This document shows positions 1 to 64,000 of a stretch of DNA of 64,000 nucleotides, piece by piece. A program made the translations under genes and the position numbers. This DNA comes from Myxococcus landrumus (GTDB lineage Bacteria > Myxococcota > Myxococcia > Myxococcales > Myxococcaceae): the NCBI RefSeq assembly GCF_017301635.1, contig NZ_CP071091.1, positions 4,414,001-4,478,000 on the forward strand, read 5' to 3'. The notes beneath the pieces are model-generated. The model made no database searches and was not told the origin of the DNA. It saw only the letters and a program-made list of their open reading frames with translations. Numbering within the stretch: position 1 is the first letter of the stretch; every line of letters starts with the position of its first letter.

Positions 1-812
1 CCATCGGACTCAAGCTGGGGACCGAGAACCGCGTCGAACAGTATGACCCGGTCGCCATCGCCGGCCTGTACGCCCGCTCCTTCCGGGACGCCATCGAGCG
101 CATCGCGCGCTACAAGCAGCTCATCTGCCCCGAGGAGCTCCGGCTACACGAGCGAGGTGATGAGAGCGAGGTTCGCTTCGTCTGGACGTTCAGCGATGAG
201 CGCGAGCCGCCCCTGCTGGTGGACCACTGCTTCTCGTGGTTGGTAGGCATCGGCCGCAAGGGCACCGAGCGCCCGCTCAACCCGAGGCGGGTGGAGTTCC
301 AGCGCGCCACCGAACACAAGCCCATGTACGAGGCACACTTCGGCTGTCCGGTGAAGTTCAAGGCGAGCCATGACTCGCTGGTCTTCCATCGGGCGGACCT
401 CGACCTGCCCTTCGTCTCGCACAACCCGGACATGCTGGGCGTCATCGCGCCGCAGCTCGAACTGGAGCTGGGCAAACGGCTCGCGCAGTCGAGCTTGAGC
501 GAGCGCGCCAGGAGCGTCCTGAAGCGCCAGCTCGCGGGTCAGCGTCCCGCCATCCAGCAGGTCGCCAGCGAGCTGTGTGTGAGCACCCGGACGCTGCAGC
601 GCCGTCTCAACGAAGAGGGCTTCTCCTTCCAGAGCCTGCTCGAGGAAGCCCGGCGTGAACTGGCCCGGCACTACCTGGCCCACTCGCCGCTGGAGCTCAG
701 CGAGATTGCGTACCTCCTGGGCTACGAGGACGCAAACTCCTTCTTCCGCGCCTTCCACCACTGGGAAGGTGTCCCACCGGGCCAGTGGCGGGTGGTGCAA
801 GCCCGGGCCTGA
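1..812 (+). CDS. AraC-family transcriptional regulator (5' end cut by window)
   Basis: Open from the first bases (first full codon at position 3) to TGA at 810-812, so only the C-terminal part of about 269 residues is present. The last 90 residues hold the AraC double helix-turn-helix: the first helix pair lies around SELCVSTRTLQRRLNEEG and the second around SEIAYLLGYEDANSFFRAF, which is the classic AraC signature. The upstream part resembles the arabinose-binding-like sensor domain of AraC regulators that have a long N-terminal domain. It presumably binds DNA in the cytoplasm and responds to an unknown ligand. Its target cannot be named because the upstream neighbour is outside the window. 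Confidence 0.9.
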   Translation, partial: IGLKLGTENRVEQYDPVAIAGLYARSFRDAIERIARYKQLICPEELRLHERGDESEVRFVWTFSDEREPPLLVDHCFSWLVGIGRKGTERPLNPRRVEFQRATEHKPMYEAHFGCPVKFKASHDSLVFHRADLDLPFVSHNPDMLGVIAPQLELELGKRLAQSSLSERARSVLKRQLAGQRPAIQQVASELCVSTRTLQRRLNEEGFSFQSLLEEARRELARHYLAHSPLELSEIAYLLGYEDANSFFRAFHHWEGVPPGQWRVVQARA

Positions 813-866
813 ACCGAGCCGCATCCGCGATTGCGCGGGAGCGCCGGCGAGTGGTTACGTGGCCCC

Positions 867-1985
867 ATGGCGAGACGGCTGAGCTATCTCTTGTCCCTGG
901 TGCTCCTCGGGGGTTGTGCGAACCAGCAGGCGCAGACACGCGCGGAGCCGCCCCCGTCCGCGAAAGGCAATCAGCCCTCGATGGTGTACCGGTTCGAGGG
1001 CATCGAGCTCTTCGGCACGCGCAAGTACACCCGCGAGGAGCTGCTGGCCCCCTATCTGGCGGCGCTGCCTCCCGCGGGCACCTTGCTGGACATGCAGAAG
1101 GATGGCGACGCCTTCATCCAGGCACTGGCGAAGGGCAAGGAGCAGATCCAATCGCGCCATGGCTTCGCGCTGATTCGCAACTCCGTCACCTCCTACGCCA
1201 AGGACATGACGTTGAGAGTCACGGTGGACGTGGTCGACCTGGGCGACGAATGGCGCCTCGAGTACGCCCCCGCGCCCACGGGCTCCGTCGCCGAGCCCGA
1301 GGGGCTGCTCGCCGCCTGGAGCGCCTATCTCACGCGGATGTGGCAGCTCGTGAACTCGGGAGTCGTGTCGACGGAGGACACGGAGCCCTGCCGCGCCTTC
1401 CACTGCTTCTATGGCCCGGGACATCCGGAGCTGATGCAACTCGAGGCGCCCCTCCTGGCTGGCGTGCCCAAACACTTCGAGACGCTCGTCCGGATGGCCC
1501 ACACTGACGTGGACGCGGAGAAGCGGGAGCAGGCGGCGTATCTGCTCGCCTATGGCCCTTCACGGGACGAGGTCGCCCGCGCGCTGGTGCCCCTGATGAA
1601 CGACTCGAACGAGGCACCGCGCAACGCCGCGATGCGCGTTCTCTGGAAGGTGCAGGAGAAGGCGGACCGGCCACTCATCCCGCTCGAGAAGGTGCTGCGC
1701 GCCATCCACGGCCCCCTCATCAGCGACCGGAACAAGGCCGCGGGCCTGCTGGCGGTCCTCGTCACCCAGGATGCGTCCCGGCGGGGTGACATCCTCCAGG
1801 AGACCGGACAGGTGCTGCTGGAGATGGCCACCGCGAAGCAGGTCATCGAACGAAAGCCCGCGCTCGACGTCCTGCGGGCCTTGTCGGGGAAGGACTTCGG
1901 CGAGGACGCCGCGAGCTGGCGCGCCTGGGTTCAAGAGACGCTGGCTTCCGAGCCGCCCCGCGCGCCCTCGCCGAATCACCGCTGA
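867..1985 (+). CDS. Lipoprotein with C-terminal HEAT-like helical repeats
   Basis: Protein of 372 residues. The start at 867 gives a short lipoprotein signal (MARRLSYLLSLVLLGGC) with the lipobox Cys at residue 17, so it should be a lipid-anchored envelope protein. After a Pro/Ala-rich linker, a stretch starting YRFEGIELFG looks like a small alpha/beta module, possibly POTRA-like. The C-terminal 170 residues are helical and resemble HEAT repeats (AAYLLAYGPSRDEVARALVP and similar). It starts 54 bases after the AraC gene and converges on the permease with a 5-base gap. I do not recognise a specific function. Confidence 0.75.
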   Translation: MARRLSYLLSLVLLGGCANQQAQTRAEPPPSAKGNQPSMVYRFEGIELFGTRKYTREELLAPYLAALPPAGTLLDMQKDGDAFIQALAKGKEQIQSRHGFALIRNSVTSYAKDMTLRVTVDVVDLGDEWRLEYAPAPTGSVAEPEGLLAAWSAYLTRMWQLVNSGVVSTEDTEPCRAFHCFYGPGHPELMQLEAPLLAGVPKHFETLVRMAHTDVDAEKREQAAYLLAYGPSRDEVARALVPLMNDSNEAPRNAAMRVLWKVQEKADRPLIPLEKVLRAIHGPLISDRNKAAGLLAVLVTQDASRRGDILQETGQVLLEMATAKQVIERKPALDVLRALSGKDFGEDAASWRAWVQETLASEPPRAPSPNHR

Positions 1986-1990
1986 GCGGC

Positions 1991-4450
1991 TCAGCCCCCC
2001 GAGCGCAGCACCGTCATCGGGTCCACGCGAGAGGCCCTGCGGGCGGGCAGCCAGCTCGCGAGCAGCGCGACGCCGAGCAGGAGCGTCGCCACCCCCGCGA
2101 GGACCAGCGGGTCGGTGGTGCTCACGCCATACACCATTCCCGAGAGCCCCCGGCTGAGCGCCAACGCCGCCAGCGTGCCGAGCACCACGCCCGTCCCCGC
2201 GAGGACGGCCGCCTGCCGGAGCACCAGCTTCAGCACATCCCCGGTCGTCGCGCCCAGGGCGAAGCGGATGCCGAACTCCTGCGTGCGCTGCGCCACCGCA
2301 TAGGACACCACGGCCGCGAGGCCCGCCACCGAGAGCAACAGCGCCACCACGCCGAACGCACCCAACAACAAGAGGCTGAAGCGCCGCGCGGCCAGCGAGC
2401 TCGAGTGAAGGCTCTCCACCGTGCGCAGGCGCGCCGGAAGCTCCGGAGCCAGCTCGCGCAGGACGGGCCTCACCGCCGCGACCAGCGCCTCGGAGCCCGA
2501 GGGACCGTGCACCGCGAGATGGAAGGAGGAGGACACCCCCAGCCGCTGCCGTGAGCAGCCATAGAACGTCCCCTTCGGCGCCTCATCCAAGCCCTGGTCT
2601 CGAACGTCCGCCACCACGCCCACGACGGTGAAGGGGCGCAGGTCTCCGTCCATGTTGCCGAACTGGATGAGCTTGCCCAGCGGGTCCTCACCGGGCCACT
2701 GGGCCTTCGCGAGCGCCTCGCTGATGACCGCCACATGCGGCGCATCCACGGTGTCGCGAGCATCGAAGAGGCGCCCTCGCACCAGCGGAATGTCGAGCGC
2801 GCCGAAGTAGCCCTCGCTCGCCACGCGATACTCCGCGTAGCCGGACCGCTCTCGCTCATGCGCCAGCCGCCCGAAGTCATCGAAGTTCTTCACCTCATCG
2901 GGACGGTTGAGCACGACGAAGGTGCCATTGCCCGAGAAGCCGCCCTCGAGGGGGAAGCTGCTCACCGCACCCACCGCGCGAACTCCCGGCAGCGCGGCCA
3001 GCTTCGAGATGAGGTGCTCCTGGAACTGCACGTTCTGTCGCCCCACGGCCTCCTCCCTCGCCGGAGGAAGCACCAGGCTGAGGACCGCGACGTCCTCGGT
3101 GCGGTAGCCCGGGTCCACCGAGAGCAACCCCAACAGGCTGCGCCCGAGCAGCGCCGCGCCCACCAGCAACACGAGCGCGAGCGCGAGCTGTCCGACCACC
3201 AGGGCCCGGCGCATGCGCTCCGCTCCCCCGCCCCCGGCCTGCGTCCGCCCGGACTGCGTGAGCGTGGCCCAGGGGCTCTGGCGCGCCGCGCGCAGCGCCG
3301 TCACCAGCCCCAGGCCCACCGCGAGCAGCAGCGAGAGCCCGAACGCGAACAACAGCGCGGTGGCATTCACGGAGACCTCCGCGGCGCGCGGCAGGTGGCT
3401 CGACTCGACGGCGAGCATCGCGGGCACGGCCCAGGTGGCGAACAGCGCGCCCAGGGCCCCACCCATCAGCGACAGCAGCAGGGACTCCGAGAGGAACTGG
3501 CGCACCAACGCCCCCGGCCCCGCCCCCAACGCGACATGGACCGCGAGCTCACGCCGGCGCGTCGCCGCCCGGGCGAGCAGCAGGTTGGTGACGTTGGCTC
3601 CCGCGACCAGGAGCAGTAACGCCGCCGCGCCCAGCAGCATGTAGAGGGTCGACCGGGCACTGCCCACGAGGCTCTCATGGAGCGACACCACGGCGACGTC
3701 CTGCATGCCGGTCTCCACGCCATGCTGCTCCTTGAGCTCACGCGCGATGCCCGTCAGCTCCGCCTGCACCGCGCGCAGGTCGACACCGGGCGACAGGCGG
3801 CCCACGACGTTCCAGTTGTGCGCGGTGCGGCTGGCATGGCGTCTCTGCTGCTCGCGTGGCACCCACATCTGCGCGCCCACCGGATAGTCGAAGGACTCGG
3901 GCATCACGCCCACCACGGTGTGGGCACGGCCCTCGAAGGAGAGCGTCTCCGACATGGGCAACGGCCGGCCTCCCAGGTGGCGCTTCCAGAAGGCCTGGCT
4001 GACCATCACCACGGGAGCCCCGCCAGCGCTCTGCTCGTCCTCCGTGAACGAGCGGCCCGTGACAGGCTGGACCCCGAAGGCCCGGAAGAAGTCACGCGAG
4101 GAGAACACCAGGTTGGCGAAGGTGGGCTCGTCCGTTCCGGTGACGGTGACGCTCATCGCGCCCGACACCTGGGCCACCGCACCGAGGGTGCGGCTGCGTG
4201 CCTGCACATCCTCGAAGTTGGGGTCCGAGAACCGCATCGGCTTGCCCTCGCGCGACAGCTCCGACAACTTCACGAGGCGCTCGGGGTTCGGGTAGGGCAA
4301 GGGGCGCAGCAGCACCCCATCGACCACGCTGAAGAGGGCGGTGCTCGTCCCGATTCCGACCGCCAGCAACAGGATGCAACTGAGCGCGAAGCCAGGGTTG
4401 CGGAGCAGTGCGCGCAGCGTCTGGCGCCATCCTCCAAGAAGGGTGTCCAC
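1991..4450 (-). CDS. ADOP-type ABC transporter permease (MacB/FtsX superfamily)
   Basis: Protein of 819 residues with a GTG start at 4450, preceded by a GGGAGAG ribosome binding site. The N-terminus (GGWRQTLRALLRNPGFALS) and the motif ALFSVVDGVLLRPLPYP are typical of the acidobacterial duplicated orphan permease group. A first membrane helix is followed by a MacB-like periplasmic domain, three helices, a second periplasmic domain and three more helices ending in PARRASRVDPMTVLRSGG, so two MacB-like halves are fused. No ATP-binding subunit or PadR gene is adjacent, hence 'orphan'. Such proteins are inferred to move substrates or signals across the inner membrane, but the substrate is unknown. 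The frame stays open far upstream of 4450, but that part lies antisense to the SDR gene and has no domain sense. Confidence 0.85.
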   Translation of the reverse strand: MDTLLGGWRQTLRALLRNPGFALSCILLLAVGIGTSTALFSVVDGVLLRPLPYPNPERLVKLSELSREGKPMRFSDPNFEDVQARSRTLGAVAQVSGAMSVTVTGTDEPTFANLVFSSRDFFRAFGVQPVTGRSFTEDEQSAGGAPVVMVSQAFWKRHLGGRPLPMSETLSFEGRAHTVVGVMPESFDYPVGAQMWVPREQQRRHASRTAHNWNVVGRLSPGVDLRAVQAELTGIARELKEQHGVETGMQDVAVVSLHESLVGSARSTLYMLLGAAALLLLVAGANVTNLLLARAATRRRELAVHVALGAGPGALVRQFLSESLLLSLMGGALGALFATWAVPAMLAVESSHLPRAAEVSVNATALLFAFGLSLLLAVGLGLVTALRAARQSPWATLTQSGRTQAGGGGAERMRRALVVGQLALALVLLVGAALLGRSLLGLLSVDPGYRTEDVAVLSLVLPPAREEAVGRQNVQFQEHLISKLAALPGVRAVGAVSSFPLEGGFSGNGTFVVLNRPDEVKNFDDFGRLAHERERSGYAEYRVASEGYFGALDIPLVRGRLFDARDTVDAPHVAVISEALAKAQWPGEDPLGKLIQFGNMDGDLRPFTVVGVVADVRDQGLDEAPKGTFYGCSRQRLGVSSSFHLAVHGPSGSEALVAAVRPVLRELAPELPARLRTVESLHSSSLAARRFSLLLLGAFGVVALLLSVAGLAAVVSYAVAQRTQEFGIRFALGATTGDVLKLVLRQAAVLAGTGVVLGTLAALALSRGLSGMVYGVSTTDPLVLAGVATLLLGVALLASWLPARRASRVDPMTVLRSGG

Positions 4451-4726
4451 GGTGAGTCTCTCCCGAAGCCGGAAGCGGCTTCTCGGGCGGGTACGTAGGT
4501 GCCGAAGAACGATTGCCTCGACCCCTCGCGCTGTCCACGAACCCAGCGTGGCCCGAGTCGACCTCGTGGACGGCCCCCCACCTCCACCGCCCTGTGTCAC
4601 CCGCACAAACAGTGGCTGTTCGATATCCCTCTCGTCGAACGCATCGCCGACCTCGACTATGAAAGAGGGTCGGTGGCGGGAACCGAAGCCCTGCCTGTTT
4701 CGCCCATGAAAGCGAGTGAGCCCTCC

Positions 4727-5413
4727 ATGAACGTCGTCATTTCCGGTGCGAACCGGGGTATCGGTCTCGAGCTGGTGCGGCAGTGCCTCCACCGAGGTGA
4801 CGGGGTCCACGCGGGAGTCCGGGCACCCGAGCGTGCAACGGAGCTCACCGCGCTCGCCCACGGCTCCCACGGCCAGCTTCACGTCCACGCGCTGGACGTC
4901 ACGGACGAGGCCAGCGTGCGGGCGTTCGCGGCGGCGATTCCCGGCCCCGTGCACCTGCTCATCAACAACGCGGGCGTGCGCAGCCGGCCGGACGACCTGG
5001 CGGGGCTCGACAGCGACGACCTCACCCGCACCTTCCAGGTGAACGCGGTGGCGGCGCTGCGGATGACACTGCTCCTGCGGCCCCAGTTGCGCGCGGCCGG
5101 TGGCGCGAAGGTGGCGAACCTCAGCTCGAACCTCGGCTCCATCGCGGACAACAGCTGGGGAGGTGCCTACGGCTACCGGATGTCCAAGGCGGCGCTGAAC
5201 ATGGCCACGCGCTCGTTGGGCCACGACTTGAAGGAGGACGGCATCCTCGCCTTCGCCCTCAGCCCGGGCTGGGTCCGCACGGACATGGGGGGCAGCGAAG
5301 CGCCCACGGCCGTGGACCTGTCAGTCTCGGGATTGCTCTCCGTCCTCGGCCACCTGGGCGCCGAGGACACGGGGGGCTTCTTCGACTTCGAAGGCAAGCG
5401 ACTCCCCTGGTGA
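4727..5413 (+). CDS. Short-chain dehydrogenase/reductase
   Basis: Protein of 228 residues, a classical small SDR. The N-terminal Rossmann motif GANRGIG (residues 7-13) binds NAD(P), NNAG follows the fourth strand, and the catalytic YxxxK is seen as YRMSK after the Ser-rich LSSNLGS strand. The end (SPGWVRTDMGG) is typical of C-factor/sniffer-like SDRs, a group that includes the Myxococcus CsgA family, although this cannot be called CsgA from motifs alone. The start at 4727 places the first strand (MNVVISG) at the N-terminus; an in-frame ATG lies at 4706. It is divergent from the permease across a 276-base gap in which I see no clear site. An inverted repeat follows its stop by two bases. Confidence 0.85.
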   Translation: MNVVISGANRGIGLELVRQCLHRGDGVHAGVRAPERATELTALAHGSHGQLHVHALDVTDEASVRAFAAAIPGPVHLLINNAGVRSRPDDLAGLDSDDLTRTFQVNAVAALRMTLLLRPQLRAAGGAKVANLSSNLGSIADNSWGGAYGYRMSKAALNMATRSLGHDLKEDGILAFALSPGWVRTDMGGSEAPTAVDLSVSGLLSVLGHLGAEDTGGFFDFEGKRLPW

Positions 5414-5415
5414 GC

Positions 5416-5438
5416 CTTGGTGTCCAGTTGACACCAAG
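5416..5438. promoter_or_regulatory. Perfect inverted repeat between SDR and radical SAM genes
   Basis: CTTGGTGTC, a 5-base spacer CAGTT, then GACACCAAG: a perfect 9-base stem. It begins two bases after the SDR stop and ends directly before an in-frame ATG at 5439. It lacks a T-run, so it could be a weak terminator for the SDR gene or, as the TTGGTGTC half-site suggests, a repressor operator for the radical SAM gene. Which one it is cannot be settled by reading. Confidence 0.55.
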
Positions 5439-5465
5439 ATGAGAGATTGGGAGAGTTGCTTCATC

Positions 5466-6749
5466 ATGGATACCGCCTTCGTCGCCTTCATTCCGCTCTC
5501 GAACTGGCTGCGCGGCTTCGACCGGTACCGCATGAAGTACTCGAAGGCCTCCATCGGGGAGTCGACCTTTCCCGACGCGTTCTACATGTTGAGGGAGGAC
5601 GAGCCCTGGACGCCGGGGCTCGAGAAGGCGCGGCGGCTGGTGGCGAAGCTGGGCCGCGCGAAGGACCGCATCGTCGCGTTGCGAGCGAAGCTGCCGACCT
5701 CCGGCGCGCCGGCGATGCACCCCAACGACACCACGGGCACGGGCATCGGCTGGCGCTGGCCCTTCCCCGAGGTCCCCCTGAGCGGAGTCGCCTGGGTGGG
5801 TGAAGACGGCACGCTGAAGCCGACGTTTCACGAGGAGGTCACCGCCCAGGCGTTCCTGCTCGACGACACGGGGCTCGCGGCCTGGGAGGACTGTCGGCCG
5901 CGCACCTTCTCGGTGCTCCCGGTGGCCAAAGCCTGTCAGGCGAAGTGTGCGTTCTGTTTCTCGAAGGCCAGTGTCTCGGACCTCGCGCGGCAGCGCAGTG
6001 TCTCGCTCGAAGTCCAGTTGCGATGGGCGGACCTCGCCAAGGCCCGAGGCGCCGAGCGCGCCGTCATCACCGGCGGCGGAGAGCCGACGCTGCTGGCGCC
6101 GAAGCAACTGCAAGCCCTGGTTCACGGCCTCGCCGAGCGATTCACGAAGACGCTTCTCATCACCAATGGTGCGCGGCTCGATGCCGAGCAGGTGCGGGCC
6201 TTGCGGGACGCGGGCCTCTCGGCCCTGGCCCTCAGCCGGCATGGTGTCACCCGGGAGGACGACGCGCGCATCATGGGCGTCTCCGTCGACTCGGGGGCCC
6301 TGGCGCGAGCCTTTGGTCTGCGCAGCCGCGCCATCTGCGTGCTCCAGCGCGGAGGAGTCGATGACGTGGAGAAGGTCCGGGCCTATCTCGAGCGCAGCGC
6401 GCGGGAGGGGTTTCACGAGGTCTGCTTCAAGGAACTCTATGTCTCCAGCCTCTCCGAGAACCCCTGGGCACCGAGCGCCGTGAACCGGTACTGCGAGGAC
6501 CACCAGGTGCCGCTGGCGGTGGTGCTCCGCGCCATGGAGGTGGCGGGCTTCACGAAGGTCGCCGAGCTGCCCTGGGGCAGTCCGGTGTTCGAGGGGGAGG
6601 TCGCGGGCCGGGTGCTGCGCGTCGCGGCGTATACGGAGCCCTCGGTGGGCTGGGAGCGGACGCATCGGCTGGTGCGCTCGTGGAACCTGATGAGTGATGG
6701 AACGTGTCTGGCGTCGCTGGAAGACCCCGCTTCGGAGCTGCGCTCATGA
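5466..6749 (+). CDS. Radical SAM protein with unusual N-terminal region
   Basis: Protein of 427 residues from the ATG at 5466, which has GGGAGAG 10 bases upstream; the ATG at 5439 abuts the hairpin and has no binding site. The cluster motif CX3CX2C (Cys157, Cys161, Cys164 in CQAKCAFC) should hold a [4Fe-4S] cluster that cleaves S-adenosylmethionine, and ITGGGEPTLL matches the GGE motif of the radical SAM barrel. The 150 residues before the cluster match no domain I know. There is no C-terminal SPASM-like cysteine set. The stop overlaps the next start as ATGA, so the two enzymes are translationally coupled and probably act on the same substrate, which is unknown. Confidence 0.85.
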   Translation: MDTAFVAFIPLSNWLRGFDRYRMKYSKASIGESTFPDAFYMLREDEPWTPGLEKARRLVAKLGRAKDRIVALRAKLPTSGAPAMHPNDTTGTGIGWRWPFPEVPLSGVAWVGEDGTLKPTFHEEVTAQAFLLDDTGLAAWEDCRPRTFSVLPVAKACQAKCAFCFSKASVSDLARQRSVSLEVQLRWADLAKARGAERAVITGGGEPTLLAPKQLQALVHGLAERFTKTLLITNGARLDAEQVRALRDAGLSALALSRHGVTREDDARIMGVSVDSGALARAFGLRSRAICVLQRGGVDDVEKVRAYLERSAREGFHEVCFKELYVSSLSENPWAPSAVNRYCEDHQVPLAVVLRAMEVAGFTKVAELPWGSPVFEGEVAGRVLRVAAYTEPSVGWERTHRLVRSWNLMSDGTCLASLEDPASELRS

Positions 6750-7729
6750 ATCACGAGACATTTCTCGCGGCGCGTGACGAGTGGCGGAGCAAGCGCCCCG
6801 ACCTGGTCGACCTGGCGGAGCTCAATGTCTATCGGAGCCTCGGACCGTCGTTCGAGGCCATCGCGCCATCGACGCATCACGAAGCGCCCTACCGCTGTCA
6901 TCTCGCGGAGCGGTTCCTCGCTCACCTTGGACTCGAGGCCGGACTCAAGGCCCGGACGCAGGTCAGCCACGGCGTGAGGCGGTCCCTGCGGGTGTTGTTC
7001 GGGTGGCTCGCGTCGCGCAAGGCCCGCGTCGGAATCCCCGACGACGTGTATCCGGTGTATCTCCAGCTCGCGCGGGAGGCGGGCGTCGACGTCGTTCGCT
7101 TCCAGGCGCGGGAGGGACTTCCCAAGCTCGACACCTGTGATGCGCTCCTCCTCTGCGAGCCACTCAAGCCCTGGGGACGTACTCCCTCGGGCGAAGAGCA
7201 GGCGCGAGTGGAGGCGTGGGTTCGCGAGGCGCCAGGGCAACGGGTCCTGCTGGTGGACTCCGCCTACGCGACACCTCCAACGCCTTGGACGCTCCGGCTG
7301 ATGCATGAAGAGCTCGCCTTCGTCCTCGTCTCGCTCTCCAAGGGCTGGCTCCTCCCGGACCATGTCGGGTTGTGCATCACGCCCTCACGGTGGAAGGAGG
7401 ATGCACGGGCCGCGTTCGCACCGCTGTCGAAGGACGAGCAGAAGCTGCGCATCGGCTACGCGGCCCTCACGGAGCATGCGGCACGGCCGCGACAGGTCAG
7501 CGAAATCCTGGCGGAGCGAGCACGCCTCCGGAATGCCTTCATCACCGACAGGCCAGGGCTCCGCGCTGCTCCCTGCGTGGGCTACTTCGCCGTGTCCCAG
7601 TGCTCCTTCGAGGAGCTCCTGGAGCAAGGGGTCCTCGGAGTGCCAGCCTCCGTCTTCGGTGGCCCGGAACGGATGAGCATTCTCTCGAGCCTGCTCCCCG
7701 CCGGGCGTGTCCCCGCGGCACATCGCTGA
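6746..7729 (+). CDS. PLP-dependent aminotransferase-like protein (fold type I)
   Basis: Protein of 327 residues starting in the ATGA overlap with the radical SAM gene. It reads as a short fold-type I PLP enzyme: TQVSHGVRRSL fits the phosphate-binding turn, LLVDSAYA (Asp171) fits the cofactor-binding Asp strand, and VSLSKGW gives the Schiff-base Lys199. The C-terminus (GVPASVFGGPERMSIL) matches the small-domain end of class I/II aminotransferases. At 327 residues it is shorter than the usual 370-400. The substrate is unknown; coupling to a radical SAM enzyme suggests a two-step modification of an amino acid or amino sugar. Confidence 0.75.
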   Translation: MNHETFLAARDEWRSKRPDLVDLAELNVYRSLGPSFEAIAPSTHHEAPYRCHLAERFLAHLGLEAGLKARTQVSHGVRRSLRVLFGWLASRKARVGIPDDVYPVYLQLAREAGVDVVRFQAREGLPKLDTCDALLLCEPLKPWGRTPSGEEQARVEAWVREAPGQRVLLVDSAYATPPTPWTLRLMHEELAFVLVSLSKGWLLPDHVGLCITPSRWKEDARAAFAPLSKDEQKLRIGYAALTEHAARPRQVSEILAERARLRNAFITDRPGLRAAPCVGYFAVSQCSFEELLEQGVLGVPASVFGGPERMSILSSLLPAGRVPAAHR

Positions 7730-7856
7730 CACGACGTCCAGGTGGACGGAGACGGCTGCGTCGGCGCGAGCACGTGTCGAGCTGATGCTACGCGGGGAGC
7801 TCGATGACGCCAGCATCAGCGCGCTTGTCGATGAATCTCTCTCCCGCGTTTGTTGA
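7707..7856 (+). CDS. Possible small open frame after the PLP enzyme (unverified)
   Basis: A GTG-started frame of 49 codons overlapping the end of the PLP gene in another frame. Its second half (VELMLRGELDDASISALVDE) looks like an amphipathic helix pair and the frame ends SLSRVC, with a terminal Cys. Third-position GC is only moderate and no good ribosome binding site precedes the GTG; an internal ATG at 7785 would give 23 residues. It could be a tiny peptide, a decayed downstream gene or chance. It is listed because it sits directly behind a radical SAM/PLP pair. Confidence 0.2.
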   Translation: MSPRHIADTTSRWTETAASARARVELMLRGELDDASISALVDESLSRVC

Positions 7857-7867
7857 GCAGCCGCACA

Positions 7868-7895
7868 GCTCACGGCCTGAAGACAGGCCGTGAGC
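7868..7895 (-). terminator. Strong hairpin, likely terminator
   Basis: GCTCACGGCCTG, loop AAGA, then CAGGCCGTGAGC: a perfect 12-base stem. It lies 12 bases downstream of the stop of the lipoprotein gene on the minus strand and also faces the end of the PLP operon, so it may work in both directions. No T-run follows. Confidence 0.6.
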
Positions 7896-7906
7896 CCTTC
7901 AGCGAA

Positions 7907-8668
7907 TCACTCCGAGTAGCTGTAGCTGTAGACCAGGTGCCAGTGACGGTTGTAGACGCGCTGCACGGTGAACCAGCCGCTGTGGCAGCTGCCCGTGTTG
8001 GTCGCGCTGTAGCCGTACACGAAGCCGTTGATGGTGTGGGCGTTCAGCGTCGGCGTGCCCGGGTTCTCACACGGCCCGGTGACGCGGACGTCCTGGTACG
8101 CGGCCTCGGCGTAGACTTCCTCCTGGCCCTCGAAGTCATAGAGCGAGTGGACGCGAACCCCAGCGACGGAGCCGATGATGGCGGACTGCTGCGCATCCGT
8201 CAGCGACCAGGAGTTCTGGAGGTGCGCCAGCGTCGTGGCCTCGTTCGTCACGGAGCCCACGAGGCGGTGAACCGCGCCGTTCGAGTCATTGAGCGCCGTC
8301 CGGATGGCCGCGATGCCCGCGGTGCCCTGATACACGGAGCTGTCGCCCCACGTGAAGCTGAGGGCCTTGCCCGCGGTGTACGTGCTGAGCGTGCACGTGG
8401 CGCCCGGGGCTACGGACTCCACCAGGATGATCTTGCGCAGGCGGTACTCGGGGTTCAGCAGCGCGATACACTCGTTGCCCGGGACACCGTCGTAGTTCGC
8501 GGCCGGCAGCACGGCCTCGACCATGTTGTAGATGCGGAAGTTCGGGTCCGTGGCCTCCTGCGTGGCGGTCTCGACAGGGGCGTTGCCAGCCTCGGGCTCA
8601 CCGCCGGCACAGCCGAACGCGATGGATGAAGCAACAAGAAGGGAAGAAAGGCGGAGGGAGATGTTCAT
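7907..8668 (-). CDS. Lipoprotein of unknown function
   Basis: Protein of 253 residues. The start at 8668 gives a clean lipoprotein signal (MNISLRLSSLLVASSIAFGC) with Cys20 as the lipidation site; an in-frame start 33 bases upstream would only lengthen the n-region. The mature part has a few cysteines and a Tyr-rich tail (HLVYSYSYSE) but no domain I recognise. It is likely exported and membrane-anchored. It is monocistronic, with a hairpin just after its stop. Confidence 0.7.
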   Translation of the reverse strand: MNISLRLSSLLVASSIAFGCAGGEPEAGNAPVETATQEATDPNFRIYNMVEAVLPAANYDGVPGNECIALLNPEYRLRKIILVESVAPGATCTLSTYTAGKALSFTWGDSSVYQGTAGIAAIRTALNDSNGAVHRLVGSVTNEATTLAHLQNSWSLTDAQQSAIIGSVAGVRVHSLYDFEGQEEVYAEAAYQDVRVTGPCENPGTPTLNAHTINGFVYGYSATNTGSCHSGWFTVQRVYNRHWHLVYSYSYSE

Positions 8669-8794
8669 GGGCGCGGAACCTAGCACACATGATTCGCTCA
8701 ATCACAATCATGCTTGTACGATTCCGCACCCATCACGCCTCCGCCCCCGCTACACGACATGTGTCACGAACACGTCACCGGGAGGGCCACGTCG

Positions 8795-9103
8795 TTACTT
8801 CTGCGACATGATCCATTTCACCAGCGCGCGGGCCTCCGCATCGGAGACCTCTTTGTTCGCTGGCATTGGAACAATCCCCCAGACGCCGCTGCTGCCCTTC
8901 TGCACCCGCTGCGCCAGCTTGTCTTCGGCATCCTTCTGCTTGCCGTATTTGGCGGAAATCTCCTTGTAGGAAGGCCCGACCAGCCGCGCCGACGCGGAAT
9001 GACACGTCGAACAGTTCTTGGCCTTCGACAGGGCCTCGCTCGCCAGGGCCCCGTTGGACACCAGCACCGTCGCGGAAAAACACATCCACAGCAAACGCTT
9101 CAT
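8795..9103 (-). CDS. Class I c-type cytochrome (c551/c552-like)
   Basis: Protein of 102 residues with a cleavable signal peptide (about residues 1-22, ending ALASEA). The mature domain of roughly 80 residues has the haem-binding CSTCH (Cys31, Cys34, His35) and a distal Met ligand in VPMPAN (Met80), the layout of small periplasmic electron carriers. The start at 9103 has the binding site GGAGATTGAG. It lies 55 bases beyond the hairpin that ends the RND operon, so it is probably transcribed on its own. The GMC dehydrogenase 4.5 kb away could be an electron donor, but nothing here links them directly. Confidence 0.9.
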   Translation of the reverse strand: MKRLLWMCFSATVLVSNGALASEALSKAKNCSTCHSASARLVGPSYKEISAKYGKQKDAEDKLAQRVQKGSSGVWGIVPMPANKEVSDAEARALVKWIMSQK

Positions 9104-9157
9104 CTCAATCTCCAATCGGTTCAGTCTATCAGTGGCATCTGACACAGCGGTTCGACA

Positions 9158-9179
9158 CAACGTCCTAGGTCGGACGTTG
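9158..9179 (-). terminator. Hairpin directly after the adaptor gene
   Basis: CAACGTCC, six-base loop, GGACGTTG: an 8-base perfect stem immediately after the adaptor's stop codon (TAG, complement of 9180-9182). It probably ends the RND transcript and separates it from the cytochrome gene. Confidence 0.55.
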
Positions 9180-10367
9180 CTACAGGGCAGCCTGCCCCTG
9201 GGCAACACGCACCACGCTCCCCTCCCCCAACGTATCCGGTGGACTCAACACCACGCGGTCCGCCTCGGATACGCCCTCCAACACCTCGACCTGCGAGCCC
9301 AGGTCGCGCCCCAGCACCACCACGCGCTGCTGGACCGCGTTCGCCGCGTCCACCACCAGCAAGGTCATCCCCTCACGACGCGCGGCCAGCGCACTGGCGG
9401 GGACGAGCAAGGGCGGAACGTCCCGCTCGATGAGCAGCCGGACGCGGACGAAGGCCCCCGCGAACAACCCGTGCTCGTTGGTGAGCTGCACCTCCGTGAG
9501 CAGCGTCCGGGTCCCCGGGTCCAACACGCCAGAGGTCCGCACCACGCGCCCCGGGAGCGCCCGGGCGGGTGCGTCCAACGTGGTGATGCGCGCCTCGAGC
9601 CCCGGGTGGATGTCGCTCGCGAGCGACTGCGGCACGTCCACGTACACCTTCAGCGCGTGCGTCTGGGCCATCTCGAAGAGGCTCGTCACCCCCGTGGCGC
9701 TCCCCGCGGTGACGAGCGCTCCAGGGTCCACGTTGCGGCGGACGATGAGGCCCTCGAAGGGTGCCACCACGCGACGGTAGGCATACAGGGCCTCCAACCG
9801 CTCCACCTCCGCCTTCGCGCCCTTCAGCGCGGCCTCCGCGGAGTTCGCCCGCGCCCGAGCCTCCTCGGAGGCCTCGTGGCTGACGTTCCCTTCTCGCGCG
9901 AGCGTCTGGTTTCGCTCCGCGGACGCCTGGGCGAACTCGAGGTTGCGCTCCGTCTCGTCCAGTCGGGCCCGGGCCCGCTTGCACTCGGCCTGGAGCTCGG
10001 GCGCCTCGATTTCGGCGAGGAGCTGGCCCGCGCGGACCTTGTCGCCGAGCTCGACGTGGATGCGCCCCACGAAGCCGCTGATGCGCGCGTGCAGCGAGGC
10101 CTTCTGGATGGGGAGCACCGTGCCCGGCAGCGTGAGCTCCGCCTTCGACGTGGCGCGACGCACCGGCACGGTGGCCACCAGCGGAGGCTGGCGGGACTCC
10201 TCCGCGCGGCGGTCCAACGCGCGCTCCCGCTCGAGCCGAGGCGCCACCCCCAGGCTCAGCAGCACCAGGAGCGCGGCGCCCAGCCCCCACGCCCATCCCC
10301 TGCCCGGCTTCGCGGGAGGAGGAACCCGGGGCTCCGTCTCATTCGTGTCGGGGGCTTGCGGCTTCAC
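9180..10367 (-). CDS. RND efflux periplasmic adaptor (HlyD/MFP family)
   Basis: Protein of 395 residues: one N-terminal membrane segment (about residues 25-42), then a lipoyl-like barrel half (VLPIQKASLHARISGFVGRI), a long coiled-coil hairpin rich in Ala, Arg and Glu (about residues 110-190), the second lipoyl half (VVAPFEGLIVRRNVDPGALV) and a beta-barrel. This order is standard for membrane fusion proteins that link an inner-membrane RND pump to an outer-membrane channel. It overlaps the pump gene by four bases (ATGA) and is translated after it. No outer-membrane factor gene lies nearby, so the channel must be encoded elsewhere. Confidence 0.9.
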   Translation of the reverse strand: MKPQAPDTNETEPRVPPPAKPGRGWAWGLGAALLVLLSLGVAPRLERERALDRRAEESRQPPLVATVPVRRATSKAELTLPGTVLPIQKASLHARISGFVGRIHVELGDKVRAGQLLAEIEAPELQAECKRARARLDETERNLEFAQASAERNQTLAREGNVSHEASEEARARANSAEAALKGAKAEVERLEALYAYRRVVAPFEGLIVRRNVDPGALVTAGSATGVTSLFEMAQTHALKVYVDVPQSLASDIHPGLEARITTLDAPARALPGRVVRTSGVLDPGTRTLLTEVQLTNEHGLFAGAFVRVRLLIERDVPPLLVPASALAARREGMTLLVVDAANAVQQRVVVLGRDLGSQVEVLEGVSEADRVVLSPPDTLGEGSVVRVAQGQAAL

Positions 10368-13300
10368 GCGGTCACCGAGGGCTCGAGGGCGGACGCAGCC
10401 ACGCGGACATCCCGCCGCGCCTGCATCAGGCTGTAGACCACTGGAACGAAGAACAAGGTCGCGACCGTGGCGCCCACGAGTCCGCCGATGACGGCGCAGC
10501 CCAGCGCCGCGTTCTGTTCTCCACCTTCACTCAGCCCCAGGGACATGGGGAGCATGCCCAACCCCATGGCCAGCGCCGTCATCAGCACGGGGCGCACGCG
10601 CACCCGCCCCGCCTCGAGCGCCGCCTCCAGCGCGCTGGCGCCTCGCAGCCGCTGCTCGTTGGCGAAGGACACCACGAGCACGGAGTTGGCCGTCGCCACC
10701 CCCACGCTCATGATGGCGCCCATCAACGAGGGGATGCTGAAGGACGTCTGGGTGACGAAGAGCGCCACCACCATGCCCACCACGGCTCCCGGCAGCGCGG
10801 TGATGATGATGAAGGGGTCCAGCCAGGACTGGAAGTTGACGACCATCAACGCATAGACGAGCACCGCCGCGAACAGCAGGCCCAGCAGCAACCGCTCGAA
10901 GCCGGTGCGCATGCTGTCCACCTGCCCACGCACCTGGATGCGAGAGCCCGGAGGCAGCTCTCCTCGATAGCGCTCCACGACGCGCTCCAGCCGCGAGGAC
11001 ACGCTGCCCAGGTCCGAGTCCTGGACATCCGCGCGGACGTTGAAGGTGGGCTGGATGTCCACGTGGCTGACGAAGACAGGCGTCTGCGCGCGCTGCACCC
11101 GGGCGAAGTCCCCCAGCAACTGGGTGCCCTCGCGCGTGGGCAACGCCAGCCGCGTCAGGTCCTCCACCGAGGCCACCCGCGACTCCGGCACCCGCACCGA
11201 CACGGGGTAGCTGTTGCCCGTCTTCGGGTCGCTCCAGAAGCTGGGGCTCACCTGGGAGCTGGAGGACACGGTGAGCAGCATGTTGTTGGCCACGTCCCGC
11301 TGCGTGAGGCCCACCGCGCTGGAGCGCACCCGGTCCACGTCGAAGTGCAGCCGGGGCGCGTTCATCACCTGGAACAACCGCACGTCCACCGCGCCGCGCA
11401 CCTGGCTCAGCTCCGCCTCCAGCTTTCGCGCGACGGCGTAGGTGGCCTCCCGCTGCGAGCCTGAAATCTGCACGTCGATGGGAGACGGCAGCCCGAAGTT
11501 GAGGATCTGCGTCACGATGTCCGCGGGCTGGAAATAGAACCCCAGCTCGGGGAACCGGGCCGGGAGCTGCTCGCGGAGCAACCGCACATACGCATCCGTC
11601 CGGCGCCGTCGCGCGGGGGACAGGACCACGAGGACCTCTCCATCCGCGCTGCTCACGTTGGACGTATCGGTCAGCGCGAGGTTGTAGCCGCCCGGCATCC
11701 CTATCTGGTCAATCATGCTCACCCGGTCCTCCGCCGGGATGAGCTCGCGCACGGCCTGCTCCACCAGGGACAGGGAGCGCTCCGTCTCCTCGATGCGGGT
11801 CCCCGGAGGCGCCACCACGTGCAGCCGCAGCTGGCCGGAGTCCACGGTGGGAAAGAAGTCGCGCCCCACGAAGGGCATCAGCCCCAGCGCGCCCAGCATC
11901 GCCAGCGCGAAGACGAACAGGACGCGGCGCGGATGCAGCAGCGCCCGCTGGAGCGCTCCGACATATCGCTCGCGGAAGTGGTGGAAGCCCGCATCGAAGC
12001 GCAGGTGCAGCCGCGCGAACAGCCCCGTCGCGGGCTGGCCGTGCTGCTCCACCTCCGCGCGCAGCAGGTACTGCACGAGCGTGGGCACCAGCGTGCGCGA
12101 CAGGACATACGAGGCCATGACGGCCAGCCCCACCGCCAGCCCCATGGGGAGGAAGAGGTAGCGGGCCGGCCCCTCGAGGAAGAGCACCGAGATGAAGACG
12201 ATGCCGATGGAGAGCGACGCGACGAACGCGGGCACGGCGATCTGCTCCGCGCCGTCCAGGATGGCCTGCGTGAGGGGCTTGCCCATCGCGAGGTTGCGGT
12301 GGATGTTCTCCAGCTCCACCGTGGCATCGTCCACCAGGATGCCCACCGCGAGCGCCAGCCCTCCGAGCGTCATCGAGTTGAGCGAGTAGCCCAGGCCCCG
12401 CAGCATCAATATCGCCGCGAGCACCGACAGCGGGATGGAGATGGCGATGATGAGCGTGCTGCGCCAGCTCCCGATGAACAACAGGAGCATCGTCGCGGTC
12501 AGCAGCGCCGCAATCACTCCCTCCACCAGCAACCCGTGGATGGCGGTCGTCACGAAGGAGGACTGGTCCGCCAGGAGCCTCACCGTGAGCCCCTCCGGCG
12601 CGGCGGCCTGGAGGGTGGGCACCAGCTCGCGCACGCGCCGGGCGACCTCCAGCGTCGAGGCCTCTCCCGTCTTCATCACGGACAGGATGATGGAGCGCCG
12701 TCCCTCCTCGCGCGCGATGTTCGTCTGCACCGCGAACCCGTCATGCACATGCGCCACGTCGCGCAGGAACACGACGCGGCCATCGCCTCGGCGCACCGGG
12801 ATGTCATTGAGCGCGTCGATGCTCTCCGGGCTGCTGTTGAGCGTCACCCGGTACTCGTGCGCCCCCATCTTGATGCTCCCCGTGGGGAGGACCAGGTTCT
12901 GCGCGGAGACCGCCGTGGCGACGTCATGCGGCGCCAGGCCCTGCGCCTTGAGCGCCTCCAGGTCCAGGTCCACGGTGATCTGCCGGGGCTTGCCCCCCGA
13001 GAGCTGGGGAATGCGCGAGCCCTGCACCGTCCCCAGCAAGGGCCGGACGCGCTGATTCACGTGGTCATAGATTTGCGACTCGGTGAGCGTCTCGCTGCTG
13101 AACGACAACTGGAGGATGGGGACGCTGCTGGCCGAGTACCGCAGGATGATGGGCGGCGGCGTCCCGGGAGGCATTCGCCGGGTGATGGATTGAGAGGAGG
13201 CCGTGACTTGCGCCATGGCCTCGGCCACGTCAGCCCCGGGATGTAGATACAACCGGCCGACTGAAACACCGTCGAACGACTGGCTTTCCTGCCGCGCCAG

Positions 13301-13531
13301 GTTGGCGACATTGTTGGCCAGGGAGTACTCACTGAACTGGGTGATCTGCCGTTCAATCTGCTGCGCCGGCAACCCCTCGTAAGTCCATACAACGCTGATG
13401 ACAGGGAGGTCGACCTCCGGGAGGATGTCCGTGGGTGCCTCGCGGATGACATGCACGCTCACGAAGACGAGCAACAACGCAGCCACCACGAAGGTATAGG
13501 GGCGTTGGAGCGCGAGTCGGACAATCCACAT
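10364..13531 (-). CDS. RND efflux pump permease (AcrB/HAE-type)
   Basis: Protein of 1055 residues, the normal length for hydrophobe/amphiphile efflux RND transporters. The N-terminus (ALQRPYTFVVAALLLVFV) is the first membrane helix; two large periplasmic loops follow, and the proton-relay helix carries GILVDDATVELENI with paired Asp near residue 397. It should export small hydrophobic compounds using the proton gradient. It is first in a two-gene operon with the adaptor. The 110 bases upstream face the GMC subunit gene, and no regulator is adjacent. Confidence 0.92.
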   Translation of the reverse strand: MWIVRLALQRPYTFVVAALLLVFVSVHVIREAPTDILPEVDLPVISVVWTYEGLPAQQIERQITQFSEYSLANNVANLARQESQSFDGVSVGRLYLHPGADVAEAMAQVTASSQSITRRMPPGTPPPIILRYSASSVPILQLSFSSETLTESQIYDHVNQRVRPLLGTVQGSRIPQLSGGKPRQITVDLDLEALKAQGLAPHDVATAVSAQNLVLPTGSIKMGAHEYRVTLNSSPESIDALNDIPVRRGDGRVVFLRDVAHVHDGFAVQTNIAREEGRRSIILSVMKTGEASTLEVARRVRELVPTLQAAAPEGLTVRLLADQSSFVTTAIHGLLVEGVIAALLTATMLLLFIGSWRSTLIIAISIPLSVLAAILMLRGLGYSLNSMTLGGLALAVGILVDDATVELENIHRNLAMGKPLTQAILDGAEQIAVPAFVASLSIGIVFISVLFLEGPARYLFLPMGLAVGLAVMASYVLSRTLVPTLVQYLLRAEVEQHGQPATGLFARLHLRFDAGFHHFRERYVGALQRALLHPRRVLFVFALAMLGALGLMPFVGRDFFPTVDSGQLRLHVVAPPGTRIEETERSLSLVEQAVRELIPAEDRVSMIDQIGMPGGYNLALTDTSNVSSADGEVLVVLSPARRRRTDAYVRLLREQLPARFPELGFYFQPADIVTQILNFGLPSPIDVQISGSQREATYAVARKLEAELSQVRGAVDVRLFQVMNAPRLHFDVDRVRSSAVGLTQRDVANNMLLTVSSSSQVSPSFWSDPKTGNSYPVSVRVPESRVASVEDLTRLALPTREGTQLLGDFARVQRAQTPVFVSHVDIQPTFNVRADVQDSDLGSVSSRLERVVERYRGELPPGSRIQVRGQVDSMRTGFERLLLGLLFAAVLVYALMVVNFQSWLDPFIIITALPGAVVGMVVALFVTQTSFSIPSLMGAIMSVGVATANSVLVVSFANEQRLRGASALEAALEAGRVRVRPVLMTALAMGLGMLPMSLGLSEGGEQNAALGCAVIGGLVGATVATLFFVPVVYSLMQARRDVRVAASALEPSVTA

Positions 13532-13641
13532 AACTTCACTTCTCCTCCTGCGTTCTTTGCCACGGAAACCCCGAGCGAGGCAATGTCCTCACCCCTTGCT
13601 TCCGAGAGGAAGAGTGGGGCACCATCCGCGTCGAGCCCGTC

Positions 13642-14208
13642 ATGAAAAACGTCGTGATACCTCCATCCTCCGATGCGGCTGTCCACTCGGATGCCCAGCT
13701 GAATCGCCGCCAGATTTTGCAGTGGCTGGGATTTGGCGTGGTGGCGTCCAGTTGCGGGACGCTCCAACTCAAACCCACCCTTCCCTCGCCCCAGCAGGCG
13801 TCCGTCCAACTCCTCACGCCCGACCAGGCGGGGCCCGTGACGGATGACGTGCTCGAGGCGCTGCGCGACACGGCCCGCATGGTTTCACGCTTCGTGGGCA
13901 TGGATGGAAAGCTCAACGAGTCGATGTTGGAGACCTACCTGCGGCTCAAGTGCGAGGAGCGTCCGTCCTATCGGGCGACCTACACGGACTACGCCGCCCA
14001 GGTGCGTCGCCCCGCACAGCTCTCCGTGGCCTGGCTCTCCGAGCTGAAGGAGCTCCACCGCGTGAAGGTGGTGGGTGAGCTCGCCATCATGTCCCTCATC
14101 AGTGAGGGCTTCCGCGCCTTCGGCTTCGGCAACTTCAACGGCTACATGGGAGGGCTCTGGCACGTGCCGCGCGAGTCGGGCTCCTTCCGCGCCTCCGACG
14201 AGCCGTAG
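13642..14208 (+). CDS. GMC dehydrogenase small subunit (gluconate 2-dehydrogenase subunit 3-like)
   Basis: Protein of 188 residues. Near the N-terminus NRRQILQWLGFGVVASSCG resembles a twin-arginine signal whose hydrophobic part ends in a possible lipobox Cys. The rest is helical and resembles the small chaperone/export subunit of membrane-bound sugar dehydrogenases, which carries the partner flavoprotein across the membrane. It is 31 bases upstream of the GMC flavoprotein gene, which lacks its own signal peptide; this supports co-export as a complex. Confidence 0.65.
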   Translation: MKNVVIPPSSDAAVHSDAQLNRRQILQWLGFGVVASSCGTLQLKPTLPSPQQASVQLLTPDQAGPVTDDVLEALRDTARMVSRFVGMDGKLNESMLETYLRLKCEERPSYRATYTDYAAQVRRPAQLSVAWLSELKELHRVKVVGELAIMSLISEGFRAFGFGNFNGYMGGLWHVPRESGSFRASDEP

Positions 14209-14239
14209 CCCCTCTCTTCTCCGACAGGAAATCTCAACC

Positions 14240-15790
14240 ATGAGGCTGTGCATCGTCGGAAGTGGTATCGCCGCCACCGTCACCGCGCGGGCCGCGCTGG
14301 AGCGGGGCTACGAAGTCGTGATGGTCGAAGCCGGCCCCAGGACGCTCATGCGGGACGGGCGCCGCTGGCTGGATTTCGTCACCACGGGCGTGCGGCCCTA
14401 CAACACCTGTGAGGACACCCAGGGCGACGCCAACACCCGGCCCGAGGGCGTCTCCGAGCGAGACCGCTACCTCATCAAAGGCAGCCGGCTGATGGCCGTG
14501 GGTGGGTCCACGCTGCACTGGAGCGGTTGGACTCCGCGCCTCCAGCCCGAGGACTTCGAGCTGCACTCGCGCACCGGCAAGGGCATCGACTGGCCGTTTG
14601 GCTATGCGCAGTTGGAGCCCTACTACTGCCAGGCCGAATCCCTGCTCAACGTCACCGGCCCCAACACGCCCGCCCCCTCCCATCCCACGCCCTGGCGCTC
14701 CGCGCCCTACAAGTGGGACAGCCCGCCGTATCCCGTCGAGGCGGAGCCGGTGCGCCACGCCCTGAAGTCCCTGGGCATCAGCTACGACCACATCCCCATG
14801 TCGCGGCGAGGCCCCGGCGGCGAGGGCGTGGGCGGCCCCTGCATGACGTTCGGCACGTGCCGCTACTGTCCGATGGGCGCGCGCTTCGACCCCACCCTGC
14901 TGCACGCGGAGCTGGAAGCCCACCCCGGGTTCAAGCTGCTCGACAACAGCCCGGTGCTGTCGGTGGACATGGTGGGCGACGTGGCCCAGGGCGTCACCTA
15001 CCGCACCCCCGAGGGCGGCACCGCCACGCTCAAGGCGGACGCCGTGCTGGTGGCCGCGGGCGCCCTGGAGACGCCCAAGCTCCTGTGGCACTCGGGCTTC
15101 GACGAGAAGCGCCTGCCCACGCTCGGGCGCTACCTGCTCACGCACCCGATGCTCAAGGTCGAGGGCAAGCTGCTCAAGGCGCCTCGGGAGTTCAATGGCC
15201 GCGAAGTCCCGATGCCGGCCCTCTTCTCGCGCCACTTCGACACCCCGGAGCAGCAGGCCGCCGGGAAGATGCTGTTCTCCGAGTACCCGGAGGAGCCGGA
15301 CATGCAGGCCTGGGTGCGGAAGGAGAACCTGGCACCGGGCTACATCGGCTCCTTCGCGCGGGAGAGCCGGCTCAACCTCCACGGCTTCATCGAGGAGTTC
15401 CCCCAGGCCGGCAACCGCCTGCGCTTCACCGGCGCGCCGGGCGAGCGCAAGGTGGACCTGCACTACGCGGTGGACGCGGGGTTCCAGGCGCGCTGGCAGT
15501 GGATGACCGACACGTTGATGAAGGTCATGCGGGCCTCGGGCTGCGACGAGCCGGGCATCTGGATTTCGGGCGTGATTCGCCGCGCCGACCACTCGGTGGG
15601 CACGGTGCGCTTCGGCAAGGGGCCCGAGTCGGGTGTCGTGGACGGCCAGCACCGCGTCTTCGGGACGAAGAACCTCTTCGCCCTCACCAACGGCAACTTC
15701 CCGAACAACGGCGCCATCAATCCGACGCTGACGCTCACCGCCCTCTCGCTGCGGTGGTCGCACCAGGTGCTGCCGGGCCTGAAGAAGTAG
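14240..15790 (+). CDS. GMC-family FAD-dependent oxidoreductase (membrane sugar/alcohol dehydrogenase type)
   Basis: Protein of 516 residues with an AGGAA binding site upstream of ATG 14240. The N-terminus CIVGSGIAATVTARAALERG is the FAD Rossmann motif, and the end TNGNFPNNGAINPTLTLTAL is the GMC C-terminal signature. A CX5CX2C cluster (Cys201, Cys207, Cys210, around TFGTCRYCP) matches the place where bacterial FAD-glucose dehydrogenases carry a [3Fe-4S] cluster, so it is probably an electron-transferring dehydrogenase rather than an oxidase. It forms an operon with the small subunit. The substrate is not evident. It converges on the DMT transporter gene with a 7-base gap. Confidence 0.88.
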   Translation: MRLCIVGSGIAATVTARAALERGYEVVMVEAGPRTLMRDGRRWLDFVTTGVRPYNTCEDTQGDANTRPEGVSERDRYLIKGSRLMAVGGSTLHWSGWTPRLQPEDFELHSRTGKGIDWPFGYAQLEPYYCQAESLLNVTGPNTPAPSHPTPWRSAPYKWDSPPYPVEAEPVRHALKSLGISYDHIPMSRRGPGGEGVGGPCMTFGTCRYCPMGARFDPTLLHAELEAHPGFKLLDNSPVLSVDMVGDVAQGVTYRTPEGGTATLKADAVLVAAGALETPKLLWHSGFDEKRLPTLGRYLLTHPMLKVEGKLLKAPREFNGREVPMPALFSRHFDTPEQQAAGKMLFSEYPEEPDMQAWVRKENLAPGYIGSFARESRLNLHGFIEEFPQAGNRLRFTGAPGERKVDLHYAVDAGFQARWQWMTDTLMKVMRASGCDEPGIWISGVIRRADHSVGTVRFGKGPESGVVDGQHRVFGTKNLFALTNGNFPNNGAINPTLTLTALSLRWSHQVLPGLKK

Positions 15791-15797
15791 GCGCGGC

Positions 15798-16682
15798 CTA
15801 CAGCGTGGCCTTGAGCACGGCCAGCGAGACAATGGCGACCACGGCGAACACCTCTCGCCGTGCGGGCGCCTCTTGAATGAAGGCATTGGCGAACACCAGC
15901 GAGAAGAGTGTCACGGAGTTGAGGATGGGCCACGCGACGACCCGGTTCCCCGTCGCGAGCGCCATGACGAAGGCCACCTGATTGCCCATGGTGAACAGGC
16001 CGCGCACCATCAAGTTGATGCGCGCGCGGCGGTCCTCGACCAGCTCCCCCATCTGCGAGGTCATCAGCTCCTTCGAGCCGAAGAGGAGCAGCAGCACCAG
16101 GCAGACGGCGCTCCGCCAGAACATCAGGGCCGTGCTCACCTCCAGGTTGGTCGCCACGTCCGACGACTTCCCCTGGAAGAACAGCTCGCCACAGAGGCTC
16201 TGGACGATGACGGCCGCGGTGATGAAGAACGCGGGCAGCCACAGCGTCTTCTTGCTGTCCGTCATCCCTCCCGCCGCCAGCAGCGAGCAACCAGACACGG
16301 CGAGGGCGAACAGGTACTCGGTCCAATGCACCGTGCGCCCGGCGAGCATCAGCACCAGGGGGATGAGGACATCTCCCACCCGCGAGACGATGTTCACCCG
16401 CGCCACCGTCAGGTGACGGAAGCCATACGAGAAGGCGAAGGCCACACCCTGGACGCTCGCCGCGAAGAGCGCGAGCTTCGGATTGGCATACATCGTCCAG
16501 CCCGTCTTGTTCTCCAGGGGCAGCAGGGGCAGCAGCGCCGCCAGGAGGAGGAACGGGACGAAGTTGTTGGCGAAGTTGAGGACCAGGATGGACTGGCGGC
16601 GAAGCCCGTAGCTCAACCGGTCGAAGACGCTGTTGCCCGAGCGCAACAGCACCGACGTCAGCGAATAGAGGACGGTCTCCAT
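15798..16682 (-). CDS. EamA/DMT-superfamily membrane transporter-like protein
   Basis: Protein of 294 residues with nine to ten hydrophobic segments in two halves, the architecture of drug/metabolite transporters. The start is embedded in the Nudix stop: TGA (16684-16682) shares its A with ATG 16682, and a GTG at 16685 is also possible. As the last gene of a radical SAM/Nudix operon it may export or import the compound made there, but its substrate is unknown. Confidence 0.75.
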   Translation of the reverse strand: METVLYSLTSVLLRSGNSVFDRLSYGLRRQSILVLNFANNFVPFLLLAALLPLLPLENKTGWTMYANPKLALFAASVQGVAFAFSYGFRHLTVARVNIVSRVGDVLIPLVLMLAGRTVHWTEYLFALAVSGCSLLAAGGMTDSKKTLWLPAFFITAAVIVQSLCGELFFQGKSSDVATNLEVSTALMFWRSAVCLVLLLLFGSKELMTSQMGELVEDRRARINLMVRGLFTMGNQVAFVMALATGNRVVAWPILNSVTLFSLVFANAFIQEAPARREVFAVVAIVSLAVLKATL

Positions 16683-17176
16683 CACGGCCGTGCGCTGCCG
16701 CCAGAGGCCGGGAACATCTGCTCCAGACAGGGCAGCAACTGCGGATGACAGGGCTCGTCGCGCAGGCGGCCCAGCTCCTCGGGCGCCAGGAAGAGTCCGC
16801 CGCCCACTTCCCGCTCCGAGAAGCGCATCGCCCCGTCTAGCTTGGTGCGATACAGGAAGATGCGCCGGTGGTGCCCGTCATCGAAGACGAACTCCGCGAC
16901 GAGGGAGAGGGGACTGTCCAGCCCCAGCTCCTCCCGCAGCTCGCGCCGGGCGGCGTCCAGCGGGGCCTCCCCCGCGTCGACATGGCCCCCCGCCGAGGTG
17001 CACAGGTGGCCCGGCATGAACTTCATCTGCAGGGAGCGCCGCTGCAGGAAGACCTTGCCCTCGTGCTCCACCATCACATGCACGATGCGATGGGGCAGCT
17101 TCTGGCCGTAGACCGCTTCGCGAGCCGCACGGCCCACCACCCGCCCCTGCGCATCGATGACATCCATCTGTTCCAT
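16682..17176 (-). CDS. Nudix hydrolase
   Basis: Protein of 164 residues with a complete Nudix box at about residues 64-86 (GHVDAGE ... RRELREELGL), the metal-binding site for hydrolysing nucleoside diphosphates linked to another group. The N-terminal part (VIDAQGRVVGRAAREAVYG) and length resemble the YfcD/isopentenyl-diphosphate-isomerase-like branch. It sits 28 bases after the radical SAM gene and overlaps the DMT gene. Its role in that operon is unknown; it might clean up or activate a nucleotide-linked intermediate. Confidence 0.88.
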   Translation of the reverse strand: MEQMDVIDAQGRVVGRAAREAVYGQKLPHRIVHVMVEHEGKVFLQRRSLQMKFMPGHLCTSAGGHVDAGEAPLDAARRELREELGLDSPLSLVAEFVFDDGHHRRIFLYRTKLDGAMRFSEREVGGGLFLAPEELGRLRDEPCHPQLLPCLEQMFPASGGSARP

Positions 17177-17204
17177 GCCGCGGATACCCTCGTGACAGCC
17201 AGGA

Positions 17205-18203
17205 CTACGCGCTCAGGGCCGTCCGGCTCTCCATGGGGATGACCTGGACGCGGTCTCCCACCCACTTCCGGAAGTGGGCACCCCAGTCGTAGTTCTCGCG
17301 CGTCCAGCCGTCCTTCACCGTGCCCGTCACCAGGGAGCTGAAGAAGAGCTTCTTGCCGGTGACAATCTCCTCCGTGCCCACGATGCCGTTGGGCCAGATG
17401 AGGAAGTAGTAGCGGCTGTAGTTGACCGTGCGGTCCGACAGGCGGATCTGCATGTCCGGGTAGCGCAGGCGGAGCTTCTCCACCACGGCGGTGACGTGGT
17501 TGGTCTCCTCGGGCATCAGCTCGCTGTAGATGTGGTAGGCGCGGCCCGCGTTGAGCGTCCAAGAGATGGCCCAGTCGCGGATGCCCCGCTCGTAGATGAA
17601 CTGGGCAAGCTCCTCCACGTGCTGGCTGTTGTGGCGGTTCAGACAGGTCAGGATGCGCGGCGCCACGCCGCTGTCCACGCACAGGCCAATGGCCCGGAGC
17701 GTCTCCTTGTAGGTGTTGCCCTTGATGTTGCGGCTGGGACGAATCTCGTTGTTCACGCGCTCATCCATGGAGTCGAGGCTGATCTCCACGCGCGTGCACT
17801 TCGACACCGTCTTCATCATCTGGGCCGTCAGGAAGGTTCCGTTCGTCCCCAGGATGGTGGCGACCCCGTTGTCGGTGAGCTTCTCGATGACCTGCAAGGT
17901 GTCCTTGCGCATCAGCGGCTCACCCCCGGAGAGAATCTGTCGCATGATTCCCGCGCGGATGATTTCGTCGGCCACCTTCAATTGCTGAGGCGTGGAGAGG
18001 CGCTCGGACGGCAGGTCCTCGTCGTTGCCATAGCAATGAATGCATTTGAGATTGCAGGGGGCTGTCACCAACCATCCACAACCGATGGGACTCTGGGGGA
18101 CCGGCTCGCAGCCCTCGTACACCTTCGCGGAGAACTCATCGCGAAGGTTGTCATAGACGATGGTGCCCCAACTCTCGCGACGCTCTCGGATACGCACGGA
18201 CAT
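17205..18203 (-). CDS. Radical SAM protein, peptide-modifying type by N-terminus
   Basis: Protein of 332 residues from ATG 18203. The cluster motif is CNLKCIHC (CX3CX2C, as in AdoMet radical enzymes) at about residues 50-57, with LSGGEPL as the GGE motif. The first 25 residues (RRESWGTIVYDNLRDEF) resemble the leading strand of PqqE/MftC-type enzymes that bind leader peptides, but no SPASM cysteines follow at the C-terminus. The frame is open further upstream to 18326, but that part has no domain sense. It is first in an operon with the Nudix and DMT genes. No precursor peptide could be recognised nearby. Confidence 0.85.
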   Translation of the reverse strand: MSVRIRERRESWGTIVYDNLRDEFSAKVYEGCEPVPQSPIGCGWLVTAPCNLKCIHCYGNDEDLPSERLSTPQQLKVADEIIRAGIMRQILSGGEPLMRKDTLQVIEKLTDNGVATILGTNGTFLTAQMMKTVSKCTRVEISLDSMDERVNNEIRPSRNIKGNTYKETLRAIGLCVDSGVAPRILTCLNRHNSQHVEELAQFIYERGIRDWAISWTLNAGRAYHIYSELMPEETNHVTAVVEKLRLRYPDMQIRLSDRTVNYSRYYFLIWPNGIVGTEEIVTGKKLFFSSLVTGTVKDGWTRENYDWGAHFRKWVGDRVQVIPMESRTALSA

Positions 18204-18834
18204 GGCCAGGAATGAAGAACAGCCCCACAGCCAGTCGTTGGCCGCAGAGCCTTGGTTGAGCAAGCGAAGACATCCGAAACAAAGACAATCCGTCCCTGAT
18301 TGGGACACCCCTGCCGCGACAGGCATGGGCTGCTGTCACATCCGCTGAGCCATGTCCCTGGAAACCGTGAACTCCCCGGCTCTCCTACCCCTCCCGGCGC
18401 CTCTGGAAAAATAGAGGAGCTAGCGTAATCGGATGTCACAAAGATGTTACGGAGATTTTACTTTGTCCGCAAGAGACAATTTTCCTGGGGCTTCACGAAA
18501 ACGGAGGAGACCCGGGTTTGAGCCCACCATCATGCGGTGCGGGTCTGACACCGGGCATGAAGAGAACGAGGCTCCGCCCCGGAAGTCGCCTGCGACTGCA
18601 ATCCGGTTGCGCGGACGCGTCAAAACACATGGCCATACAAGGGGATGACGCACGAGGCGCGCGGTGATTTCACAGGCGCGGAACGCGGCTTTGCGGGGGG
18701 GCCGAAGACCCGCACCCGCGCCGCTTTCCTCTCACCCGTCGATACGACTCCCAGGAACGGGATTTCTCCCGTCCCGAGAGGTCCGCTGTACCGGAATCAG
18801 GACGGGCCGTGGCCGAAGCCCCGTGTCCGGGGTC
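18204..18834. other. Gene-poor intergenic region, 631 bases
   Basis: No convincing gene on either strand. Bases 18400-18480 are clearly richer in A and T than the surroundings and contain GATGTCACAAAGATGTTAC, a plausible promoter region for the radical SAM operon reading left. A hairpin ACGGGA-TTTC-TCCCGT at 18757-18772, about 60 bases past the TonB receptor stop, may be that operon's terminator. Open frames of 60-75 codons here have no binding site or codon bias. Confidence 0.5.
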
Positions 18835-21363
18835 TCAGAAATCCGCGGTGACCTTGAAGGACAGCGCGCGGCCGGGACGCTGCACGCCGAAGAAGTCGTA
18901 GGTCTTCGCGTCCGTCACGTTCAGCACCTCGAGCGTCCCGCCCAGCGTGACGGGGCCCGGCTTCGTGTACGAGAGGCCCAGGGAGTGGGTGAACTGCGAG
19001 GAGACCTTCTGCTTGAACGCGCGCAGCCCCTGGCTCTCCCAGCCCCGGTAGAACTCGTGGATGTAGCGAGACGTGACGCTGAACGACGCGGTGTCCCCCG
19101 TGAGGAGGAGTGAGCCGCGCTGCAGCCTCGCGGTGAGGTTGGCGAAGAGCCACGGACGGTTCGGGATTCGGTCTCCCTTGAAGGCCGCGTAGGCGCCCGC
19201 CCCACCCGCGTTGCGGAAGTCCTGCCAGGTGCTGTTGGCGTCGAGCGACAGCCACTCACCGGGCGACGTCCAGCCCGCGGAGGCCTCGACGCCCAGGGAG
19301 CGCGCGGCGAATACGTTCTGGTAGCTCAGCGTGGTGTCGTCCCCGAGCAGGACGATGAGCTGGTCGGCCAGCCGCGCGAAGCCGCCCACGCTCCCCCGCC
19401 AGGTGCCCACCCCGGTGCGGAAGTCCGACAGGGAGAGCTCCAGGTTGGCGTTGTGGCTCACCTCCGGCCGCAGCCCCAGGTTCGCGAGCACCATGACCCC
19501 ATCGCCGAACAGCTCGTCCGGCCCGGGCAAGCGCGTGGCGTATTCGTAGGAGGCCTTGAGCATCAACCCGTGCGGCAGGAAGAGCCGCAGGCTCTCGCCG
19601 ACGCCCAGGCGCTCCGTGGACTGGTCCTGCCGCCGGAAGCCGCCCTCGGGCAGCGCCTCCTCCGACGTCGAGCGCATCATGTAGCCCTTCAGGAAGGCCA
19701 CGTTCTTGAGCGCCCCATCTCCGAGGGCGAGCTCGTGCTCGATTCCTCCAACACCCGTGAGCAGGTCTCTCTGCGCGCTGAGCGGATCTCTCTGGTCCGT
19801 GCCCTGCTTGAGCCGGTCCTCTCCTCCGCGCGTCACGAAGGTCGGCGCCAGGGAGACGCGAAGCTGCTGGGCCGCGGAGAACTCATAGCCCGCATGCAGG
19901 CGCGCCAGGACACTCTCCTGCCGCAGGACCTGGTCGGCGGCCGTGCTGTCGATTTCCCCCGGCTGGCGACGCTCCACGCCCTGGTTTCCGTACCAGTCGT
20001 AGACGGACCTCGCCATGTCGCGGAAGTCCGTGTCGCGGCGGCTGTAGCCTCCCACGCCCTCCAGGCGCAGCTTCCCGGACATCAACCCCTGGTGGGCCCA
20101 CGTCGCCAGCGCGCCCAGGCTCTCCTCCGCGGAGCGGGCCTCGCCGTAGGGGACGGTCATCACCACGTTGTGCTGCAGCTCCTTGCGAGCCCGCGTGCCG
20201 AACACACGCAGCGAGAGCCGGTCCGCGAACGGCTGCTCGAGCACGCCCACCTCCAGCCCGAAGCCACCGGCGGCGAAGCCGTCATGGAAGCGCGGCACAC
20301 GCGCGGGCCCGAGGCGGCCGAACTCGTCGGCGACCTCCACGTCCACCTTGTAGTTGTTGCGAGCCAGGTCCCCGAAGGCATGCCCCTTCAGGAAGAACCC
20401 CGACTCCCCCAGCTTGTAGTGCCCCGACAGCGAGCCACGGTACGTGCCGTACGAGCCCGCCTGCAGGGAGATGGAGGCCCCGTTCGGCTCATCCCCATCC
20501 GAGGAGACCAGGTTGACGGCGCCGCCCAGCGCGTCGGCGCCGAAGCGCACGGGGACCACGCCCCGGTACACCTCCACGCGCTTGAGCAGGTTCACCGGCA
20601 CGTTGGCCAGCCCCAGCCCGAAGCCCGCCATGTCCAGCGGGATGCCATCCAGGAAGAAGCGGACCTGCTCACCCGAGAAGCCGTTGAGCGAGAAGCGGCT
20701 GGCGGAGCCCAGTCCTCCCGTCCGCTGCACGCTGACGCCCGTGCCACGGCTGAGCACCTCGCCCAGGTCCGCCGACTGCTGACGCGCCTCCTCGAGCTCC
20801 ACGACCTGGACGGACTCGGCCGACAGGGTGCGCTCCTCGCCCCGGCCCAGGGTCCTCCCCGTCACGTCGATGGTGGTCTCCAGGGTGACGCTCTCCGTGA
20901 GCGCCGCGTCCACGTCCGCGCGCTCTCCGGCGGCGACCTGGACGCGATAGGACTGGGGCTCACAGCCAGGCACATACGCGTGCAGCACGTAGGCCCCGGG
21001 CGCGAGGTCCTTGGCCAGGAACCGCCCCTGCGAGTCCGCCCGCAGCGTCGTCACGCGCTCGCTCGCGTCGAGCAGCCACACCTCGGCATGCCCCAGGTCG
21101 CCCCCCTCGCAAGGGCGCATCCGCCCCGCGATGTCCCCCTTCCCCACCGGAGCCGGCGGGGCGGAAGCCGGCACGGGCTCCTGCGCGGCGACGGGGAGCG
21201 CCAGCACCAGCGCCCCCAGGAGCACGCTCCAGCGAGACCACGCGAGAGGCGGGCTGGGCGAGACAGGACGTGTTGCGGGGACGGTGGAGTCAGCGAGGAG
21301 CGTCATGGTCCAGGACTTGAGGAGCGAAGGGTGAGAGCCCAGGGCGCTTCTCGCCTCGGGCAT
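18835..21363 (-). CDS. TonB-dependent outer-membrane receptor
   Basis: Protein of 842 residues from ATG 21363, nine bases after the PepSY stop; ATG 21306 is an alternative that still keeps the signal segment (SRWSVLLGALVLALPVAAQ). Next come a carboxypeptidase-regulatory-like domain (about residues 60-150), a plug domain (EVLSRGTGVSVQRTGGLGSA, FFLDGIPL) and a beta-barrel ending in aromatic Phe (ALSFKVTADF), the usual outer-membrane insertion signal. It should take up a ferric siderophore or similar ligand using TonB energy. It is the last gene of a five-gene operon with a Fur-like site in front. Confidence 0.92.
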   Translation of the reverse strand: MPEARSALGSHPSLLKSWTMTLLADSTVPATRPVSPSPPLAWSRWSVLLGALVLALPVAAQEPVPASAPPAPVGKGDIAGRMRPCEGGDLGHAEVWLLDASERVTTLRADSQGRFLAKDLAPGAYVLHAYVPGCEPQSYRVQVAAGERADVDAALTESVTLETTIDVTGRTLGRGEERTLSAESVQVVELEEARQQSADLGEVLSRGTGVSVQRTGGLGSASRFSLNGFSGEQVRFFLDGIPLDMAGFGLGLANVPVNLLKRVEVYRGVVPVRFGADALGGAVNLVSSDGDEPNGASISLQAGSYGTYRGSLSGHYKLGESGFFLKGHAFGDLARNNYKVDVEVADEFGRLGPARVPRFHDGFAAGGFGLEVGVLEQPFADRLSLRVFGTRARKELQHNVVMTVPYGEARSAEESLGALATWAHQGLMSGKLRLEGVGGYSRRDTDFRDMARSVYDWYGNQGVERRQPGEIDSTAADQVLRQESVLARLHAGYEFSAAQQLRVSLAPTFVTRGGEDRLKQGTDQRDPLSAQRDLLTGVGGIEHELALGDGALKNVAFLKGYMMRSTSEEALPEGGFRRQDQSTERLGVGESLRLFLPHGLMLKASYEYATRLPGPDELFGDGVMVLANLGLRPEVSHNANLELSLSDFRTGVGTWRGSVGGFARLADQLIVLLGDDTTLSYQNVFAARSLGVEASAGWTSPGEWLSLDANSTWQDFRNAGGAGAYAAFKGDRIPNRPWLFANLTARLQRGSLLLTGDTASFSVTSRYIHEFYRGWESQGLRAFKQKVSSQFTHSLGLSYTKPGPVTLGGTLEVLNVTDAKTYDFFGVQRPGRALSFKVTADF

Positions 21364-21371
21364 CGGTGCTT

Positions 21372-22925
21372 TCACGGCTGCTCGGTGGCCGGCACGTTCA
21401 GGGGCGCCGCCGCGACCTCGGGCTCGCTGGGAGCCATGCGGCGAACGACCCAGGCCGACACCAGGAACAGCGCGCCCAGGAAGAGGAAGGCCAGGTCCGC
21501 GAAGAAGACATAGGGCGAACCCGCCGGGGCCAGGAGAGGCCGGGCATTGCGCCAGGCATCCAGGCCCGGGAGCAGGACGAGGATTCCACCCGCCAGGGCC
21601 AGCAGGCCATAGGCCCACTCCGTGGCGCGCGGATACAGCGGCGCGCCCAGCACACAGAGGCACCAGGCGCCGTAGAAGGTCGCATGCTCCCAGGCGGGGC
21701 GGTTCGACAGCGAGTCGGGCAGGAGCTGGTTGGCCAGGAACACCGCCGCGAGCGCGAACGCGGCCCCGCCAAACCCACCCGCCGTGAGCCGCGCGAGCCC
21801 CACGTCCACCCGCCGCATGCCGCGCGCGCGCCGCTCCAACCAGATGAGGTTGCCCGTCAGGACACAGAGGGCGCTGAGGACGCCGAGCAGCGCGTACACG
21901 AGCCGCAGCCCCATGCCGGCGTAGAGGCCCGAGTGAAGCACGTACGCGCCCTCCAGCAGCCAGGCCGAGGGGCCGGGCCCGCCCGCGGGCCGCACGTTCA
22001 ACACCTCTCCCGTGCGCGAGACACGGACGGAGGTGAACTCGTGAAGGCCCTGCCGCGCGTAGCCCCGGACGTCGACGAAGCCCTGGGTATCTCCCAGGTT
22101 GCGGATGGCGAACCGGTAGTGCCGGACGCCGGGGAGCGAGACACGCGCCTGCTCGAGCGCCTTGGCCACATCGGGCGCGGGCGCGGCTTCTCCCGCGCGC
22201 TTGAGCGGCCCCGGGTAGCCCGTGGACGCGAGACCCGCTCCGACGTCTCCATCGAAGGCCGTGTGAATCATCACGGGCCGCATCACGGTGGCGTTCAGGC
22301 AGATGATGGCCGCCGTCCACGCCATCACGGCCTGGAACGGCAAGCCCACGCTGCCCAGCACCTTGTGCAAGTCCCCCCAGGCCGTGCGCAGGGCCTCGCG
22401 GGGGCGGAACCGCACGAGCTCGCGGCGAAAGCGGCCGACCTGGAGAACCAGCCCCGTCCCCACCACCAGCAGCAACACCGTGGCCACCAGCCCCGCGATG
22501 AACATCCCGCCCGGGAGCGGATAGAGGAAGTGCAGGTGGAACAGGAACTCGCCCAGGTCGCTGCGCTCCGGAACCTCTTCTCCCGTCAGCGGATTCACCC
22601 TCACCGCCACGTCCGAGCCGTCCTTCTCCTTCCACCCGAGCCCCAGCCAAGGGGCATAGGGCGCGGGAAGGACGACATTCAGCACGGCGGGCGCGGAGCC
22701 ACGCTCCACGCGCGTGTCCATCCATTGCTGGAGCGTGGCCATCGTCCGCGCCTCGTCCACGACCAGGGGCGTGCGCAGCCGAGGCTCCTGCCACGGCTCC
22801 AGCTCATGGCGGAACAAGGAGGCGACACCGAGCAGGAACATGCCGACGAGCAGCACCGACGCCGTCGCGCCCGCCCAGGCATGGGCCTCCCAGAGCACGC
22901 GGTACGTTCCAGACTTGAGCCTCAT
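21372..22925 (-). CDS. PepSY-associated membrane protein
   Basis: Protein of 517 residues starting at ATG 22925 inside an ATGA overlap with the preceding gene. It has the PepSY-TM pattern: an N-terminal helix (WEAHAWAGATASVLLVGMFL), periplasmic PepSY-like stretches, conserved His in LHFLYPLPGGMF and DLHKVLGSVGLPF, and further helices at the C-terminus. In siderophore loci such proteins are thought to reduce ferric complexes at the inner membrane with haem bound between the helices. Position directly before the TonB receptor fits that role. Confidence 0.85.
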   Translation of the reverse strand: MRLKSGTYRVLWEAHAWAGATASVLLVGMFLLGVASLFRHELEPWQEPRLRTPLVVDEARTMATLQQWMDTRVERGSAPAVLNVVLPAPYAPWLGLGWKEKDGSDVAVRVNPLTGEEVPERSDLGEFLFHLHFLYPLPGGMFIAGLVATVLLLVVGTGLVLQVGRFRRELVRFRPREALRTAWGDLHKVLGSVGLPFQAVMAWTAAIICLNATVMRPVMIHTAFDGDVGAGLASTGYPGPLKRAGEAAPAPDVAKALEQARVSLPGVRHYRFAIRNLGDTQGFVDVRGYARQGLHEFTSVRVSRTGEVLNVRPAGGPGPSAWLLEGAYVLHSGLYAGMGLRLVYALLGVLSALCVLTGNLIWLERRARGMRRVDVGLARLTAGGFGGAAFALAAVFLANQLLPDSLSNRPAWEHATFYGAWCLCVLGAPLYPRATEWAYGLLALAGGILVLLPGLDAWRNARPLLAPAGSPYVFFADLAFLFLGALFLVSAWVVRRMAPSEPEVAAAPLNVPATEQP

Positions 22926-23200
22926 GTGAAGACACTCCAGAGCAGGACGAGCGTCGCCGCCACGCTGGCCGACAGGATGCCCACCCACGCGCGGGTCGCC
23001 GAGCGCGCCAGGAGGACGCCACAGGGAGCCGCGGCGAGGAGCGGCACCACGACGAGGCAGGCCACCAGATAGCGGGTGCCCTGCGACGCGGGGATGACGG
23101 CGGGCAGGGCGAAGGAGACCAGGAGCGCCGCCACCGGCGCGCCCACCGTGGCGGCCAGCAGCCAGCTCCAACCCAGGCGGCGGCGCGCGGTGCCGCTCAC
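22922..23200 (-). CDS. Small membrane protein (DUF3649-like)
   Basis: Protein of 92 residues with three hydrophobic segments. The GTG start at 23200 overlaps the preceding stop (GTGA) and its own stop overlaps the PepSY start (ATGA), so three genes are translationally coupled. Size, topology and place before a PepSY gene match the DUF3649 partners of siderophore receptor operons in Pseudomonas. The molecular role is unknown. Confidence 0.7.
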   Translation of the reverse strand: MSGTARRRLGWSWLLAATVGAPVAALLVSFALPAVIPASQGTRYLVACLVVVPLLAAAPCGVLLARSATRAWVGILSASVAATLVLLWSVFT

Positions 23201-23523
23201 GACACGTGCTCCAGCACACCCAGCAACAAGCCCGCGGGCGCCAGCAACCCCATGACCCAGACGGGCCTGCGCGCCAGCGGGGAGAGCACGGCCACGAGCG
23301 TGCAGGCCAACATGACGTGGGCCAGCGCCGCGCACAGCGCCGCTCCCGGACTCACGGCCCCGCGCAGGGCGGCCCCGGAGCCGGCGACGAGCAACAACAG
23401 GCCTCCGCCCACCATGGCCACGTGCGCTCGTGGAGCAGCCCCTCGGCGCCCGACGTGCCACCACCAGGCGCCATAGAGCACCACCACTCCAAGCCAGAGC
23501 AGCGTGGGGGCCAGCACATCCAT
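23197..23523 (-). CDS. Small membrane protein (DUF3325-like)
   Basis: Protein of 108 residues with three to four hydrophobic segments (LLWLGVVVLYGAWWW, VAMVGGGLLLLVAGSG, ALAHVMLACTLVAVLS, VMGLLAPAGLLLGVL). The arrangement next to DUF3649-like and PepSY genes matches DUF3325 proteins of iron-uptake operons. It lies 86 bases after the lipoprotein gene and overlaps the next start. Function unknown; it is probably an accessory subunit of the PepSY protein. Confidence 0.7.
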   Translation of the reverse strand: MDVLAPTLLWLGVVVLYGAWWWHVGRRGAAPRAHVAMVGGGLLLLVAGSGAALRGAVSPGAALCAALAHVMLACTLVAVLSPLARRPVWVMGLLAPAGLLLGVLEHVS

Positions 23524-23609
23524 CGAAAGAACCTCGTGCCCTGCGTGGCGGTGTGACGAAAGTCCAGGCGCGGGGGAGCGGCGTCACTCCTCCCGCGCCG
23601 ACCCGGCGC

Positions 23610-24851
23610 TCAGCGGATGCGCGCCACGTCCAGGACGAAGCCCGGGAAGGAGATGCCCGGCTTGGGCGTGTCGGTGCTCAGCTCCATCAGCGTGGAGAGC
23701 GAGTAGTCCGACGCGCTCTGGCTGATGAAGAAGTTCGAGCCCGACGTGATGGTGAAGGCGCTGTACGCCCCCGGCTCGCCCTGCATGCGGACCGGGTCGC
23801 GGAGCGTCGCGAGCGGCACCCGCCACCAGCTCCACCCCTTGTAGTACCACTCGCGATAGGTGGTGCCGGGCGCCGTCGGCGTAATCGTGGTGTCGGCGAC
23901 CTGGAGCCAGGCCATGCCGTCGTCGGTCACCGCGATGACGGTCCCCACCTTCTTCTCACCCAGGGCCGGGGCCACCGAGCCGACATAGTCCGCGTCGAAG
24001 CGCTGCTGCCCCGGAGAGATTCGGAGGATGCAGTCCTGCTGCCCCGCGTTCTCCGTGCCCTTGACCGCGTAGCCCAGGCCGTTGATGACGCCGCTGAAGA
24101 AGTAGAGCGTGTCGCCGATGCGCGCCGTCTTCCCGAGGTCGCGGCACCGCGAGTCCGCCTGCCACGTGACTTCATCCGTGACGGTGTCGATGCGCACCAG
24201 GTTCGCCCCGGGCAGGACCGCGTCGAACACCGTGGTGGACCAGCCCACCGCGAAGAACGCCTCGCCCTCGCGGCTGACCCACTGGCTCAGCCCCGTGGAG
24301 TAGCCCTGCTTGATGAACTCCTGCGGCAGCGGAATCGCCTTCACCACGCGCATCTCCGCGGGGTTCCAGACGATGATCTGCGCCTGGGCGTCGTCCTTGT
24401 AGTACGCCTTCGTCGGGCTGACGAAGAGGATGGCCTGGGCGCCCAGCCGCTTCACCCCCAACTGCTGGAACGACATGCTGGTGCCCGCCACGAACGCACC
24501 GTCCCGCACCTCATAGCGGGTGATGGTGGGAGACTCGCCCGACCCGATGGCGAAGAAGCCCACGCCCTTCGCCGTATAGAGACGCGGACGCCCCGGCAGC
24601 TCCAGCGACTTCGAGTAGTCCAGCGTCTTCGCCTGCTCCAGCGAGTCCACCAGGGAGAAGTAGTTCGTCCGGCTGCCATTCGTCTCGACGGCCGAATGCA
24701 CCAGGAACAGCGGCCCCTCTTCCCCCACCCCAGGGCCCTTGTCGCCGTCAGGGGTCTTCTCGTCCCCACACGCCGACAGAACCAGGGCGGCGCCCGCCAG
24801 GAGTCCCCACGCGGCACTCCTCATTCCGGCACTCAGTACATTGCGGCCCAT
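23610..24851 (-). CDS. Lipoprotein, probable beta-propeller, first gene of the iron operon
   Basis: Protein of 413 residues from ATG 24851, which has a strong GGAGAG site five bases upstream. The signal ends in the lipobox LVLSAC with Cys at about residue 29. The mature part has repeated strand patterns (AQIIVWNPAEMRVVKAIPLP, NLVRIDTVTDEVTWQ) like a DUF4374-type seven-blade propeller. Such lipoproteins accompany receptor genes in some myxobacterial siderophore loci and may help hand over the ligand in the periplasm; that is inference. No siderophore biosynthesis genes are in the window. Confidence 0.75.
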   Translation of the reverse strand: MGRNVLSAGMRSAAWGLLAGAALVLSACGDEKTPDGDKGPGVGEEGPLFLVHSAVETNGSRTNYFSLVDSLEQAKTLDYSKSLELPGRPRLYTAKGVGFFAIGSGESPTITRYEVRDGAFVAGTSMSFQQLGVKRLGAQAILFVSPTKAYYKDDAQAQIIVWNPAEMRVVKAIPLPQEFIKQGYSTGLSQWVSREGEAFFAVGWSTTVFDAVLPGANLVRIDTVTDEVTWQADSRCRDLGKTARIGDTLYFFSGVINGLGYAVKGTENAGQQDCILRISPGQQRFDADYVGSVAPALGEKKVGTVIAVTDDGMAWLQVADTTITPTAPGTTYREWYYKGWSWWRVPLATLRDPVRMQGEPGAYSAFTITSGSNFFISQSASDYSLSTLMELSTDTPKPGISFPGFVLDVARIR

Positions 24852-24926
24852 CGCACTCTCCAGGAGCGGGAGCGGGTTCACGTCGCCGTCGAACAGCGAC
24901 GCTCAACCCGGCCCGGATTCCGTTCT

Positions 24927-24951
24927 GATTTTGAAATTGACTCTCAAAATC
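24927..24951. promoter_or_regulatory. Fur-like operator in front of the TonB operon
   Basis: GATTTTGA and TCAAAATC form perfect 8-base arms around AATTGACTC. The core TGAAATT-G-ACTCTCA fits the 7-1-7 form of the Fur consensus (TGAnAAT-n-ATTnTCA). It lies about 75 bases upstream of the lipoprotein start in an AT-rich island of an otherwise GC-rich gap, as expected for an iron-repressed promoter. Confidence 0.7.
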
Positions 24952-25075
24952 AAGCTTATGCGCGACGGAGTAGCCCGCCCCCTTTCAGGTGTCAATAGAG
25001 GCAGGGTGTTGTGAGACTCGAGCCCCGACTAACCCGTGAGCACGCGGCCGGGCTTCACTTCATGTGCTGGGTGAA

Positions 25076-25108
25076 GGAGGCCAGGACCCGCGCTGGGTGA
25101 TGGCCTCC
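25076..25108 (-). terminator. Hairpin after the RCC1 gene
   Basis: GGAGGCCA pairs with TGGCCTCC, and inside the loop ACCC pairs with GGGT. It lies 14 bases beyond the RCC1 stop on the minus strand and also insulates the Fur-controlled operon. Confidence 0.5.
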
Positions 25109-25121
25109 GTGAGACACCGTT

Positions 25122-27383
25122 TCACCACTGCTGGACGGGCGTCGTCTTGAATCCCCACTTGTTGTTGCCGTGTTGCCCGAAGAGGTTGAGCCCCCAGGCC
25201 CAGACGGCGCCATCCGGCGTCATCGCCAGCGAGTGGCGCGCGCCCGCGGACAGGGCCACCACGCCCGCGGGAGCACGCACGCGAACCGGCAGCGGCCGGC
25301 CCGTCATCGTCCCATCTCCCAGTTCGCCCTCGGAGTTGCTGCCCCAGGCCCAGAGCGTGCCGTCGGACTTCAACATCAACGAGTGCCGGTCACCCGCCGC
25401 CAGGGCCGTTGCCCCCGTGACGCCCTGCACCTGGACAGGCAGGGTCCGCGTGGTCCCCGTGCCATCTCCCAACTGGGCCGCGTCGTTGCGCCCCCAGGTC
25501 CACACCGCGCCGCCCGTCCTCACCACCAGCGAGTGGTCCGAGCCCGTCGCGATGGAGAGCACACCGGTGAGGTTCACCAGGACAGGAGAGAGCTTGCGGA
25601 GGACCGAGCCGTCTCCCAACTGGCCATACGAGTTGTTGCCCCAGGACCAGAGCGTGCCGTTCGTCTTCAGGGCGAGCACATGGTCCGCGCCGGGCGCCGT
25701 CGCCACGGCCTTCACTCCGGTGAAGTTGGGCACCGGCGCGGGGGTCGTCCGGCCCGTCGTTGTTCCATCCCCCAGTGAGCCATAGCTGTTGCGCCCCCAG
25801 GCCCAGAGCGTGCCGTCCGACTTCAGCGCCAGCGAGAACCCATCCCCCGCGGCCACGGCCGTCACACCGGTGAGCCCCGGGACCTGGAGGGGAACCAGGC
25901 TCGCGGTGGTGCTCCCATCTCCGAGCTGTCCGGACCCGTTGTTGCCCCAGGCCCAGACCGTCCCATCCGACTTCGCCGCGAGCGCATGGTTCGCCCCCGC
26001 GGCGTGGGAGACAACATCCGTGAGCCCCACGGCCTGGGTGGGTACCGCGCGCTGGGTCCCCACGCCATCGCCCAGCTGTCCGCTGCCGTTCCGCCCGGCG
26101 CCCCAGACGGTGCCATCCGCCTTCAACACCAGCGTCTCATACAAACCGCCCACGGGCCGAAGCGCGCCGGTGAACTGGGTGGCGACGGCCACGGCGGAGT
26201 CCGGCCGGGTGACGTTCGCATATTGATACGCATCATGGAGACCCCAGGCCCAGGCGGTGCCGTCCTGCTTGATGGCCATTGAGTGGTAGCGGCCCACGCC
26301 CAGCGCGGCCACGTTCGTGAGGCCCGGTAGCTGCGTGGGCAGGTACTTGATGCCGCCCGAGCCTTCGCCCAGCTGACCGTAGTTGTTGTAGCCCCAGCCC
26401 CAGAGGGTGCCGTCCGTCTTCAACGCCACCGTGTAGTGCTCCCCCGAGTCCACGAACGCGACCTGGTTGATGCCGGGAACCTGGGTGGGCGTCAGCTGCC
26501 GGATGGGCGCGCCCTGTCCAAGCCCGAGCACACCCCAGTCATTGCGGCCCCAGACCCAGACGGTTCCATCCGACTTCACCGCCATCACATGGGAGTGTCC
26601 CGCCATCAGGAACACCACACCCGTGAGACCTGGGACCTGCGCGGGCGTGAGCCGGTCCGTCAGCGTCCCGTTCCCCAGCTCTCCGTCCGTGTTGTCGCCC
26701 CAGGTCCAGACGGTTCCGTCCGCCTTGAGCGCCGCCGAGAAGTCATAGCCAGCCGACACCGAGGTCACCAGGGAGAGCCCCAGTGTGCGCACGGGCGCAA
26801 GCCGCTGGGTGGTCGTCCCATCCCCGAGCTGGCCGTCGGTGTTCCTGCCCCACGCCCAGACGGTGCCATCCGACTTCAGCGCCATCGAGTGCATGTAGCC
26901 GCCCGAAACGGACGACACGCCAGAGAGGCCCGGCACCGGGACAGGCGACCAACGGCTGAGGGTCGTCCCATCACCCAATTGTCCGTAGGTGTTGTACCCC
27001 CAGACCCACAGCGAGCCGTCCGCCCTCCGCGCCATCGAGTAGTTGCCTCGCCCCGCCTTCACCGCCGTCACGCTGGTGAGGTTGGGAACCTGGGCGGGCG
27101 TCGACCGGTGGTTGTGTGTCCCATCCCCCAGCTCACCTCCGTAGTTGGTGCCCCAGGACCACACGGTTCCGTCTGACTTCAACCACAGGGTGTGGGACTC
27201 CAATGACAGCGTGTCCTGCGCGGCCAGCCTCGCGGACTGCGTCGTTGCCTCCTCCGGTGGAGGCACGGCCACTTCGCCACCGGGGAACGGCTCGGCGCCA
27301 CCACACCCCACCCCCGCGACCATCACACACACCCGCCAGACTGCCCTGACGACAGAGGACACGCCTTGCTTCCTTGCGCTCAT
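25122..27383 (-). CDS. RCC1-repeat lipoprotein, 14 repeats
   Basis: Protein of 753 residues from ATG 27383 with an AGGAGGAG binding site. The signal ends in VAGVGC (lipid Cys at about residue 27). From about residue 60 to the end there are 14 RCC1-type repeats of about 50 residues, each with ALKSDGTVWAWG followed by GQLGDGT; repeat 7 is degenerate (AWGLHDAYQYANVTRP) and the last is shortened. Fourteen repeats would make two seven-bladed propellers. In myxobacteria and other predators such proteins are abundant at the surface, but the ligand is unknown. It is monocistronic. Confidence 0.9.
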   Translation of the reverse strand: MSARKQGVSSVVRAVWRVCVMVAGVGCGGAEPFPGGEVAVPPPEEATTQSARLAAQDTLSLESHTLWLKSDGTVWSWGTNYGGELGDGTHNHRSTPAQVPNLTSVTAVKAGRGNYSMARRADGSLWVWGYNTYGQLGDGTTLSRWSPVPVPGLSGVSSVSGGYMHSMALKSDGTVWAWGRNTDGQLGDGTTTQRLAPVRTLGLSLVTSVSAGYDFSAALKADGTVWTWGDNTDGELGNGTLTDRLTPAQVPGLTGVVFLMAGHSHVMAVKSDGTVWVWGRNDWGVLGLGQGAPIRQLTPTQVPGINQVAFVDSGEHYTVALKTDGTLWGWGYNNYGQLGEGSGGIKYLPTQLPGLTNVAALGVGRYHSMAIKQDGTAWAWGLHDAYQYANVTRPDSAVAVATQFTGALRPVGGLYETLVLKADGTVWGAGRNGSGQLGDGVGTQRAVPTQAVGLTDVVSHAAGANHALAAKSDGTVWAWGNNGSGQLGDGSTTASLVPLQVPGLTGVTAVAAGDGFSLALKSDGTLWAWGRNSYGSLGDGTTTGRTTPAPVPNFTGVKAVATAPGADHVLALKTNGTLWSWGNNSYGQLGDGSVLRKLSPVLVNLTGVLSIATGSDHSLVVRTGGAVWTWGRNDAAQLGDGTGTTRTLPVQVQGVTGATALAAGDRHSLMLKSDGTLWAWGSNSEGELGDGTMTGRPLPVRVRAPAGVVALSAGARHSLAMTPDGAVWAWGLNLFGQHGNNKWGFKTTPVQQW

Positions 27384-27459
27384 GGACTCCTCCTGGAGGT
27401 ACGACGGCTCCTTTCGTAGCCCAGTTGCATATCCAGGAGAAACTGGCTCTCTGATTATT

Positions 27460-28011
27460 CTACATATGCGGCTTATGTGAGTTGACGTGTTGAAGGACCT
27501 GTTTCGCGCGAGCGCGCGGAGAGCCTTCGACGACGAGCACCTCGACGCCGAGCGCGTACGGGTCATCGAGGAGGAGCGCCCTCAGCGCCTCGTCCACCGC
27601 GAGGCGCAGGTCCTCGTCTTCCGAAGAGGAGAGCGCAATCCGGTCCGGCTGCTCAATCCCCACCCACACAATCAAATCCAACGACTGGAGGGCGGCGCGG
27701 ACGCGGGGCAGCCATGAATCCAGATCGAAGGCCTCGGAGTCCTCATGGGCTTGCAGGTAGCCGATGAAGTCCACGGGGCAGCGGTCGAACAACACATCCG
27801 CCCCAGTCTCCGTGTCGCCCAGGTTGTCGATGGACCGGGAGAGCTGGGCCTCGAAGTCCTCGACGGAGGGGGGCGACGCGAACTCGTAGCCCTCTTCCTC
27901 CATCTCGAGATAGGGCTCGTCCACCGTCGCGTAGGTGGGGAGCAGGTCGGAGAGTTCTTCGACGAGGGTGGTCTTCCCCACGCGGTGGGTGCCGGAGAAT
28001 GCGATGCGCAT
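27460..28011 (-). CDS. P-loop ATPase/kinase (AAA_28-like)
   Basis: Protein of 183 residues. The N-terminus holds a Walker A motif GTHRVGKTT (residues 7-15), and DVLFDRCPVDFIGYL matches the DRxxxD segment of nucleoside/NMN-kinase-like P-loop proteins (AAA_28). It should phosphorylate a small substrate with ATP in the cytoplasm; the substrate is unknown. It starts 12 bases after the GST stop, so the two are probably co-transcribed. Confidence 0.7.
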   Translation of the reverse strand: MRIAFSGTHRVGKTTLVEELSDLLPTYATVDEPYLEMEEEGYEFASPPSVEDFEAQLSRSIDNLGDTETGADVLFDRCPVDFIGYLQAHEDSEAFDLDSWLPRVRAALQSLDLIVWVGIEQPDRIALSSSEDEDLRLAVDEALRALLLDDPYALGVEVLVVEGSPRARAKQVLQHVNSHKPHM

Positions 28012-28022
28012 GCGCGAGCGTT

Positions 28023-28778
28023 CTATCCCGTGACGCGTGGCTCGTGGCGGACCAGATGGGCTGTCATCAGACGTGCGCGCCATTGGAGCAGGTCGGAGAA
28101 CTCCGCCGCCAAGGCCGCATCGCTCCAGCAGCGGCGCGCCGCGGGGCCCAGCGGTGGCTGGATGGACGCGGCCGGAGCGAGGGCCTCCAGCACCACGACC
28201 ATGGTGATGTCGGCATAGGTGAAGTGGCCGAACAGGTGCTCGCCGCCCGCGTCACGCAGGCCGGCACGGGTCCGCTCCAGCGCGTGTCGAAGGGAGCCGG
28301 GCACCACCAGGTCGCGATACTTGCGGTCGAGTCGACGCGCGGCGTCGCGGGCGATGAACCGCAGGGGACGGCGGAGCACCCGAGGGAGAATCGCGGCGGA
28401 GGCCTCGTCGAGCGCCTCCGGGTCCGACAGCGTGCGGAGCACCACGCGGGTCCGAGCTTCGGCGAGCGCGGCCTCGCTGAGGGTGTTCCAGGAGGCCATC
28501 GCGTCGAAATCGCCGAGCCGGCCGTCACCCGCCTGACGCGCGGCGAAGCGAGCGATGTCCCAAGAGCCTCGCACGACCTCCGCGCCCGCGAGCAGCACGG
28601 GCACCGACACCGTGCCCGACCATTGCCGCATGCGCCAGCGAAGCCACGGCTCGCTCAGCGTGGGGACGTACTCGCGATAGGCGAACGCGACGCCGCAATA
28701 CTCCAAGGCCCACCGAGCCTTCTGCGTCCAGGGAGAAAAGGCTTCGCCGACCAGCGTGGGGACGACGGCATGCGGCAT
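28023..28778 (-). CDS. Glutathione S-transferase family protein
   Basis: Protein of 251 residues. The N-terminal 80 residues form a thioredoxin-like domain (TLVGEAFSPWTQKARWALEY, then VSVPVLLAGAEVVRGSWDIA with the cis-Pro SVPVL motif). The remainder is the all-helical GST domain (HLFGHFTYADITMVVVLEAL, with a Tyr-Ala-Asp in place of the usual S-x-AD). Some members conjugate glutathione to electrophiles; others have non-catalytic roles. It is the first gene of a pair with the kinase-like gene. Confidence 0.82.
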   Translation of the reverse strand: MPHAVVPTLVGEAFSPWTQKARWALEYCGVAFAYREYVPTLSEPWLRWRMRQWSGTVSVPVLLAGAEVVRGSWDIARFAARQAGDGRLGDFDAMASWNTLSEAALAEARTRVVLRTLSDPEALDEASAAILPRVLRRPLRFIARDAARRLDRKYRDLVVPGSLRHALERTRAGLRDAGGEHLFGHFTYADITMVVVLEALAPAASIQPPLGPAARRCWSDAALAAEFSDLLQWRARLMTAHLVRHEPRVTG

Positions 28779-28864
28779 GGCAGGGCTCCGTCCGCGCGAG
28801 GGGCATTCGCGTCACCCCACTCTACCTGGCTCGCGCGCTGGGAGCCGCTGCCCGTGCCGCCACG

Positions 28865-30295
28865 TCAGGGCTGCGCCAGCACCTCGGCGGCCGCACGCTC
28901 ACCCGCGCGAATGGCGCCGTCGAGATAGCCACACCAGACTCCCGAGGTCTCAGTGCCCGCCCAGTGGATGCGCCCCGTGGGGGCCTTGAGCGCACTGCCC
29001 CACGACGACATCAGGCCCGGAGGCAGCGGAGAGACGCAGCCCGCGCTCCACGCCTCGCGTGCCCAGTCCTGCTCCAGGTAGTCCCGAGGCGCTCGCGCCT
29101 GCTCGCCAAAGAGCTTCACGACGTCCTCGATGACCCGCGCACGCCGGACCGCCGCGGGCAGCCGCGCCGCCGTGGGACTCACGAAGGCCAACAGGACCCC
29201 CACCGCGCCATCCGCCGGCGTGCTGTCGAACGTCAGCTCCACCACCCCCGAGTCCGTGAAGCCCACCCCCGCGAGCCCCTGGTCTCGCCAGAAGGGACGG
29301 TCGAAGACGAGGTGCACCTTGAAGCCAGCACTCGCGCCCCAGTACCGCTGGAGGGCCTCGCGCTGGCGCGGCAGCTCGGGCGTGAAGTCGATGCGCTGCA
29401 CGTCCCTGGGCATCATCGCGACGATGGCGCGGCGTGCGCGCACCAGCCCCGCGTCGGAGTGAATCACCACGGAGTCCGTGCACCAGCCCTTGATGCGGCG
29501 AACGGGCGCCCCCAACACGACGCTGCCCGCGAGCTCCTCCGCGAGGCGCAGCGAGAGTGCCTGTGCACCGCCCTCCAACCGGTACTGCTGCGCCCCCTCG
29601 TTGAGCTCCGCGAAGCCTCCCGCGGAATGCAGGTAGAAGAGGAACCAGAGCAGGGAGACGTTCTCGGGGCTGGCGCTCAACGTCGTTCCAATCGTCCCGG
29701 CCACCGCGCCCCGCGCCTCTTCCCCGACATTGTTCGCGTTCAGCCAGTCCGCGACGCTCTGGGCATCCAGCAGCGCGGCCCCTGGAGCACTCCATGGCGC
29801 TTCGAGCGGGACCTGCCGGGCGAGGTTCTCCAGCACCGCCTGGAGGTGCAGTGTCTCCGCGCCCGGAACCTCCTTCTCGAACGTGACCCGCGTGCCGTTG
29901 ACGTGGGCGACGCGCAGTCCGGTCTCGTGCTGAGCAATCCGCGGGATTCCCAGCTCATCCGCGAGCGCCATCACGCGCGTCTGGCTCCCGCCCACCCACT
30001 GTCCACCGCCGTCGACCTGGCGATTCCCCACGGTGCGCTGGTTCAAGGTGCGGCCACCCACCCGGTCCCTCGCATCGAGCACCACGACACTGCACCCAGC
30101 ACGAGCGAGCATCCGTGCCGCACTCAAGCCAGACAGCCCCGCGCCCACGACGGCGACATCGACCTCCCGGACGCGGGGATGCGCGAGCCCCTCGCGACTT
30201 CCCAGCACGGAGACCGCACAGGTCGCCGCAGGCCACTTCAGCAAGGACCGCCGTGAAATCGAAACCAGGGCACCCATCCGATTGAGGCGCTTCAT
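28865..30295 (-). CDS. Flavin monoamine oxidase family protein, Tat-exported
   Basis: Protein of 476 residues. The start at 30295 has GGGAG five bases upstream. SISRRSLLKW is a twin-arginine signal, so the folded flavoprotein should be exported. VAVVGAGLSGLSAARML is the FAD Rossmann motif, VGGRTLNQ the second FAD motif, and IHWAGTETSGVWCGYLDGAI the C-terminal FAD-binding segment of amine oxidases. It should oxidise a primary or secondary amine to an aldehyde, giving peroxide. A palindrome identical to that before the FadR-type gene sits just upstream, so repression by that regulator is likely. Confidence 0.88.
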   Translation of the reverse strand: MKRLNRMGALVSISRRSLLKWPAATCAVSVLGSREGLAHPRVREVDVAVVGAGLSGLSAARMLARAGCSVVVLDARDRVGGRTLNQRTVGNRQVDGGGQWVGGSQTRVMALADELGIPRIAQHETGLRVAHVNGTRVTFEKEVPGAETLHLQAVLENLARQVPLEAPWSAPGAALLDAQSVADWLNANNVGEEARGAVAGTIGTTLSASPENVSLLWFLFYLHSAGGFAELNEGAQQYRLEGGAQALSLRLAEELAGSVVLGAPVRRIKGWCTDSVVIHSDAGLVRARRAIVAMMPRDVQRIDFTPELPRQREALQRYWGASAGFKVHLVFDRPFWRDQGLAGVGFTDSGVVELTFDSTPADGAVGVLLAFVSPTAARLPAAVRRARVIEDVVKLFGEQARAPRDYLEQDWAREAWSAGCVSPLPPGLMSSWGSALKAPTGRIHWAGTETSGVWCGYLDGAIRAGERAAAEVLAQP

Positions 30296-30307
30296 CAGGA
30301 CTCCCAT

Positions 30308-30320
30308 CTTGGTTACCAAG
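30308..30320. promoter_or_regulatory. FadR-type operator at the amine oxidase gene
   Basis: CTTGGTTACCAAG, arms TTGGT/ACCAA around one T. The same 13 bases occur upstream of the GntR/FadR gene at 31069-31081. It lies 12 bases before the amine oxidase ATG, overlapping an upstream in-frame ATG, where a bound repressor would block transcription. Confidence 0.75.
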
Positions 30321-30367
30321 TTGAGGAAACAAGCCAATACACACACCGGTGCCGGCCCACACCGGGT

Positions 30368-31054
30368 TCAGCGGGAAGCAGGGGCGAACGTCGGACGAAT
30401 GGTCGCGAGGTAGAAGGGAACCGGGTCCTGGCGCGACAGCAGTTGCTTGGCGAGCACGTGGTAGAACCAGCGCAGCTCGTCGGCCTTGCCATCGAGCGGC
30501 GCGCTCGGGTCCGCCCAGCGCTCCCACAAGGCCATCTCCATCCGCATGATTTGGTTCCGGCCCATCTCGGTGACGTGCCGCCAGAAGTCCGTATCGAGCT
30601 GGCGGGCCCGGGCCTCGGACGGCTGCGTGGGACACGCCTCGACGAACGCGAGCAAGGCGCGCCGCTCTTCGTCGGTCGCCTTCCGGTGCGCGGCGTCGAG
30701 CATCATCACCACGTACAGGAGCCGGTACTCGACCAGCTCCTCCCGGAGCCGGGCACCGCCGCCCCGGAGACGTGAGCCGTAGCGGAAGAGCAGCTCGAGC
30801 GCCCGGGCATCCGCCGCGGCGACATCGAGCACGCGGGAGGCCCCGCCTTGCCGTGCCTCGACGAGTCCGGCGTCCACCAGCGTGTGCACCGCCTGTCGCG
30901 CGATGATGCGTGACACGCCATGCGTCTCCGCGAGGACTCGCTCCGGAGGAAGAGGGTCCCCCTCCTTGAGCTTGCCGTCGAAGATGGCGATGCACAGCGC
31001 CTCGAGCACCACCTCCGCGGCACGCTGCGGCTTCTGACGGGACGAGCTGGACAC
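30368..31054 (-). CDS. GntR/FadR-family transcriptional regulator
   Basis: Protein of 228 residues from GTG 31054. I chose this start because the operator at 31068-31082 lies upstream of it; the frame continues to 31108 but would translate the operator. Residues 5-75 are the GntR winged helix (GDPLPPERVLAETHGVSRIIARQAVHTL is cut here: key part PPERVLAETHGVSR), and the C-terminal 140 residues are a helical FCD ligand domain. It likely represses itself and the downstream amine oxidase, relieved by an amine or its product; the ligand is inferred. Confidence 0.88.
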   Translation of the reverse strand: MSSSSRQKPQRAAEVVLEALCIAIFDGKLKEGDPLPPERVLAETHGVSRIIARQAVHTLVDAGLVEARQGGASRVLDVAAADARALELLFRYGSRLRGGGARLREELVEYRLLYVVMMLDAAHRKATDEERRALLAFVEACPTQPSEARARQLDTDFWRHVTEMGRNQIMRMEMALWERWADPSAPLDGKADELRWFYHVLAKQLLSRQDPVPFYLATIRPTFAPASR

Positions 31055-31067
31055 GCCGTTATCTCTA

Positions 31068-31082
31068 ACTTGGTTACCAAGT
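31068..31082. promoter_or_regulatory. FadR-type operator at the regulator gene
   Basis: ACTTGGTTACCAAGT, seven-base arms around a central T, 13 bases upstream of the regulator's GTG start. It matches the TGGT-n-ACCA pattern of FadR-subfamily sites and is duplicated before the amine oxidase. Confidence 0.75.
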
Positions 31083-31096
31083 GACGTCAAATCAAT

Positions 31097-31144
31097 GAAG
31101 GGCCACATGGGCGCGTCAGAGCAGCACGCCCGCTGTGGCCCTTC
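31097..31144 (-). terminator. Long hairpin between DUF808 gene and FadR-type regulator
   Basis: GAAGGGCCAC pairs with GTGGCCCTTC over 10 bases, and inside it GGGCG pairs with CGCCC. It lies 12 bases beyond the DUF808 stop, and on the minus strand is followed by ATTGATTTGA, a T-rich tail, so it is a good intrinsic terminator. Confidence 0.75.
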
Positions 31145-31156
31145 AGGTGCTGCCCG

Positions 31157-32098
31157 CTACTTCGCGCTCTTGCCCTTCTTCAGCAGCTTCTGGCCCACGG
31201 TGAAGACAATCACCGTCACGGCGCCAGCGCCCAGGCCCACCGCGGCGTTGAGCAGCATGGACGCAAGCCCGCCCAGGACGCTGCCCACACCCGGCACCGT
31301 CGAGGCCCAGGCGGTGAAGGACTCCTCCGCGTGGTGCAGGCCGGAGATGCCGTGCACGAGGATGCCGCCACCCACCAGGAACATGGCCGCCGTCCCCGCC
31401 ACGGAGAGGAACTTCATCAGCATCGGCGCCGCGCGGAGGATGCCCGCGCCCAGGCTGCGCTGGAAGGAGCCCGTCTGACGGGTGAGGTACAGGCCCGCGT
31501 CGTCCAGCTTCACGATGCCCGCCACCAGCCCATACACGCCCACCGTCATGATGAGCGCGATGCCCACCAGGACCGAGACGCGGGTGGCGAAGGTCGCCGC
31601 CGCCACCGTGCCCAGGGTGATGGCGATGATTTCCGCGGAGAGGATGAAGTCGGTGCGCACCGCACCCTTGATCTTGTCCTTCTCCAACGCCACCAGGTCC
31701 ACGTTCGGATTCGCCAACGCCTCCCGCAGCTCCGCGCGGTGCTCCTGGTCCTCCTCCTCGCTGTGCAGGAACTTGTGCGCCAGCTTCTCGAAGCCCTCGA
31801 AGCAGAGGAACGCACCGCCCACCATCAACAGCGGCGTCACCAGCCAGGGCGCCAGCGCGCTGATGGCCAGCGCCGCGGGCACCAGGATGGCCTTGTTGAC
31901 CAACGAGCCCTTCGCCACCGCCCACACCACCGGCAGCTCGCGGTCCGCGCTCACTCCCGTCACCTGCTGGGCGTTGAGCGCCAGGTCGTCTCCAAGCACG
32001 CCCGCCGTCTTTTTCGCCGCCACCTTCGTCAGGATGGAGACGTCATCCAGGATGGTCGCGATGTCGTCGATGAGCGCAAATAGACTGCTGCCTGCCAT
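31157..32098 (-). CDS. DUF808 (YedI-type) membrane protein
   Basis: Protein of 313 residues from ATG 32098. The start [20 protein letters not shown] and the following stretch [20 protein letters not shown] are the hallmark of the DUF808/YedI family. Seven or so hydrophobic segments follow, and the C-terminus ends with a basic tail (KKGKSAK). It is an inner-membrane protein of unknown function. It stands alone with a strong hairpin after it. Confidence 0.88.
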
Positions 32099-32275
32099 GG
32101 AGATCTTCCGGGCTGAAGGGTGGAACGTCGTCTTGCGACCCTCCTGGATTAGCACACTGGAGCATCCAGGGCACGGGCTCACCTACATCCGCCCCCATGC
32201 ATGGCCCCTGGGGAAACGGAGGCCGCCAGCACGCCTGGCGGCCCCCGACCCACAGCACGCGAAGACGCCGCCGCG

Positions 32276-32998
32276 TCACTCCCCCAACGGGCGGACGTCG
32301 ATTTCACGGACCTTCACGACCGCGCCGAAGCGCGCCGACCACTCGACGGCCTCCGCCAGCGACGGCAGGTCGAGAATCGCGTAGCCCGCGACCAGCTCCT
32401 TCGACTCCGCGAACGGTCCATCGAGGACCGAGTGCCGGTCGCCCTCGAAGTGGATGCGAGAGCCCCTCCGCGTGCTCGTGAGCTCGGCGGAGACCTGGAG
32501 CGCCCCCGCGCGGGTCATCTCGTCGATGAGCCCCTTCAACTTCTCCGCGTGCCACGGCTCCCGAGGCAGGTCCTTCTCCGAGCGCTCATCCGCCATGTGC
32601 AGCGACAAGAAGCGCAGCGGCGCGTTCTCCGGCTTCGGCGCCATGCCCAAATCCCACGGCTCCTTGACGGCCCCCAGCACGAGCTCGACGTCGCCCACCG
32701 CCGCCGCGAACTTGTCGCACCAGGAGAGCGCCTCCTCCTTCGACCTCACGCACATGAGCGTGAAGCCAGCCACGCGCTCCTTCAGGTCCGCGAACGGGCC
32801 CTTCGTGAGGGTCCGCAGGCCCTTCTTGTAGGCCAGGTGCATCCGCTGCGACGTCGGCTGGAGCCCTTCGCCCGAGACGAAGATTCCCTTCTGAAACGCC
32901 TCCCCGATGAGCCGCCCAATCCCCTCCATCACCTCGGGCGTCGGCGGGGCCCCCGTCTCCATCTCCTCCGTCACCTTGTGCATGACCATGAACCGCAT
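32276..32998 (-). CDS. Tandem YCII-domain protein
   Basis: Protein of 240 residues from ATG 32998 with AGGAGG eight bases upstream. Two YCII/DGPF domains follow each other: residues 1-115 (MRFMVMHKVTEEM, then RTLTKGPFADLKERVAGF) and residues 120-240 (RFLSLHM, then DGPFAESKELVAGYAILDL). The DGPF-type loop and the following strand pattern are clear in both. Such proteins are often partners of ECF sigma factors, but none is adjacent here. Biochemical role unknown. Confidence 0.85.
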   Translation of the reverse strand: MRFMVMHKVTEEMETGAPPTPEVMEGIGRLIGEAFQKGIFVSGEGLQPTSQRMHLAYKKGLRTLTKGPFADLKERVAGFTLMCVRSKEEALSWCDKFAAAVGDVELVLGAVKEPWDLGMAPKPENAPLRFLSLHMADERSEKDLPREPWHAEKLKGLIDEMTRAGALQVSAELTSTRRGSRIHFEGDRHSVLDGPFAESKELVAGYAILDLPSLAEAVEWSARFGAVVKVREIDVRPLGE

Positions 32999-33091
32999 CG
33001 TGTGTGCCTCCTGAATCGAGCCTGGCCGAATGCCTTGCCTCTGCCACGGCGACGAACCCACCGGAAGCGAATCGACACGGACGCCCAATCC

Positions 33092-33104
33092 TCCGGATTC
33101 CGGA
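33092..33104. promoter_or_regulatory. Short palindrome in the YCII/AKR divergent promoter region
   Basis: TCCGGA-T-TCCGGA, six-base arms around one base, in the 299-base gap between divergent genes. The downstream AATAAAC makes the area slightly AT-rich. It could be an operator; no adjacent regulator gene is available as its binder. I see no other feature in this gap. Confidence 0.3.
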
Positions 33105-33297
33105 ATAAACTCCACCCACTTCCCCAGGATTTTCAGCGGGTTGCGCGAGCACGGGCCTCGGAGTTCCTGGCGGGGAGCACCTGTGAATTCAGCGCCCAGG
33201 CACTGTGCCACGCGTCCTGTTTCATCCCGGGGGGCGTGGCCGCTACATGACGCGCCGTCGGCCAGAGCAGCCACAGCGGCCGGAAATGGAGCAAGTC

Positions 33298-34356
33298 ATG
33301 GAGTATCGACGTCTAGGAGCCTCCGGGCTTCAGGTGCCTGTCCTCAGCTTCGGCGCGGGCACGTTTGGTGGGCAGGGGCCGCTGTTCAGCGCGTGGGGCG
33401 ACACGGGCGTCAGCGAGGCGCGGCGGCTGGTGGACCTCTGCCTCGAGGCGGGCGTGACGATGTTCGACACGGCCGATGTCTATTCGAATGGCGCGTCGGA
33501 GGAAGTGCTCGGCGCGGCCATCCAGGGGCGGCGCGAGCAGGTCCTCATCTCGACGAAGGCCTCGCTCCCCACGGGGGACGGGCCCCAGGACGCGGGCTCA
33601 TCCCGGGCCCGGCTCATCCGCGCGACGGAAGCGGCGCTGCGGCGGCTGGGCACGGACTACATCGACCTCTTCCAACTGCACGCCTTCGACGCGGGCACGC
33701 CCATCGAAGAGGTGCTCTCGACGCTGGACCAGCTCGTGCGGCAGGGGAAGATTCGCTACGTCGGCGTCTCGAACTTCGCGGGCTGGCAGCTCATGAAGTC
33801 GCTGGCCATCGCCGACCGCTACGGCTACCCGCGGTATGTCGTCCACCAGGCGTACTACTCGCTCGTCGGGCGGGATTACGAGTGGGAGCTCATGCCGCTC
33901 GCCGCCGACCAGAACGTCAGCGCGATGGTGTGGAGCCCGCTCGGCTGGGGCCGCCTCACCGGCAAGGTGCGGCGAGGCCAACCCCTGCCGAAGGAGAGCC
34001 GTCTCCACCAGACCGCCGACCTGAGCCCCGTCGTCGATGACGAGCACCTCTACCGCGTCATCGACGTGCTCGATGACATCGCGAAGGAGACGGGGAAGAG
34101 CGTCCCTCAAATCGCGCTGAACTGGCTGACGACCCGGCCGACCGTCGCCAGCGTCATCATCGGCGCGCGCAACGAGGCGCAGCTCCGCGACAACCTCGGC
34201 GCCGTGGGGTGGTCTCTCTCCCAGGAACACCTGGCGAAGCTCGAGGCCGTGAGCTTCCAGACGCCGCCCTACCCCTACACGCCCTACTACAACCTCGACG
34301 GCTTCACGCGGCTCAACCCGCCGCGCCTTCCTCGCCCGAAGGACGTGAAGCCGTAG
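33298..34356 (+). CDS. Aldo/keto reductase
   Basis: Protein of 352 residues from ATG 33298 (GGAG seven bases upstream; another ATG is at 33286). MEYRRLGASGLQVPVLSFG is the standard AKR start. The tetrad is visible: Asp in FDTADVYSNG with Tyr four residues on, Lys in LISTKASL, and His in FQLHAFD. The NADP-binding end IIGARNEAQLRDNLGAVGW is also typical. It should reduce aldehydes or ketones with NADPH in the cytoplasm. It converges on the next gene with a 4-base gap. Confidence 0.93.
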   Translation: MEYRRLGASGLQVPVLSFGAGTFGGQGPLFSAWGDTGVSEARRLVDLCLEAGVTMFDTADVYSNGASEEVLGAAIQGRREQVLISTKASLPTGDGPQDAGSSRARLIRATEAALRRLGTDYIDLFQLHAFDAGTPIEEVLSTLDQLVRQGKIRYVGVSNFAGWQLMKSLAIADRYGYPRYVVHQAYYSLVGRDYEWELMPLAADQNVSAMVWSPLGWGRLTGKVRRGQPLPKESRLHQTADLSPVVDDEHLYRVIDVLDDIAKETGKSVPQIALNWLTTRPTVASVIIGARNEAQLRDNLGAVGWSLSQEHLAKLEAVSFQTPPYPYTPYYNLDGFTRLNPPRLPRPKDVKP

Positions 34357-34360
34357 CCGT

Positions 34361-35038
34361 TCACCGTCGCCGGGCGTCGTCGCGCCACCAGCGCAGCGTC
34401 AGCCCGGCATGGCCGGCCATCGGACGACGGCCTCCGCTCAGCTCCATGGGAATCTCGAAGCCTCCCTCGGCGCGCACCTCGAGGTTGGGCTTCAGGCGAT
34501 ACGCGATGCCCAGCGAAGCCCCCGGAGCGGCCAGCAGATGCGAGCCATTGAACCGGCCTTGCAAGGCGGTCAGCGGCCCCGCGAAGGCCCCCGTCAGTGA
34601 CGCGCCGCCGGTGAGGGTCCACCTCCGGCTGACCCGCCAGTCCAGCAGCGCCTGCGCGCCGAGGCGCAGATTGACAGGCTCCGTGTAGTTGTTGGTGACG
34701 GGCACGTACCAGAGGCCCGCGCTGGGGGCGAACGACAGCGTCCAGGAAGGGCTCTCGAGGATGCGGTGCCGCGTTCCCAGCTCCAGCCCCAGCAGCGTGA
34801 GACGCCCACCCCAATCCCAGCCCTCACCCGCGCCCTTGCGAAAGTGGAGCTCGGGGTTGGGGAGATAGGCCTTCTCCCGGCCGTGCTCGAAGGCAATCGT
34901 GTTCATCGACACGCCGACTTCCGTCGTCCCCACGGGCGTCGTCGCCGCACCGAGGTTCCTCGCTCCGCTCAAACACCCCGGAGCCATCAGGAGGACTCCC
35001 CCCACCCACAAGGCCCGGGTGGCGAGCCGCGACCTCAT
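34361..35038 (-). CDS. Probable outer-membrane lipoprotein/beta-barrel-like protein
   Basis: Protein of 225 residues starting at ATG 35038 in an ATGA overlap with the nuclease-fold gene. The N-terminus (VGGVLLMAPGC) gives a lipobox with Cys at about residue 22. The rest alternates short amphipathic strands (WTLSFAPSAGLWYVPV, LRLGAQALLDWRV, LEVRAEGGFEIPM) and ends with LTLRWW, resembling a small outer-membrane barrel of myxobacterial type. Function unknown. Confidence 0.65.
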   Translation of the reverse strand: MRSRLATRALWVGGVLLMAPGCLSGARNLGAATTPVGTTEVGVSMNTIAFEHGREKAYLPNPELHFRKGAGEGWDWGGRLTLLGLELGTRHRILESPSWTLSFAPSAGLWYVPVTNNYTEPVNLRLGAQALLDWRVSRRWTLTGGASLTGAFAGPLTALQGRFNGSHLLAAPGASLGIAYRLKPNLEVRAEGGFEIPMELSGGRRPMAGHAGLTLRWWRDDARRR

Positions 35039-35853
35039 CGCGGCCATGCGAAGCGCACCCAGACCGGATGGTGGTCACTGCCCGCGGGGCGCCTGTCCAC
35101 GCCGCGCTCCAGCACCGGGAGCCCCTGGGAGAAGACATAGTCGAGCGGCAAGCCGCCAATCACCGAGTCCACGGTGTCCCCCACTCCCTCCGAAGCCCAC
35201 TGGAAGTTCCGCTTCGAGAACAGCTTCACGGTCTGCCCCTGGCTCCCCGGGTCGGAGGTGTTGAAGTCGCCGGCAATCACTCGCAGCGGTCCGCTTGCGT
35301 CGACCGCGTCGATGATGGCCTCCGCCTGGTCCAGCCGTCCGCCGAGTCCGACGATGGGCGTGGAGTTGTGCACCGAGACCAGCTCCACGGGCGTGCCATG
35401 GACATCCACCGTCGCGATGACGGCGATGCGCCGGCGCTGGTGGTACGGGTCGTCGTGGGGAAGGTGGAGCTTCCTGTCCGCGGTGATGGGCCAGCGGCTC
35501 AACAGGGCATTGCCGAAGTCACCGCCATCCACCTGCACGGAGGCCGGGTAATACACATAGGTCATCCCGAGCTCCCTCGCGATTCTGTCCACGGCGGGAG
35601 CGTCCATCTCCTGCATCGCGATGATGTCCGCGTCCGCGAGCGGAGAGCGCTTGAAGGCCGTGATGGCCTCGGTGACGTGTTCGGCGAAGGAGAGGTTGAA
35701 GGTGACGACGGTGAGCGAGGACGGCGCTTCCTCGGGGCCGGCGGCGGGGATTCGATGGTCTCCGCCGTACCGGGGCCCCTCCTCGTCCGTGTAGTTCTCC
35801 GCGAGCGGACACCCGGTCAGGAAGACAAGCAGGAGGAGCATCCAGGGGGACAT
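35035..35853 (-). CDS. Endonuclease/exonuclease/phosphatase-family lipoprotein
   Basis: Protein of 272 residues. From ATG 35853 the signal MSPWMLLLLVFLTGC has a lipobox Cys at residue 15; longer in-frame starts exist upstream. The catalytic pattern of the EEP fold is complete: TVVTFNLSF, the metal Glu in AMQEMD, VHNSTP, AGDFNTSD and the terminal SDHHPV. It could cleave DNA, RNA or phosphoesters outside the inner membrane. It is coupled to the barrel-like gene that follows. Confidence 0.82.
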   Translation of the reverse strand: MSPWMLLLLVFLTGCPLAENYTDEEGPRYGGDHRIPAAGPEEAPSSLTVVTFNLSFAEHVTEAITAFKRSPLADADIIAMQEMDAPAVDRIARELGMTYVYYPASVQVDGGDFGNALLSRWPITADRKLHLPHDDPYHQRRRIAVIATVDVHGTPVELVSVHNSTPIVGLGGRLDQAEAIIDAVDASGPLRVIAGDFNTSDPGSQGQTVKLFSKRNFQWASEGVGDTVDSVIGGLPLDYVFSQGLPVLERGVDRRPAGSDHHPVWVRFAWPR

Positions 35854-36071
35854 GCCACGCAGCCGTCGAAGATAGACAAGCGGACGAGCGCCGGGCGGGG
35901 CATGGGCAAGCAGCAAGGACAGACGCATCGCGCAACTGAACGAAATATGACGCAAAAGATTCCGTTCACCCGGGCATCAGGGCGTGCGCCGCTCCCTCCC
36001 GTGGAGTCAGGGCCACGGGGCAAGCGCATGCCTTGAGAGGAATTTCCCGGAACCCGTGGCAGACTGACGGC

Positions 36072-36890
36072 ATGTTCGACTCGGGCGCCATTCCCTGGGG
36101 ATGCTGGGTGTGGATGGAGTTGCCGTGGCAATTCCCGGAGCGATTCCTCGGCTTCACCTACGTCGACCCAGACGTGGGGCTGTCCGCCAAGGGAGGCCCC
36201 GAGAGCTCGGCGGAGGTCATCGAGCAGCCCGCGTTCACCGTGCGGCTGCCGGGCGGCTTCCCCTTCCGGGTCCTCACGGCCGAGGAGGTCTCCACGCGGG
36301 GCCTGCCAGCGGCGCCCTCCTGGTTGGTTCATTACGGGCCCCAGCCCGACCCGGAGTCCCCCTGGCGCAAGGACCCGTGTCTCGCGGGGCTCTTTCATGA
36401 GCGGCACCCGAACGACTTGCAGGTGATGGTGCATGACGGCGAGCCTCGGCGGACCCAGCGCTCGCCCGAGATGTGCTGGGTTCGCGTCCTGCGCGCGGAG
36501 CAGGGCCCGGCGCGACGGGCGCTCCTGAACTCCGAGCAGGAGACACCCGCGCAGGTGGACTCGCCCGGCGACACGTGGGTCTACGTCGCCCGGCTGCTCA
36601 ACGTGCCTCATCAGCTCCGGGACATCCGCCAGGATGATGAGCTTCGCTTCATCTCGGGGACGGGCCTGGCCCACCCGCTCCATGTCACCGAGAAGTATCT
36701 CCAGGAGCGGGCGAACTGGCTCATCGCGCCGTGCGACAAGTGTGGCTGGAGCGAGGCCTTCGACGCGCCCAGCCGCATGGCGCGGCTGCGCTTTCCGGAG
36801 ATGCCGCCGGACTCGGAGGTGACGACGTTCAGCGCGTTCTGCCCGCTGTGTGGAGGAATCCAGCTCCTCACGCGCGAGGACGTCAACTAG
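36072..36890 (+). CDS. Hypothetical protein with C-terminal zinc-ribbon-like cysteines
   Basis: Protein of 272 residues from ATG 36072. No signal peptide is present. The C-terminal 60 residues hold CDKCGW and, about 45 residues later, CPLCGG: two CxxC pairs fitting a zinc ribbon. The N-terminal part is rich in Trp and Pro (GCWVWMELPWQFPERFLG). I do not recognise the family. It converges on the RidA gene with an 18-base gap. Confidence 0.6.
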   Translation: MFDSGAIPWGCWVWMELPWQFPERFLGFTYVDPDVGLSAKGGPESSAEVIEQPAFTVRLPGGFPFRVLTAEEVSTRGLPAAPSWLVHYGPQPDPESPWRKDPCLAGLFHERHPNDLQVMVHDGEPRRTQRSPEMCWVRVLRAEQGPARRALLNSEQETPAQVDSPGDTWVYVARLLNVPHQLRDIRQDDELRFISGTGLAHPLHVTEKYLQERANWLIAPCDKCGWSEAFDAPSRMARLRFPEMPPDSEVTTFSAFCPLCGGIQLLTREDVN

Positions 36891-36908
36891 CGACTCCGGA
36901 AGCGCGGC

Positions 36909-37313
36909 TCAGTCCACGACCGCGGTGGCCTCAACCTCGACGAGAACCCCTGGCTCGAAGAGCATGGAGACGCCTATCAACGAGGCCGGCGCGGGAACGA
37001 GCTGCACCTCCTCGGCGACGCGCTCGAGGCCGGCGAGGAACTCCGGAAACATCTCGCGCTTCCAGTCGACGACGTAGAACGTCAGCCGGACGACGTCCTT
37101 GAAGGTCGCCCCGGCGGCCGACAGGGCGATGGCGACATTGCGCCAGGCTTGCGCCACCTGTCCGGCGAGGTCTCCGTGTGCGACGAGCTGACCGTTCACG
37201 TCATAGGCCACCTGTCCGGCGACGTGCACCTGCCGGGTGCCGGTGGCAATCGCCACCTGACGGTAGACCTCGGTCTTCGGGAGTCCATCGGGGTTGAGCA
37301 GGACGACAGGCAT
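36909..37313 (-). CDS. RidA family protein
   Basis: Protein of 134 residues from ATG 37313 (CGGAG upstream). It has the YjgF/RidA order: ATGTRQVHVAGQVAYD, then QAWRNVAIALSAAGATFKDV and RLTFYVVDW, and ends PASLIGVSMLFEPGVLVEVEATAV. Where canonical deaminases have an Arg before xxxxV near the end (R-xxx-V), this one has Ser-Leu-Ile-Gly, so imine deaminase activity is uncertain. It is divergent from the LysR gene, which probably controls it. Confidence 0.88.
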   Translation of the reverse strand: MPVVLLNPDGLPKTEVYRQVAIATGTRQVHVAGQVAYDVNGQLVAHGDLAGQVAQAWRNVAIALSAAGATFKDVVRLTFYVVDWKREMFPEFLAGLERVAEEVQLVPAPASLIGVSMLFEPGVLVEVEATAVVD

Positions 37314-37416
37314 GTGGGCGCTCCGGTTGAAAGTGTCGGGTGGCTCGTATAGCGAGGCCATTGACGACGGGGCGTCCCCACTGCGCCGACGCGGGAGCGA
37401 CAATGAAAGGCCCTCC

Positions 37417-38322
37417 ATGAAGCGCGCCCACCTGGATGAGATGCTCGCGTTCATGGCCGTCGTGGAAGCGGGGAGCTTCGTGGGGGGTGGCCGGGCCATG
37501 GGCCTGACGCGCTCGGCGGCGGGCAAGGCGTTGGCGCGGCTGGAAGCGCGCCTCGGGGTGCGCCTGCTCCATCGCACGACGCGACAGGTGAGCCTCACCG
37601 ATGAGGGTCGCGTCTTCCATGAGCACTGCTTGCAAGTGCGCGCGGCGCTGGACGACGCGGAAGCCAGCGTCGGTCAGCGCCCGGGAACACCTCGAGGCGT
37701 CCTGCGGCTCACGGTGCCCGACGCCTTCGGGCGGCGGCTCATGCTGCCCTTGCTGGATGAGTACCTGCGGGCCTGGCCCGACGTGCAGGTGGAGGTGAGC
37801 TTCACGGACCGCGTCGTGGACCTCATCGAGGAGGGCTACGACCTGGCCGTGCGCATCAATGTCTCCAGTCCCGACGTGCGGCTGGTGTCCCGGCTCGTGG
37901 CAGAACACGAAGCGGTCGTCTGCGCCGCGCCCTCGTATCTCCGGGCACACGGAGCACCCGCCTCGCTGGAGGAGCTCGCGGAGCATGACTGCCTGCACTT
38001 CCGCAGCCGGACGCAACTGCAGCGCTGGCGCCTGCGCGAGAAGGGTGGTGCATGGGTGAATGCGGAGGGACGCAGCCGGCTTCGCCTCGACAGTGGCGAG
38101 GCGATTCGGAATGCCGCTGTCGCGGGATTGGGGCTCGCCTATCTCCCCCGCTTCCTGGTCGACGATGACCTGGCCAGCGGCCGGCTCAAGGCCCTGTTGC
38201 CCTCGTGTGACACCGACACCGTGCCCATCACGGCGCTCTACCCGAGCAAGCGCTTCCTCCCGGCGAAGGTGCGGCGCTTCATCGACCTCATGGCCGAGCG
38301 ATGGAGCACGAAGCCGCGCTGA
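37417..38322 (+). CDS. LysR-family transcriptional regulator
   Basis: Protein of 301 residues. Residues 1-65 are the LysR winged helix (LAFMAVVEAGSFVGGGRAMG, LARLEARLGVRLLHRTTR). The effector domain follows (DLIEEGYDLAVRINVSS, GLGLAYLPRFLVDDDL). In place of the usual A-A-R-x-L the first helix has GGGRAMGLTRSAAGKALARL. It is divergent from the RidA gene across about 100 bases, the arrangement expected for its target. Confidence 0.92.
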   Translation: MKRAHLDEMLAFMAVVEAGSFVGGGRAMGLTRSAAGKALARLEARLGVRLLHRTTRQVSLTDEGRVFHEHCLQVRAALDDAEASVGQRPGTPRGVLRLTVPDAFGRRLMLPLLDEYLRAWPDVQVEVSFTDRVVDLIEEGYDLAVRINVSSPDVRLVSRLVAEHEAVVCAAPSYLRAHGAPASLEELAEHDCLHFRSRTQLQRWRLREKGGAWVNAEGRSRLRLDSGEAIRNAAVAGLGLAYLPRFLVDDDLASGRLKALLPSCDTDTVPITALYPSKRFLPAKVRRFIDLMAERWSTKPR

Positions 38323-38422
38323 CAACGTGACTGTTTCACGACGGCCCTCTCGCGTGAGACCGCGTCACGTCCTCGAATCCTCTGTCGCAATGCATCCACC
38401 ACGAGGGGCCGCGGGTCGTGGT

Positions 38423-38440
38423 CATCGGCCCAGGCCGATG
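38423..38440. promoter_or_regulatory. Palindrome before the amidohydrolase gene
   Basis: CATCGGCC-CA-GGCCGATG: 8-base arms with a 2-base spacer, ending 14 bases before the ATG at 38455. Position between promoter and start suggests an operator; the tight spacer makes a terminator hairpin less likely. Confidence 0.4.
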
Positions 38441-38454
38441 TTAAGAGCGGCGCC

Positions 38455-39744
38455 ATGACGACACGGCAGGGAGGCTTCGTGAGGTGGAGTGTTCGGGCAC
38501 TCGTATGGGCCACGCTCTTCGCGAGTGGCGTGGGTTGCCGGACGCTCCCTGGGGCAACGACAGACATCGAAAAGGGCGAGCCAGACATCGCGCTCGTGGG
38601 AGGCACGATTCATCCGACTCCCGGCGCCGCGCCCATCGTCGATGGCGTGGTGCTCGTCTCGGGAGGCCGAATCCGCGCGGTGGGACCTCGGGACAGCGTG
38701 CACATCCCGGAGGGGACGCGGGTGGTGGATGTCTCGGGGCAGACGGTGCTGCCAGGGTTCTGGACCAGCCATGTCCATTTCACGGCGCCTGTCTGGGAAG
38801 AGGCCGCGACCCTGCCGGCGGCGAAGCTCGAGCGCCAGCTCCAGGACTTCCTCCTCCGGTATGGCTTTGTGCGCGCGTATGACCTGGGCTCCGCGCCGAG
38901 CGTCTTCGAGGCCATCCGTCGGCGCATCCAGCGTGGCGAGGTGCGAGGCCCGGTGCTCCTCGGCGCGGGCGGAGGACTTGTGCCGCTCGATGGTGCCCCG
39001 GTGTACCTGCCGCCGGGCACGCTGCCGGAGGCGTCCACTCCAGAGGTGACTCGGGCCGTTGTCCGGCGGGCGCTGGACGAGCACGGGAAGGATGCCATCA
39101 AGCTCTTCACCGTCTCCGTGACCCGGCAACGTCCCTTTCCGGTGATGTCCAGCGACAGCATCCGCGTGGCCACGGAGGAGGCGCACGCTCGGGGCAAGCC
39201 CGTGTTTGCCCATCCCACCAATGTGTCGGGTGTCACCGCGGCGGTCGAGGGTGGAGTGGATATCCTGGCGCACACGGTCTCCTCGGCCGAGGAGCTCCCG
39301 GAGGCCCTCCAACAGCGGATTGTCTCGAAGCACGTCGCGCTGATTCCCACGCTGTCGCTGTGGGAGCCGGAGTTCAAGCGGGCGGGAGCGCCCGAGGACG
39401 TCATCGCGCGCCAGGTGGCGGCCTCCCAGAAGCAGCTCGCGCGCCATGTGGCGCTGGGCGGGCGGGTCCTGTTCGGGACGGACGCGGGCTACGAGCCCGA
39501 CGTGAGTCCCCTTCGTGAGTATGTGTTGATGAAGGAGGCGGGGATGGACTTCCACCGCATCCTGGCCAGCCTGACCACGGAGCCCGCGGCGCAGTTCCAT
39601 CAGGAGGAGCGGTTTGGACGCCTCGCGCCGGGCCTGGACGGAGATGTCGTCGTCGTCCAGGGAGACCCCACGCAGGAGATTGAGGCGCTGGCGCGGGTGC
39701 GGCTGACCTTGCGCCAAGGGCGAATCGTGTTCCAGGCGGAGTGA
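38455..39744 (+). CDS. Amidohydrolase-family lipoprotein
   Basis: Protein of 429 residues with a lipoprotein signal ending ATLFASGVGC (Cys28). Metal-dependent hydrolase motifs are all present: HVH (His106, His108), the Lys in DAIKLFTVS, His in VFAHPTN, His in ILAHTVSS, and Asp in LFGTDAGYEPD. This matches the imidazolonepropionase/prolidase-like branch with a binuclear site, which cleaves C-N bonds of cyclic amides or peptides. Being lipid-anchored it probably works outside the inner membrane. The next gene overlaps its stop. Confidence 0.88.
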   Translation: MTTRQGGFVRWSVRALVWATLFASGVGCRTLPGATTDIEKGEPDIALVGGTIHPTPGAAPIVDGVVLVSGGRIRAVGPRDSVHIPEGTRVVDVSGQTVLPGFWTSHVHFTAPVWEEAATLPAAKLERQLQDFLLRYGFVRAYDLGSAPSVFEAIRRRIQRGEVRGPVLLGAGGGLVPLDGAPVYLPPGTLPEASTPEVTRAVVRRALDEHGKDAIKLFTVSVTRQRPFPVMSSDSIRVATEEAHARGKPVFAHPTNVSGVTAAVEGGVDILAHTVSSAEELPEALQQRIVSKHVALIPTLSLWEPEFKRAGAPEDVIARQVAASQKQLARHVALGGRVLFGTDAGYEPDVSPLREYVLMKEAGMDFHRILASLTTEPAAQFHQEERFGRLAPGLDGDVVVVQGDPTQEIEALARVRLTLRQGRIVFQAE

Positions 39745-40505
39745 GCATCGGAGCCATGACCGGGAAGACCCAGCCGTCCGACGTGGAGCGCCAGCTCGAG
39801 GGGCGCGCCGCCATCGTCGTGGCGGCACGGGACATCCACGCCGAGCTCGAACAGGTGCTCAAGGGCCGGGGGTGGCGGCTCGAGCTGGCGCGAAGCCCGG
39901 AGCTGATTCCCACCCTCGTGGGCAACACGGCGGCTGTGCGGGAAGCACTGGCGCGAGTCCATCGCCGCGCGGAGGTGGAGCACTGGCCCGCGAACACGCC
40001 CGTTCTCCAAACGGCGAGGGAGGTCGCGAAGCGACAGGCGCGGCTTCACGCCCTCGTGAGGAGGAGGCTGGAGACCCTGGGCACGTCCGCGGGAGAAGCG
40101 CCCCTCGAAGCCGCGCTGACTCGGCTGGAGGCCTTGGTACGCCAGCCCTCGAGCTGGGAGCTGGACCTTCGCGAGGTGCTCATCTTCGAAACCCAGGCAC
40201 AGTGGAGCCGCCCGTCGGCCTCGCCGGGAAGCACCAGCCCCAGGGCGTCCTGGTTCGGGCAAGGCGCTGGCTGGCGGAGCTGGGTGCCGGGAGCAGGGAG
40301 GGTGCGGCTCACGAGTGAGCGACTGCTCTGGCGCTCCGCGTTCAGCGACTCTCGGTGTGCCCGGTTGGAGGCCCTTCCCAACGACGGACTCCAGCTCAAC
40401 GCGACGACACGGGAGCTTCGCGCCCCCCCCGACTGGGGAGTGTTCGCCCGGCGCCAGGCGGATGCCGCGACCCTGGCCGCGCTCGTGGAATTGGTGCGCT
40501 GGTAA
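39741..40505 (+). CDS. Hypothetical protein with PH/GRAM-like C-terminus
   Basis: Protein of about 254 residues. GTG 39741 overlaps the amidohydrolase stop (GTGA); ATG 39756 is an equal candidate. The first 150 residues are helical and Arg/Ala/Glu-rich. The end (GRVRLTSERLLWRSAF ... VFARRQADAATLAALVEL) has the strand-turn pattern of a GRAM/PH-like domain. The next, frameshifted frame starts with a similar motif (VLTSEHLSFIPTG), suggesting a tandem relative. Function unknown. Confidence 0.6.
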   Translation: MSIGAMTGKTQPSDVERQLEGRAAIVVAARDIHAELEQVLKGRGWRLELARSPELIPTLVGNTAAVREALARVHRRAEVEHWPANTPVLQTAREVAKRQARLHALVRRRLETLGTSAGEAPLEAALTRLEALVRQPSSWELDLREVLIFETQAQWSRPSASPGSTSPRASWFGQGAGWRSWVPGAGRVRLTSERLLWRSAFSDSRCARLEALPNDGLQLNATTRELRAPPDWGVFARRQADAATLAALVELVRW

Positions 40506-40547
40506 CCTCTGCGCGACGCCTTCCGCGCCAGGACACGACTGGAATCA

Positions 40548-40947
40548 GTGGCCCTCTTCTCCGCGAAGCGCGGAGAGTCGCGTGGACACTGCGTCCTGAC
40601 CTCCGAGCATTTGTCTTTCATCCCCACGGGCCAAGGCCCCCAAGCACTTCGCGCCATCACCGACAGCACCACGCCACTCCCCGCATTCGACGCGAAACCG
40701 GATGGTGGACCTCCTGCGGTGGCTGCCCAAGGCGGACTTCGAATCCGCCCTGAACCGTGTCCTCGCGGCAGCCGCTGGCAAGCGATGGGCTCGCGCGGAG
40801 GTGCGGGTCATCGAGCCTCTGTTCATGACGTCGCCGCTCGTCGAGGAGGCCCTCCGCTTGGAGTGTGGCGGAGAGCTGCTGCTGGGCTTCCCGAAGGACT
40901 CCCAGGAGGTCATCGCGAACGGGCTCCTTCGCGCCCCACCCGCCTGA
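40548..40947 (+). pseudogene. Frameshifted gene related to the preceding one
   Basis: Two frames join into one plausible domain. From GTG 40548 the first frame reads GHCVLTSEHLSFIPTG and is coherent to about 40698; from there the neighbouring frame reads on as MVDLLRWLPKADFESALNRV and ends at TGA 40947, while the first frame turns into Gly/Arg-rich noise. A one-base shift around AAACCGGATGG would restore a protein of about 133 residues. This is either a real broken gene or a sequencing error. Confidence 0.5.
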
Positions 40948-40957
40948 ACGACGCCGT

Positions 40958-41374
40958 CTACGTCTTCGCCGAGTTGAACATCCAGCGGATGCCGTAGCGG
41001 TCCTGGAGCGAGCCGAAGAGCGCGCCCCAGGGCGCATCGATGAGAGGCTGCGTGACGGTTCCCCCCTTCGAGAGGGCCTCGAACGCCGCCCGCCCTTGCG
41101 CCGCGCTGTCGATGTCGAGCGCGACATGCGTGGAGCTTCCCGGCGTCGGCCTGTCCTCCGGAGAGCCGTCGCTCAGCATGAGCGTGGCGCCGCTGTCGAA
41201 CTGAAGCACGGCGTGCATCACCCGCTTCTTCAGCGCGTCGGGACAATTGGGCACCATGTCCCCGAAGCGCTGAAGGGCATGCACCTTCGCGCCGAGCGCA
41301 CTGCTGTAGAAGGCAATGGCCTCCTCGGCCTTGCCGCCAAAAACCAGGTAGGGGGTCGCGCTCTTGATCGCCAT
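40958..41374 (-). CDS. VOC-family protein (PhnB-like)
   Basis: Protein of 138 residues from ATG 41374 with an AGAGGA site. SATPYLVFGGKAEEAIAFYSSALGAKV is the PhnB/glyoxalase-like opening (cut: key part YLVFGGKAEEAIAFY), and the end has ALFGSLQDRYGIRWMFN. The family (DUF1338-unrelated, 3-demethylubiquinone-like) binds small ligands; conserved metal residues are not clear, so catalysis is uncertain. It converges on the frameshifted gene. Confidence 0.88.
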   Translation of the reverse strand: MAIKSATPYLVFGGKAEEAIAFYSSALGAKVHALQRFGDMVPNCPDALKKRVMHAVLQFDSGATLMLSDGSPEDRPTPGSSTHVALDIDSAAQGRAAFEALSKGGTVTQPLIDAPWGALFGSLQDRYGIRWMFNSAKT

Positions 41375-41587
41375 GGCAGGTCCTCTTTCGTTCAATGTGC
41401 TGGCCCGTCTATCGGAGCCTTTGCATTCATTGACGGCCCAGGACCGCGAAAATCATCGGTCGCCCCTCCAACAACCTCGCCACACAAGCGCCTACCTGGC
41501 GCCCCGCCAGGGCCAGCCCTGATGAGCGAAGCCAGTGAAGCAGGGCCGCGACATGCTGGCTGGCAACGAACTGGTATCCTCCGAAAG

Positions 41588-42232
41588 ATGGGCAAACGCG
41601 AAAAGCCGCTCGGGAAGCTCAGCTCCATCAACGCCCTGCTGACGCTCGTTCTCCTGGACAGCGAGCAAATCCCCCATTGGGAGCCCCTGGATGAAGAGCC
41701 CGAGGGCGACGACATGGGCGGGCACCCACAGAAGGTCACCGAGCTCCTTGAGGACGAGGACTTCGTCTCCGCGGAACTCAAGGTCGGCAAAGGCAAGGCC
41801 CTCGTCCTCAACCTCGAGGGCATGACCGGCGAAGCTGAAATCCGGCGTCTCGAGGATGGAACTCTCGCGTTGCTCGAACCGCCCCGAGACTGGTGGGACG
41901 ATGAGGACAACTACGGAGAACGGAAGGACGAGGTTGCACAGCTCTTCGCGGACGCCCTCGGCAGCGCCCCGAAGGTCGGAAAAGAGAAACGTGCGGGAAG
42001 GATTCTCGTTCCGTCTGGAAAGCTGGTTGTCTTTGACTCGAACGAGAGCCTGGAGTCCGCCTCGAAAGCCGCCAAGAAGAGCACGCCTGAAAAGGTCGTG
42101 GGCTTCGGCGAAAACGATGGCGGTGTCGTGCTCGGACTGACGCCCGGGCCCTACGTCCTCTGGCGGCGTGTGATTGAGCCCCCATGGGCGGACGACCAAC
42201 CCCTCGTCGTCGCCTATCTGCGCCGAGCGTGA
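41588..42232 (+). CDS. Hypothetical protein
   Basis: Protein of 214 residues from ATG 41588; the frame stays open upstream but that part is antisense to the VOC gene. No signal peptide or membrane segment. It is acidic in the first half (LDEEPEGDDMG, RDWWDDEDNYGERKDE) and contains WWDDEDNYGE-like Trp/Asp clusters and the end GPYVLWRRVIEPPWADDQPL. The slightly lower GC than the neighbours fits a recently acquired gene. I do not recognise the family. Confidence 0.6.
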   Translation: MGKREKPLGKLSSINALLTLVLLDSEQIPHWEPLDEEPEGDDMGGHPQKVTELLEDEDFVSAELKVGKGKALVLNLEGMTGEAEIRRLEDGTLALLEPPRDWWDDEDNYGERKDEVAQLFADALGSAPKVGKEKRAGRILVPSGKLVVFDSNESLESASKAAKKSTPEKVVGFGENDGGVVLGLTPGPYVLWRRVIEPPWADDQPLVVAYLRRA

Positions 42233-42272
42233 ACCCGGGATGAAGCCGGTCATCCATTCCAACCCGCTACGA

Positions 42273-42303
42273 CAGGACGGCGAGCTGCTACCTCGCCGTC
42301 CTG
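42273..42303. terminator. Bidirectional hairpin between convergent genes
   Basis: CAGGACGGCGAG, loop CTGCTAC, CTCGCCGTCCTG: a perfect 12-base stem between two convergent genes, 41 bases from the first stop and 47 bases from the second. Confidence 0.7.
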
Positions 42304-42349
42304 CACGTCACAGCCAGGACTCTCTGGCTGCACTCATCAGGAACAGCCT

Positions 42350-44071
42350 CTAGTCCTTCGTGCAGACGACGTCGTCGACCTGCAGGTGGTCCCGGTCCGC
42401 CACGCTGCGGCTCGGATAGAAGAACAGCCGCCAGTCGCGCACGTTGCCCGTGAACTTGAAGAACACCGGCTGCCACTCGTTGCTGTCGACGACGAGGATG
42501 TCCGTCTGCTTGCTCCAGCCCGCGCTCGAGTAGATGCGGTGACGGATGTTGCCGTGGCCCCTCACCCGGTACGAGCAGGAGTAGTTGCCGCTCTCCACGT
42601 TGAACTTCACGGAGGAGAAGCGCTCGGCGACCTGGATGGGCACCACGAACTGCAGCGCCGTCGCGCCACCGTGCACCACGCTCGTGTAGGGCACCAGTCG
42701 CGACGCCTTGATCTCCGTCCCAGGGTCCGTGATGCCGTTGTCCATGCCGTACCAGGAGACCGGGATGTATCGGTCCCCCTGATACGGAATCGAGAACGTG
42801 TCCCAAATCTCGAAACCACCGTTGGGGATGATGTTCGACGGATGGCTGGCGGCGACGCAGCGGCGGGTCCCCGGGTCACAGGCCGGCAGCTCGCCACGGC
42901 AGTCGAGCGTCGTGAAGCACGCCCCCGGAGCCAGCTCGCACACGCCGCTCGTGGGGTTGCAGGTCGTCGCCGGGTTGCTGCACGTGACCCCCGCGCACGG
43001 GTTGCCCTCGACACACTGGTGCTCGGAGAAGTTGCACAACGGCGTCTGCGGAGTCCCCGCGCAGTCCGCGTGACGGGTGCAGCGGCTCTCGGCGACCACG
43101 CACCGGTTCTCCGCGTCACACGTCTGCCACTCGCTGCAATCCGTGGCGCTGTTGCAGCGACCGGAGAGCGGCTCGCACGTCGCGGTGGCATTCACGCACC
43201 GCTCCCAGGACTCACAGCTGACCTGGTCACACGGCTCGGGGGTGCGCGTGCAGCGCACGTCGTCGATGAGCACATGCCCACCGAGGGTGTTCCGGACGCT
43301 GAAGATGAGCTCGAACGTGTCGAAGATATCGGTCGCGACGTTGAACTGGTACGTCACCGCCTTCCACGCGTCGGGGTTGACTGTCGTGTACGACGAATAG
43401 GACGAGTAGTCGGTGCCGTAGAAGGCGTTGCGAACCTCACCCTCGCCTCGCGCCTGGTAGGTGCAGGTATAGCGGCCCGAGGGCATCGTCATCGCCTCGG
43501 TGCTGAAGCGCTTGTGCGTCGCCGACGGATTGACCAGCCGGACCGCGTTCACGCCCTCGAACGCCTGCGCCGTCACCTTCTGCACGTCCACATTGGCGAT
43601 GTTCGACGTGCTCCCGAACCACCGCGTCGGAAGCGCGCCCGGCCACTCCTCGAAGCCCCAGTTGCCGATGACGCTCACCGGAGCCCCGCCGCCATCGGGG
43701 TTCCCCGAACCACCATCCGGCGTCTCCGAGCCCGAGTCCGGCGTCTCCGAGCCCGAGTCTGGCGTCTCAGAGCCCGAGTCCGGCACCTCGCCACCCGAGT
43801 CCGGCGTCTCCGAGCCCGAGTCCGGCACCCCGCCACCCGAGTCCGGCGTCTCCGAGCCCGAGTCCGGCACCTCGCCACCCGAGTCGGGAGTCCCACCACC
43901 TGAATCCGGAGTCTCACCGCCCGCGTCCGGCCTGTCGGAGCCCGAGTCAGGTTGCTCGTTCCCCGCATCCCGCGGAGTCTGTCCAGCGTCGGGCGTCTCC
44001 GCCGGGTCTGAACCTCCGCATGCGACCAACAAGACCAGCAGCGAAGTCAGACACATCCGAAACAACTTCAA
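42350..44071 (-). CDS. Large surface lipoprotein: heptad linker, two carbohydrate-binding-like modules, Cys-rich middle
   Basis: Protein of 573 residues. Signal MKLFRMCLTSLLVLLVAC gives lipid Cys18. Residues 38-128 are thirteen Pro-Asp-Ser-Gly-type heptads, an extended linker. Two related beta-sandwich modules follow at about residues 135-275 (NWGFEEWPGALPTRWFG ... VLIDDVRCT) and 430-573 (NGGFEIWDTFSIPYQGDRY ... LQVDDVVCT), resembling CBM4/9-type domains. Between them lie about 150 residues with Cys pairs (RCNSATDCSEWQTC and similar), typical of myxobacterial surface proteins. It probably binds polysaccharide outside the cell. Confidence 0.82.
   Translation of the reverse strand: MKLFRMCLTSLLVLLVACGGSDPAETPDAGQTPRDAGNEQPDSGSDRPDAGGETPDSGGGTPDSGGEVPDSGSETPDSGGGVPDSGSETPDSGGEVPDSGSETPDSGSETPDSGSETPDGGSGNPDGGGAPVSVIGNWGFEEWPGALPTRWFGSTSNIANVDVQKVTAQAFEGVNAVRLVNPSATHKRFSTEAMTMPSGRYTCTYQARGEGEVRNAFYGTDYSSYSSYTTVNPDAWKAVTYQFNVATDIFDTFELIFSVRNTLGGHVLIDDVRCTRTPEPCDQVSCESWERCVNATATCEPLSGRCNSATDCSEWQTCDAENRCVVAESRCTRHADCAGTPQTPLCNFSEHQCVEGNPCAGVTCSNPATTCNPTSGVCELAPGACFTTLDCRGELPACDPGTRRCVAASHPSNIIPNGGFEIWDTFSIPYQGDRYIPVSWYGMDNGITDPGTEIKASRLVPYTSVVHGGATALQFVVPIQVAERFSSVKFNVESGNYSCSYRVRGHGNIRHRIYSSAGWSKQTDILVVDSNEWQPVFFKFTGNVRDWRLFFYPSRSVADRDHLQVDDVVCTKD
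43688..43960 (-). repeat. Tandem 21-base repeat coding for a heptad linker
   Basis: Thirteen copies of a 7-residue unit of the type ETPDSGS or EVPDSGG lie in the lipoprotein. Adjacent units are nearly identical in DNA, so copy number may vary between strains by slippage. Confidence 0.85.
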
Positions 44072-44207
44072 GGCATGCCTCCGGTTTTCAGTAATTTTCT
44101 TCTCGTATCACATTTCTCCTCAAACGAAGCCCGGGACAGGCAGGACCCACCCCGAGTCTCAGCCAGAGGCTCGGGCAAACTTTTCGTCACAATCTGTATT
44201 GGAATCA

Positions 44208-44228
44208 GACCCCGAGAGGCTCGGGGTC
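44208..44228 (-). terminator. Hairpin after the sigma factor gene
   Basis: GACCCCGAG, loop AGG, CTCGGGGTC: a 9-base stem beginning 11 bases past the sigma factor stop on the minus strand. Confidence 0.55.
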
Positions 44229-44238
44229 CGAGCCACGC

Positions 44239-45240
44239 TCAGTGCCGGTCAGGCCAATAGCGATAGCCGTTGACCCGGTAGGGAACCTGGAGCTCCTCAC
44301 ACACTTCCCGGATGACGTCGGGGGTGAAGAAGTAGTTGCGGACGCGGAGGATGCAGTCTCCTTCCGCATCCACGGTCATCACGGTGCGGACCTTGGGCCC
44401 GTCGACGTGCTCGTACCAGAACACGAGCAGGTGCGTGTCGCGGTACGCATGGACCGCGCACCGGGGGCTCGTGGCCAGGTAGCCCTCCAGCAGCTCGGGA
44501 GGAACACCGCCGCGCTCGTCGAACGCAATCGGCGCGAGGGTCCCCGCGAAGGAGCCCGTGCGAGGGTCCGCCGGAGCCTCCGTCCCGTACTCCGTGACGA
44601 CTCCGACAATCTCCACCACCGCGTTGTCGAGCAACAGCGAGGTGAGCCGCCCCAGGTCCCGCGCGTTGAACGCCTCGCAGAAGGCGTCCAGCACGCCCGG
44701 AGCCACCGTCCGCGCGGAAGCGGACTCGGGGTCGGCGAGCCGCCCGCGCCCGCGATGCAGGGCCGCCTTCACCCCGCCCACCGTCGTGGAGAGCGCGTCG
44801 GCAATCTCCTCCAGGGACAGCCCGAAGACGTCCTTGAGCACCACCGCCGCGCGCTCCTGCGGAGACAACTGGACGAACAGCGTGCCGGCGGCTTCCCGAG
44901 GCTCCCGCGCATCCACCTGCGCCGGGGGCACCGAGGACGGCCCGAGCGCCAGCGCATCGTCGAAGCGCGAGCGCCGTGCCCGGTCAATCCACAGGTTGGA
45001 GGCGATGCGGAACAGCCACCCGCGAGGATTGGGGACCTCGTGGAACAAGGTCCCCAACGTCACGAACGCACGCGCCAGGGTGTCCTGCGCCAGGTCCTCC
45101 GCGGCCCAGGGGCTGCGCGTCAGGTACCGGCAGTACCGGTAGAGCTCCGGGCGCATCGGCTCGAAGACATCCAGGAACCGATGCCAGGAGGACTTCACGC
45201 CATCGCTGAGGGTCGACAGGTCCTTCGTGGGCGTGCTCAT
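44239..45240 (-). CDS. ECF sigma factor with NTF2/SnoaL-like C-terminal domain
   Basis: Protein of 333 residues. Region 2 is seen at YRYCRYLTRSPWAAEDLAQD with the -10 binding helix after it, and region 4 at SPQERAAVVLKDVFGLSLEE with a helix-turn-helix. About residues 185-330 form a SnoaL-like extension (LDAFCEAFNARDLGRLTSL), as in ECF41/ECF56 or SigJ-type factors, where the extension replaces an anti-sigma factor and binds the ligand or the core enzyme. It is the second gene of a pair, its ATG overlapping the DHFR-like stop. Confidence 0.88.
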   Translation of the reverse strand: MSTPTKDLSTLSDGVKSSWHRFLDVFEPMRPELYRYCRYLTRSPWAAEDLAQDTLARAFVTLGTLFHEVPNPRGWLFRIASNLWIDRARRSRFDDALALGPSSVPPAQVDAREPREAAGTLFVQLSPQERAAVVLKDVFGLSLEEIADALSTTVGGVKAALHRGRGRLADPESASARTVAPGVLDAFCEAFNARDLGRLTSLLLDNAVVEIVGVVTEYGTEAPADPRTGSFAGTLAPIAFDERGGVPPELLEGYLATSPRCAVHAYRDTHLLVFWYEHVDGPKVRTVMTVDAEGDCILRVRNYFFTPDVIREVCEELQVPYRVNGYRYWPDRH

Positions 45241-45836
45241 GGACGGACCGGCTCATAGCACAGCACGGTGAGCCCCTTTCCGAGCTGCGTGGTGCGCACG
45301 AGGTTCAGCTTGTGTGTCCCGGGAATGTCCCGGAACCACGGTGTCCCGCCGCCCAGCAGCACGGGGTGGACGATGAGCCGGTACTCATCCACCAGACCCA
45401 ACCGCGTCAGCGTGCCGACCAGCCCCGCGCCCGCCCACGCGACGAGCGGCTTTCCGTGCTCGCGCTTGAGCGCGGTGATGTTCTCCAGGACCTGGTCCTT
45501 GACGATGCGCGTGTTGCTCCAGCTCGCGTGCTCCAGCGTCCGCGAGAGGACGACCTTCGGCAGCGCGTTCATCTTGCGGGCGAAGGCGAGGTCGCGCTCC
45601 GTCCGGGGATTCTTCTCCGCGTCGGGCCAGTAGCGCACCATCAGCTCGTACGAGCGCCTTCCGTAGAGGGCGACGCCGACCGAGTCGAGCATCTCATCGC
45701 AGTACTGCTCGAACTGCGGGTCTCCATCGAGGAACCAGTCGAGCTCGTGGTTCGGACCTTCGATGTAGCCATCGAGGGACACGATGAGGGAGACGAACAA
45801 GCGACGGAGGGAGGGCTCTGGAGTTCTCGGGTCCAT
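45237..45836 (-). CDS. Dihydrofolate reductase-like (RibD C-terminal domain) protein
   Basis: Protein of 199 residues from ATG 45836. FVSLIVSLDGYIEGPNHEL is the classic start of the RibD_C/DHFR-like group, followed by VALYGRRSYELM and VDEYRLIVHPVLLGGGTPWF. Members reduce pteridine- or flavin-related substrates with NADPH; many are of unknown role. It is translated first and coupled by four bases to the ECF sigma factor, a common pairing for SnoaL-type sigma factors and small oxidoreductases. Confidence 0.88.
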   Translation of the reverse strand: MDPRTPEPSLRRLFVSLIVSLDGYIEGPNHELDWFLDGDPQFEQYCDEMLDSVGVALYGRRSYELMVRYWPDAEKNPRTERDLAFARKMNALPKVVLSRTLEHASWSNTRIVKDQVLENITALKREHGKPLVAWAGAGLVGTLTRLGLVDEYRLIVHPVLLGGGTPWFRDIPGTHKLNLVRTTQLGKGLTVLCYEPVRP

Positions 45837-45925
45837 ACCCTGGAGACGAACGGGGCTCGCGAAAGGATACGGGCCCCTTTTTCCGCGCGGCGACCGGGCG
45901 GGGCGCCCCTCCGGCGCAGGGCCGC

Positions 45926-46951
45926 TCAGCGCCCTTGGTAGAACCCGGCGAGCGCGGTGAACGACGCCTTGGGCTCCCACGGCATGTCCGGGTAGGTGAC
46001 GCCCCGCCGTTGGTCGAGGACCCGGACGAGTCCATAACTCGCCAGGTCCAGGTCATCCCGCGGCGCGCCGTCCGGGCGGTGCAGGTGGTCGTGCAGCGCG
46101 AAGGTGAAGACGAACGTGCTGTCGACCCCTTCCGTGTCGAACACGTCCAGGAGCTCGCACAGGTAGCGGGCCTGCCCTGCTTCGTCCCGGACGTATTCCC
46201 CCTTCAGCCGCAGCGGTGCTCCGGTCTCCTGGCTGTACTCGACGACCTCCAGGCCATGCGCGCCCCGGTCCCCCGCGCCCTGGTAGCTGGCGGCACCGAA
46301 CTCCGTCATGGCGACCGGCTTTCCCTGCGCGACGAGTGAACGCACGCCGTCCCTGAACTGGTTCGCGAACTCGGACGAGCGGTAGAGGTCCATCGACACG
46401 ATGTCGAAGGGAGTCCAGTCGACACGCTCGAGCGGAACGGCCGCGTAGGTGACCTTGCCACCGAAGCGCTCCCGCACCTGGGCGACCGCCGTGCGGAGGA
46501 AGGCATTGATGCGGGCGCTGACCTCTCCCAACACCGTGCGCAAACGGTCTGGCTGCTTCAGCAGTGCCAGCCGCTCATCGGGCGTGTTGCCCGGAAGGAA
46601 GCCGTGGTTCATCAGGCTCAGCTCGGCGCCCGTGACGAAGATGACCTCGGCGCCCTTGCGACGGAGCCGCGCGGCACGCACGGCGCAGTCGGAGAACAAC
46701 GCGAGCATCTCCTCCGGTGACAGGCCCAGGGGGTATGGCGAGAACCACACCTCCAACCCGAGGTCGGCCGCGAACGATGCGGCGAGCTCCAGTCGCTCCG
46801 GGTCTCCTCCCATGATGCGGACCGCGTTGCAGTGCAGGTCGTCCCGGATGATGCGCAGCTCCCGCTGGACGACCTCCGCGTCGAATGACTCGCGCGAGGA
46901 CCTGCCCTTGAAGAGGAAGCCGGTGCAGTAGCTGATGCCCTTGGCGCGCAT
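45926..46951 (-). CDS. TIM-barrel glycosidase-like protein
   Basis: Protein of 341 residues from ATG 46951. It reads as a beta/alpha barrel: RIMGGDPERLELAASFAADLGLEVWFSPYP (key part LGLEVWFSPYP), VIFVTGAELSLMNHGF with a Glu at the end of strand 4, FDIVSMDLYRSSEF and VAMTEFGAASYQGAGDRG with a Glu at strand 7. The two Glu fit a clan-A glycosidase acid/base and nucleophile. Relatives are sometimes mislabelled as abortive-infection proteins. It is divergent from a TetR gene with a palindrome between. Confidence 0.7.
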   Translation of the reverse strand: MRAKGISYCTGFLFKGRSSRESFDAEVVQRELRIIRDDLHCNAVRIMGGDPERLELAASFAADLGLEVWFSPYPLGLSPEEMLALFSDCAVRAARLRRKGAEVIFVTGAELSLMNHGFLPGNTPDERLALLKQPDRLRTVLGEVSARINAFLRTAVAQVRERFGGKVTYAAVPLERVDWTPFDIVSMDLYRSSEFANQFRDGVRSLVAQGKPVAMTEFGAASYQGAGDRGAHGLEVVEYSQETGAPLRLKGEYVRDEAGQARYLCELLDVFDTEGVDSTFVFTFALHDHLHRPDGAPRDDLDLASYGLVRVLDQRRGVTYPDMPWEPKASFTALAGFYQGR

Positions 46952-46977
46952 GTGGCGTGTCCTTTCTTCGACCCAAA

Positions 46978-46998
46978 TAGGGTACTTCAAGTACCCTA
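46978..46998. promoter_or_regulatory. TetR-type palindromic operator
   Basis: TAGGGTAC and GTACCCTA form perfect 8-base arms around TTCAA. It lies in the 92-base gap between the divergent TIM-barrel and TetR genes, 27 and 46 bases from the two starts, the usual place for a site through which a TetR repressor controls itself and its neighbour. Confidence 0.75.
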
Positions 46999-47043
46999 AT
47001 TCCCATCCAGGCGGATGTCACGTCCAGGGCCAGGAGAGGTACG

Positions 47044-47694
47044 ATGGGTACTCCTGTCGGGAAGAGGCCCATGGCGAAGCGTCCGAGTCCCAAGAAGAAA
47101 CCCGGTGCAGTGGCCCAGACGCGCAGACGGGGCGCGGAGCTGGAGGAGGCCCTGCTGAAGGCCGCCGCGGACGAGCTCATCGAGTCCGGCTATGCCGGGC
47201 TGACGATGGACAAGGTGGCTGCCCGTGCCGGGACGAACAAGAACGCTCTCTATCGTCGGTGGCCTCACCGGCTGGGGCTTGGCATCGCCGCCTATCGGCA
47301 GTTGACGCGGACCGTGCCGCCTCCAGATACGGGCACGCTGCGCGGCGACGTCCTGGAGACGCTGCGCCGGGCGAACCGGCACTGGAGCTCTCCCCTCGGC
47401 GCCATCCTGCGCGAGCTCCTGGCCGCGGCGGGTGGCGCGGCGGAGATGCTGGCGCAGTTGCCCGAACAGGCCAACGACTCGGGAGCCGCCCTCTGGCTGG
47501 CCATCCTGGGCCGAGCGGTCGCTCGAGGAGAAGCCGCCCCCGAGTCCCTCCATCCCCGCGTCGCCACGGTGGCCATCGTCTTGTTGCGCAATGAGTTCGT
47601 CACGCGCGGAGTCCCCTCCGCGCCCGACGATGTCCTGGTCGAAATCGTCGACGAGGTGTACCTGCCGCTCGTGCGGCGGCGCGGTGCGAAGTGA
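47044..47694 (+). CDS. TetR-family transcriptional regulator
   Basis: Protein of 216 residues from ATG 47044 with an AGGAGAGG site. After a basic tail (KRPSPKKKPG) residues 30-76 form the TetR helix-turn-helix (LTMDKVAARAGTNKNALYRR). The C-terminal part is the TetR_C_16-like helical ligand domain. Together with the palindrome upstream it most likely represses itself and the divergent TIM-barrel gene; the inducer might be a sugar derivative, given the neighbour. Confidence 0.92.
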   Translation: MGTPVGKRPMAKRPSPKKKPGAVAQTRRRGAELEEALLKAAADELIESGYAGLTMDKVAARAGTNKNALYRRWPHRLGLGIAAYRQLTRTVPPPDTGTLRGDVLETLRRANRHWSSPLGAILRELLAAAGGAAEMLAQLPEQANDSGAALWLAILGRAVARGEAAPESLHPRVATVAIVLLRNEFVTRGVPSAPDDVLVEIVDEVYLPLVRRRGAK

Positions 47695-47725
47695 AGGGGC
47701 GGCTCGCGGGCTGGTTCGACCGGCC

Positions 47726-48769
47726 TCACCACAACCGGAGCGTCACCAGGCCGAAGGTCCCGGGCCGCGCCGGGTCCGAGAACGGCCCGAGCTCCGGGTC
47801 GCCTCCTCGCCCCACGAAGAACGCATAGTCAGACGAGCCAGACCCACCGGGGTTCTGGCCGTCTCCCCCATAGGAGAACATCAACGTGGCGATGGGATGA
47901 ATCCACGAGGAACCGCCACCGCCACCACCTCCGGTATAGGTCCACTTGTGCGCGCCGCTTCCTCCACCGAAGAGGCCCGCACCACCACCGCCCCCCGAAC
48001 CGTTGCCAATGCCTTCACCGCCGACCTGAAGGCACGCGGCGGAAACATGGCTGCCTCCGGAGCACTGCCGCGCCGCGCCGCCCTGATTCCTCCCACCCGC
48101 GAACCCGTCGGCCGTGCACTCGCGATAGCCATTAGGGTTCTGGTCATTGCTCACGCCAGGCACACCTCCCGCCGTCTGCGTCGCTCCACCACCGCCGCCT
48201 GAGTTCGTCTGGAGGTGGTTGTTGGAGCGGCCTTCCTGGCCATCCCCTCCCGCCGGGCCTCCACCACCGCCAGCCCCAGGCTGCTCCCCCAGCACCGACG
48301 AACAGCCGCTGCAACCGTCAACCCCTCCGCCTCCACCTCCCGCCGCGATGAGCATGACCTCGCCATTGCGCAGGACATAGGAAGCCCCGCCGCCACCACC
48401 GTAGGCGGCGCCTCCCGCCGCGACGCGAATCTCCAGGGCGTCGCCCGCGCTGACGGGGAACCACGCCTGGACCCACGCGCCCCCGCCTCCCGCCCCAGGA
48501 GCACCTCCGCCCCCTCCCGCGCCCCACAACTGGAACTCCGCCCGCGTCTTCCCCTGGGGAACGACATAGCGAGCCACCTGCCCCCCCGTGCTCCAGGCAA
48601 CGGTGGGCGGCACGGGAGGAAGCGGTGGGAGCGGCGGGACAGGGGGAGTCCGAGGGGGCGGCGTTTCGCCCCTCACCGTGTCCCCTGGGGACGCTGGATA
48701 CTCGGGACCACAGGCCGCGCCGAGCATCAACACGCTGGCGAGCATGAGCAGACATCGCGCTCTGGACAT
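47726..48769 (-). CDS. Glycine-rich surface lipoprotein
   Basis: Protein of 347 residues with AGGAGTCTCC before the ATG at 48769. Signal MLASVLMLGAAC gives the lipid Cys at about residue 20, followed by a Pro-rich spacer. Then comes a domain with many Gly runs (WGAGGGGGAPGAGGGG, IAAGGGGGGVDGCSGC), ending in FGLVTLRLW. It resembles the glycine-rich domains near animal ALK/LTK-type receptors and bacterial PGRS-like proteins, in which Gly-helices pack together. Role unknown; surface display is likely. Confidence 0.75.
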   Translation of the reverse strand: MSRARCLLMLASVLMLGAACGPEYPASPGDTVRGETPPPRTPPVPPLPPLPPVPPTVAWSTGGQVARYVVPQGKTRAEFQLWGAGGGGGAPGAGGGGAWVQAWFPVSAGDALEIRVAAGGAAYGGGGGASYVLRNGEVMLIAAGGGGGGVDGCSGCSSVLGEQPGAGGGGGPAGGDGQEGRSNNHLQTNSGGGGGATQTAGGVPGVSNDQNPNGYRECTADGFAGGRNQGGAARQCSGGSHVSAACLQVGGEGIGNGSGGGGGAGLFGGGSGAHKWTYTGGGGGGGSSWIHPIATLMFSYGGDGQNPGGSGSSDYAFFVGRGGDPELGPFSDPARPGTFGLVTLRLW

Positions 48770-48870
48770 GGAGACTCCTGGACCATCCAGTGGGCTGCCA
48801 CTCTCCGGCCAGAACCAGCCCCCTGCGCTTCACCTCCTGCAATTCATTTCACGAACCTTCCAGGGCCCAG

Positions 48871-48909
48871 GGTGACGACTGTCCGAGCGTCACCAGTGGG
48901 AGGCCCCAC
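48871..48909 (-). terminator. Double hairpin after the LuxR gene
   Basis: GGTGACG pairs with CGTCACC (7 bases, 10-base loop), followed by GTGGG-AGGC-CCCAC. It begins 12 bases past the LuxR stop on the minus strand. Confidence 0.45.
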
Positions 48910-48920
48910 CCTGTCTGGAC

Positions 48921-49727
48921 TCAGACCGTTCCCGCCGGACCCGCGAGGTCTTCGTCCTGCATCAACAGTCGGGGCGGTCGAGGCAGGGACGCGGCGCGTG
49001 CGAGCAATTCCGCGCGGCTGCGCACCTTCAGGCGCTTGTGCAGCGCCTTGCTGTAGTCGTGCACCGTCCGAGGGCTGATGCCCAGCCGGTCCGCCACCTC
49101 CTTCTCACCACAGCCCGCCTGGAACAGGGACAGCGTCTGCTGGAGTCGGCGCGGAAGCTGGACTTCGCTCGCCTCCTTCCAGAGCACACCCAGCTCTCCG
49201 TGGAGGTGCCCGACGAGCTGTCGCTCCCGCTCGTCGAAGGGCCGCTCGGACTGGGCCCGGAACAGGAACACGAAGTGCATCGCCCGGTACTCGGGCACGT
49301 GGAGCACGGACAGGAGATAGTGATTGAGCCGGGCGGGCCGATAGTGCTCGTTGAAGATGATGGACTTGTACCAGCGCTGGTCGCTCGCGAGCTCCCGCCG
49401 GTGGAGCGTGAACGAGCGCACCCCCAGCGCCGCGATTCGCTCATCCGAGGGGTCCAACTCCGCCTCCGGACGCTCACACACCTGCATCCAGGCGCGGCGG
49501 TCAGAGCCAGTGCCCCACCCCATGTCGACGGCGCCCAGGTGACGCGGTGGCGCCAGCAGTCCCCCCTCGGGCGTCTCCGCCGAGAGCCCGACCTGTGCTC
49601 CCACGAGCGTGCTCAGCCCGGTGAGCAGATGGCGCCGCCACGCCAGCGTGTCGTGGCCCACCTGTTTCAACTCATCGAGCAACCGGAAGGCTCCGCGAGC
49701 GTCCCGCCACGTGACGAAGTCGGACAT
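48921..49727 (-). CDS. LuxR-family transcriptional regulator
   Basis: Protein of 268 residues from ATG 49727. The last 65 residues are the GerE/LuxR helix-turn-helix (LSLFQAGCGEKEVADRLGIS, then TVHDYSKALHKRL). The N-terminal 190 residues look like a GAF-type sensor (DQRWYKSIIFNEHYRPARLN) rather than an autoinducer domain. It is divergent from a lipoprotein gene 88 bases away. Confidence 0.85.
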   Translation of the reverse strand: MSDFVTWRDARGAFRLLDELKQVGHDTLAWRRHLLTGLSTLVGAQVGLSAETPEGGLLAPPRHLGAVDMGWGTGSDRRAWMQVCERPEAELDPSDERIAALGVRSFTLHRRELASDQRWYKSIIFNEHYRPARLNHYLLSVLHVPEYRAMHFVFLFRAQSERPFDERERQLVGHLHGELGVLWKEASEVQLPRRLQQTLSLFQAGCGEKEVADRLGISPRTVHDYSKALHKRLKVRSRAELLARAASLPRPPRLLMQDEDLAGPAGTV

Positions 49728-49815
49728 GCCTCGAGACTCTATCCCCTGTTCAGGGGAATGGTCATCCCGAGGCCAATCCCTATCCTGGCCACCTCTTGTC
49801 ACGGAGGTGCACACG

Positions 49816-50508
49816 ATGAAACGGATTCTCGAAACAGGGGTCTATGTGGCGGTCCTGATGGGACTCGGGGGATGTGGTTCGGAGGAGCCTGACGTGAAGG
49901 TCTTCTCCCCCCAGGAGACCGTCCAGGGACGGAGCATCACCGATTGGACCGAGTCCTGGTTCCGCTGGAACTTCGAAGTCCCGGCCCACCAGAACCCCGC
50001 CCTCATCCTGGAGGCGGACTGCGGTGTCGGCCAGGACGAGCCCGTCTACTTCGTCCCCGTGTACGACGGGGACACCACGTACCGGAGGACGTGCCGCGTC
50101 CCCGCCACCAAGCCCGTGCTCGTCCCGCTGTGGGTCATCATCAACGACCACCCCTGCCCTGACCCCGACTTCCAGCCCGCGCCGGGACAGACGCTGGAGG
50201 ACTTCCTCACCCAAGGGGCCCTCGACTTCAACGCCCAGTTCCGAGACCTCCGGGTGACCGTGGACGGACAGGTCATCGACCCGACCACCCACCGGCACAC
50301 CACGCGGATGTTCCACTTCACCGCCGACCCCAGCCTGGTCGGAAAGCTCCCCGACCCCTGCCTCCAAGGCGCCTCACAACCGGGCGTCAGCGATGGCTGG
50401 TGGCTCATGCTCTCACTGCCCCCAGGGGACCACGTCGTCCACGTCACCGGCGTGTCACCCACCAACGACCCCATCGATTACACGTACCACCTCGCCGTCA
50501 GCCGGTGA
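49816..50508 (+). CDS. Lipoprotein of unknown function
   Basis: Protein of 230 residues with a strong site (ACGGAGG) before ATG 49816. Signal MKRILETGVYVAVLMGLGGC places the lipid Cys at residue 20. The mature part contains TDWTESWFRWNFEVPAHQNP, four cysteines (AD-C, TCRVP, HPCPD, DPCLQ) and ends in a beta-rich stretch (GDHVVHVTGVS). It resembles myxobacterial lipoproteins of unassigned family. Probably controlled by the divergent LuxR regulator. Confidence 0.7.
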   Translation: MKRILETGVYVAVLMGLGGCGSEEPDVKVFSPQETVQGRSITDWTESWFRWNFEVPAHQNPALILEADCGVGQDEPVYFVPVYDGDTTYRRTCRVPATKPVLVPLWVIINDHPCPDPDFQPAPGQTLEDFLTQGALDFNAQFRDLRVTVDGQVIDPTTHRHTTRMFHFTADPSLVGKLPDPCLQGASQPGVSDGWWLMLSLPPGDHVVHVTGVSPTNDPIDYTYHLAVSR

Positions 50509-50729
50509 CCTTTTGCCGAAGGGCGCCGTCCCGCAGCGCGCGCCGGGATGCAACACCTGTGAGGCAAAATCCGCGCACCGAAGATTTCGAAACATCGCGG
50601 TACTTGCCCCATGAATGGCAACCATTGCCGCCTCCCCAAGTACGTGACACCCTTCACTCCGAGCCAACAACTGACTCATCCCCCTGGCGCACCTCGTGCC
50701 ATCGCGGAGTTCCATTCCAGGAGAGCCCC

Positions 50730-51473
50730 TTGAACATTGTTCGATACAGTGTCGCCGTGGTTTCATTGTGTGTCATGGCCTGCGGAAACGTCGACGAGAC
50801 GCCCGCGCCCGAGAGCAGCGCGGAGGTGCTCGAGGAGCAGGCGTCGGAGCTTCGGACGTGCAGCACGTCGCTCGATTGCAGGAGTGGCTGTGGCTGCTCG
50901 AACGGCGTCTGCACGACGGCCTTCGGCCCCCCGCCGCCGGCGGGCTACTGCGACGTCCCTCCGGTGCGCGCCTGCAACACGGGGGCGGACTGCACGAACG
51001 GCTGCCTCTGCTCCAACAACGTGTGCGTCAACGACGGCGGATTCAGCCCGCCCGCGAACTGCCTGCTCGCGCGGGCGGACTCGTATGAGAGCGACAACTC
51101 CCACACTTCGGCTTCGTCGTACGTGGGCACGCCGCAGCTCAACCACAACTTCCACCGCGCCGGGGACCAGGACTGGGTGCTGGGAGCCACGAACATCAAC
51201 ATGCTGATGACCGTGGAGATCTACAACCTGCGCAACATCGGCGGGCTGCGCGTGGAGCTCTATGCGTACGACTTCGACACCCGGACGCTGGGCGCGCTCC
51301 TGGCCAGCACCAGCACGACGGTCTGCTCGGACATCGCGCAGCACTGCATGAAGTTCAAGGTCTCCGCCAATGTGGCCCCGGGCGTCTACGCGGTGAAGGT
51401 CGTCGATACGCGCAACGTCCCGGCGGGCTCCGACTGGCGCCCGACCCCCACGTATGACCTGAAGTGGTACTGA
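50730..51473 (+). CDS. Cys-rich lipoprotein with TTG start
   Basis: Protein of 247 residues. The only start that gives a signal peptide is TTG 50730, seven bases after AGGAGA; it makes NIVRYSVAVVSLCVMAC with lipid Cys18. Two Cys-rich blocks follow (TCSTSLDCRSGCGCSNGVC and ACNTGADCTNGCLCSNNVC), then a beta-sandwich like a pre-peptidase C-terminal domain (HNFHRAGDQDWVLG, VAPGVYAVKVVDTRN). It is likely surface-exposed. The 221 bases upstream hold no gene. Confidence 0.72.
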   Translation: MNIVRYSVAVVSLCVMACGNVDETPAPESSAEVLEEQASELRTCSTSLDCRSGCGCSNGVCTTAFGPPPPAGYCDVPPVRACNTGADCTNGCLCSNNVCVNDGGFSPPANCLLARADSYESDNSHTSASSYVGTPQLNHNFHRAGDQDWVLGATNINMLMTVEIYNLRNIGGLRVELYAYDFDTRTLGALLASTSTTVCSDIAQHCMKFKVSANVAPGVYAVKVVDTRNVPAGSDWRPTPTYDLKWY

Positions 51474-51495
51474 GCCGCGCGTCTCACGCGGCTCA
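51471..51495 (+). terminator. Hairpin at the end of the Cys-rich lipoprotein gene
   Basis: TGAGCCGCG, 7-base loop, CGCGGCTCA; the stem includes the stop codon. Confidence 0.5.
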
Positions 51496-51512
51496 GGGCA
51501 CGGCCTTGAGCG

Positions 51513-51905
51513 TCACGGCTCTGGATAGTGGTACACGCGGCCACGTCCCACTATCCAGAAGTCTCCCTCGCCGGTCATGGAGATGTCGTACAGGGGGGCG
51601 TCCGGATTGGGCAACCGCGGCGCGGTGGCCCAGGTCTTGTTCTTCGTCAGGCGGTGCAGCTTCCCCTGGTTGCTCTTGTCGACGATGTAGAAATCCCCGC
51701 CGGGTGCTTTCACGACGCTGCTGAAGTCAACCGTCACACCAGGAGGTGGCGGCACTTGCGACCACGGCGCCCCTGACTCCGATATCCAGACACCGCCCGA
51801 GTCTCCCACGGCGCAGGCGGTGTCATGGGGGTCTCCGCCCACATCATCGTATCCATGGTTGCGATTCGCCCCTGTGTCCCGGAACCCGACGCACCCGATA
51901 CGCAC
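51513..51905 (-). CDS. Hypothetical protein, possible remnant of a beta-propeller protein
   Basis: Up to 130 residues from GTG 51905; no binding site or ATG precedes and the frame closes at about 51975. GDSGGVWISESGAPWSQVP and DFYIVDKSNQGKLHRLTKNK read like blades of a sialidase/propeller protein, ending GDFWIVGRGRVYHYPEP. The lack of a signal and of further blades suggests a truncated copy of a longer exported protein. Low certainty that it is expressed. Confidence 0.4.
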   Translation of the reverse strand: MRIGCVGFRDTGANRNHGYDDVGGDPHDTACAVGDSGGVWISESGAPWSQVPPPPGVTVDFSSVVKAPGGDFYIVDKSNQGKLHRLTKNKTWATAPRLPNPDAPLYDISMTGEGDFWIVGRGRVYHYPEP

Positions 51906-51995
51906 TGCTCCACTTTCGGTTTCAGTCAGCCCCTCCGACGCACTGCATGGAGGGGTTGAATGGCGGTGGAAGATTTAGCGGCGGAGTCCCGCGCC

Positions 51996-52892
51996 CTACT
52001 TCCGGGGCCCGAGCTTCTTCGCCTCGGCGAGCAACCACTCGCGGATGGGTCCTAGCCGCTCGGCGTGGCGCGGGGTGTCCAGGTGGACGAGTCGATACGC
52101 GAAGCCCTCCAGCTCCGGCCCGAAGGGCTTCACGAGCGCCCCACTGACCAGCTCCTCCGCCACGAGCACGAGGCTCACCATCGCGATGCCCTGCCCCGCG
52201 ATGGCCGCCTGGATGGCGTGTGACTCGTCGGAGAAGCGCAGCTCGCCACCCGGGGCCTGATAGCGCCGGCCCGCGCTCGCGAACCACCGGCTCCACGTCG
52301 GAGTCGCTTCGTCGACCCGGCGCCACTCGAAGTGGATGAGCGGATGGCGACCCAGGTCTCCCACTCCCCGCACGCCCAGGCGCGGACTGCACACCGGTGC
52401 GAAGCGGTCTTGGAACAGCAACTCCGAGCGCAGGCCCTCAGGCACTCCTCGGCCATAGCGGATGGCCAGGTCCACGCTTCCCGCCCTCAGGTCCACGGCC
52501 TCATCGGACGCATGAAGGCGCAGGTCCAGCCCCGGACACGCGGCCCGGAACGCGGGCACGCGCGGCACCAACCACTTCGACGTGAAGGCGACCGTGGACG
52601 AGAGCGTGAGCACCTCCTGCGGCGCAGGTGTCCTCAGCGCCTCGATGCCTCGGGACAAGGTGTCGAAGCCCTCTCGCATCGACGGGAAGAGCTCCCTCCC
52701 CTCCTGCGTCAGGACCACGCGACGCACGTGACGCTCGAAGAGCCGCAGCCCCAGCCACGCCTCCAACTGACGAACCTGATGGCTGATGGCCGTGGGCGTC
52801 ACCGCGAGCTCATCCGCGGCCTTCTTGAAGCTCAGGTGCCTCGCGGCCGCCTCGAAGGCCCGGAGCGCCGACAGCGGTGGAAGGTCCCTCAT
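51996..52892 (-). CDS. LysR-family transcriptional regulator (GcvA-like)
   Basis: Protein of 298 residues. Helix-turn-helix at residues 5-65 (LSALRAFEAAARHLSFKKAA, PTAISHQVRQLEAWLGLRLF), the form seen in GcvA/TrpI-type regulators. The effector domain follows (VDLRAGSVDLAIRYGRGVPE, IAGQGIAMVSLVLV). It is divergent from the azoreductase gene and likely controls it. A CTGA-N14-TCAG arrangement lies at the intergenic promoter. Confidence 0.92.
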   Translation of the reverse strand: MRDLPPLSALRAFEAAARHLSFKKAADELAVTPTAISHQVRQLEAWLGLRLFERHVRRVVLTQEGRELFPSMREGFDTLSRGIEALRTPAPQEVLTLSSTVAFTSKWLVPRVPAFRAACPGLDLRLHASDEAVDLRAGSVDLAIRYGRGVPEGLRSELLFQDRFAPVCSPRLGVRGVGDLGRHPLIHFEWRRVDEATPTWSRWFASAGRRYQAPGGELRFSDESHAIQAAIAGQGIAMVSLVLVAEELVSGALVKPFGPELEGFAYRLVHLDTPRHAERLGPIREWLLAEAKKLGPRK

Positions 52893-53036
52893 GAGGCCCT
52901 CATGGATGAATCAGGCTCAGCCATCACCTGAGGAATACGATTTTGTCAGCCAGGGGGCCAGTCACTATTTCACTCCCTGCCCGGTCCGCTCCATGGATGA
53001 GCGTGGCTCAACCGGACTCACTGTTGGAGACCTCTC

Positions 53037-53774
53037 ATGGCCAGGATTCTTCATCTCGATTCGAGCGCCCGTTCAGGCGCCTCCGGACAAACCCCTCACG
53101 GCTCCCACACGCGCCGGCTCTCTTCCCGCTTCATCACGCGCTGGCAGGCAAGCCGTCCGGGCGACACCGTCGTCTACCGCGACGTCGGACAGACGCCTCC
53201 CGCGCCCGTGACAGGCCCGTGGATTCATGCGGCCTTCACCGCCCCCGCGAAGCGCGAGCCCTGGATGAAGGACGTGCTCGCGGAGAGCGACGCCCTGGTG
53301 GATGAGCTGCTCGGCGCGGACCTCATCGTCGCGGGTGTGCCCATGTACAACTTCAACGTGCCCGCGCAGTTCAAGGCGTACATCGACAACATCATCCGCG
53401 TGGGCCGCACCTTCGGGTTCGACCGCTCCCGGGCCGGTGACCCCTACTGGCCCCTGCTGACCGATGCCCACAAGAAGCTCGTCATCCTGAGCTCACGCGG
53501 GGACTTCGGCTACGGACGCGGCGAGCGGCTCGAGACCATGAACCACGTCGAGCCAAGCATCCGCACCGCGTTTGGCTACATGGGCATCACGGACGTGAAC
53601 TCCGTCGCCATCGAATACGACGAATTCGGCGGTGAGCGGCTCCAGCGCTCCATCACTCTCGCGGAGGACCAGGTCGATGCCCTCGTGACTCGGATGCTTC
53701 GCGAGTGGACTCCACACCAGGCGCTCCCGGCACCGCTGGCAGTCGAGCGAGTGCAGGCCCACCACGGCCCATGA
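53037..53774 (+). CDS. FMN-dependent NADH-azoreductase-like flavoprotein
   Basis: Protein of 245 residues with a flavodoxin-like fold. ILHLDSSARSGASGQTPHG is the FMN phosphate loop, VAGVPMYNFNVPAQFKAYID the AzoR signature, and LVILSSRGDFGYG the third FMN loop. The enzyme should reduce quinones or azo compounds with NADH. Divergent LysR regulator upstream; converges on the AlkB gene by 12 bases. Confidence 0.9.
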   Translation: MARILHLDSSARSGASGQTPHGSHTRRLSSRFITRWQASRPGDTVVYRDVGQTPPAPVTGPWIHAAFTAPAKREPWMKDVLAESDALVDELLGADLIVAGVPMYNFNVPAQFKAYIDNIIRVGRTFGFDRSRAGDPYWPLLTDAHKKLVILSSRGDFGYGRGERLETMNHVEPSIRTAFGYMGITDVNSVAIEYDEFGGERLQRSITLAEDQVDALVTRMLREWTPHQALPAPLAVERVQAHHGP

Positions 53775-53786
53775 GACGCACCGGGC

Positions 53787-54371
53787 TCAGCTGTCGAAGG
53801 CTCGCAGCGTCACCGAAATCCTTCGTCCGCGTGCGCGCGCGGACGCCGGCACCTCGTGCGTGAAGGCCCGGTTCGTCGACCACGGAATCACGATGACACC
53901 GCCGTTCACCGCGGGGATGTCGGTGAACCCCTCTCCTCGCCAGGGCCGCATCCGGAACGCGCGCTCCTCACCGAAGGAGAGCGTGACGATGGGTGAGCCC
54001 TCGATGCGGTGGACGTCGCTGTCGCGGTGCTTGCCGATGTAGTGGCCCACCGTGCCGTCGTACCAGTTCAAGAGGAGCCCATTGAGGCGGACGTCGAAGG
54101 TCTCCCGAGCCCACGCCAGCCACGCATCCATGGGCGCGACCAGCGGCAATGCCCGGTTGACCCGGCCCGTGTAGTGATAGTCGGCGCCATAGGCCTGCTG
54201 CCAACGCGGCGTGCGGACCTGCCTGCCGTGAATCATGATTTCGTGGAACTCGCTCGGATGGAGTTCCCAGAGGGCCTCGAAGCCCTCCGTGCCCGGCACA
54301 AGCTCGCGCGGCAACTGCCCCACCACGACTTCACACACATCGCCGAGAGGGATGGACCGAAGCTCGCTCAT
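53787..54371 (-). CDS. AlkB-family 2-oxoglutarate/Fe(II) dioxygenase
   Basis: Protein of 194 residues. The iron ligands are HRD (His115, Asp117) and His172 in FTHEVP; Arg184 and Arg190 in RRISVTLRAF bind 2-oxoglutarate. NWYDGTVGHYIGKHRDSDVH (about 103-122) is the AlkB core. Family members remove alkyl groups from DNA/RNA bases; this compact form is like AlkB homologues of the ALKBH2/3 type. It is a single gene divergent from the hydrolase. Confidence 0.9.
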   Translation of the reverse strand: MSELRSIPLGDVCEVVVGQLPRELVPGTEGFEALWELHPSEFHEIMIHGRQVRTPRWQQAYGADYHYTGRVNRALPLVAPMDAWLAWARETFDVRLNGLLLNWYDGTVGHYIGKHRDSDVHRIEGSPIVTLSFGEERAFRMRPWRGEGFTDIPAVNGGVIVIPWSTNRAFTHEVPASARARGRRISVTLRAFDS

Positions 54372-54487
54372 CCACTGAACCTACGTGCAGCCCCGCGCCC
54401 CGCGCAACAATCCTCGTTGACTCTCCCCCAAGGGGAGACCGCCACCTTCCGCACATGTCACCCAGACACACCTCGCGGAGGAGAATC

Positions 54488-55555
54488 ATGGCGGTTGCAC
54501 TCGGAGCACTCATCCTGTTGGTCGGCGCGGCGCTGGGGGCCTGGTGGTGGATGGGACGAGCCCTCTTCCAACCCGGCACCGTGGAGCCCGTCCTCGCCGC
54601 ACGCGGTGAGAGCTTCGAGGTGCCCCCTGGCCAGGCCCCGGACGCCCCTTTCTGGCAGGTGACGCCCGACGTGAGGCTCCGGCACATGGCGGTGGGCCAG
54701 GGACGAAACGTCGTCGTCGTCCATGGAGGCCCGGGCCTGCCCCCCGTGGAGCCGTGGCGCGCGGCGACCCTCATGAGCGACACCCTGCGCTGGCACTTCT
54801 ATGACCAGCGAGGCTGCGGCGAGTCCTCGCGTCCGTTCACCAGCCCCCCGACGGGAGGCACCTGGCAGGCCATGCAGGCGGTGGAGGCCCGGCTGGGGCT
54901 CGCCGCGCAGCTCGCGGACCTCGAGCGCATCCGGCGCCTGCTCGGGCAGGAACGCCTGACGCTGGTGGGACACTCCTTCGGCGCCCTGGTCGCCGCGCTG
55001 TACGCCGCGGAGTGGCCGGAGCGCGTCGAGGCCCTCGTGCTGGTCGCCCCCGCGCCCTTGGTGACGATGCCCGCGGGTGATGGAGACCTCTTCACCCAGG
55101 TGCGAGCGCGATTGGATGAGCCCGGCCAGCAGGCGCTGAAGGAGTGGATGAAGCGCACCTTCGACTTCCCCGCGCGGCTGAAGGACGACGAGGCGCACCT
55201 CGCCGAGCACTTCGACCAGTTCGGTCCGCTGTACGCCCAGGCCATGCGGAAGAGCAACGCCCAGGCACGGATGCCAGCCTCGGGGACCGCGGGCGGGTTC
55301 CTCTCACTGGGCCTCTACCTGAGCCTGGGCCGCACCCACGACTGGCGCGAGTGGCTGGGCCGGGTGCGTGCGCCGACGCTCGTCATCCACGGAGCCAGGG
55401 ACTTGCAGCCGCGCTCCGCCACCCAACGCGTGGTAGAAGCCCTGCCCCACGCGCGACTGGTGGAGCTGGCGGGCAGCGGGCACTTCCCCTTCGAGGAACA
55501 ACCCGAGGACTTCGCCGCCACGGTGCGCGCCTTCCTCACGGAGGTCGAGCGGTGA
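54488..55555 (+). CDS. Alpha/beta-hydrolase, proline-iminopeptidase-like, membrane-anchored
   Basis: Protein of 355 residues from ATG 54488, which has GGAGGAG four bases upstream; an ATG 33 bases earlier exists. One N-terminal helix (VALGALILLVGAALGAWWWM) anchors it. VVHGGPG is the oxyanion loop of prolyl iminopeptidases, LVGHSFGALVA holds the nucleophile Ser, and GARD ... SGHFPFEEQP gives the Asp and His. It should hydrolyse a peptide-like or ester bond outside the cytoplasmic face or at the membrane. It overlaps the MerR gene. Confidence 0.87.
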   Translation: MAVALGALILLVGAALGAWWWMGRALFQPGTVEPVLAARGESFEVPPGQAPDAPFWQVTPDVRLRHMAVGQGRNVVVVHGGPGLPPVEPWRAATLMSDTLRWHFYDQRGCGESSRPFTSPPTGGTWQAMQAVEARLGLAAQLADLERIRRLLGQERLTLVGHSFGALVAALYAAEWPERVEALVLVAPAPLVTMPAGDGDLFTQVRARLDEPGQQALKEWMKRTFDFPARLKDDEAHLAEHFDQFGPLYAQAMRKSNAQARMPASGTAGGFLSLGLYLSLGRTHDWREWLGRVRAPTLVIHGARDLQPRSATQRVVEALPHARLVELAGSGHFPFEEQPEDFAATVRAFLTEVER

Positions 55556-56367
55556 GCGGACTGCTGTATGCCATCGGAGAGACGTCGCGCATCACGGGCC
55601 TGAGCGTGAAGGCGCTGCGGCTCTACCAGGAGAAGGGGCTGCTCGAGCCCTCGTGCGTGGACCCTTCTTCCGGCTACCGGTACTACACCGAACGCGACAT
55701 CACGCTCGCCCACACGCTGCGCGCCCTGAGAGACCTGCGGCTGTCCCTCGAGGAGATTCGGGGAGTGCTCGCGGAGCTGAACCAGGGCGCCTCGCTCGCG
55801 GAGCAGTTGGCGCAGGTGAGGGCCCGGCTCGCCGAGGAAGCCGCGAGCGCGCAACGCTCCGTGCTCGCGCTGGACACCTTGCTGCGTCACCAGACCCAGG
55901 CGGAGGCCTACCTGCGCGCCCCTCCACCCATCCTGGAGCGATGGCTCCCGACAGCCCGCGTCGCCATGCATCGCGCGCGAGGGCGCTACTCGGATGCGTC
56001 AGTGGTCTTCCCCCGGCTGCTGGCCGTGTGTGGCCCCCACATGGCCGGTGCGCCCTTCTGCCTCCTGCACGAGGCGGAGTACCGCGAGGACGACGCGGAC
56101 ATCTCCTGGTGTGTGCCCCTCGCGCCCGGTGCCACGCCGGAAGGGGTCCACGTGGAGGAGATTCCCGAGGTCCAAGCGGCCACGCTCGTCCATTCAGGGC
56201 CGCCGGATTCGGTGGGCCCCTCCTGGGCTCGACTCTTCGCGCACCTGCACGCGAAGGAGCGCGCTCCGACGACGCCCCTGCGCGAGACGTACCTGCGCGT
56301 GGAGACGAAGGAGGGACAGTCCTGGCTCACGGAGCTCGCGCTCCCGTGGACGTTGAAGCAGGCCTGA
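55552..56367 (+). CDS. MerR-family regulator with GyrI-like effector domain
   Basis: Protein of 271 residues; GTG 55552 overlaps the hydrolase stop (GTGA). Residues 1-70 are the MerR winged helix (AIGETSRITGLSVKALRLYQ, SGYRYYTERDI), residues 75-115 the dimerising coiled coil, and the rest (SDASVVFPRLLAVCG ... EEIPEVQAATLVHSGP) a GyrI/BmrR-type ligand domain that binds hydrophobic compounds. Coupling suggests it controls its own operon with the hydrolase. Confidence 0.9.
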   Translation: MSGLLYAIGETSRITGLSVKALRLYQEKGLLEPSCVDPSSGYRYYTERDITLAHTLRALRDLRLSLEEIRGVLAELNQGASLAEQLAQVRARLAEEAASAQRSVLALDTLLRHQTQAEAYLRAPPPILERWLPTARVAMHRARGRYSDASVVFPRLLAVCGPHMAGAPFCLLHEAEYREDDADISWCVPLAPGATPEGVHVEEIPEVQAATLVHSGPPDSVGPSWARLFAHLHAKERAPTTPLRETYLRVETKEGQSWLTELALPWTLKQA

Positions 56368-56378
56368 AGCGCGCGGCC

Positions 56379-56900
56379 TCAGCGAAGCTGGAACACGAAG
56401 GCCTCGCGTGACTCCGCCACGGCGGCCTCGGCGACGGGCTTGAGCTGCTTCAACAGCTCCAGCGCGGCGTGAGCATCCCAACCCAGGTCCTGGCAGACGG
56501 AGGAGCGCGCCAGCTTCTTCGCCGCGGCCTCCAGCTTGCTGTCGCTCGCCTTGGCCAGCTTCCGCACGGCCTCGGCCGGCAGCGGATGCAGCGACGCGTC
56601 CGCGGCCTCTCGCGGTGGGAACAGGAACGGCTGGGGCGCCTGGAGCAGCTCCGCGCCGATGGCCCAGCAGGCCGCCGTCAGGTGCTGGAAGACGACGTTC
56701 TTCAACACCACATGAGGCATCGACTTCAGGCCCCGAGGCAGCAGGCCCTCCAGGTGCTTCTTGTAGTCGCCTGACCCCGCCACCACACCCGGCCCCGGGG
56801 CCTTGGCCACACGGCCCTTGGGCAGCGCGACCTTCTCGGACGTCCAATCGGGAAGGGCTCGCGCCATCTCTTCCGGCGTCGCCGCGATGAACACGGACAT
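56379..56900 (-). CDS. Hypothetical protein
   Basis: Protein of 173 residues from ATG 56900. It begins MSVFIAATPEEMARALPDW and is helical, with a PPREAADASLHPLPAEAVRK stretch and an Ala/Lys-rich end (ESREAFVFQLR). No signal peptide or known motif. The 40 bases upstream are AT-rich (TTGCTATTGTAATTCTGTG), a likely promoter. Function unknown. Confidence 0.6.
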   Translation of the reverse strand: MSVFIAATPEEMARALPDWTSEKVALPKGRVAKAPGPGVVAGSGDYKKHLEGLLPRGLKSMPHVVLKNVVFQHLTAACWAIGAELLQAPQPFLFPPREAADASLHPLPAEAVRKLAKASDSKLEAAAKKLARSSVCQDLGWDAHAALELLKQLKPVAEAAVAESREAFVFQLR

Positions 56901-56978
56901 GCTGTACACAGAATTACAATAGCAATCAGGGCTGTGTCTCAGCAAGCCACCTTCGGGAGGCAGCGGCGGCGAGGAGGA

Positions 56979-58313
56979 CTACTCGCCCACGGAGCAATAA
57001 CGGGAGTCCGCGTCGGGGTTTCGCTGGTAGCCCAGGGCGACGTTCGGGCAGAGCGTGGCCAGCAGCTTCACCCCGTCGTGAGTGAGGAGATTCTGCCGGA
57101 GGTCCAAGGACTTGAGGTGGCCGAAGGCCGAGGCGTTCCTGGCGAGCACCTGTGCGCCCTCATCGGAGAGGATGCCCTTGGAGAGGTCGAGGTGTGTGAG
57201 CTGGGCGAGAATCTTCGCCGTGGGCAGCACCTTGACGAGTTCGTCGGTGAACTCGGAGTTGCACAGGCCCAGTTGGGTGACCTTCGGCAGGCCCTTGCCA
57301 TCGAGGATGGAACGGATGTCCTCCACGCCGCCCTCGGCCCCGTAGCGCGCGGAGCCGAACCAGACATCCAGGCGCTCCAGCTTCGGCCACCTCGCGTTGG
57401 CGATGGACTTGACGGCCCCCAGCGGCAGGCCACCCGACTCCATGATGAACTCCCGCAGCTCCGGCAGATGGATGTCAGCCAGCTCGACAGCGGTCCCTCG
57501 CAGGCGCAAGGAGCGCAGGTCAGGCAGCACCGCGTAGAGGGGCGAGACATCCTTGAGGTAGGACCAGGAGATTTCGTACTGCGAGGGGTAGTTGAAATCG
57601 CCGATGAAGAGACGCTGGAGGCTCTGGGAGGCCCCCGCATCGACGATGGCCCGGGTCACCCCGTCGTAGGTGTTGTTGCCCTCCAGGTCGACCAGCCCGA
57701 TGCTGAGCCCCCGGAGAAACCGCGCGGAGGGATGCGTGAGCAGCGCGCGCACCGCGCTGGGGACATCGAGGCGAGACTCGGCGTCCGCCTTTCCCAGGCG
57801 GGCGGCTCGGATGAAGCCCAGGTGCCAGTCGACCACCAGCTCTTCCGCCAAGGAGGCCCGAGTGAGCTCTCCGCCCAACATCTGGGCCTGGTGCTTCTTG
57901 AGGAAGGCCGCGACCTGGCGCTTGTGCGTGGTGGCCGCCGAGCCGATGGCCTGGCTCCGAGCGTGCTGGAGGGCGATGAACTCTCCGCGTGGATCTCCCT
58001 GCCCCTGGAGCCAGTCGCCATAGACGAGATAGGCAGCCTCGTCGTCGGGGGCCTTCAGGATGGCCGCCTCCAGCTCGGGATTGGACGCGCCTTTCGTGCT
58101 CGCACTCGCGCCGACACGCTCGTAGCCCTTGTTCTCCTTCTCGCGGACGAGCTTGTCGTGTTCTTTCTTCGCGGTCTCCTCGGAGTCGAACTGCTGGGTC
58201 TTCGTCTGTCCGTTCGTACCGATGCGCCCCCACGTCGTGGTGAAGGTGGCGCCCTCGAGCGAGATTTCCCAGAACTTGTTGGAGCTGCCTTCCCTGATTT
58301 CAAACCGCGGCAT
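56979..58313 (-). CDS. WGR domain, TIGR02996 repeat and leucine-rich-repeat protein
   Basis: Protein of 444 residues from ATG 58313 (GGGGGAAGG upstream). Residues 1-70 are a WGR domain (TTTWGRIGTNGQTKTQQFDS), the module of PARP-like proteins. About 80-125 hold the TIGR02996 unit (ELEAAILKAPDDEAAYLVY then DWLQGQGDPRGEFIALQ), a motif of myxobacteria and planctomycetes. The rest are leucine-rich repeats (LTHLDLSKGILSDEGAQVLA, LKSLDLRQNLLTHDGVKLLA). It is probably a cytoplasmic binding protein; function unknown. Divergent from the methyltransferase. Confidence 0.9.
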   Translation of the reverse strand: MPRFEIREGSSNKFWEISLEGATFTTTWGRIGTNGQTKTQQFDSEETAKKEHDKLVREKENKGYERVGASASTKGASNPELEAAILKAPDDEAAYLVYGDWLQGQGDPRGEFIALQHARSQAIGSAATTHKRQVAAFLKKHQAQMLGGELTRASLAEELVVDWHLGFIRAARLGKADAESRLDVPSAVRALLTHPSARFLRGLSIGLVDLEGNNTYDGVTRAIVDAGASQSLQRLFIGDFNYPSQYEISWSYLKDVSPLYAVLPDLRSLRLRGTAVELADIHLPELREFIMESGGLPLGAVKSIANARWPKLERLDVWFGSARYGAEGGVEDIRSILDGKGLPKVTQLGLCNSEFTDELVKVLPTAKILAQLTHLDLSKGILSDEGAQVLARNASAFGHLKSLDLRQNLLTHDGVKLLATLCPNVALGYQRNPDADSRYCSVGE

Positions 58314-58455
58314 GGCCTTCCCCCTCACGTGTCCGGCTTGCACGCGGCGCAGTGCGTACTGACGGCCGGAGCGCCCGATGACAGGATACCCACCAAATCC
58401 TGGATTACAGCCAGAAACCTCGACGCCAGCACCCTCCTGGGAAAGGTCGTGAGAC

Positions 58456-59193
58456 ATGTCGGCGCAATACGATTCGATTGGCGAGAAGGTCGCGGACTGG
58501 GATGTGCTGCCGGTGCGCTCCGAGTACCTCGAAGGGCATACCTTCTTCAAAGTCCTGGGCCCCGTCACCGGACAGTCCGTCCTCGACGTGGCGTGTGGCG
58601 ATGGGCTCTACACGCGGCAGTTCAAGGCGCGGGGAGCCAACCGCGCGGTGGGGGTCGACGTCTCGGAAGAGATGATTCGCGCCGGACGCAAGCTCGAGGA
58701 TGAGCAGCGGCTGGGCATCGAGTATCACGTGTCGGACGTGGCGGAGATGGCGCCGCTGGGCCAGTTCGACCTGGTGACGGCTGTCTATCTATTGCACTAC
58801 GCGCACTCGCCTGAACACATGCTGCGCATGTGCCGCAACATCCACGCGCACCTGAAGCCCGGGGGCAGCTTCGTCACCTACACCTTCAACCCCGGGTTCA
58901 GCGCGAAGGGCCCCAACAGCACGCGCTATGGCATCAGCATGCGGGACTTCCCCCAAGCCCCCCTGGATGGACACGCCATCACCGCGGAGCTGCACACGAA
59001 GACGCCCTTCACCATCCACTTCTCGTATTGGAGTCAGGCCACCCACGAGCAGGTGCTGCGTGAGGCGGGCTTCCACTCCCTCACCTGGACCCGTCCCGAG
59101 TGCTCCTCCGAGGGCCTCCGCAAGTATGGCCAGGCGTTCTGGCAGGACTACCTGGACAATCCTCACGGCATCGCCTTGCGCTGCCAACGGTGA
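58456..59193 (+). CDS. Class I SAM-dependent methyltransferase
   Basis: Protein of 245 residues with GGAAAGG before ATG 58456. Motif I is VLDVACGDGLYTRQF (residues 42-56); Asp in GVDVSEEMI binds the ribose; QFDLVTAVYLLHYA is motif IV and LKPGGSFVTYTFNP motif V/VI. It resembles ubiquinone/menaquinone or small-molecule methyltransferases. Substrate unknown. Confidence 0.9.
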   Translation: MSAQYDSIGEKVADWDVLPVRSEYLEGHTFFKVLGPVTGQSVLDVACGDGLYTRQFKARGANRAVGVDVSEEMIRAGRKLEDEQRLGIEYHVSDVAEMAPLGQFDLVTAVYLLHYAHSPEHMLRMCRNIHAHLKPGGSFVTYTFNPGFSAKGPNSTRYGISMRDFPQAPLDGHAITAELHTKTPFTIHFSYWSQATHEQVLREAGFHSLTWTRPECSSEGLRKYGQAFWQDYLDNPHGIALRCQR

Positions 59194-59227
59194 GTTCGCG
59201 GGTCGAAACATGATAAATCAGTAAGTC

Positions 59228-60793
59228 ATGAAAATTCAACCTAGATGGCTTGCCCTCTCCGCCCTCGCTGCCTCCGCCTGTTTTTCACCTGACCTGGAGC
59301 AGGCAGGTGCGGACACACCGCCTTCTGTCGCGCTGGACACGGAGGCCCGGGCGGCGGTGACGCCTCTTCGAACGAAAGCGCTCGGGCGAATGAGGAACGC
59401 GGCGAAGTACTTCAATGACCTCGTCTCGCGAAACGGCGGCTATGCGTGGCACCACAACGCGAGCAACCTGAATGAGCGCTGGGGGGACATCCAGCTCGAT
59501 GCGGATCAAATCATGATCCAATCCCCGGGCACGCCAGACGTGTTGCTGGCCTTCGTCGAGGCAGCCCTCGCCGACCCGGCGACCCCTGACCTCAAGACCT
59601 ACGCGACGCGCACCGCGATGGCGCTGCGCCACGGCCAGCTCCAGTCGGGAGGCTGGCGCCTCTATGCCGACTTCAAGCCCACGCCGACGCTGAAGGCTTG
59701 CTACCTGAACACCACGGCGACGTGTTCGTGTGGCGGCTGCGCGTACTCGACCTATGACGACCAGGTCACCCAGAACGCGCTCATCGCGATGATGCGCGCG
59801 GACCAGTTGCTCGGGTTCGCGAATCCCTCCATCTCCAGTTCGTCTTCGTATGCCCGCGCGCGGATGGAGACCTCGCAGTACCCCACCCACGGGGGCTTTC
59901 CGCAGGTCTTCCAGGGCCCCGTGGCGGCGCGGCCAGCGCTGACCGCCAGCTATCCCCCCTCCATCGGAACCACCTGTGGCCTCGCCCAATGTCACGCGAA
60001 CGCATACACCGTGGAGTACTGGGACGACCCCACCCTGAACGACAACCTCGCGTCCGCCTTCGTGGAGATGTTGACCTGGGCGGCAGAGGTCTACCCCACG
60101 CAAGCGGCGACGTATCAGGCCATGCGCGCCAGGTTCGGAGACTTCCTTCGCCGGGCCCAGATGCCTCAGCCCCAGCCCGCCTGGGCGCAGCAGTACGACC
60201 TCCAGATGCAACCGCGCTGGGCTCGCAACTGGGAGGTTCCCGCCATCGCGGGACAGGAGAGCCAGGATGTCATGTGGGCGCTCCTCCGCCTCTACCAGCT
60301 CGACCCGGGCGTCACGGCGAACCGGGACGCGGTGGGTACCGCGCTCACGTACCTCGAGACCGTCGACTTCGCGAACGACACCCTCCTCCATCGCTACATC
60401 GAGCTCGATGACACGGCGCCGTCGAACGTGGGGTTCTACACGGTGAGGCCCGGCGGCTACCCGGTTCGGTTCTCCTCCGCGCCGCCCACCTACCAGAACT
60501 ACGCGTGGGAGGTTCCCTCGCAGCTCGCCGCCATCCGCGCCGAGTACAACCGGCTGGCGAGCGACACGTCCGCGATGAAGCGCACGTGCCATCAGCTTCG
60601 AGCCGACACGGCGCAGGCCGTCGACACCGCGGTCAACAACGAGAAGTGGCTCACCTCGTACCTCCCGGGCGGCCCGCGAAGCGGAGCCACGCCTGGCGAC
60701 TATCTCGACACGAGCACGTTCGTCAGGAACATGCGCACGCTGGCGGAGTTCGTCACACGGACGACCACGGACTGCGCCGCCTGGAACTACTGA
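59228..60793 (+). CDS. Pectate lyase-like (PL10-type) lipoprotein
   Basis: Protein of 521 residues. Signal MKIQPRWLALSALAASAC gives lipid Cys18. The body is an alpha/alpha toroid with features of the Pel-15E/PL10 family: QSGGWRLYADFKPTPTLKA, TYDDQVTQNALIAMMRADQL and QPRWARNWEVPAIAGQ. Enzymes of that family cleave polygalacturonate by beta-elimination using a general-base Arg, Ca and Asp; which residues serve here I cannot say. It contains extra cysteines (TATCSCGGCAY). The start has only a weak binding site. Confidence 0.72.
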   Translation: MKIQPRWLALSALAASACFSPDLEQAGADTPPSVALDTEARAAVTPLRTKALGRMRNAAKYFNDLVSRNGGYAWHHNASNLNERWGDIQLDADQIMIQSPGTPDVLLAFVEAALADPATPDLKTYATRTAMALRHGQLQSGGWRLYADFKPTPTLKACYLNTTATCSCGGCAYSTYDDQVTQNALIAMMRADQLLGFANPSISSSSSYARARMETSQYPTHGGFPQVFQGPVAARPALTASYPPSIGTTCGLAQCHANAYTVEYWDDPTLNDNLASAFVEMLTWAAEVYPTQAATYQAMRARFGDFLRRAQMPQPQPAWAQQYDLQMQPRWARNWEVPAIAGQESQDVMWALLRLYQLDPGVTANRDAVGTALTYLETVDFANDTLLHRYIELDDTAPSNVGFYTVRPGGYPVRFSSAPPTYQNYAWEVPSQLAAIRAEYNRLASDTSAMKRTCHQLRADTAQAVDTAVNNEKWLTSYLPGGPRSGATPGDYLDTSTFVRNMRTLAEFVTRTTTDCAAWNY

Positions 60794-60805
60794 GACGTCC
60801 CGCGC

Positions 60806-61711
60806 TCAGCGCGGCATCGGCGACTGCCCCAATCGCTGGGGCAGGTGCGCCGCCAGGTACTCCAGGTAGCCGCGCACCGGGCGAGGCGGCTTTCGTCCAT
60901 ACGGATGCAGGGCGATGAGGAACGGCGGCGCCTCCACCACGACCTCCGGGAGGACACGCACGAGGGCTCCCCGCGCCAGCTCGTCCTGGACGACGAAGAG
61001 CGGCAGGTATCCGATACCAAGGCCCCTGAGCACTGCCTCCTTGAGCGCGCCACCATGGTTGAGCCGCAGGTTGCCGCGCACGAGCACCGTGTGGCGGTGC
61101 CCCTCCACGTTCAGCGCCCAGCGCCCGCTCGAGTCGTTGAACGAGTGCCGCATGCAGTTGTGGCGCGACAAGTCCTCCGGCGTCACGGGTGTCCCCGCTC
61201 GCGACAGATAGGCAGGAGACGCGCACAGCACCCGTGAGTCCCGCGCGAGCTTCTTCACGACCAGGCTCACGTGCGTGGCGGGCCCCGAGCGGATGACCAG
61301 GTCGAAGCCCTCCTTCACCGGGTCCACGAACCGGTCGTCGACCACCAGCTCCACGCGCACGGACGGCTCCGCCAGGAGGAAGTCCGCGGTGAGCGGCGCC
61401 AGGTGCATCTCCGTCAGGGTGACGGGCGCCGACACGCGCACGCTTCCCTGGGTGGCGGTGCCCAGCTCTCGCGCGGAGGCGAACGCGTCCTCGACTTCTC
61501 GCAGCGCGGAGGGAGCACGCTCGGCCAGGGCCTGTCCTGCGTCCGTGAGGCGCATGCTCCGGGAGCTGCGCACCAGCAAGGGAACCCCCAGGCCCTTCTC
61601 CAGTTGAGCCAGCCGTTTGCTCACCGCGGAGGTCGCCACCCCCAGCTTCCGGGCAGCGGCGGAGAGGGAGCCCGCGAGGACCACCTCCATGAAGACGCGC
61701 AAGGACTCCAC
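60806..61711 (-). CDS. LysR-family transcriptional regulator
   Basis: Protein of 301 residues from GTG 61711; GTG 61756 with AAAGGA upstream is an alternative that adds 15 residues. Helix-turn-helix at LRVFMEVVLAGSLSAAARKL and ATSAVSKRLAQLEKGLGVPL; effector domain follows (VDPVKEGFDLVIRSGPATHV). It is divergent from a truncated flavoprotein stub, which was presumably its former target. Confidence 0.9.
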   Translation of the reverse strand: MESLRVFMEVVLAGSLSAAARKLGVATSAVSKRLAQLEKGLGVPLLVRSSRSMRLTDAGQALAERAPSALREVEDAFASARELGTATQGSVRVSAPVTLTEMHLAPLTADFLLAEPSVRVELVVDDRFVDPVKEGFDLVIRSGPATHVSLVVKKLARDSRVLCASPAYLSRAGTPVTPEDLSRHNCMRHSFNDSSGRWALNVEGHRHTVLVRGNLRLNHGGALKEAVLRGLGIGYLPLFVVQDELARGALVRVLPEVVVEAPPFLIALHPYGRKPPRPVRGYLEYLAAHLPQRLGQSPMPR

Positions 61712-61839
61712 GTCGTGAGCAGGGGCGTCCTGTCCTCGTCGCCGTCGTTCACCCACAGGACACGTTCCTTTCCCCAACGGAGGACTGCCGCGTGGCGTGG
61801 TCCCCTTGCATATCCCCCACGTGGTTCACGGAGGTCTTC

Positions 61840-61947
61840 ATGGCAACGCAGGAACCCGCCGCGCGGGTGGCGGTCATCTATCACAGCGGATTCAGTCCTA
61901 CCCGGGCGCGTCGCCCCTCTGCTGGGAGCACGTCATGCCCTACGTGA
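61840..61947 (+). pseudogene. N-terminal stub of a WrbA/flavodoxin-like quinone reductase
   Basis: 35 codons from ATG 61840 (GGAGG upstream): ARVAVIYHSGF is the flavodoxin FMN-loop start (usual form VAVIYHSGYGHT). After GF the frame changes character (SPTRARRPSAG) and stops at 61947, overlapping the tautomerase start. The rest of the flavoprotein, about 170 residues, is missing, so this is the scar of a deletion or replacement. Confidence 0.6.
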
Positions 61948-62561
61948 AGATGGAAGTGACGAAGGACGGAGTGACACGGGAGCAGAAGGCCGCGCTGGTG
62001 CAAGGCGTGACGACGCTGCTGCAACAGGTGTTGAACAAGGACCCGTCGTTGACGTTCGTCACCATCGACGAAATCGACACGGACAACTGGGGCGTCGGCG
62101 GCGAGCTGGTCACAGACCTCCGACGAAGGAGAGCCGCCGCGCCCTCGCCCGCGCCCATCGCGGGCCCCGGCGTGCTCGCCGACACCACGGGCGAGATGCC
62201 CGCGTTGCTCGCATGCATCGCGACCTATCTGGACGGGCTGTACTTCGCCGACGTCGAGCGGCTGGCGCGCGTGTTCCATCCTCGCGCGCGCTACTTCAGC
62301 ACGGCGGAGGGCTCGCTCAAGGAGCTGGACATGCCCACCTACTTCGACGTGGTGCGCGGACGGGTGCCCGCCGCCGCGAGCCAGCAACCTCGATATGACA
62401 GGCTGCTCTCCGTGGACCTCGCGGGTCCCCACACCGCCCTGGTGAAGCTGGAGTGTGCTCTCGCCCCACGTCACTTCACGGACTACCTGAGCCTCGTGAA
62501 GGACGCGGGCCAGTGGCGAATCATCTCCAAGGTCTTCGAGGTGTGGCCGCTCTCGCGATAG
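61935..62561 (+). CDS. 4-oxalocrotonate tautomerase-like/NTF2-like fusion protein
   Basis: Protein of 208 residues from ATG 61935. After Met removal the catalytic Pro is at the N-terminus (PYVKMEVTKDGVTREQKAAL), the rule for 4-OT tautomerases; that domain ends at about residue 62. A linker (AAPSPAPIAGPG) joins it to a lumazine-binding/NTF2-like domain (about 80-208: LLACIATYLDGLYFADVERL, HPRARYFSTAEGSLKEL, RIISKVFEVWPL). Such fusions are seen but uncommon. It may convert an enol-keto substrate; the second domain could give specificity. Confidence 0.8.
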   Translation: MPYVKMEVTKDGVTREQKAALVQGVTTLLQQVLNKDPSLTFVTIDEIDTDNWGVGGELVTDLRRRRAAAPSPAPIAGPGVLADTTGEMPALLACIATYLDGLYFADVERLARVFHPRARYFSTAEGSLKELDMPTYFDVVRGRVPAAASQQPRYDRLLSVDLAGPHTALVKLECALAPRHFTDYLSLVKDAGQWRIISKVFEVWPLSR

Positions 62562-62654
62562 CGCCGCGGGAAGAACAGTTGCGTGTGCCGCGCGCGAGCA
62601 CGACCCGGCCGCGCACTTGACACCTCGAAGAGGCGGCCTGTACAAACCGCGCCA

Positions 62655-62840
62655 TGCTGGTGCTTGGACTTCACCGTCCAGGCTTAATAGGGAACCCGGT
62701 GTGATTCCGGGGCTGCCCCGCAGCGGTAACTGAGAACGAACCTCGTCATCCGCACTGGTTCCTCGGAACTGGGAAGCGACGAGAAGTAGGAAGCCGGCGT
62801 CAAGCCGAAGCGCTCACGAGCCCGAAGACCTGCCCGCATC
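62655..62840 (+). promoter_or_regulatory. Cobalamin riboswitch
   Basis: The B12-box core is clear: TTAATAGGGAAC, then CGGTGTGATTCCGGGGCTGCC with CCGCAGCGGTAA, and at the 3' end GAGCCCGAAGACCTGCC (consensus AGxCAGGAGACCTGCC). GGTGCTTG...CACC and the intervening arms fit the rest. It lies in the 5' leader of the aminotransferase and should shut expression off when adenosylcobalamin is bound. Confidence 0.92.
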
Positions 62841-63112
62841 CGCCCGTGGGAGAAATCCACGGACGGTTTCGACCTGGAGCCGCGTGGGACGGCCGGAAGG
62901 TTCGAGCGGCGTGGTCTTCAGCGAGAGTCCTCGCGCCCCTCGACTTTTCCGACCCTTCACCCCGCACGTCTTCAGTCGCCCGTGGGGGCGAAGGTCGGTC
63001 CGTGGGCTCTCCCCGAGCCTGGTGTGCCTTCGCGCGCATCGTGACAGCCCTTCTTCCACGCGGGAGCCCTGTCGGGCGACCTCGGTCGTCCGCGCTGCGT
63101 GGAGGACGACGG
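62841..63112. other. Leader between riboswitch and aminotransferase
   Basis: 272 bases without a recognised gene. CCGTGGGAG / CCACGG and GGGCTCTCCCCGAGCC-type inverted sequences may form the expression platform of the riboswitch. Longer open frames here are not convincing. GGAGGACG precedes the ATG at 63113. Confidence 0.5.
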
Positions 63113-64000
63113 ATGAGGGACGACGGAAGACAGACGGTTCGCTATCCCCAGGGGAACGTGCTGCTGCGCAACCTGGCGCGCGACTTCCCTGTCATCACCC
63201 ATGGGCAGGGCATCCATCTCTTCGACGCGCGCGGCAAGCGCTACCTGGACGCCTCCGCGGGCGCGCTGGTGGCCAGCGTCGGCCATGGCAACCGCGAGGT
63301 GGTGGACCGCATCCACGAGCAGCTCCTGCGTGTCGCGTATGTCAATGGCACCCACTTCACCACCGAAGTGACGGAGGCACTCGCCTCGCGCCTGTGCACG
63401 CTGGCGCCCCCAGGGCTCGAGCGCGCCGCGTTCCTCGGCTCGGGCTCCGAGGCCGTGGAGGCCGCGGTGAAGTTCGCCCGGCAGCTCTGGGTGGAGCGAG
63501 GACAGCCCCAGCGCACCAAGGTCATCGCGCGTGTGCCCGGCTACCACGGCAACACCCTCTACGCGCTCTCGCTCTCCGGGCGGCCTCACTACAAGACGTT
63601 CTTCGGTCCGCTGCTCTCGGAGGTCATCACCACGCCCGCGCCCTACCCGTACCGCTCCGGACTGGAGGACTACGCGCGCGACGGCGCTGAGCACTACGCG
63701 CGGCTCCTGGAGGAGACCCTCCGGAGAGAAGGCCCGGACACCATCGCCGCCTTCATCGCCGAGCCCGTCATCGGCTCCTCGGCGGGAGCCTCTCCTCCAC
63801 CCCCGGGCTACTTCGAGCGCGTGAGCGCGCTGTGCCGTGAGTACGGCATCCTCACCATCGCCGACGAGGTGATGTGCGGCTGCGGACGCACCGGACGGTT
63901 CTTCGCCAGCGAGCTGTTCCACTTCCAGCCCGACCTGCTCGTGCTCGGCAAGGGCATCAGCGGGGGCTACGCGCCCTTGAGCGCGCTGCTCGTGAAGCAG
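63113..64000 (+). CDS. Class III aminotransferase (3' end cut by window)
   Basis: The 296 residues visible, from ATG 63113 with GGAGGACG upstream, begin a fold-type I class III aminotransferase: LDASAGALVASVGHG, the PLP-phosphate motif GSGSEAVEAAVKFAR, GYHGNTLYALSLSG, IADEVMCGCGRTGRF with the Asp that binds the pyridine N, and Lys280 in LGKGISGGYAP as Schiff base. It resembles the unspecified 'aspartate aminotransferase family' branch (omega-aminotransferases). The riboswitch before it ties it to cobalamin, but what amine it uses is unknown. Confidence 0.88.
   Translation, partial: MRDDGRQTVRYPQGNVLLRNLARDFPVITHGQGIHLFDARGKRYLDASAGALVASVGHGNREVVDRIHEQLLRVAYVNGTHFTTEVTEALASRLCTLAPPGLERAAFLGSGSEAVEAAVKFARQLWVERGQPQRTKVIARVPGYHGNTLYALSLSGRPHYKTFFGPLLSEVITTPAPYPYRSGLEDYARDGAEHYARLLEETLRREGPDTIAAFIAEPVIGSSAGASPPPPGYFERVSALCREYGILTIADEVMCGCGRTGRFFASELFHFQPDLLVLGKGISGGYAPLSALLVKQ

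What the first reader, a model, noticed from the sequence alone, without database searches (positions are those of the whole stretch)
30308..31082. Identical FadR-type operators before the regulator and the amine oxidase
CTTGGTTACCAAG occurs twice within 800 bases, 13 bases before the regulator GTG and 12 bases before the amine oxidase ATG. This defines a small local regulon and fixes the regulator's start downstream of the operator.
Basis: partly seen in the sequence, partly recalled or inferred. Interest (0 to 1): 0.55.

Follow-up and report, generated by a model that had tools for sequence, protein, structure and literature searches.

The report
Self-regulated repressor and amine oxidase pair
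A soil bacterium carries a two-gene unit, a gene switch protein and an amine-oxidising enzyme, each preceded by the same 13-letter site, and the same pair of sites recurs unchanged in distant relatives, which marks them as the likely docking sites of that switch protein.

Summary
Observation confirmed. CTTGGTTACCAAG lies at 30308-30320 and 31069-31081. These are the only two exact copies in the 10.37 Mb genome. The gap to the regulator's GTG is 14 bases, not 13; the gap to the amine oxidase ATG is 12 as stated.

The unit (GntR/FadR-type regulator, then flavin amine oxidase) was found in 8 genomes: 5 of one myxobacterial genus and 3 reached through a Pseudomonas genome, with regulators down to 50% identity. 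Each has exactly two exact CTTGGTWACCAAG sites, both in the unit: 16 of 16. The reading as the regulator's operators is well supported by conservation; no binding was tested.

Site 1 fills the spacer of a promoter-like sequence (TTGAC at a fixed distance upstream, start codon 14-15 bases downstream, 8 of 8), which probably gives a leaderless message. Site 2 shows no promoter above shuffles in 8 of 8, lies just before the ribosome site and, in 6 of 8, follows a terminator-like hairpin. I propose one promoter with two locks.

The half-site spacing (TGGT-1-ACCA) differs from the 2-3 reported for FadR-type sites.

The parts
31069..31081 (.). Operator 1, CTTGGTTACCAAG (on the gene strand ACTTGGTAACCAAGT, a 15-base palindrome)
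   Evidence: exact in 8 of 8 genomes, flanking A and T also 8 of 8
31085..31090 (-). -35-like element TTGACG of the regulator promoter; TTGAC in 8 of 8 at the same distance from operator 1
31062..31067 (-). proposed -10 element TAGAGA, 17 bases from the -35; ends 7 bases before the GTG
   Evidence: weak in this genome (no hit in the tool's scan); the scan does hit this promoter in 4 of 8 genomes
30368..31054 (-). GntR/FadR-type regulator, 228 aa, GTG start, no Shine-Dalgarno seen, message probably leaderless
   Evidence: PF00392 1.5e-13; FCD domain below cut-off (21.3 against 24.3 bits); start choice
30346..30365 (-). terminator-like hairpin between regulator and operator 2, with an interrupted T-run
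   Evidence: a hairpin at this place is found in 6 of 8 genomes, not in G065 or G071
30308..30320 (.). Operator 2, CTTGGTTACCAAG, 12 bases before the amine oxidase ATG; no promoter found around it
30301..30305 (-). Shine-Dalgarno GGGAG of the amine oxidase (AGGAG, GGAGG or GGAGA in relatives)
28865..30295 (-). flavin amine oxidase with an SRRSLLKW twin-arginine-like signal
   Evidence: PF01593 5.7e-60; best solved relative 8p84, monoamine oxidase, 2.4e-93
28023..28778 (-). glutathione S-transferase-like gene downstream; adjacent in some relatives only, so not part of the core unit
   Evidence: PF13409 2.2e-11; found next to the unit in G072 and G069, not in the fetched stretches of G071, G065, G096, G549 or G572

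Best explanation
The two sites are operators of the adjacent GntR/FadR-type regulator, which acts as a dimeric, autoregulating repressor of a self-contained unit (regulator, then flavin amine oxidase, probably exported). At operator 1 the repressor sits in the spacer between -35 and -10 of its own promoter and blocks RNA polymerase; the message begins at or within a base or two of the start codon (leaderless). At operator 2, immediately before the amine oxidase ribosome site and in most members after a terminator-like hairpin, a second dimer closes the amine oxidase, most likely as a roadblock to polymerase reading through from the regulator gene; a cryptic second promoter is nearly as likely. 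An inducer, probably the amine substrate or its aldehyde, releases both. Shown by sequence: the sites, their exclusivity, conservation and geometry. Inferred: binding and repression, leaderless start (about 0.7), roadblock rather than own promoter (about 0.5), inducer.
For: Two exact sites per genome, both in the unit, 16 of 16 in 8 of 8 genomes. Regulators are 50-66% identical between the three lineages, yet the site is the only 13-mer shared by both upstream regions of all 8. The regulator was found in 5 of 96 family genomes at E up to 1e-20; the amine oxidase orthologue (81-92% in the other four) is in the same 5 of 27 genus genomes. TTGAC lies at the same distance before operator 1 in 8 of 8; start codon 14-15 bases after operator 1 and 10-12 after operator 2 in 8 of 8. 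In scans of all 8 regions the tool reports 4 promoters in total, and all 4 straddle operator 1 (G549, G096, G065, G572). Residues at FadR DNA-contact positions (R39, S48, R49, I50, R53, Q69, G70) are invariant (contact positions from PMC4494728 Table 1; position mapping mine). In the three Pseudomonas-group members operator 2 reads as the reverse complement of operator 1, as expected for a symmetric dimer site and not for an RNA signal. At operator 2 no promoter exceeds shuffles in 8 of 8 (0.22-0.89 of shuffles as good).
Against: No binding or expression data. The promoter at operator 1 is weak: the tool's scan misses it in 4 of 8, this genome included, and in my looser test 2-8% of shuffles score as high, 5 of 8 being under 5%. 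Absence of a promoter motif at operator 2 is weak evidence in high-GC genomes. The hairpin before operator 2 is missing in 2 of 8 by the scan, and shuffles give 0.3-0.9 such hits per region. The 8 genomes are three lineages, not eight independent cases. One-mismatch sites outside the unit number 14 in the 8 genomes against 32 matches for the reversed control, but in G549 and G572 they exceed it (3 against 2, 2 against 0), and I did not look at what they precede, so a slightly wider regulon there is not excluded. The effector domain model is poor (mean pLDDT 59.5). GntR proteins can also activate.
Confidence: 0.78

Rival explanations
1. Two separately repressed promoters: operator 2 overlaps a cryptic amine oxidase promoter, so the repressor blocks initiation at both places.
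For: A terminator-like hairpin between the genes in 6 of 8 genomes would separate the transcripts; the amine oxidase has its own Shine-Dalgarno.
Against: No -35/-10 above shuffles near operator 2 in 8 of 8, whereas operator 1 has one at near-fixed geometry; none reported there by the tool's scans.
Confidence: 0.42
2. The two operators are bridged by a tetramer or a dimer pair into a DNA loop over the regulator gene.
For: Site-to-site distances are 759-762 in seven genomes and 750 in G096, about one helical turn less. A tetrameric GntR protein is reported (PMC7797058, title and abstract start only).
Against: Only three lineages; the agreement could be chance. Most FadR-type proteins are dimers (recalled).
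Confidence: 0.12
3. The palindromes act as RNA hairpins in the message.
For: Operator 2 lies in the likely leader and could form a stem of about 5 base pairs (read from the sequence; not folded).
Against: Operator 1 lies upstream of the likely start, beside a -35-like element; the central base on the gene strand differs between lineages at operator 2.
Confidence: 0.02
4. Chance or shared-ancestry repeats without function.
For: The five myxobacterial copies are closely related (82-96% regulator identity).
Against: Exact survival where regulators are 50-60% identical and no 6-mer outside the site and its next base is shared in the upstream regions of all 8; no exact copy elsewhere in the 8 genomes.
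Confidence: 0.02

Closest known systems
GntR family, FadR subfamily regulators (PdhR, LldR, GlcC, FadR, UxuR groups)
   Same: GntR winged helix (PF00392) in 8 of 8; helical C-terminal domain with FCD resemblance (above cut-off in 1 of 8, below it in 5, none in 2); palindrome with TGGT/ACCA boxes like the TKGT/ACMA boxes of PMC4494728
   Different: GT to AC distance is 1 base against 3 (or 2) in the FadR groups that PMC4494728 lists; invariant Ile where Asn or Thr is frequent; no invariant histidine in the C-terminal domain, so the usual FCD metal site (recalled) is unlikely
E. coli FadR (PDB 1e2x, 1hw1) and the 9wfi chain labelled Rv0494 / fatty acid metabolism regulator
   Same: 9wfi is the best solved match of the profile, E 5e-14, positions 7-164; 1e2x E 2.9e-5
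   Different: the neighbour gene is an amine oxidase, not a fatty acid gene; the site spacing differs (FadR: 3)
Monoamine oxidase / putrescine oxidase family (PDB 8p84, 2yg7, MAO A and B)
   Same: near full-length match, E 2.4e-93 to 8p84; Lys326, Cys420 and Tyr457 kept in 8 of 8
   Different: the Tyr that follows the Cys in 8p84 and 2yg7 is Val421 in 8 of 8; twin-arginine-like signal in 6 of 8

Membership tests
GntR family | N-terminal GntR winged-helix domain (PF00392) above cut-off | tested here: met
   50.6 bits against cut-off 27; 49.0-60.5 bits in the other 7
FadR subfamily of GntR | all-helical C-terminal domain of FCD/FadR type | tested here: inconclusive
   FCD cut-off 24.3 bits: window protein 21.3; G096 31.1 passes; G072, G069, G549, G572 20.7-22.6; G071 and G065 no hit at E up to 0.1. 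Model helical but low confidence. Profile matches to FadR and NanR chains run into the C-terminal domain
FadR subfamily of GntR | operator with GT to AC distance of 2 or 3 bases (a tendency of the subfamily, not strictly defining) | tested here: not met
   TGGT-W-ACCA, distance 1, in 16 of 16 sites against PMC4494728; the other reading, TTGG-3-CCAA, keeps the distance but breaks the TKGT box
FadR subfamily of GntR | FCD metal ligands (Asp and His residues; recalled; not present in all FadR-subfamily members) | tested here: not met
   no invariant His after residue 57; the residue after F157 is Trp in 8 of 8
Autoregulating repressor | regulator binds its own promoter and lowers transcription | not testable with these tools
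   geometry fits; no binding data
Flavin monoamine oxidase family | PF01593 domain and a conserved Lys near the flavin (role recalled) | tested here: met
   204.3 bits against 19.8; K326 invariant
Flavin monoamine oxidase family | aromatic cage of two tyrosines (recalled from MAO B) | tested here: not met
   Y457 kept, the partner position is V421 in 8 of 8

The most novel reading that the evidence does not exclude
A FadR-type regulator that reads a compressed operator (TGGT and ACCA boxes one base apart) and locks a two-gene unit from a single promoter: one dimer stops initiation inside the promoter of a leaderless regulator message, and a second dimer at an identical site stops elongation just before the enzyme gene, so that the enzyme stays off even while the regulator is being made.
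Probability: 0.3. Interest if true: 0.55.

Novelty: new variant of a known kind. Interest (0 to 1): 0.42.

Why it matters
It gives a testable regulator-operator pair with an exact 13-base site, kept across two phyla, for a GntR/FadR-type protein whose site spacing lies outside the spacings given for the subfamily in the comparative study I read (PMC4494728, sections 5 and 9 part 1). That makes it a useful case for how such proteins read DNA, and a candidate sensor for an amine or aldehyde. The substrate of the oxidase, unknown now, could be found by asking what releases the repressor.

Tried and rejected
Wider regulon: beyond the pair, one-mismatch sites number 1 to 3 per genome (14 in the 8 genomes), against 0 to 7 matches per genome (32 in all) for the reversed control; in G549 and G572 they exceed the control. 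They were not followed up, except that of the two in this genome one lies in an ORF that I recognise as dnaX-like and the other among overlapping ORFs. A single exact site in G066, where the search found no regulator, lies inside an unrelated ORF. Sites with G or C at the centre occur singly in 8 family genomes in which that search found no regulator, and once in G069 besides its pair; I took them as chance, since the reversed pattern occurs in most genomes of that search.

Wider spread: 1 of 369 class genomes (G096 itself), 1 of 398 phylum genomes by the promoter-plus-site pattern (G096), 2 of 378 in a set that overlaps that (G549 and G572). Each protein search scored only the best candidates per genome (7 to 59 by the columns shown), so distant relatives can have been missed. 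Plasmids: 91 records matched, 0 of them over 80% of the regulator. The genome-contig scan gave 2 loci.

Empty insertion site: a DUF808 gene like the upstream neighbour is in 26 of 27 genus genomes, but the 22 loci without the unit show none of the other neighbours I tested, so no empty site could be defined. In G065 unit and DUF808 lie on different contigs.

Structure: the regulator model had mean pLDDT 59.5, so I ran no fold search on it. In one search one genome (G071) was printed in the wrong orientation; correct this, and only its site distance is used. Searches were translations in wrong frames; replace them.

Literature: searches for the site strings (33 papers, 28 listed, together with GntR and FadR: 192 papers, 12 listed, with no site string in any of the 12) showed no title that ties them to a GntR protein; none was opened for its site string, two bacterial ones (PMC12385110, PMC7142922) included. 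Searches for GntR with amine oxidase led to PMC8567248, of which I read passages: in these the regulator and the oxidase bear distant locus numbers. PMC4494728: abstract, passages, section 5, section 9 part 1 of 2. PMC7797058 and PMC10310618: listing with abstract start only.

Full report
Observation. The sequence CTTGGTTACCAAG occurs at 30308-30320 and 31069-31081. A search of the whole genome (10,367,529 bases, one contig) with up to two mismatches found no third exact copy.

Genes. Both genes are on the minus strand. The regulator (228 aa) has a GntR domain (50.6 bits, cut-off 27) and an FCD match below its cut-off (21.3 against 24.3). Of the seven relatives, one passes the FCD cut-off (G096, 31.1 bits), four lie below it (20.7-22.6) and two have no FCD hit at E up to 0.1. 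The profile of the eight matches solved FadR-type chains, best 9wfi at 5e-14, over positions 7-164. The enzyme is a flavin amine oxidase (PF01593, 5.7e-60), nearest to the solved monoamine oxidase 8p84 and to putrescine oxidase. Its N-terminus carries a twin-arginine-like motif, visible in 6 of 8 (the Pfam TAT model hits 2 of 8 at E up to 0.1).

Relatives. The regulator was found in 5 of 96 genomes of the family (E up to 1e-20), all in one genus of 27 genomes, and in 5 of 195 of the phylum (E up to 1e-25), the same five. One of them is Myxococcus sp. CA023. A named scan returned a Pseudomonas metagenome-assembled genome with a regulator 62% identical, and a search of 398 genomes of its genus gave two more at 51-52%. 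In all eight the regulator is followed by the amine oxidase. Among the 27 genus genomes an amine oxidase orthologue (81-92%) is in just the five with the regulator; seven others hold a 44-46% homologue (E up to 1e-80).

Conservation of the sites. Each of the eight genomes has exactly two exact CTTGGTWACCAAG sites, both in the unit. One-mismatch sites elsewhere number 1-3 per genome, 14 in all, against 32 matches for the reversed control (0-7 per genome); in G549 and G572 they exceed the control and were not examined. I compared the 100 bases before the regulator and the whole gap before the amine oxidase without a preset motif: the site is the only 13-mer common to both sets in all eight; the other 13-mers common to the first set are the same palindrome shifted by one base, and the only common 5-mer outside it is TTGAC. 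The gap between the genes is otherwise not alike between the myxobacterial and Pseudomonas-group members, though it is 70-72 bases in all. These are three lineages, not eight independent cases: the five myxobacterial regulators are 82-96% identical and two of the others 95%.

Architecture. At site 1, TTGAC[GCT] stands at the same place in 8 of 8, and the site fills the spacer (16-18 bases) to a -10-like hexamer that ends 6 to 8 bases before the start codon. Scans of the eight regions report four promoters in all, and each straddles site 1: G549, G096, G065 and G572; none in G000, G072, G069 or G071. No Shine-Dalgarno is visible before the regulator, so the message is probably leaderless; this is an inference. 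At site 2 a Shine-Dalgarno lies between site and start in 8 of 8, and the best promoter is matched by 22-89% of mononucleotide shuffles, against 2-8% for site 1. A terminator-like hairpin stands between the genes in 6 of 8: with a clean T-run in G096, G549 and G572, with an interrupted one in G000, G072 and G069; none was reported there in G065 and G071, and shuffles yield 0.3-0.9 hits per region.

Reading. The simplest account is a dimeric autorepressor. At site 2 the central base on the gene strand is A in the myxobacteria and T in the Pseudomonas group, with the rest unchanged; that fits a symmetric protein dimer and speaks against an RNA signal. Because site 2 has no promoter of its own that I can see, I favour one promoter with a second, elongation-blocking site; roadblocking by DNA-bound proteins is a known mechanism in general (PMC10310618, listing and abstract start only). 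A cryptic second promoter is nearly as likely.

DNA recognition. PMC4494728 gives a GT to AC distance of 3 bases for most FadR-subfamily sites and 2 for several groups. Here it is 1 if TGGT/ACCA are taken as the boxes. The residue at the position that this paper links to the central bases (position 39, Thr46 in FadR; Asn and Thr frequent) is an invariant Ile50 here (mapping of positions mine). This is a coherent but untested sign of changed recognition. The other alignment (TTGG-3-CCAA) keeps the distance and breaks the box.

Effector. The C-terminal domain has no invariant histidine and has Trp after F157 in 8 of 8, so the metal-dependent binding of many FCD proteins (recalled) is unlikely. 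Invariant aromatic and acidic residues (E109, Y110, Y114, W158, E173, W177, W180, W196, F197) would suit an amine or aromatic ligand; this is speculation, since the structural model is poor.

Verdict. A real, well-conserved site pair that most likely serves a local GntR/FadR-type regulator. The general kind is well known; the spacing and the two unequal sites make it a modest variant.

Noticed in passing
L044 (G549) and L045 (G572): In two genomes of the Pseudomonas genus group the unit lies near ORFs that look like trpB, trpA and a LysR-type trpI; in L040 it is next to a DAHP-synthase-like ORF (names recalled from the translations). Whether this hints at an aromatic amine substrate is open.
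   Followed up: no
window 30296-30367 and the matching gaps in 7 relatives: The gap between regulator and amine oxidase is 70-72 bases in all eight genomes although its sequence, apart from the site, is not alike between the lineages.
   Followed up: partly
sites 30308-30320 and 31069-31081 and relatives: Site-to-site distance is 759-762 in seven genomes and 750 in G096, about one helical turn less.
   Followed up: partly
L044:3441-4838 and L045:3304-4701: The amine oxidases of G549 and G572 lack the twin-arginine-like motif seen in the other six, so the enzyme may be cytoplasmic there.
   Followed up: no
G549 and G572, one-mismatch sites listed: Three and two one-mismatch sites outside the unit, more than the reversed control gives there (2 and 0); possible extra targets, not examined.
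   Followed up: no
window 25122-27566: Large ORF with many repeats of the form SDGTVWAWG..GQLGDG, resembling RCC1-type repeats (resemblance recalled), also found near the unit in G072 and G069.
   Followed up: no
window 31157-32113: DUF808 membrane-protein gene directly upstream, with a homologue in 26 of 27 genus genomes, whether or not the two-gene unit is there.
   Followed up: partly
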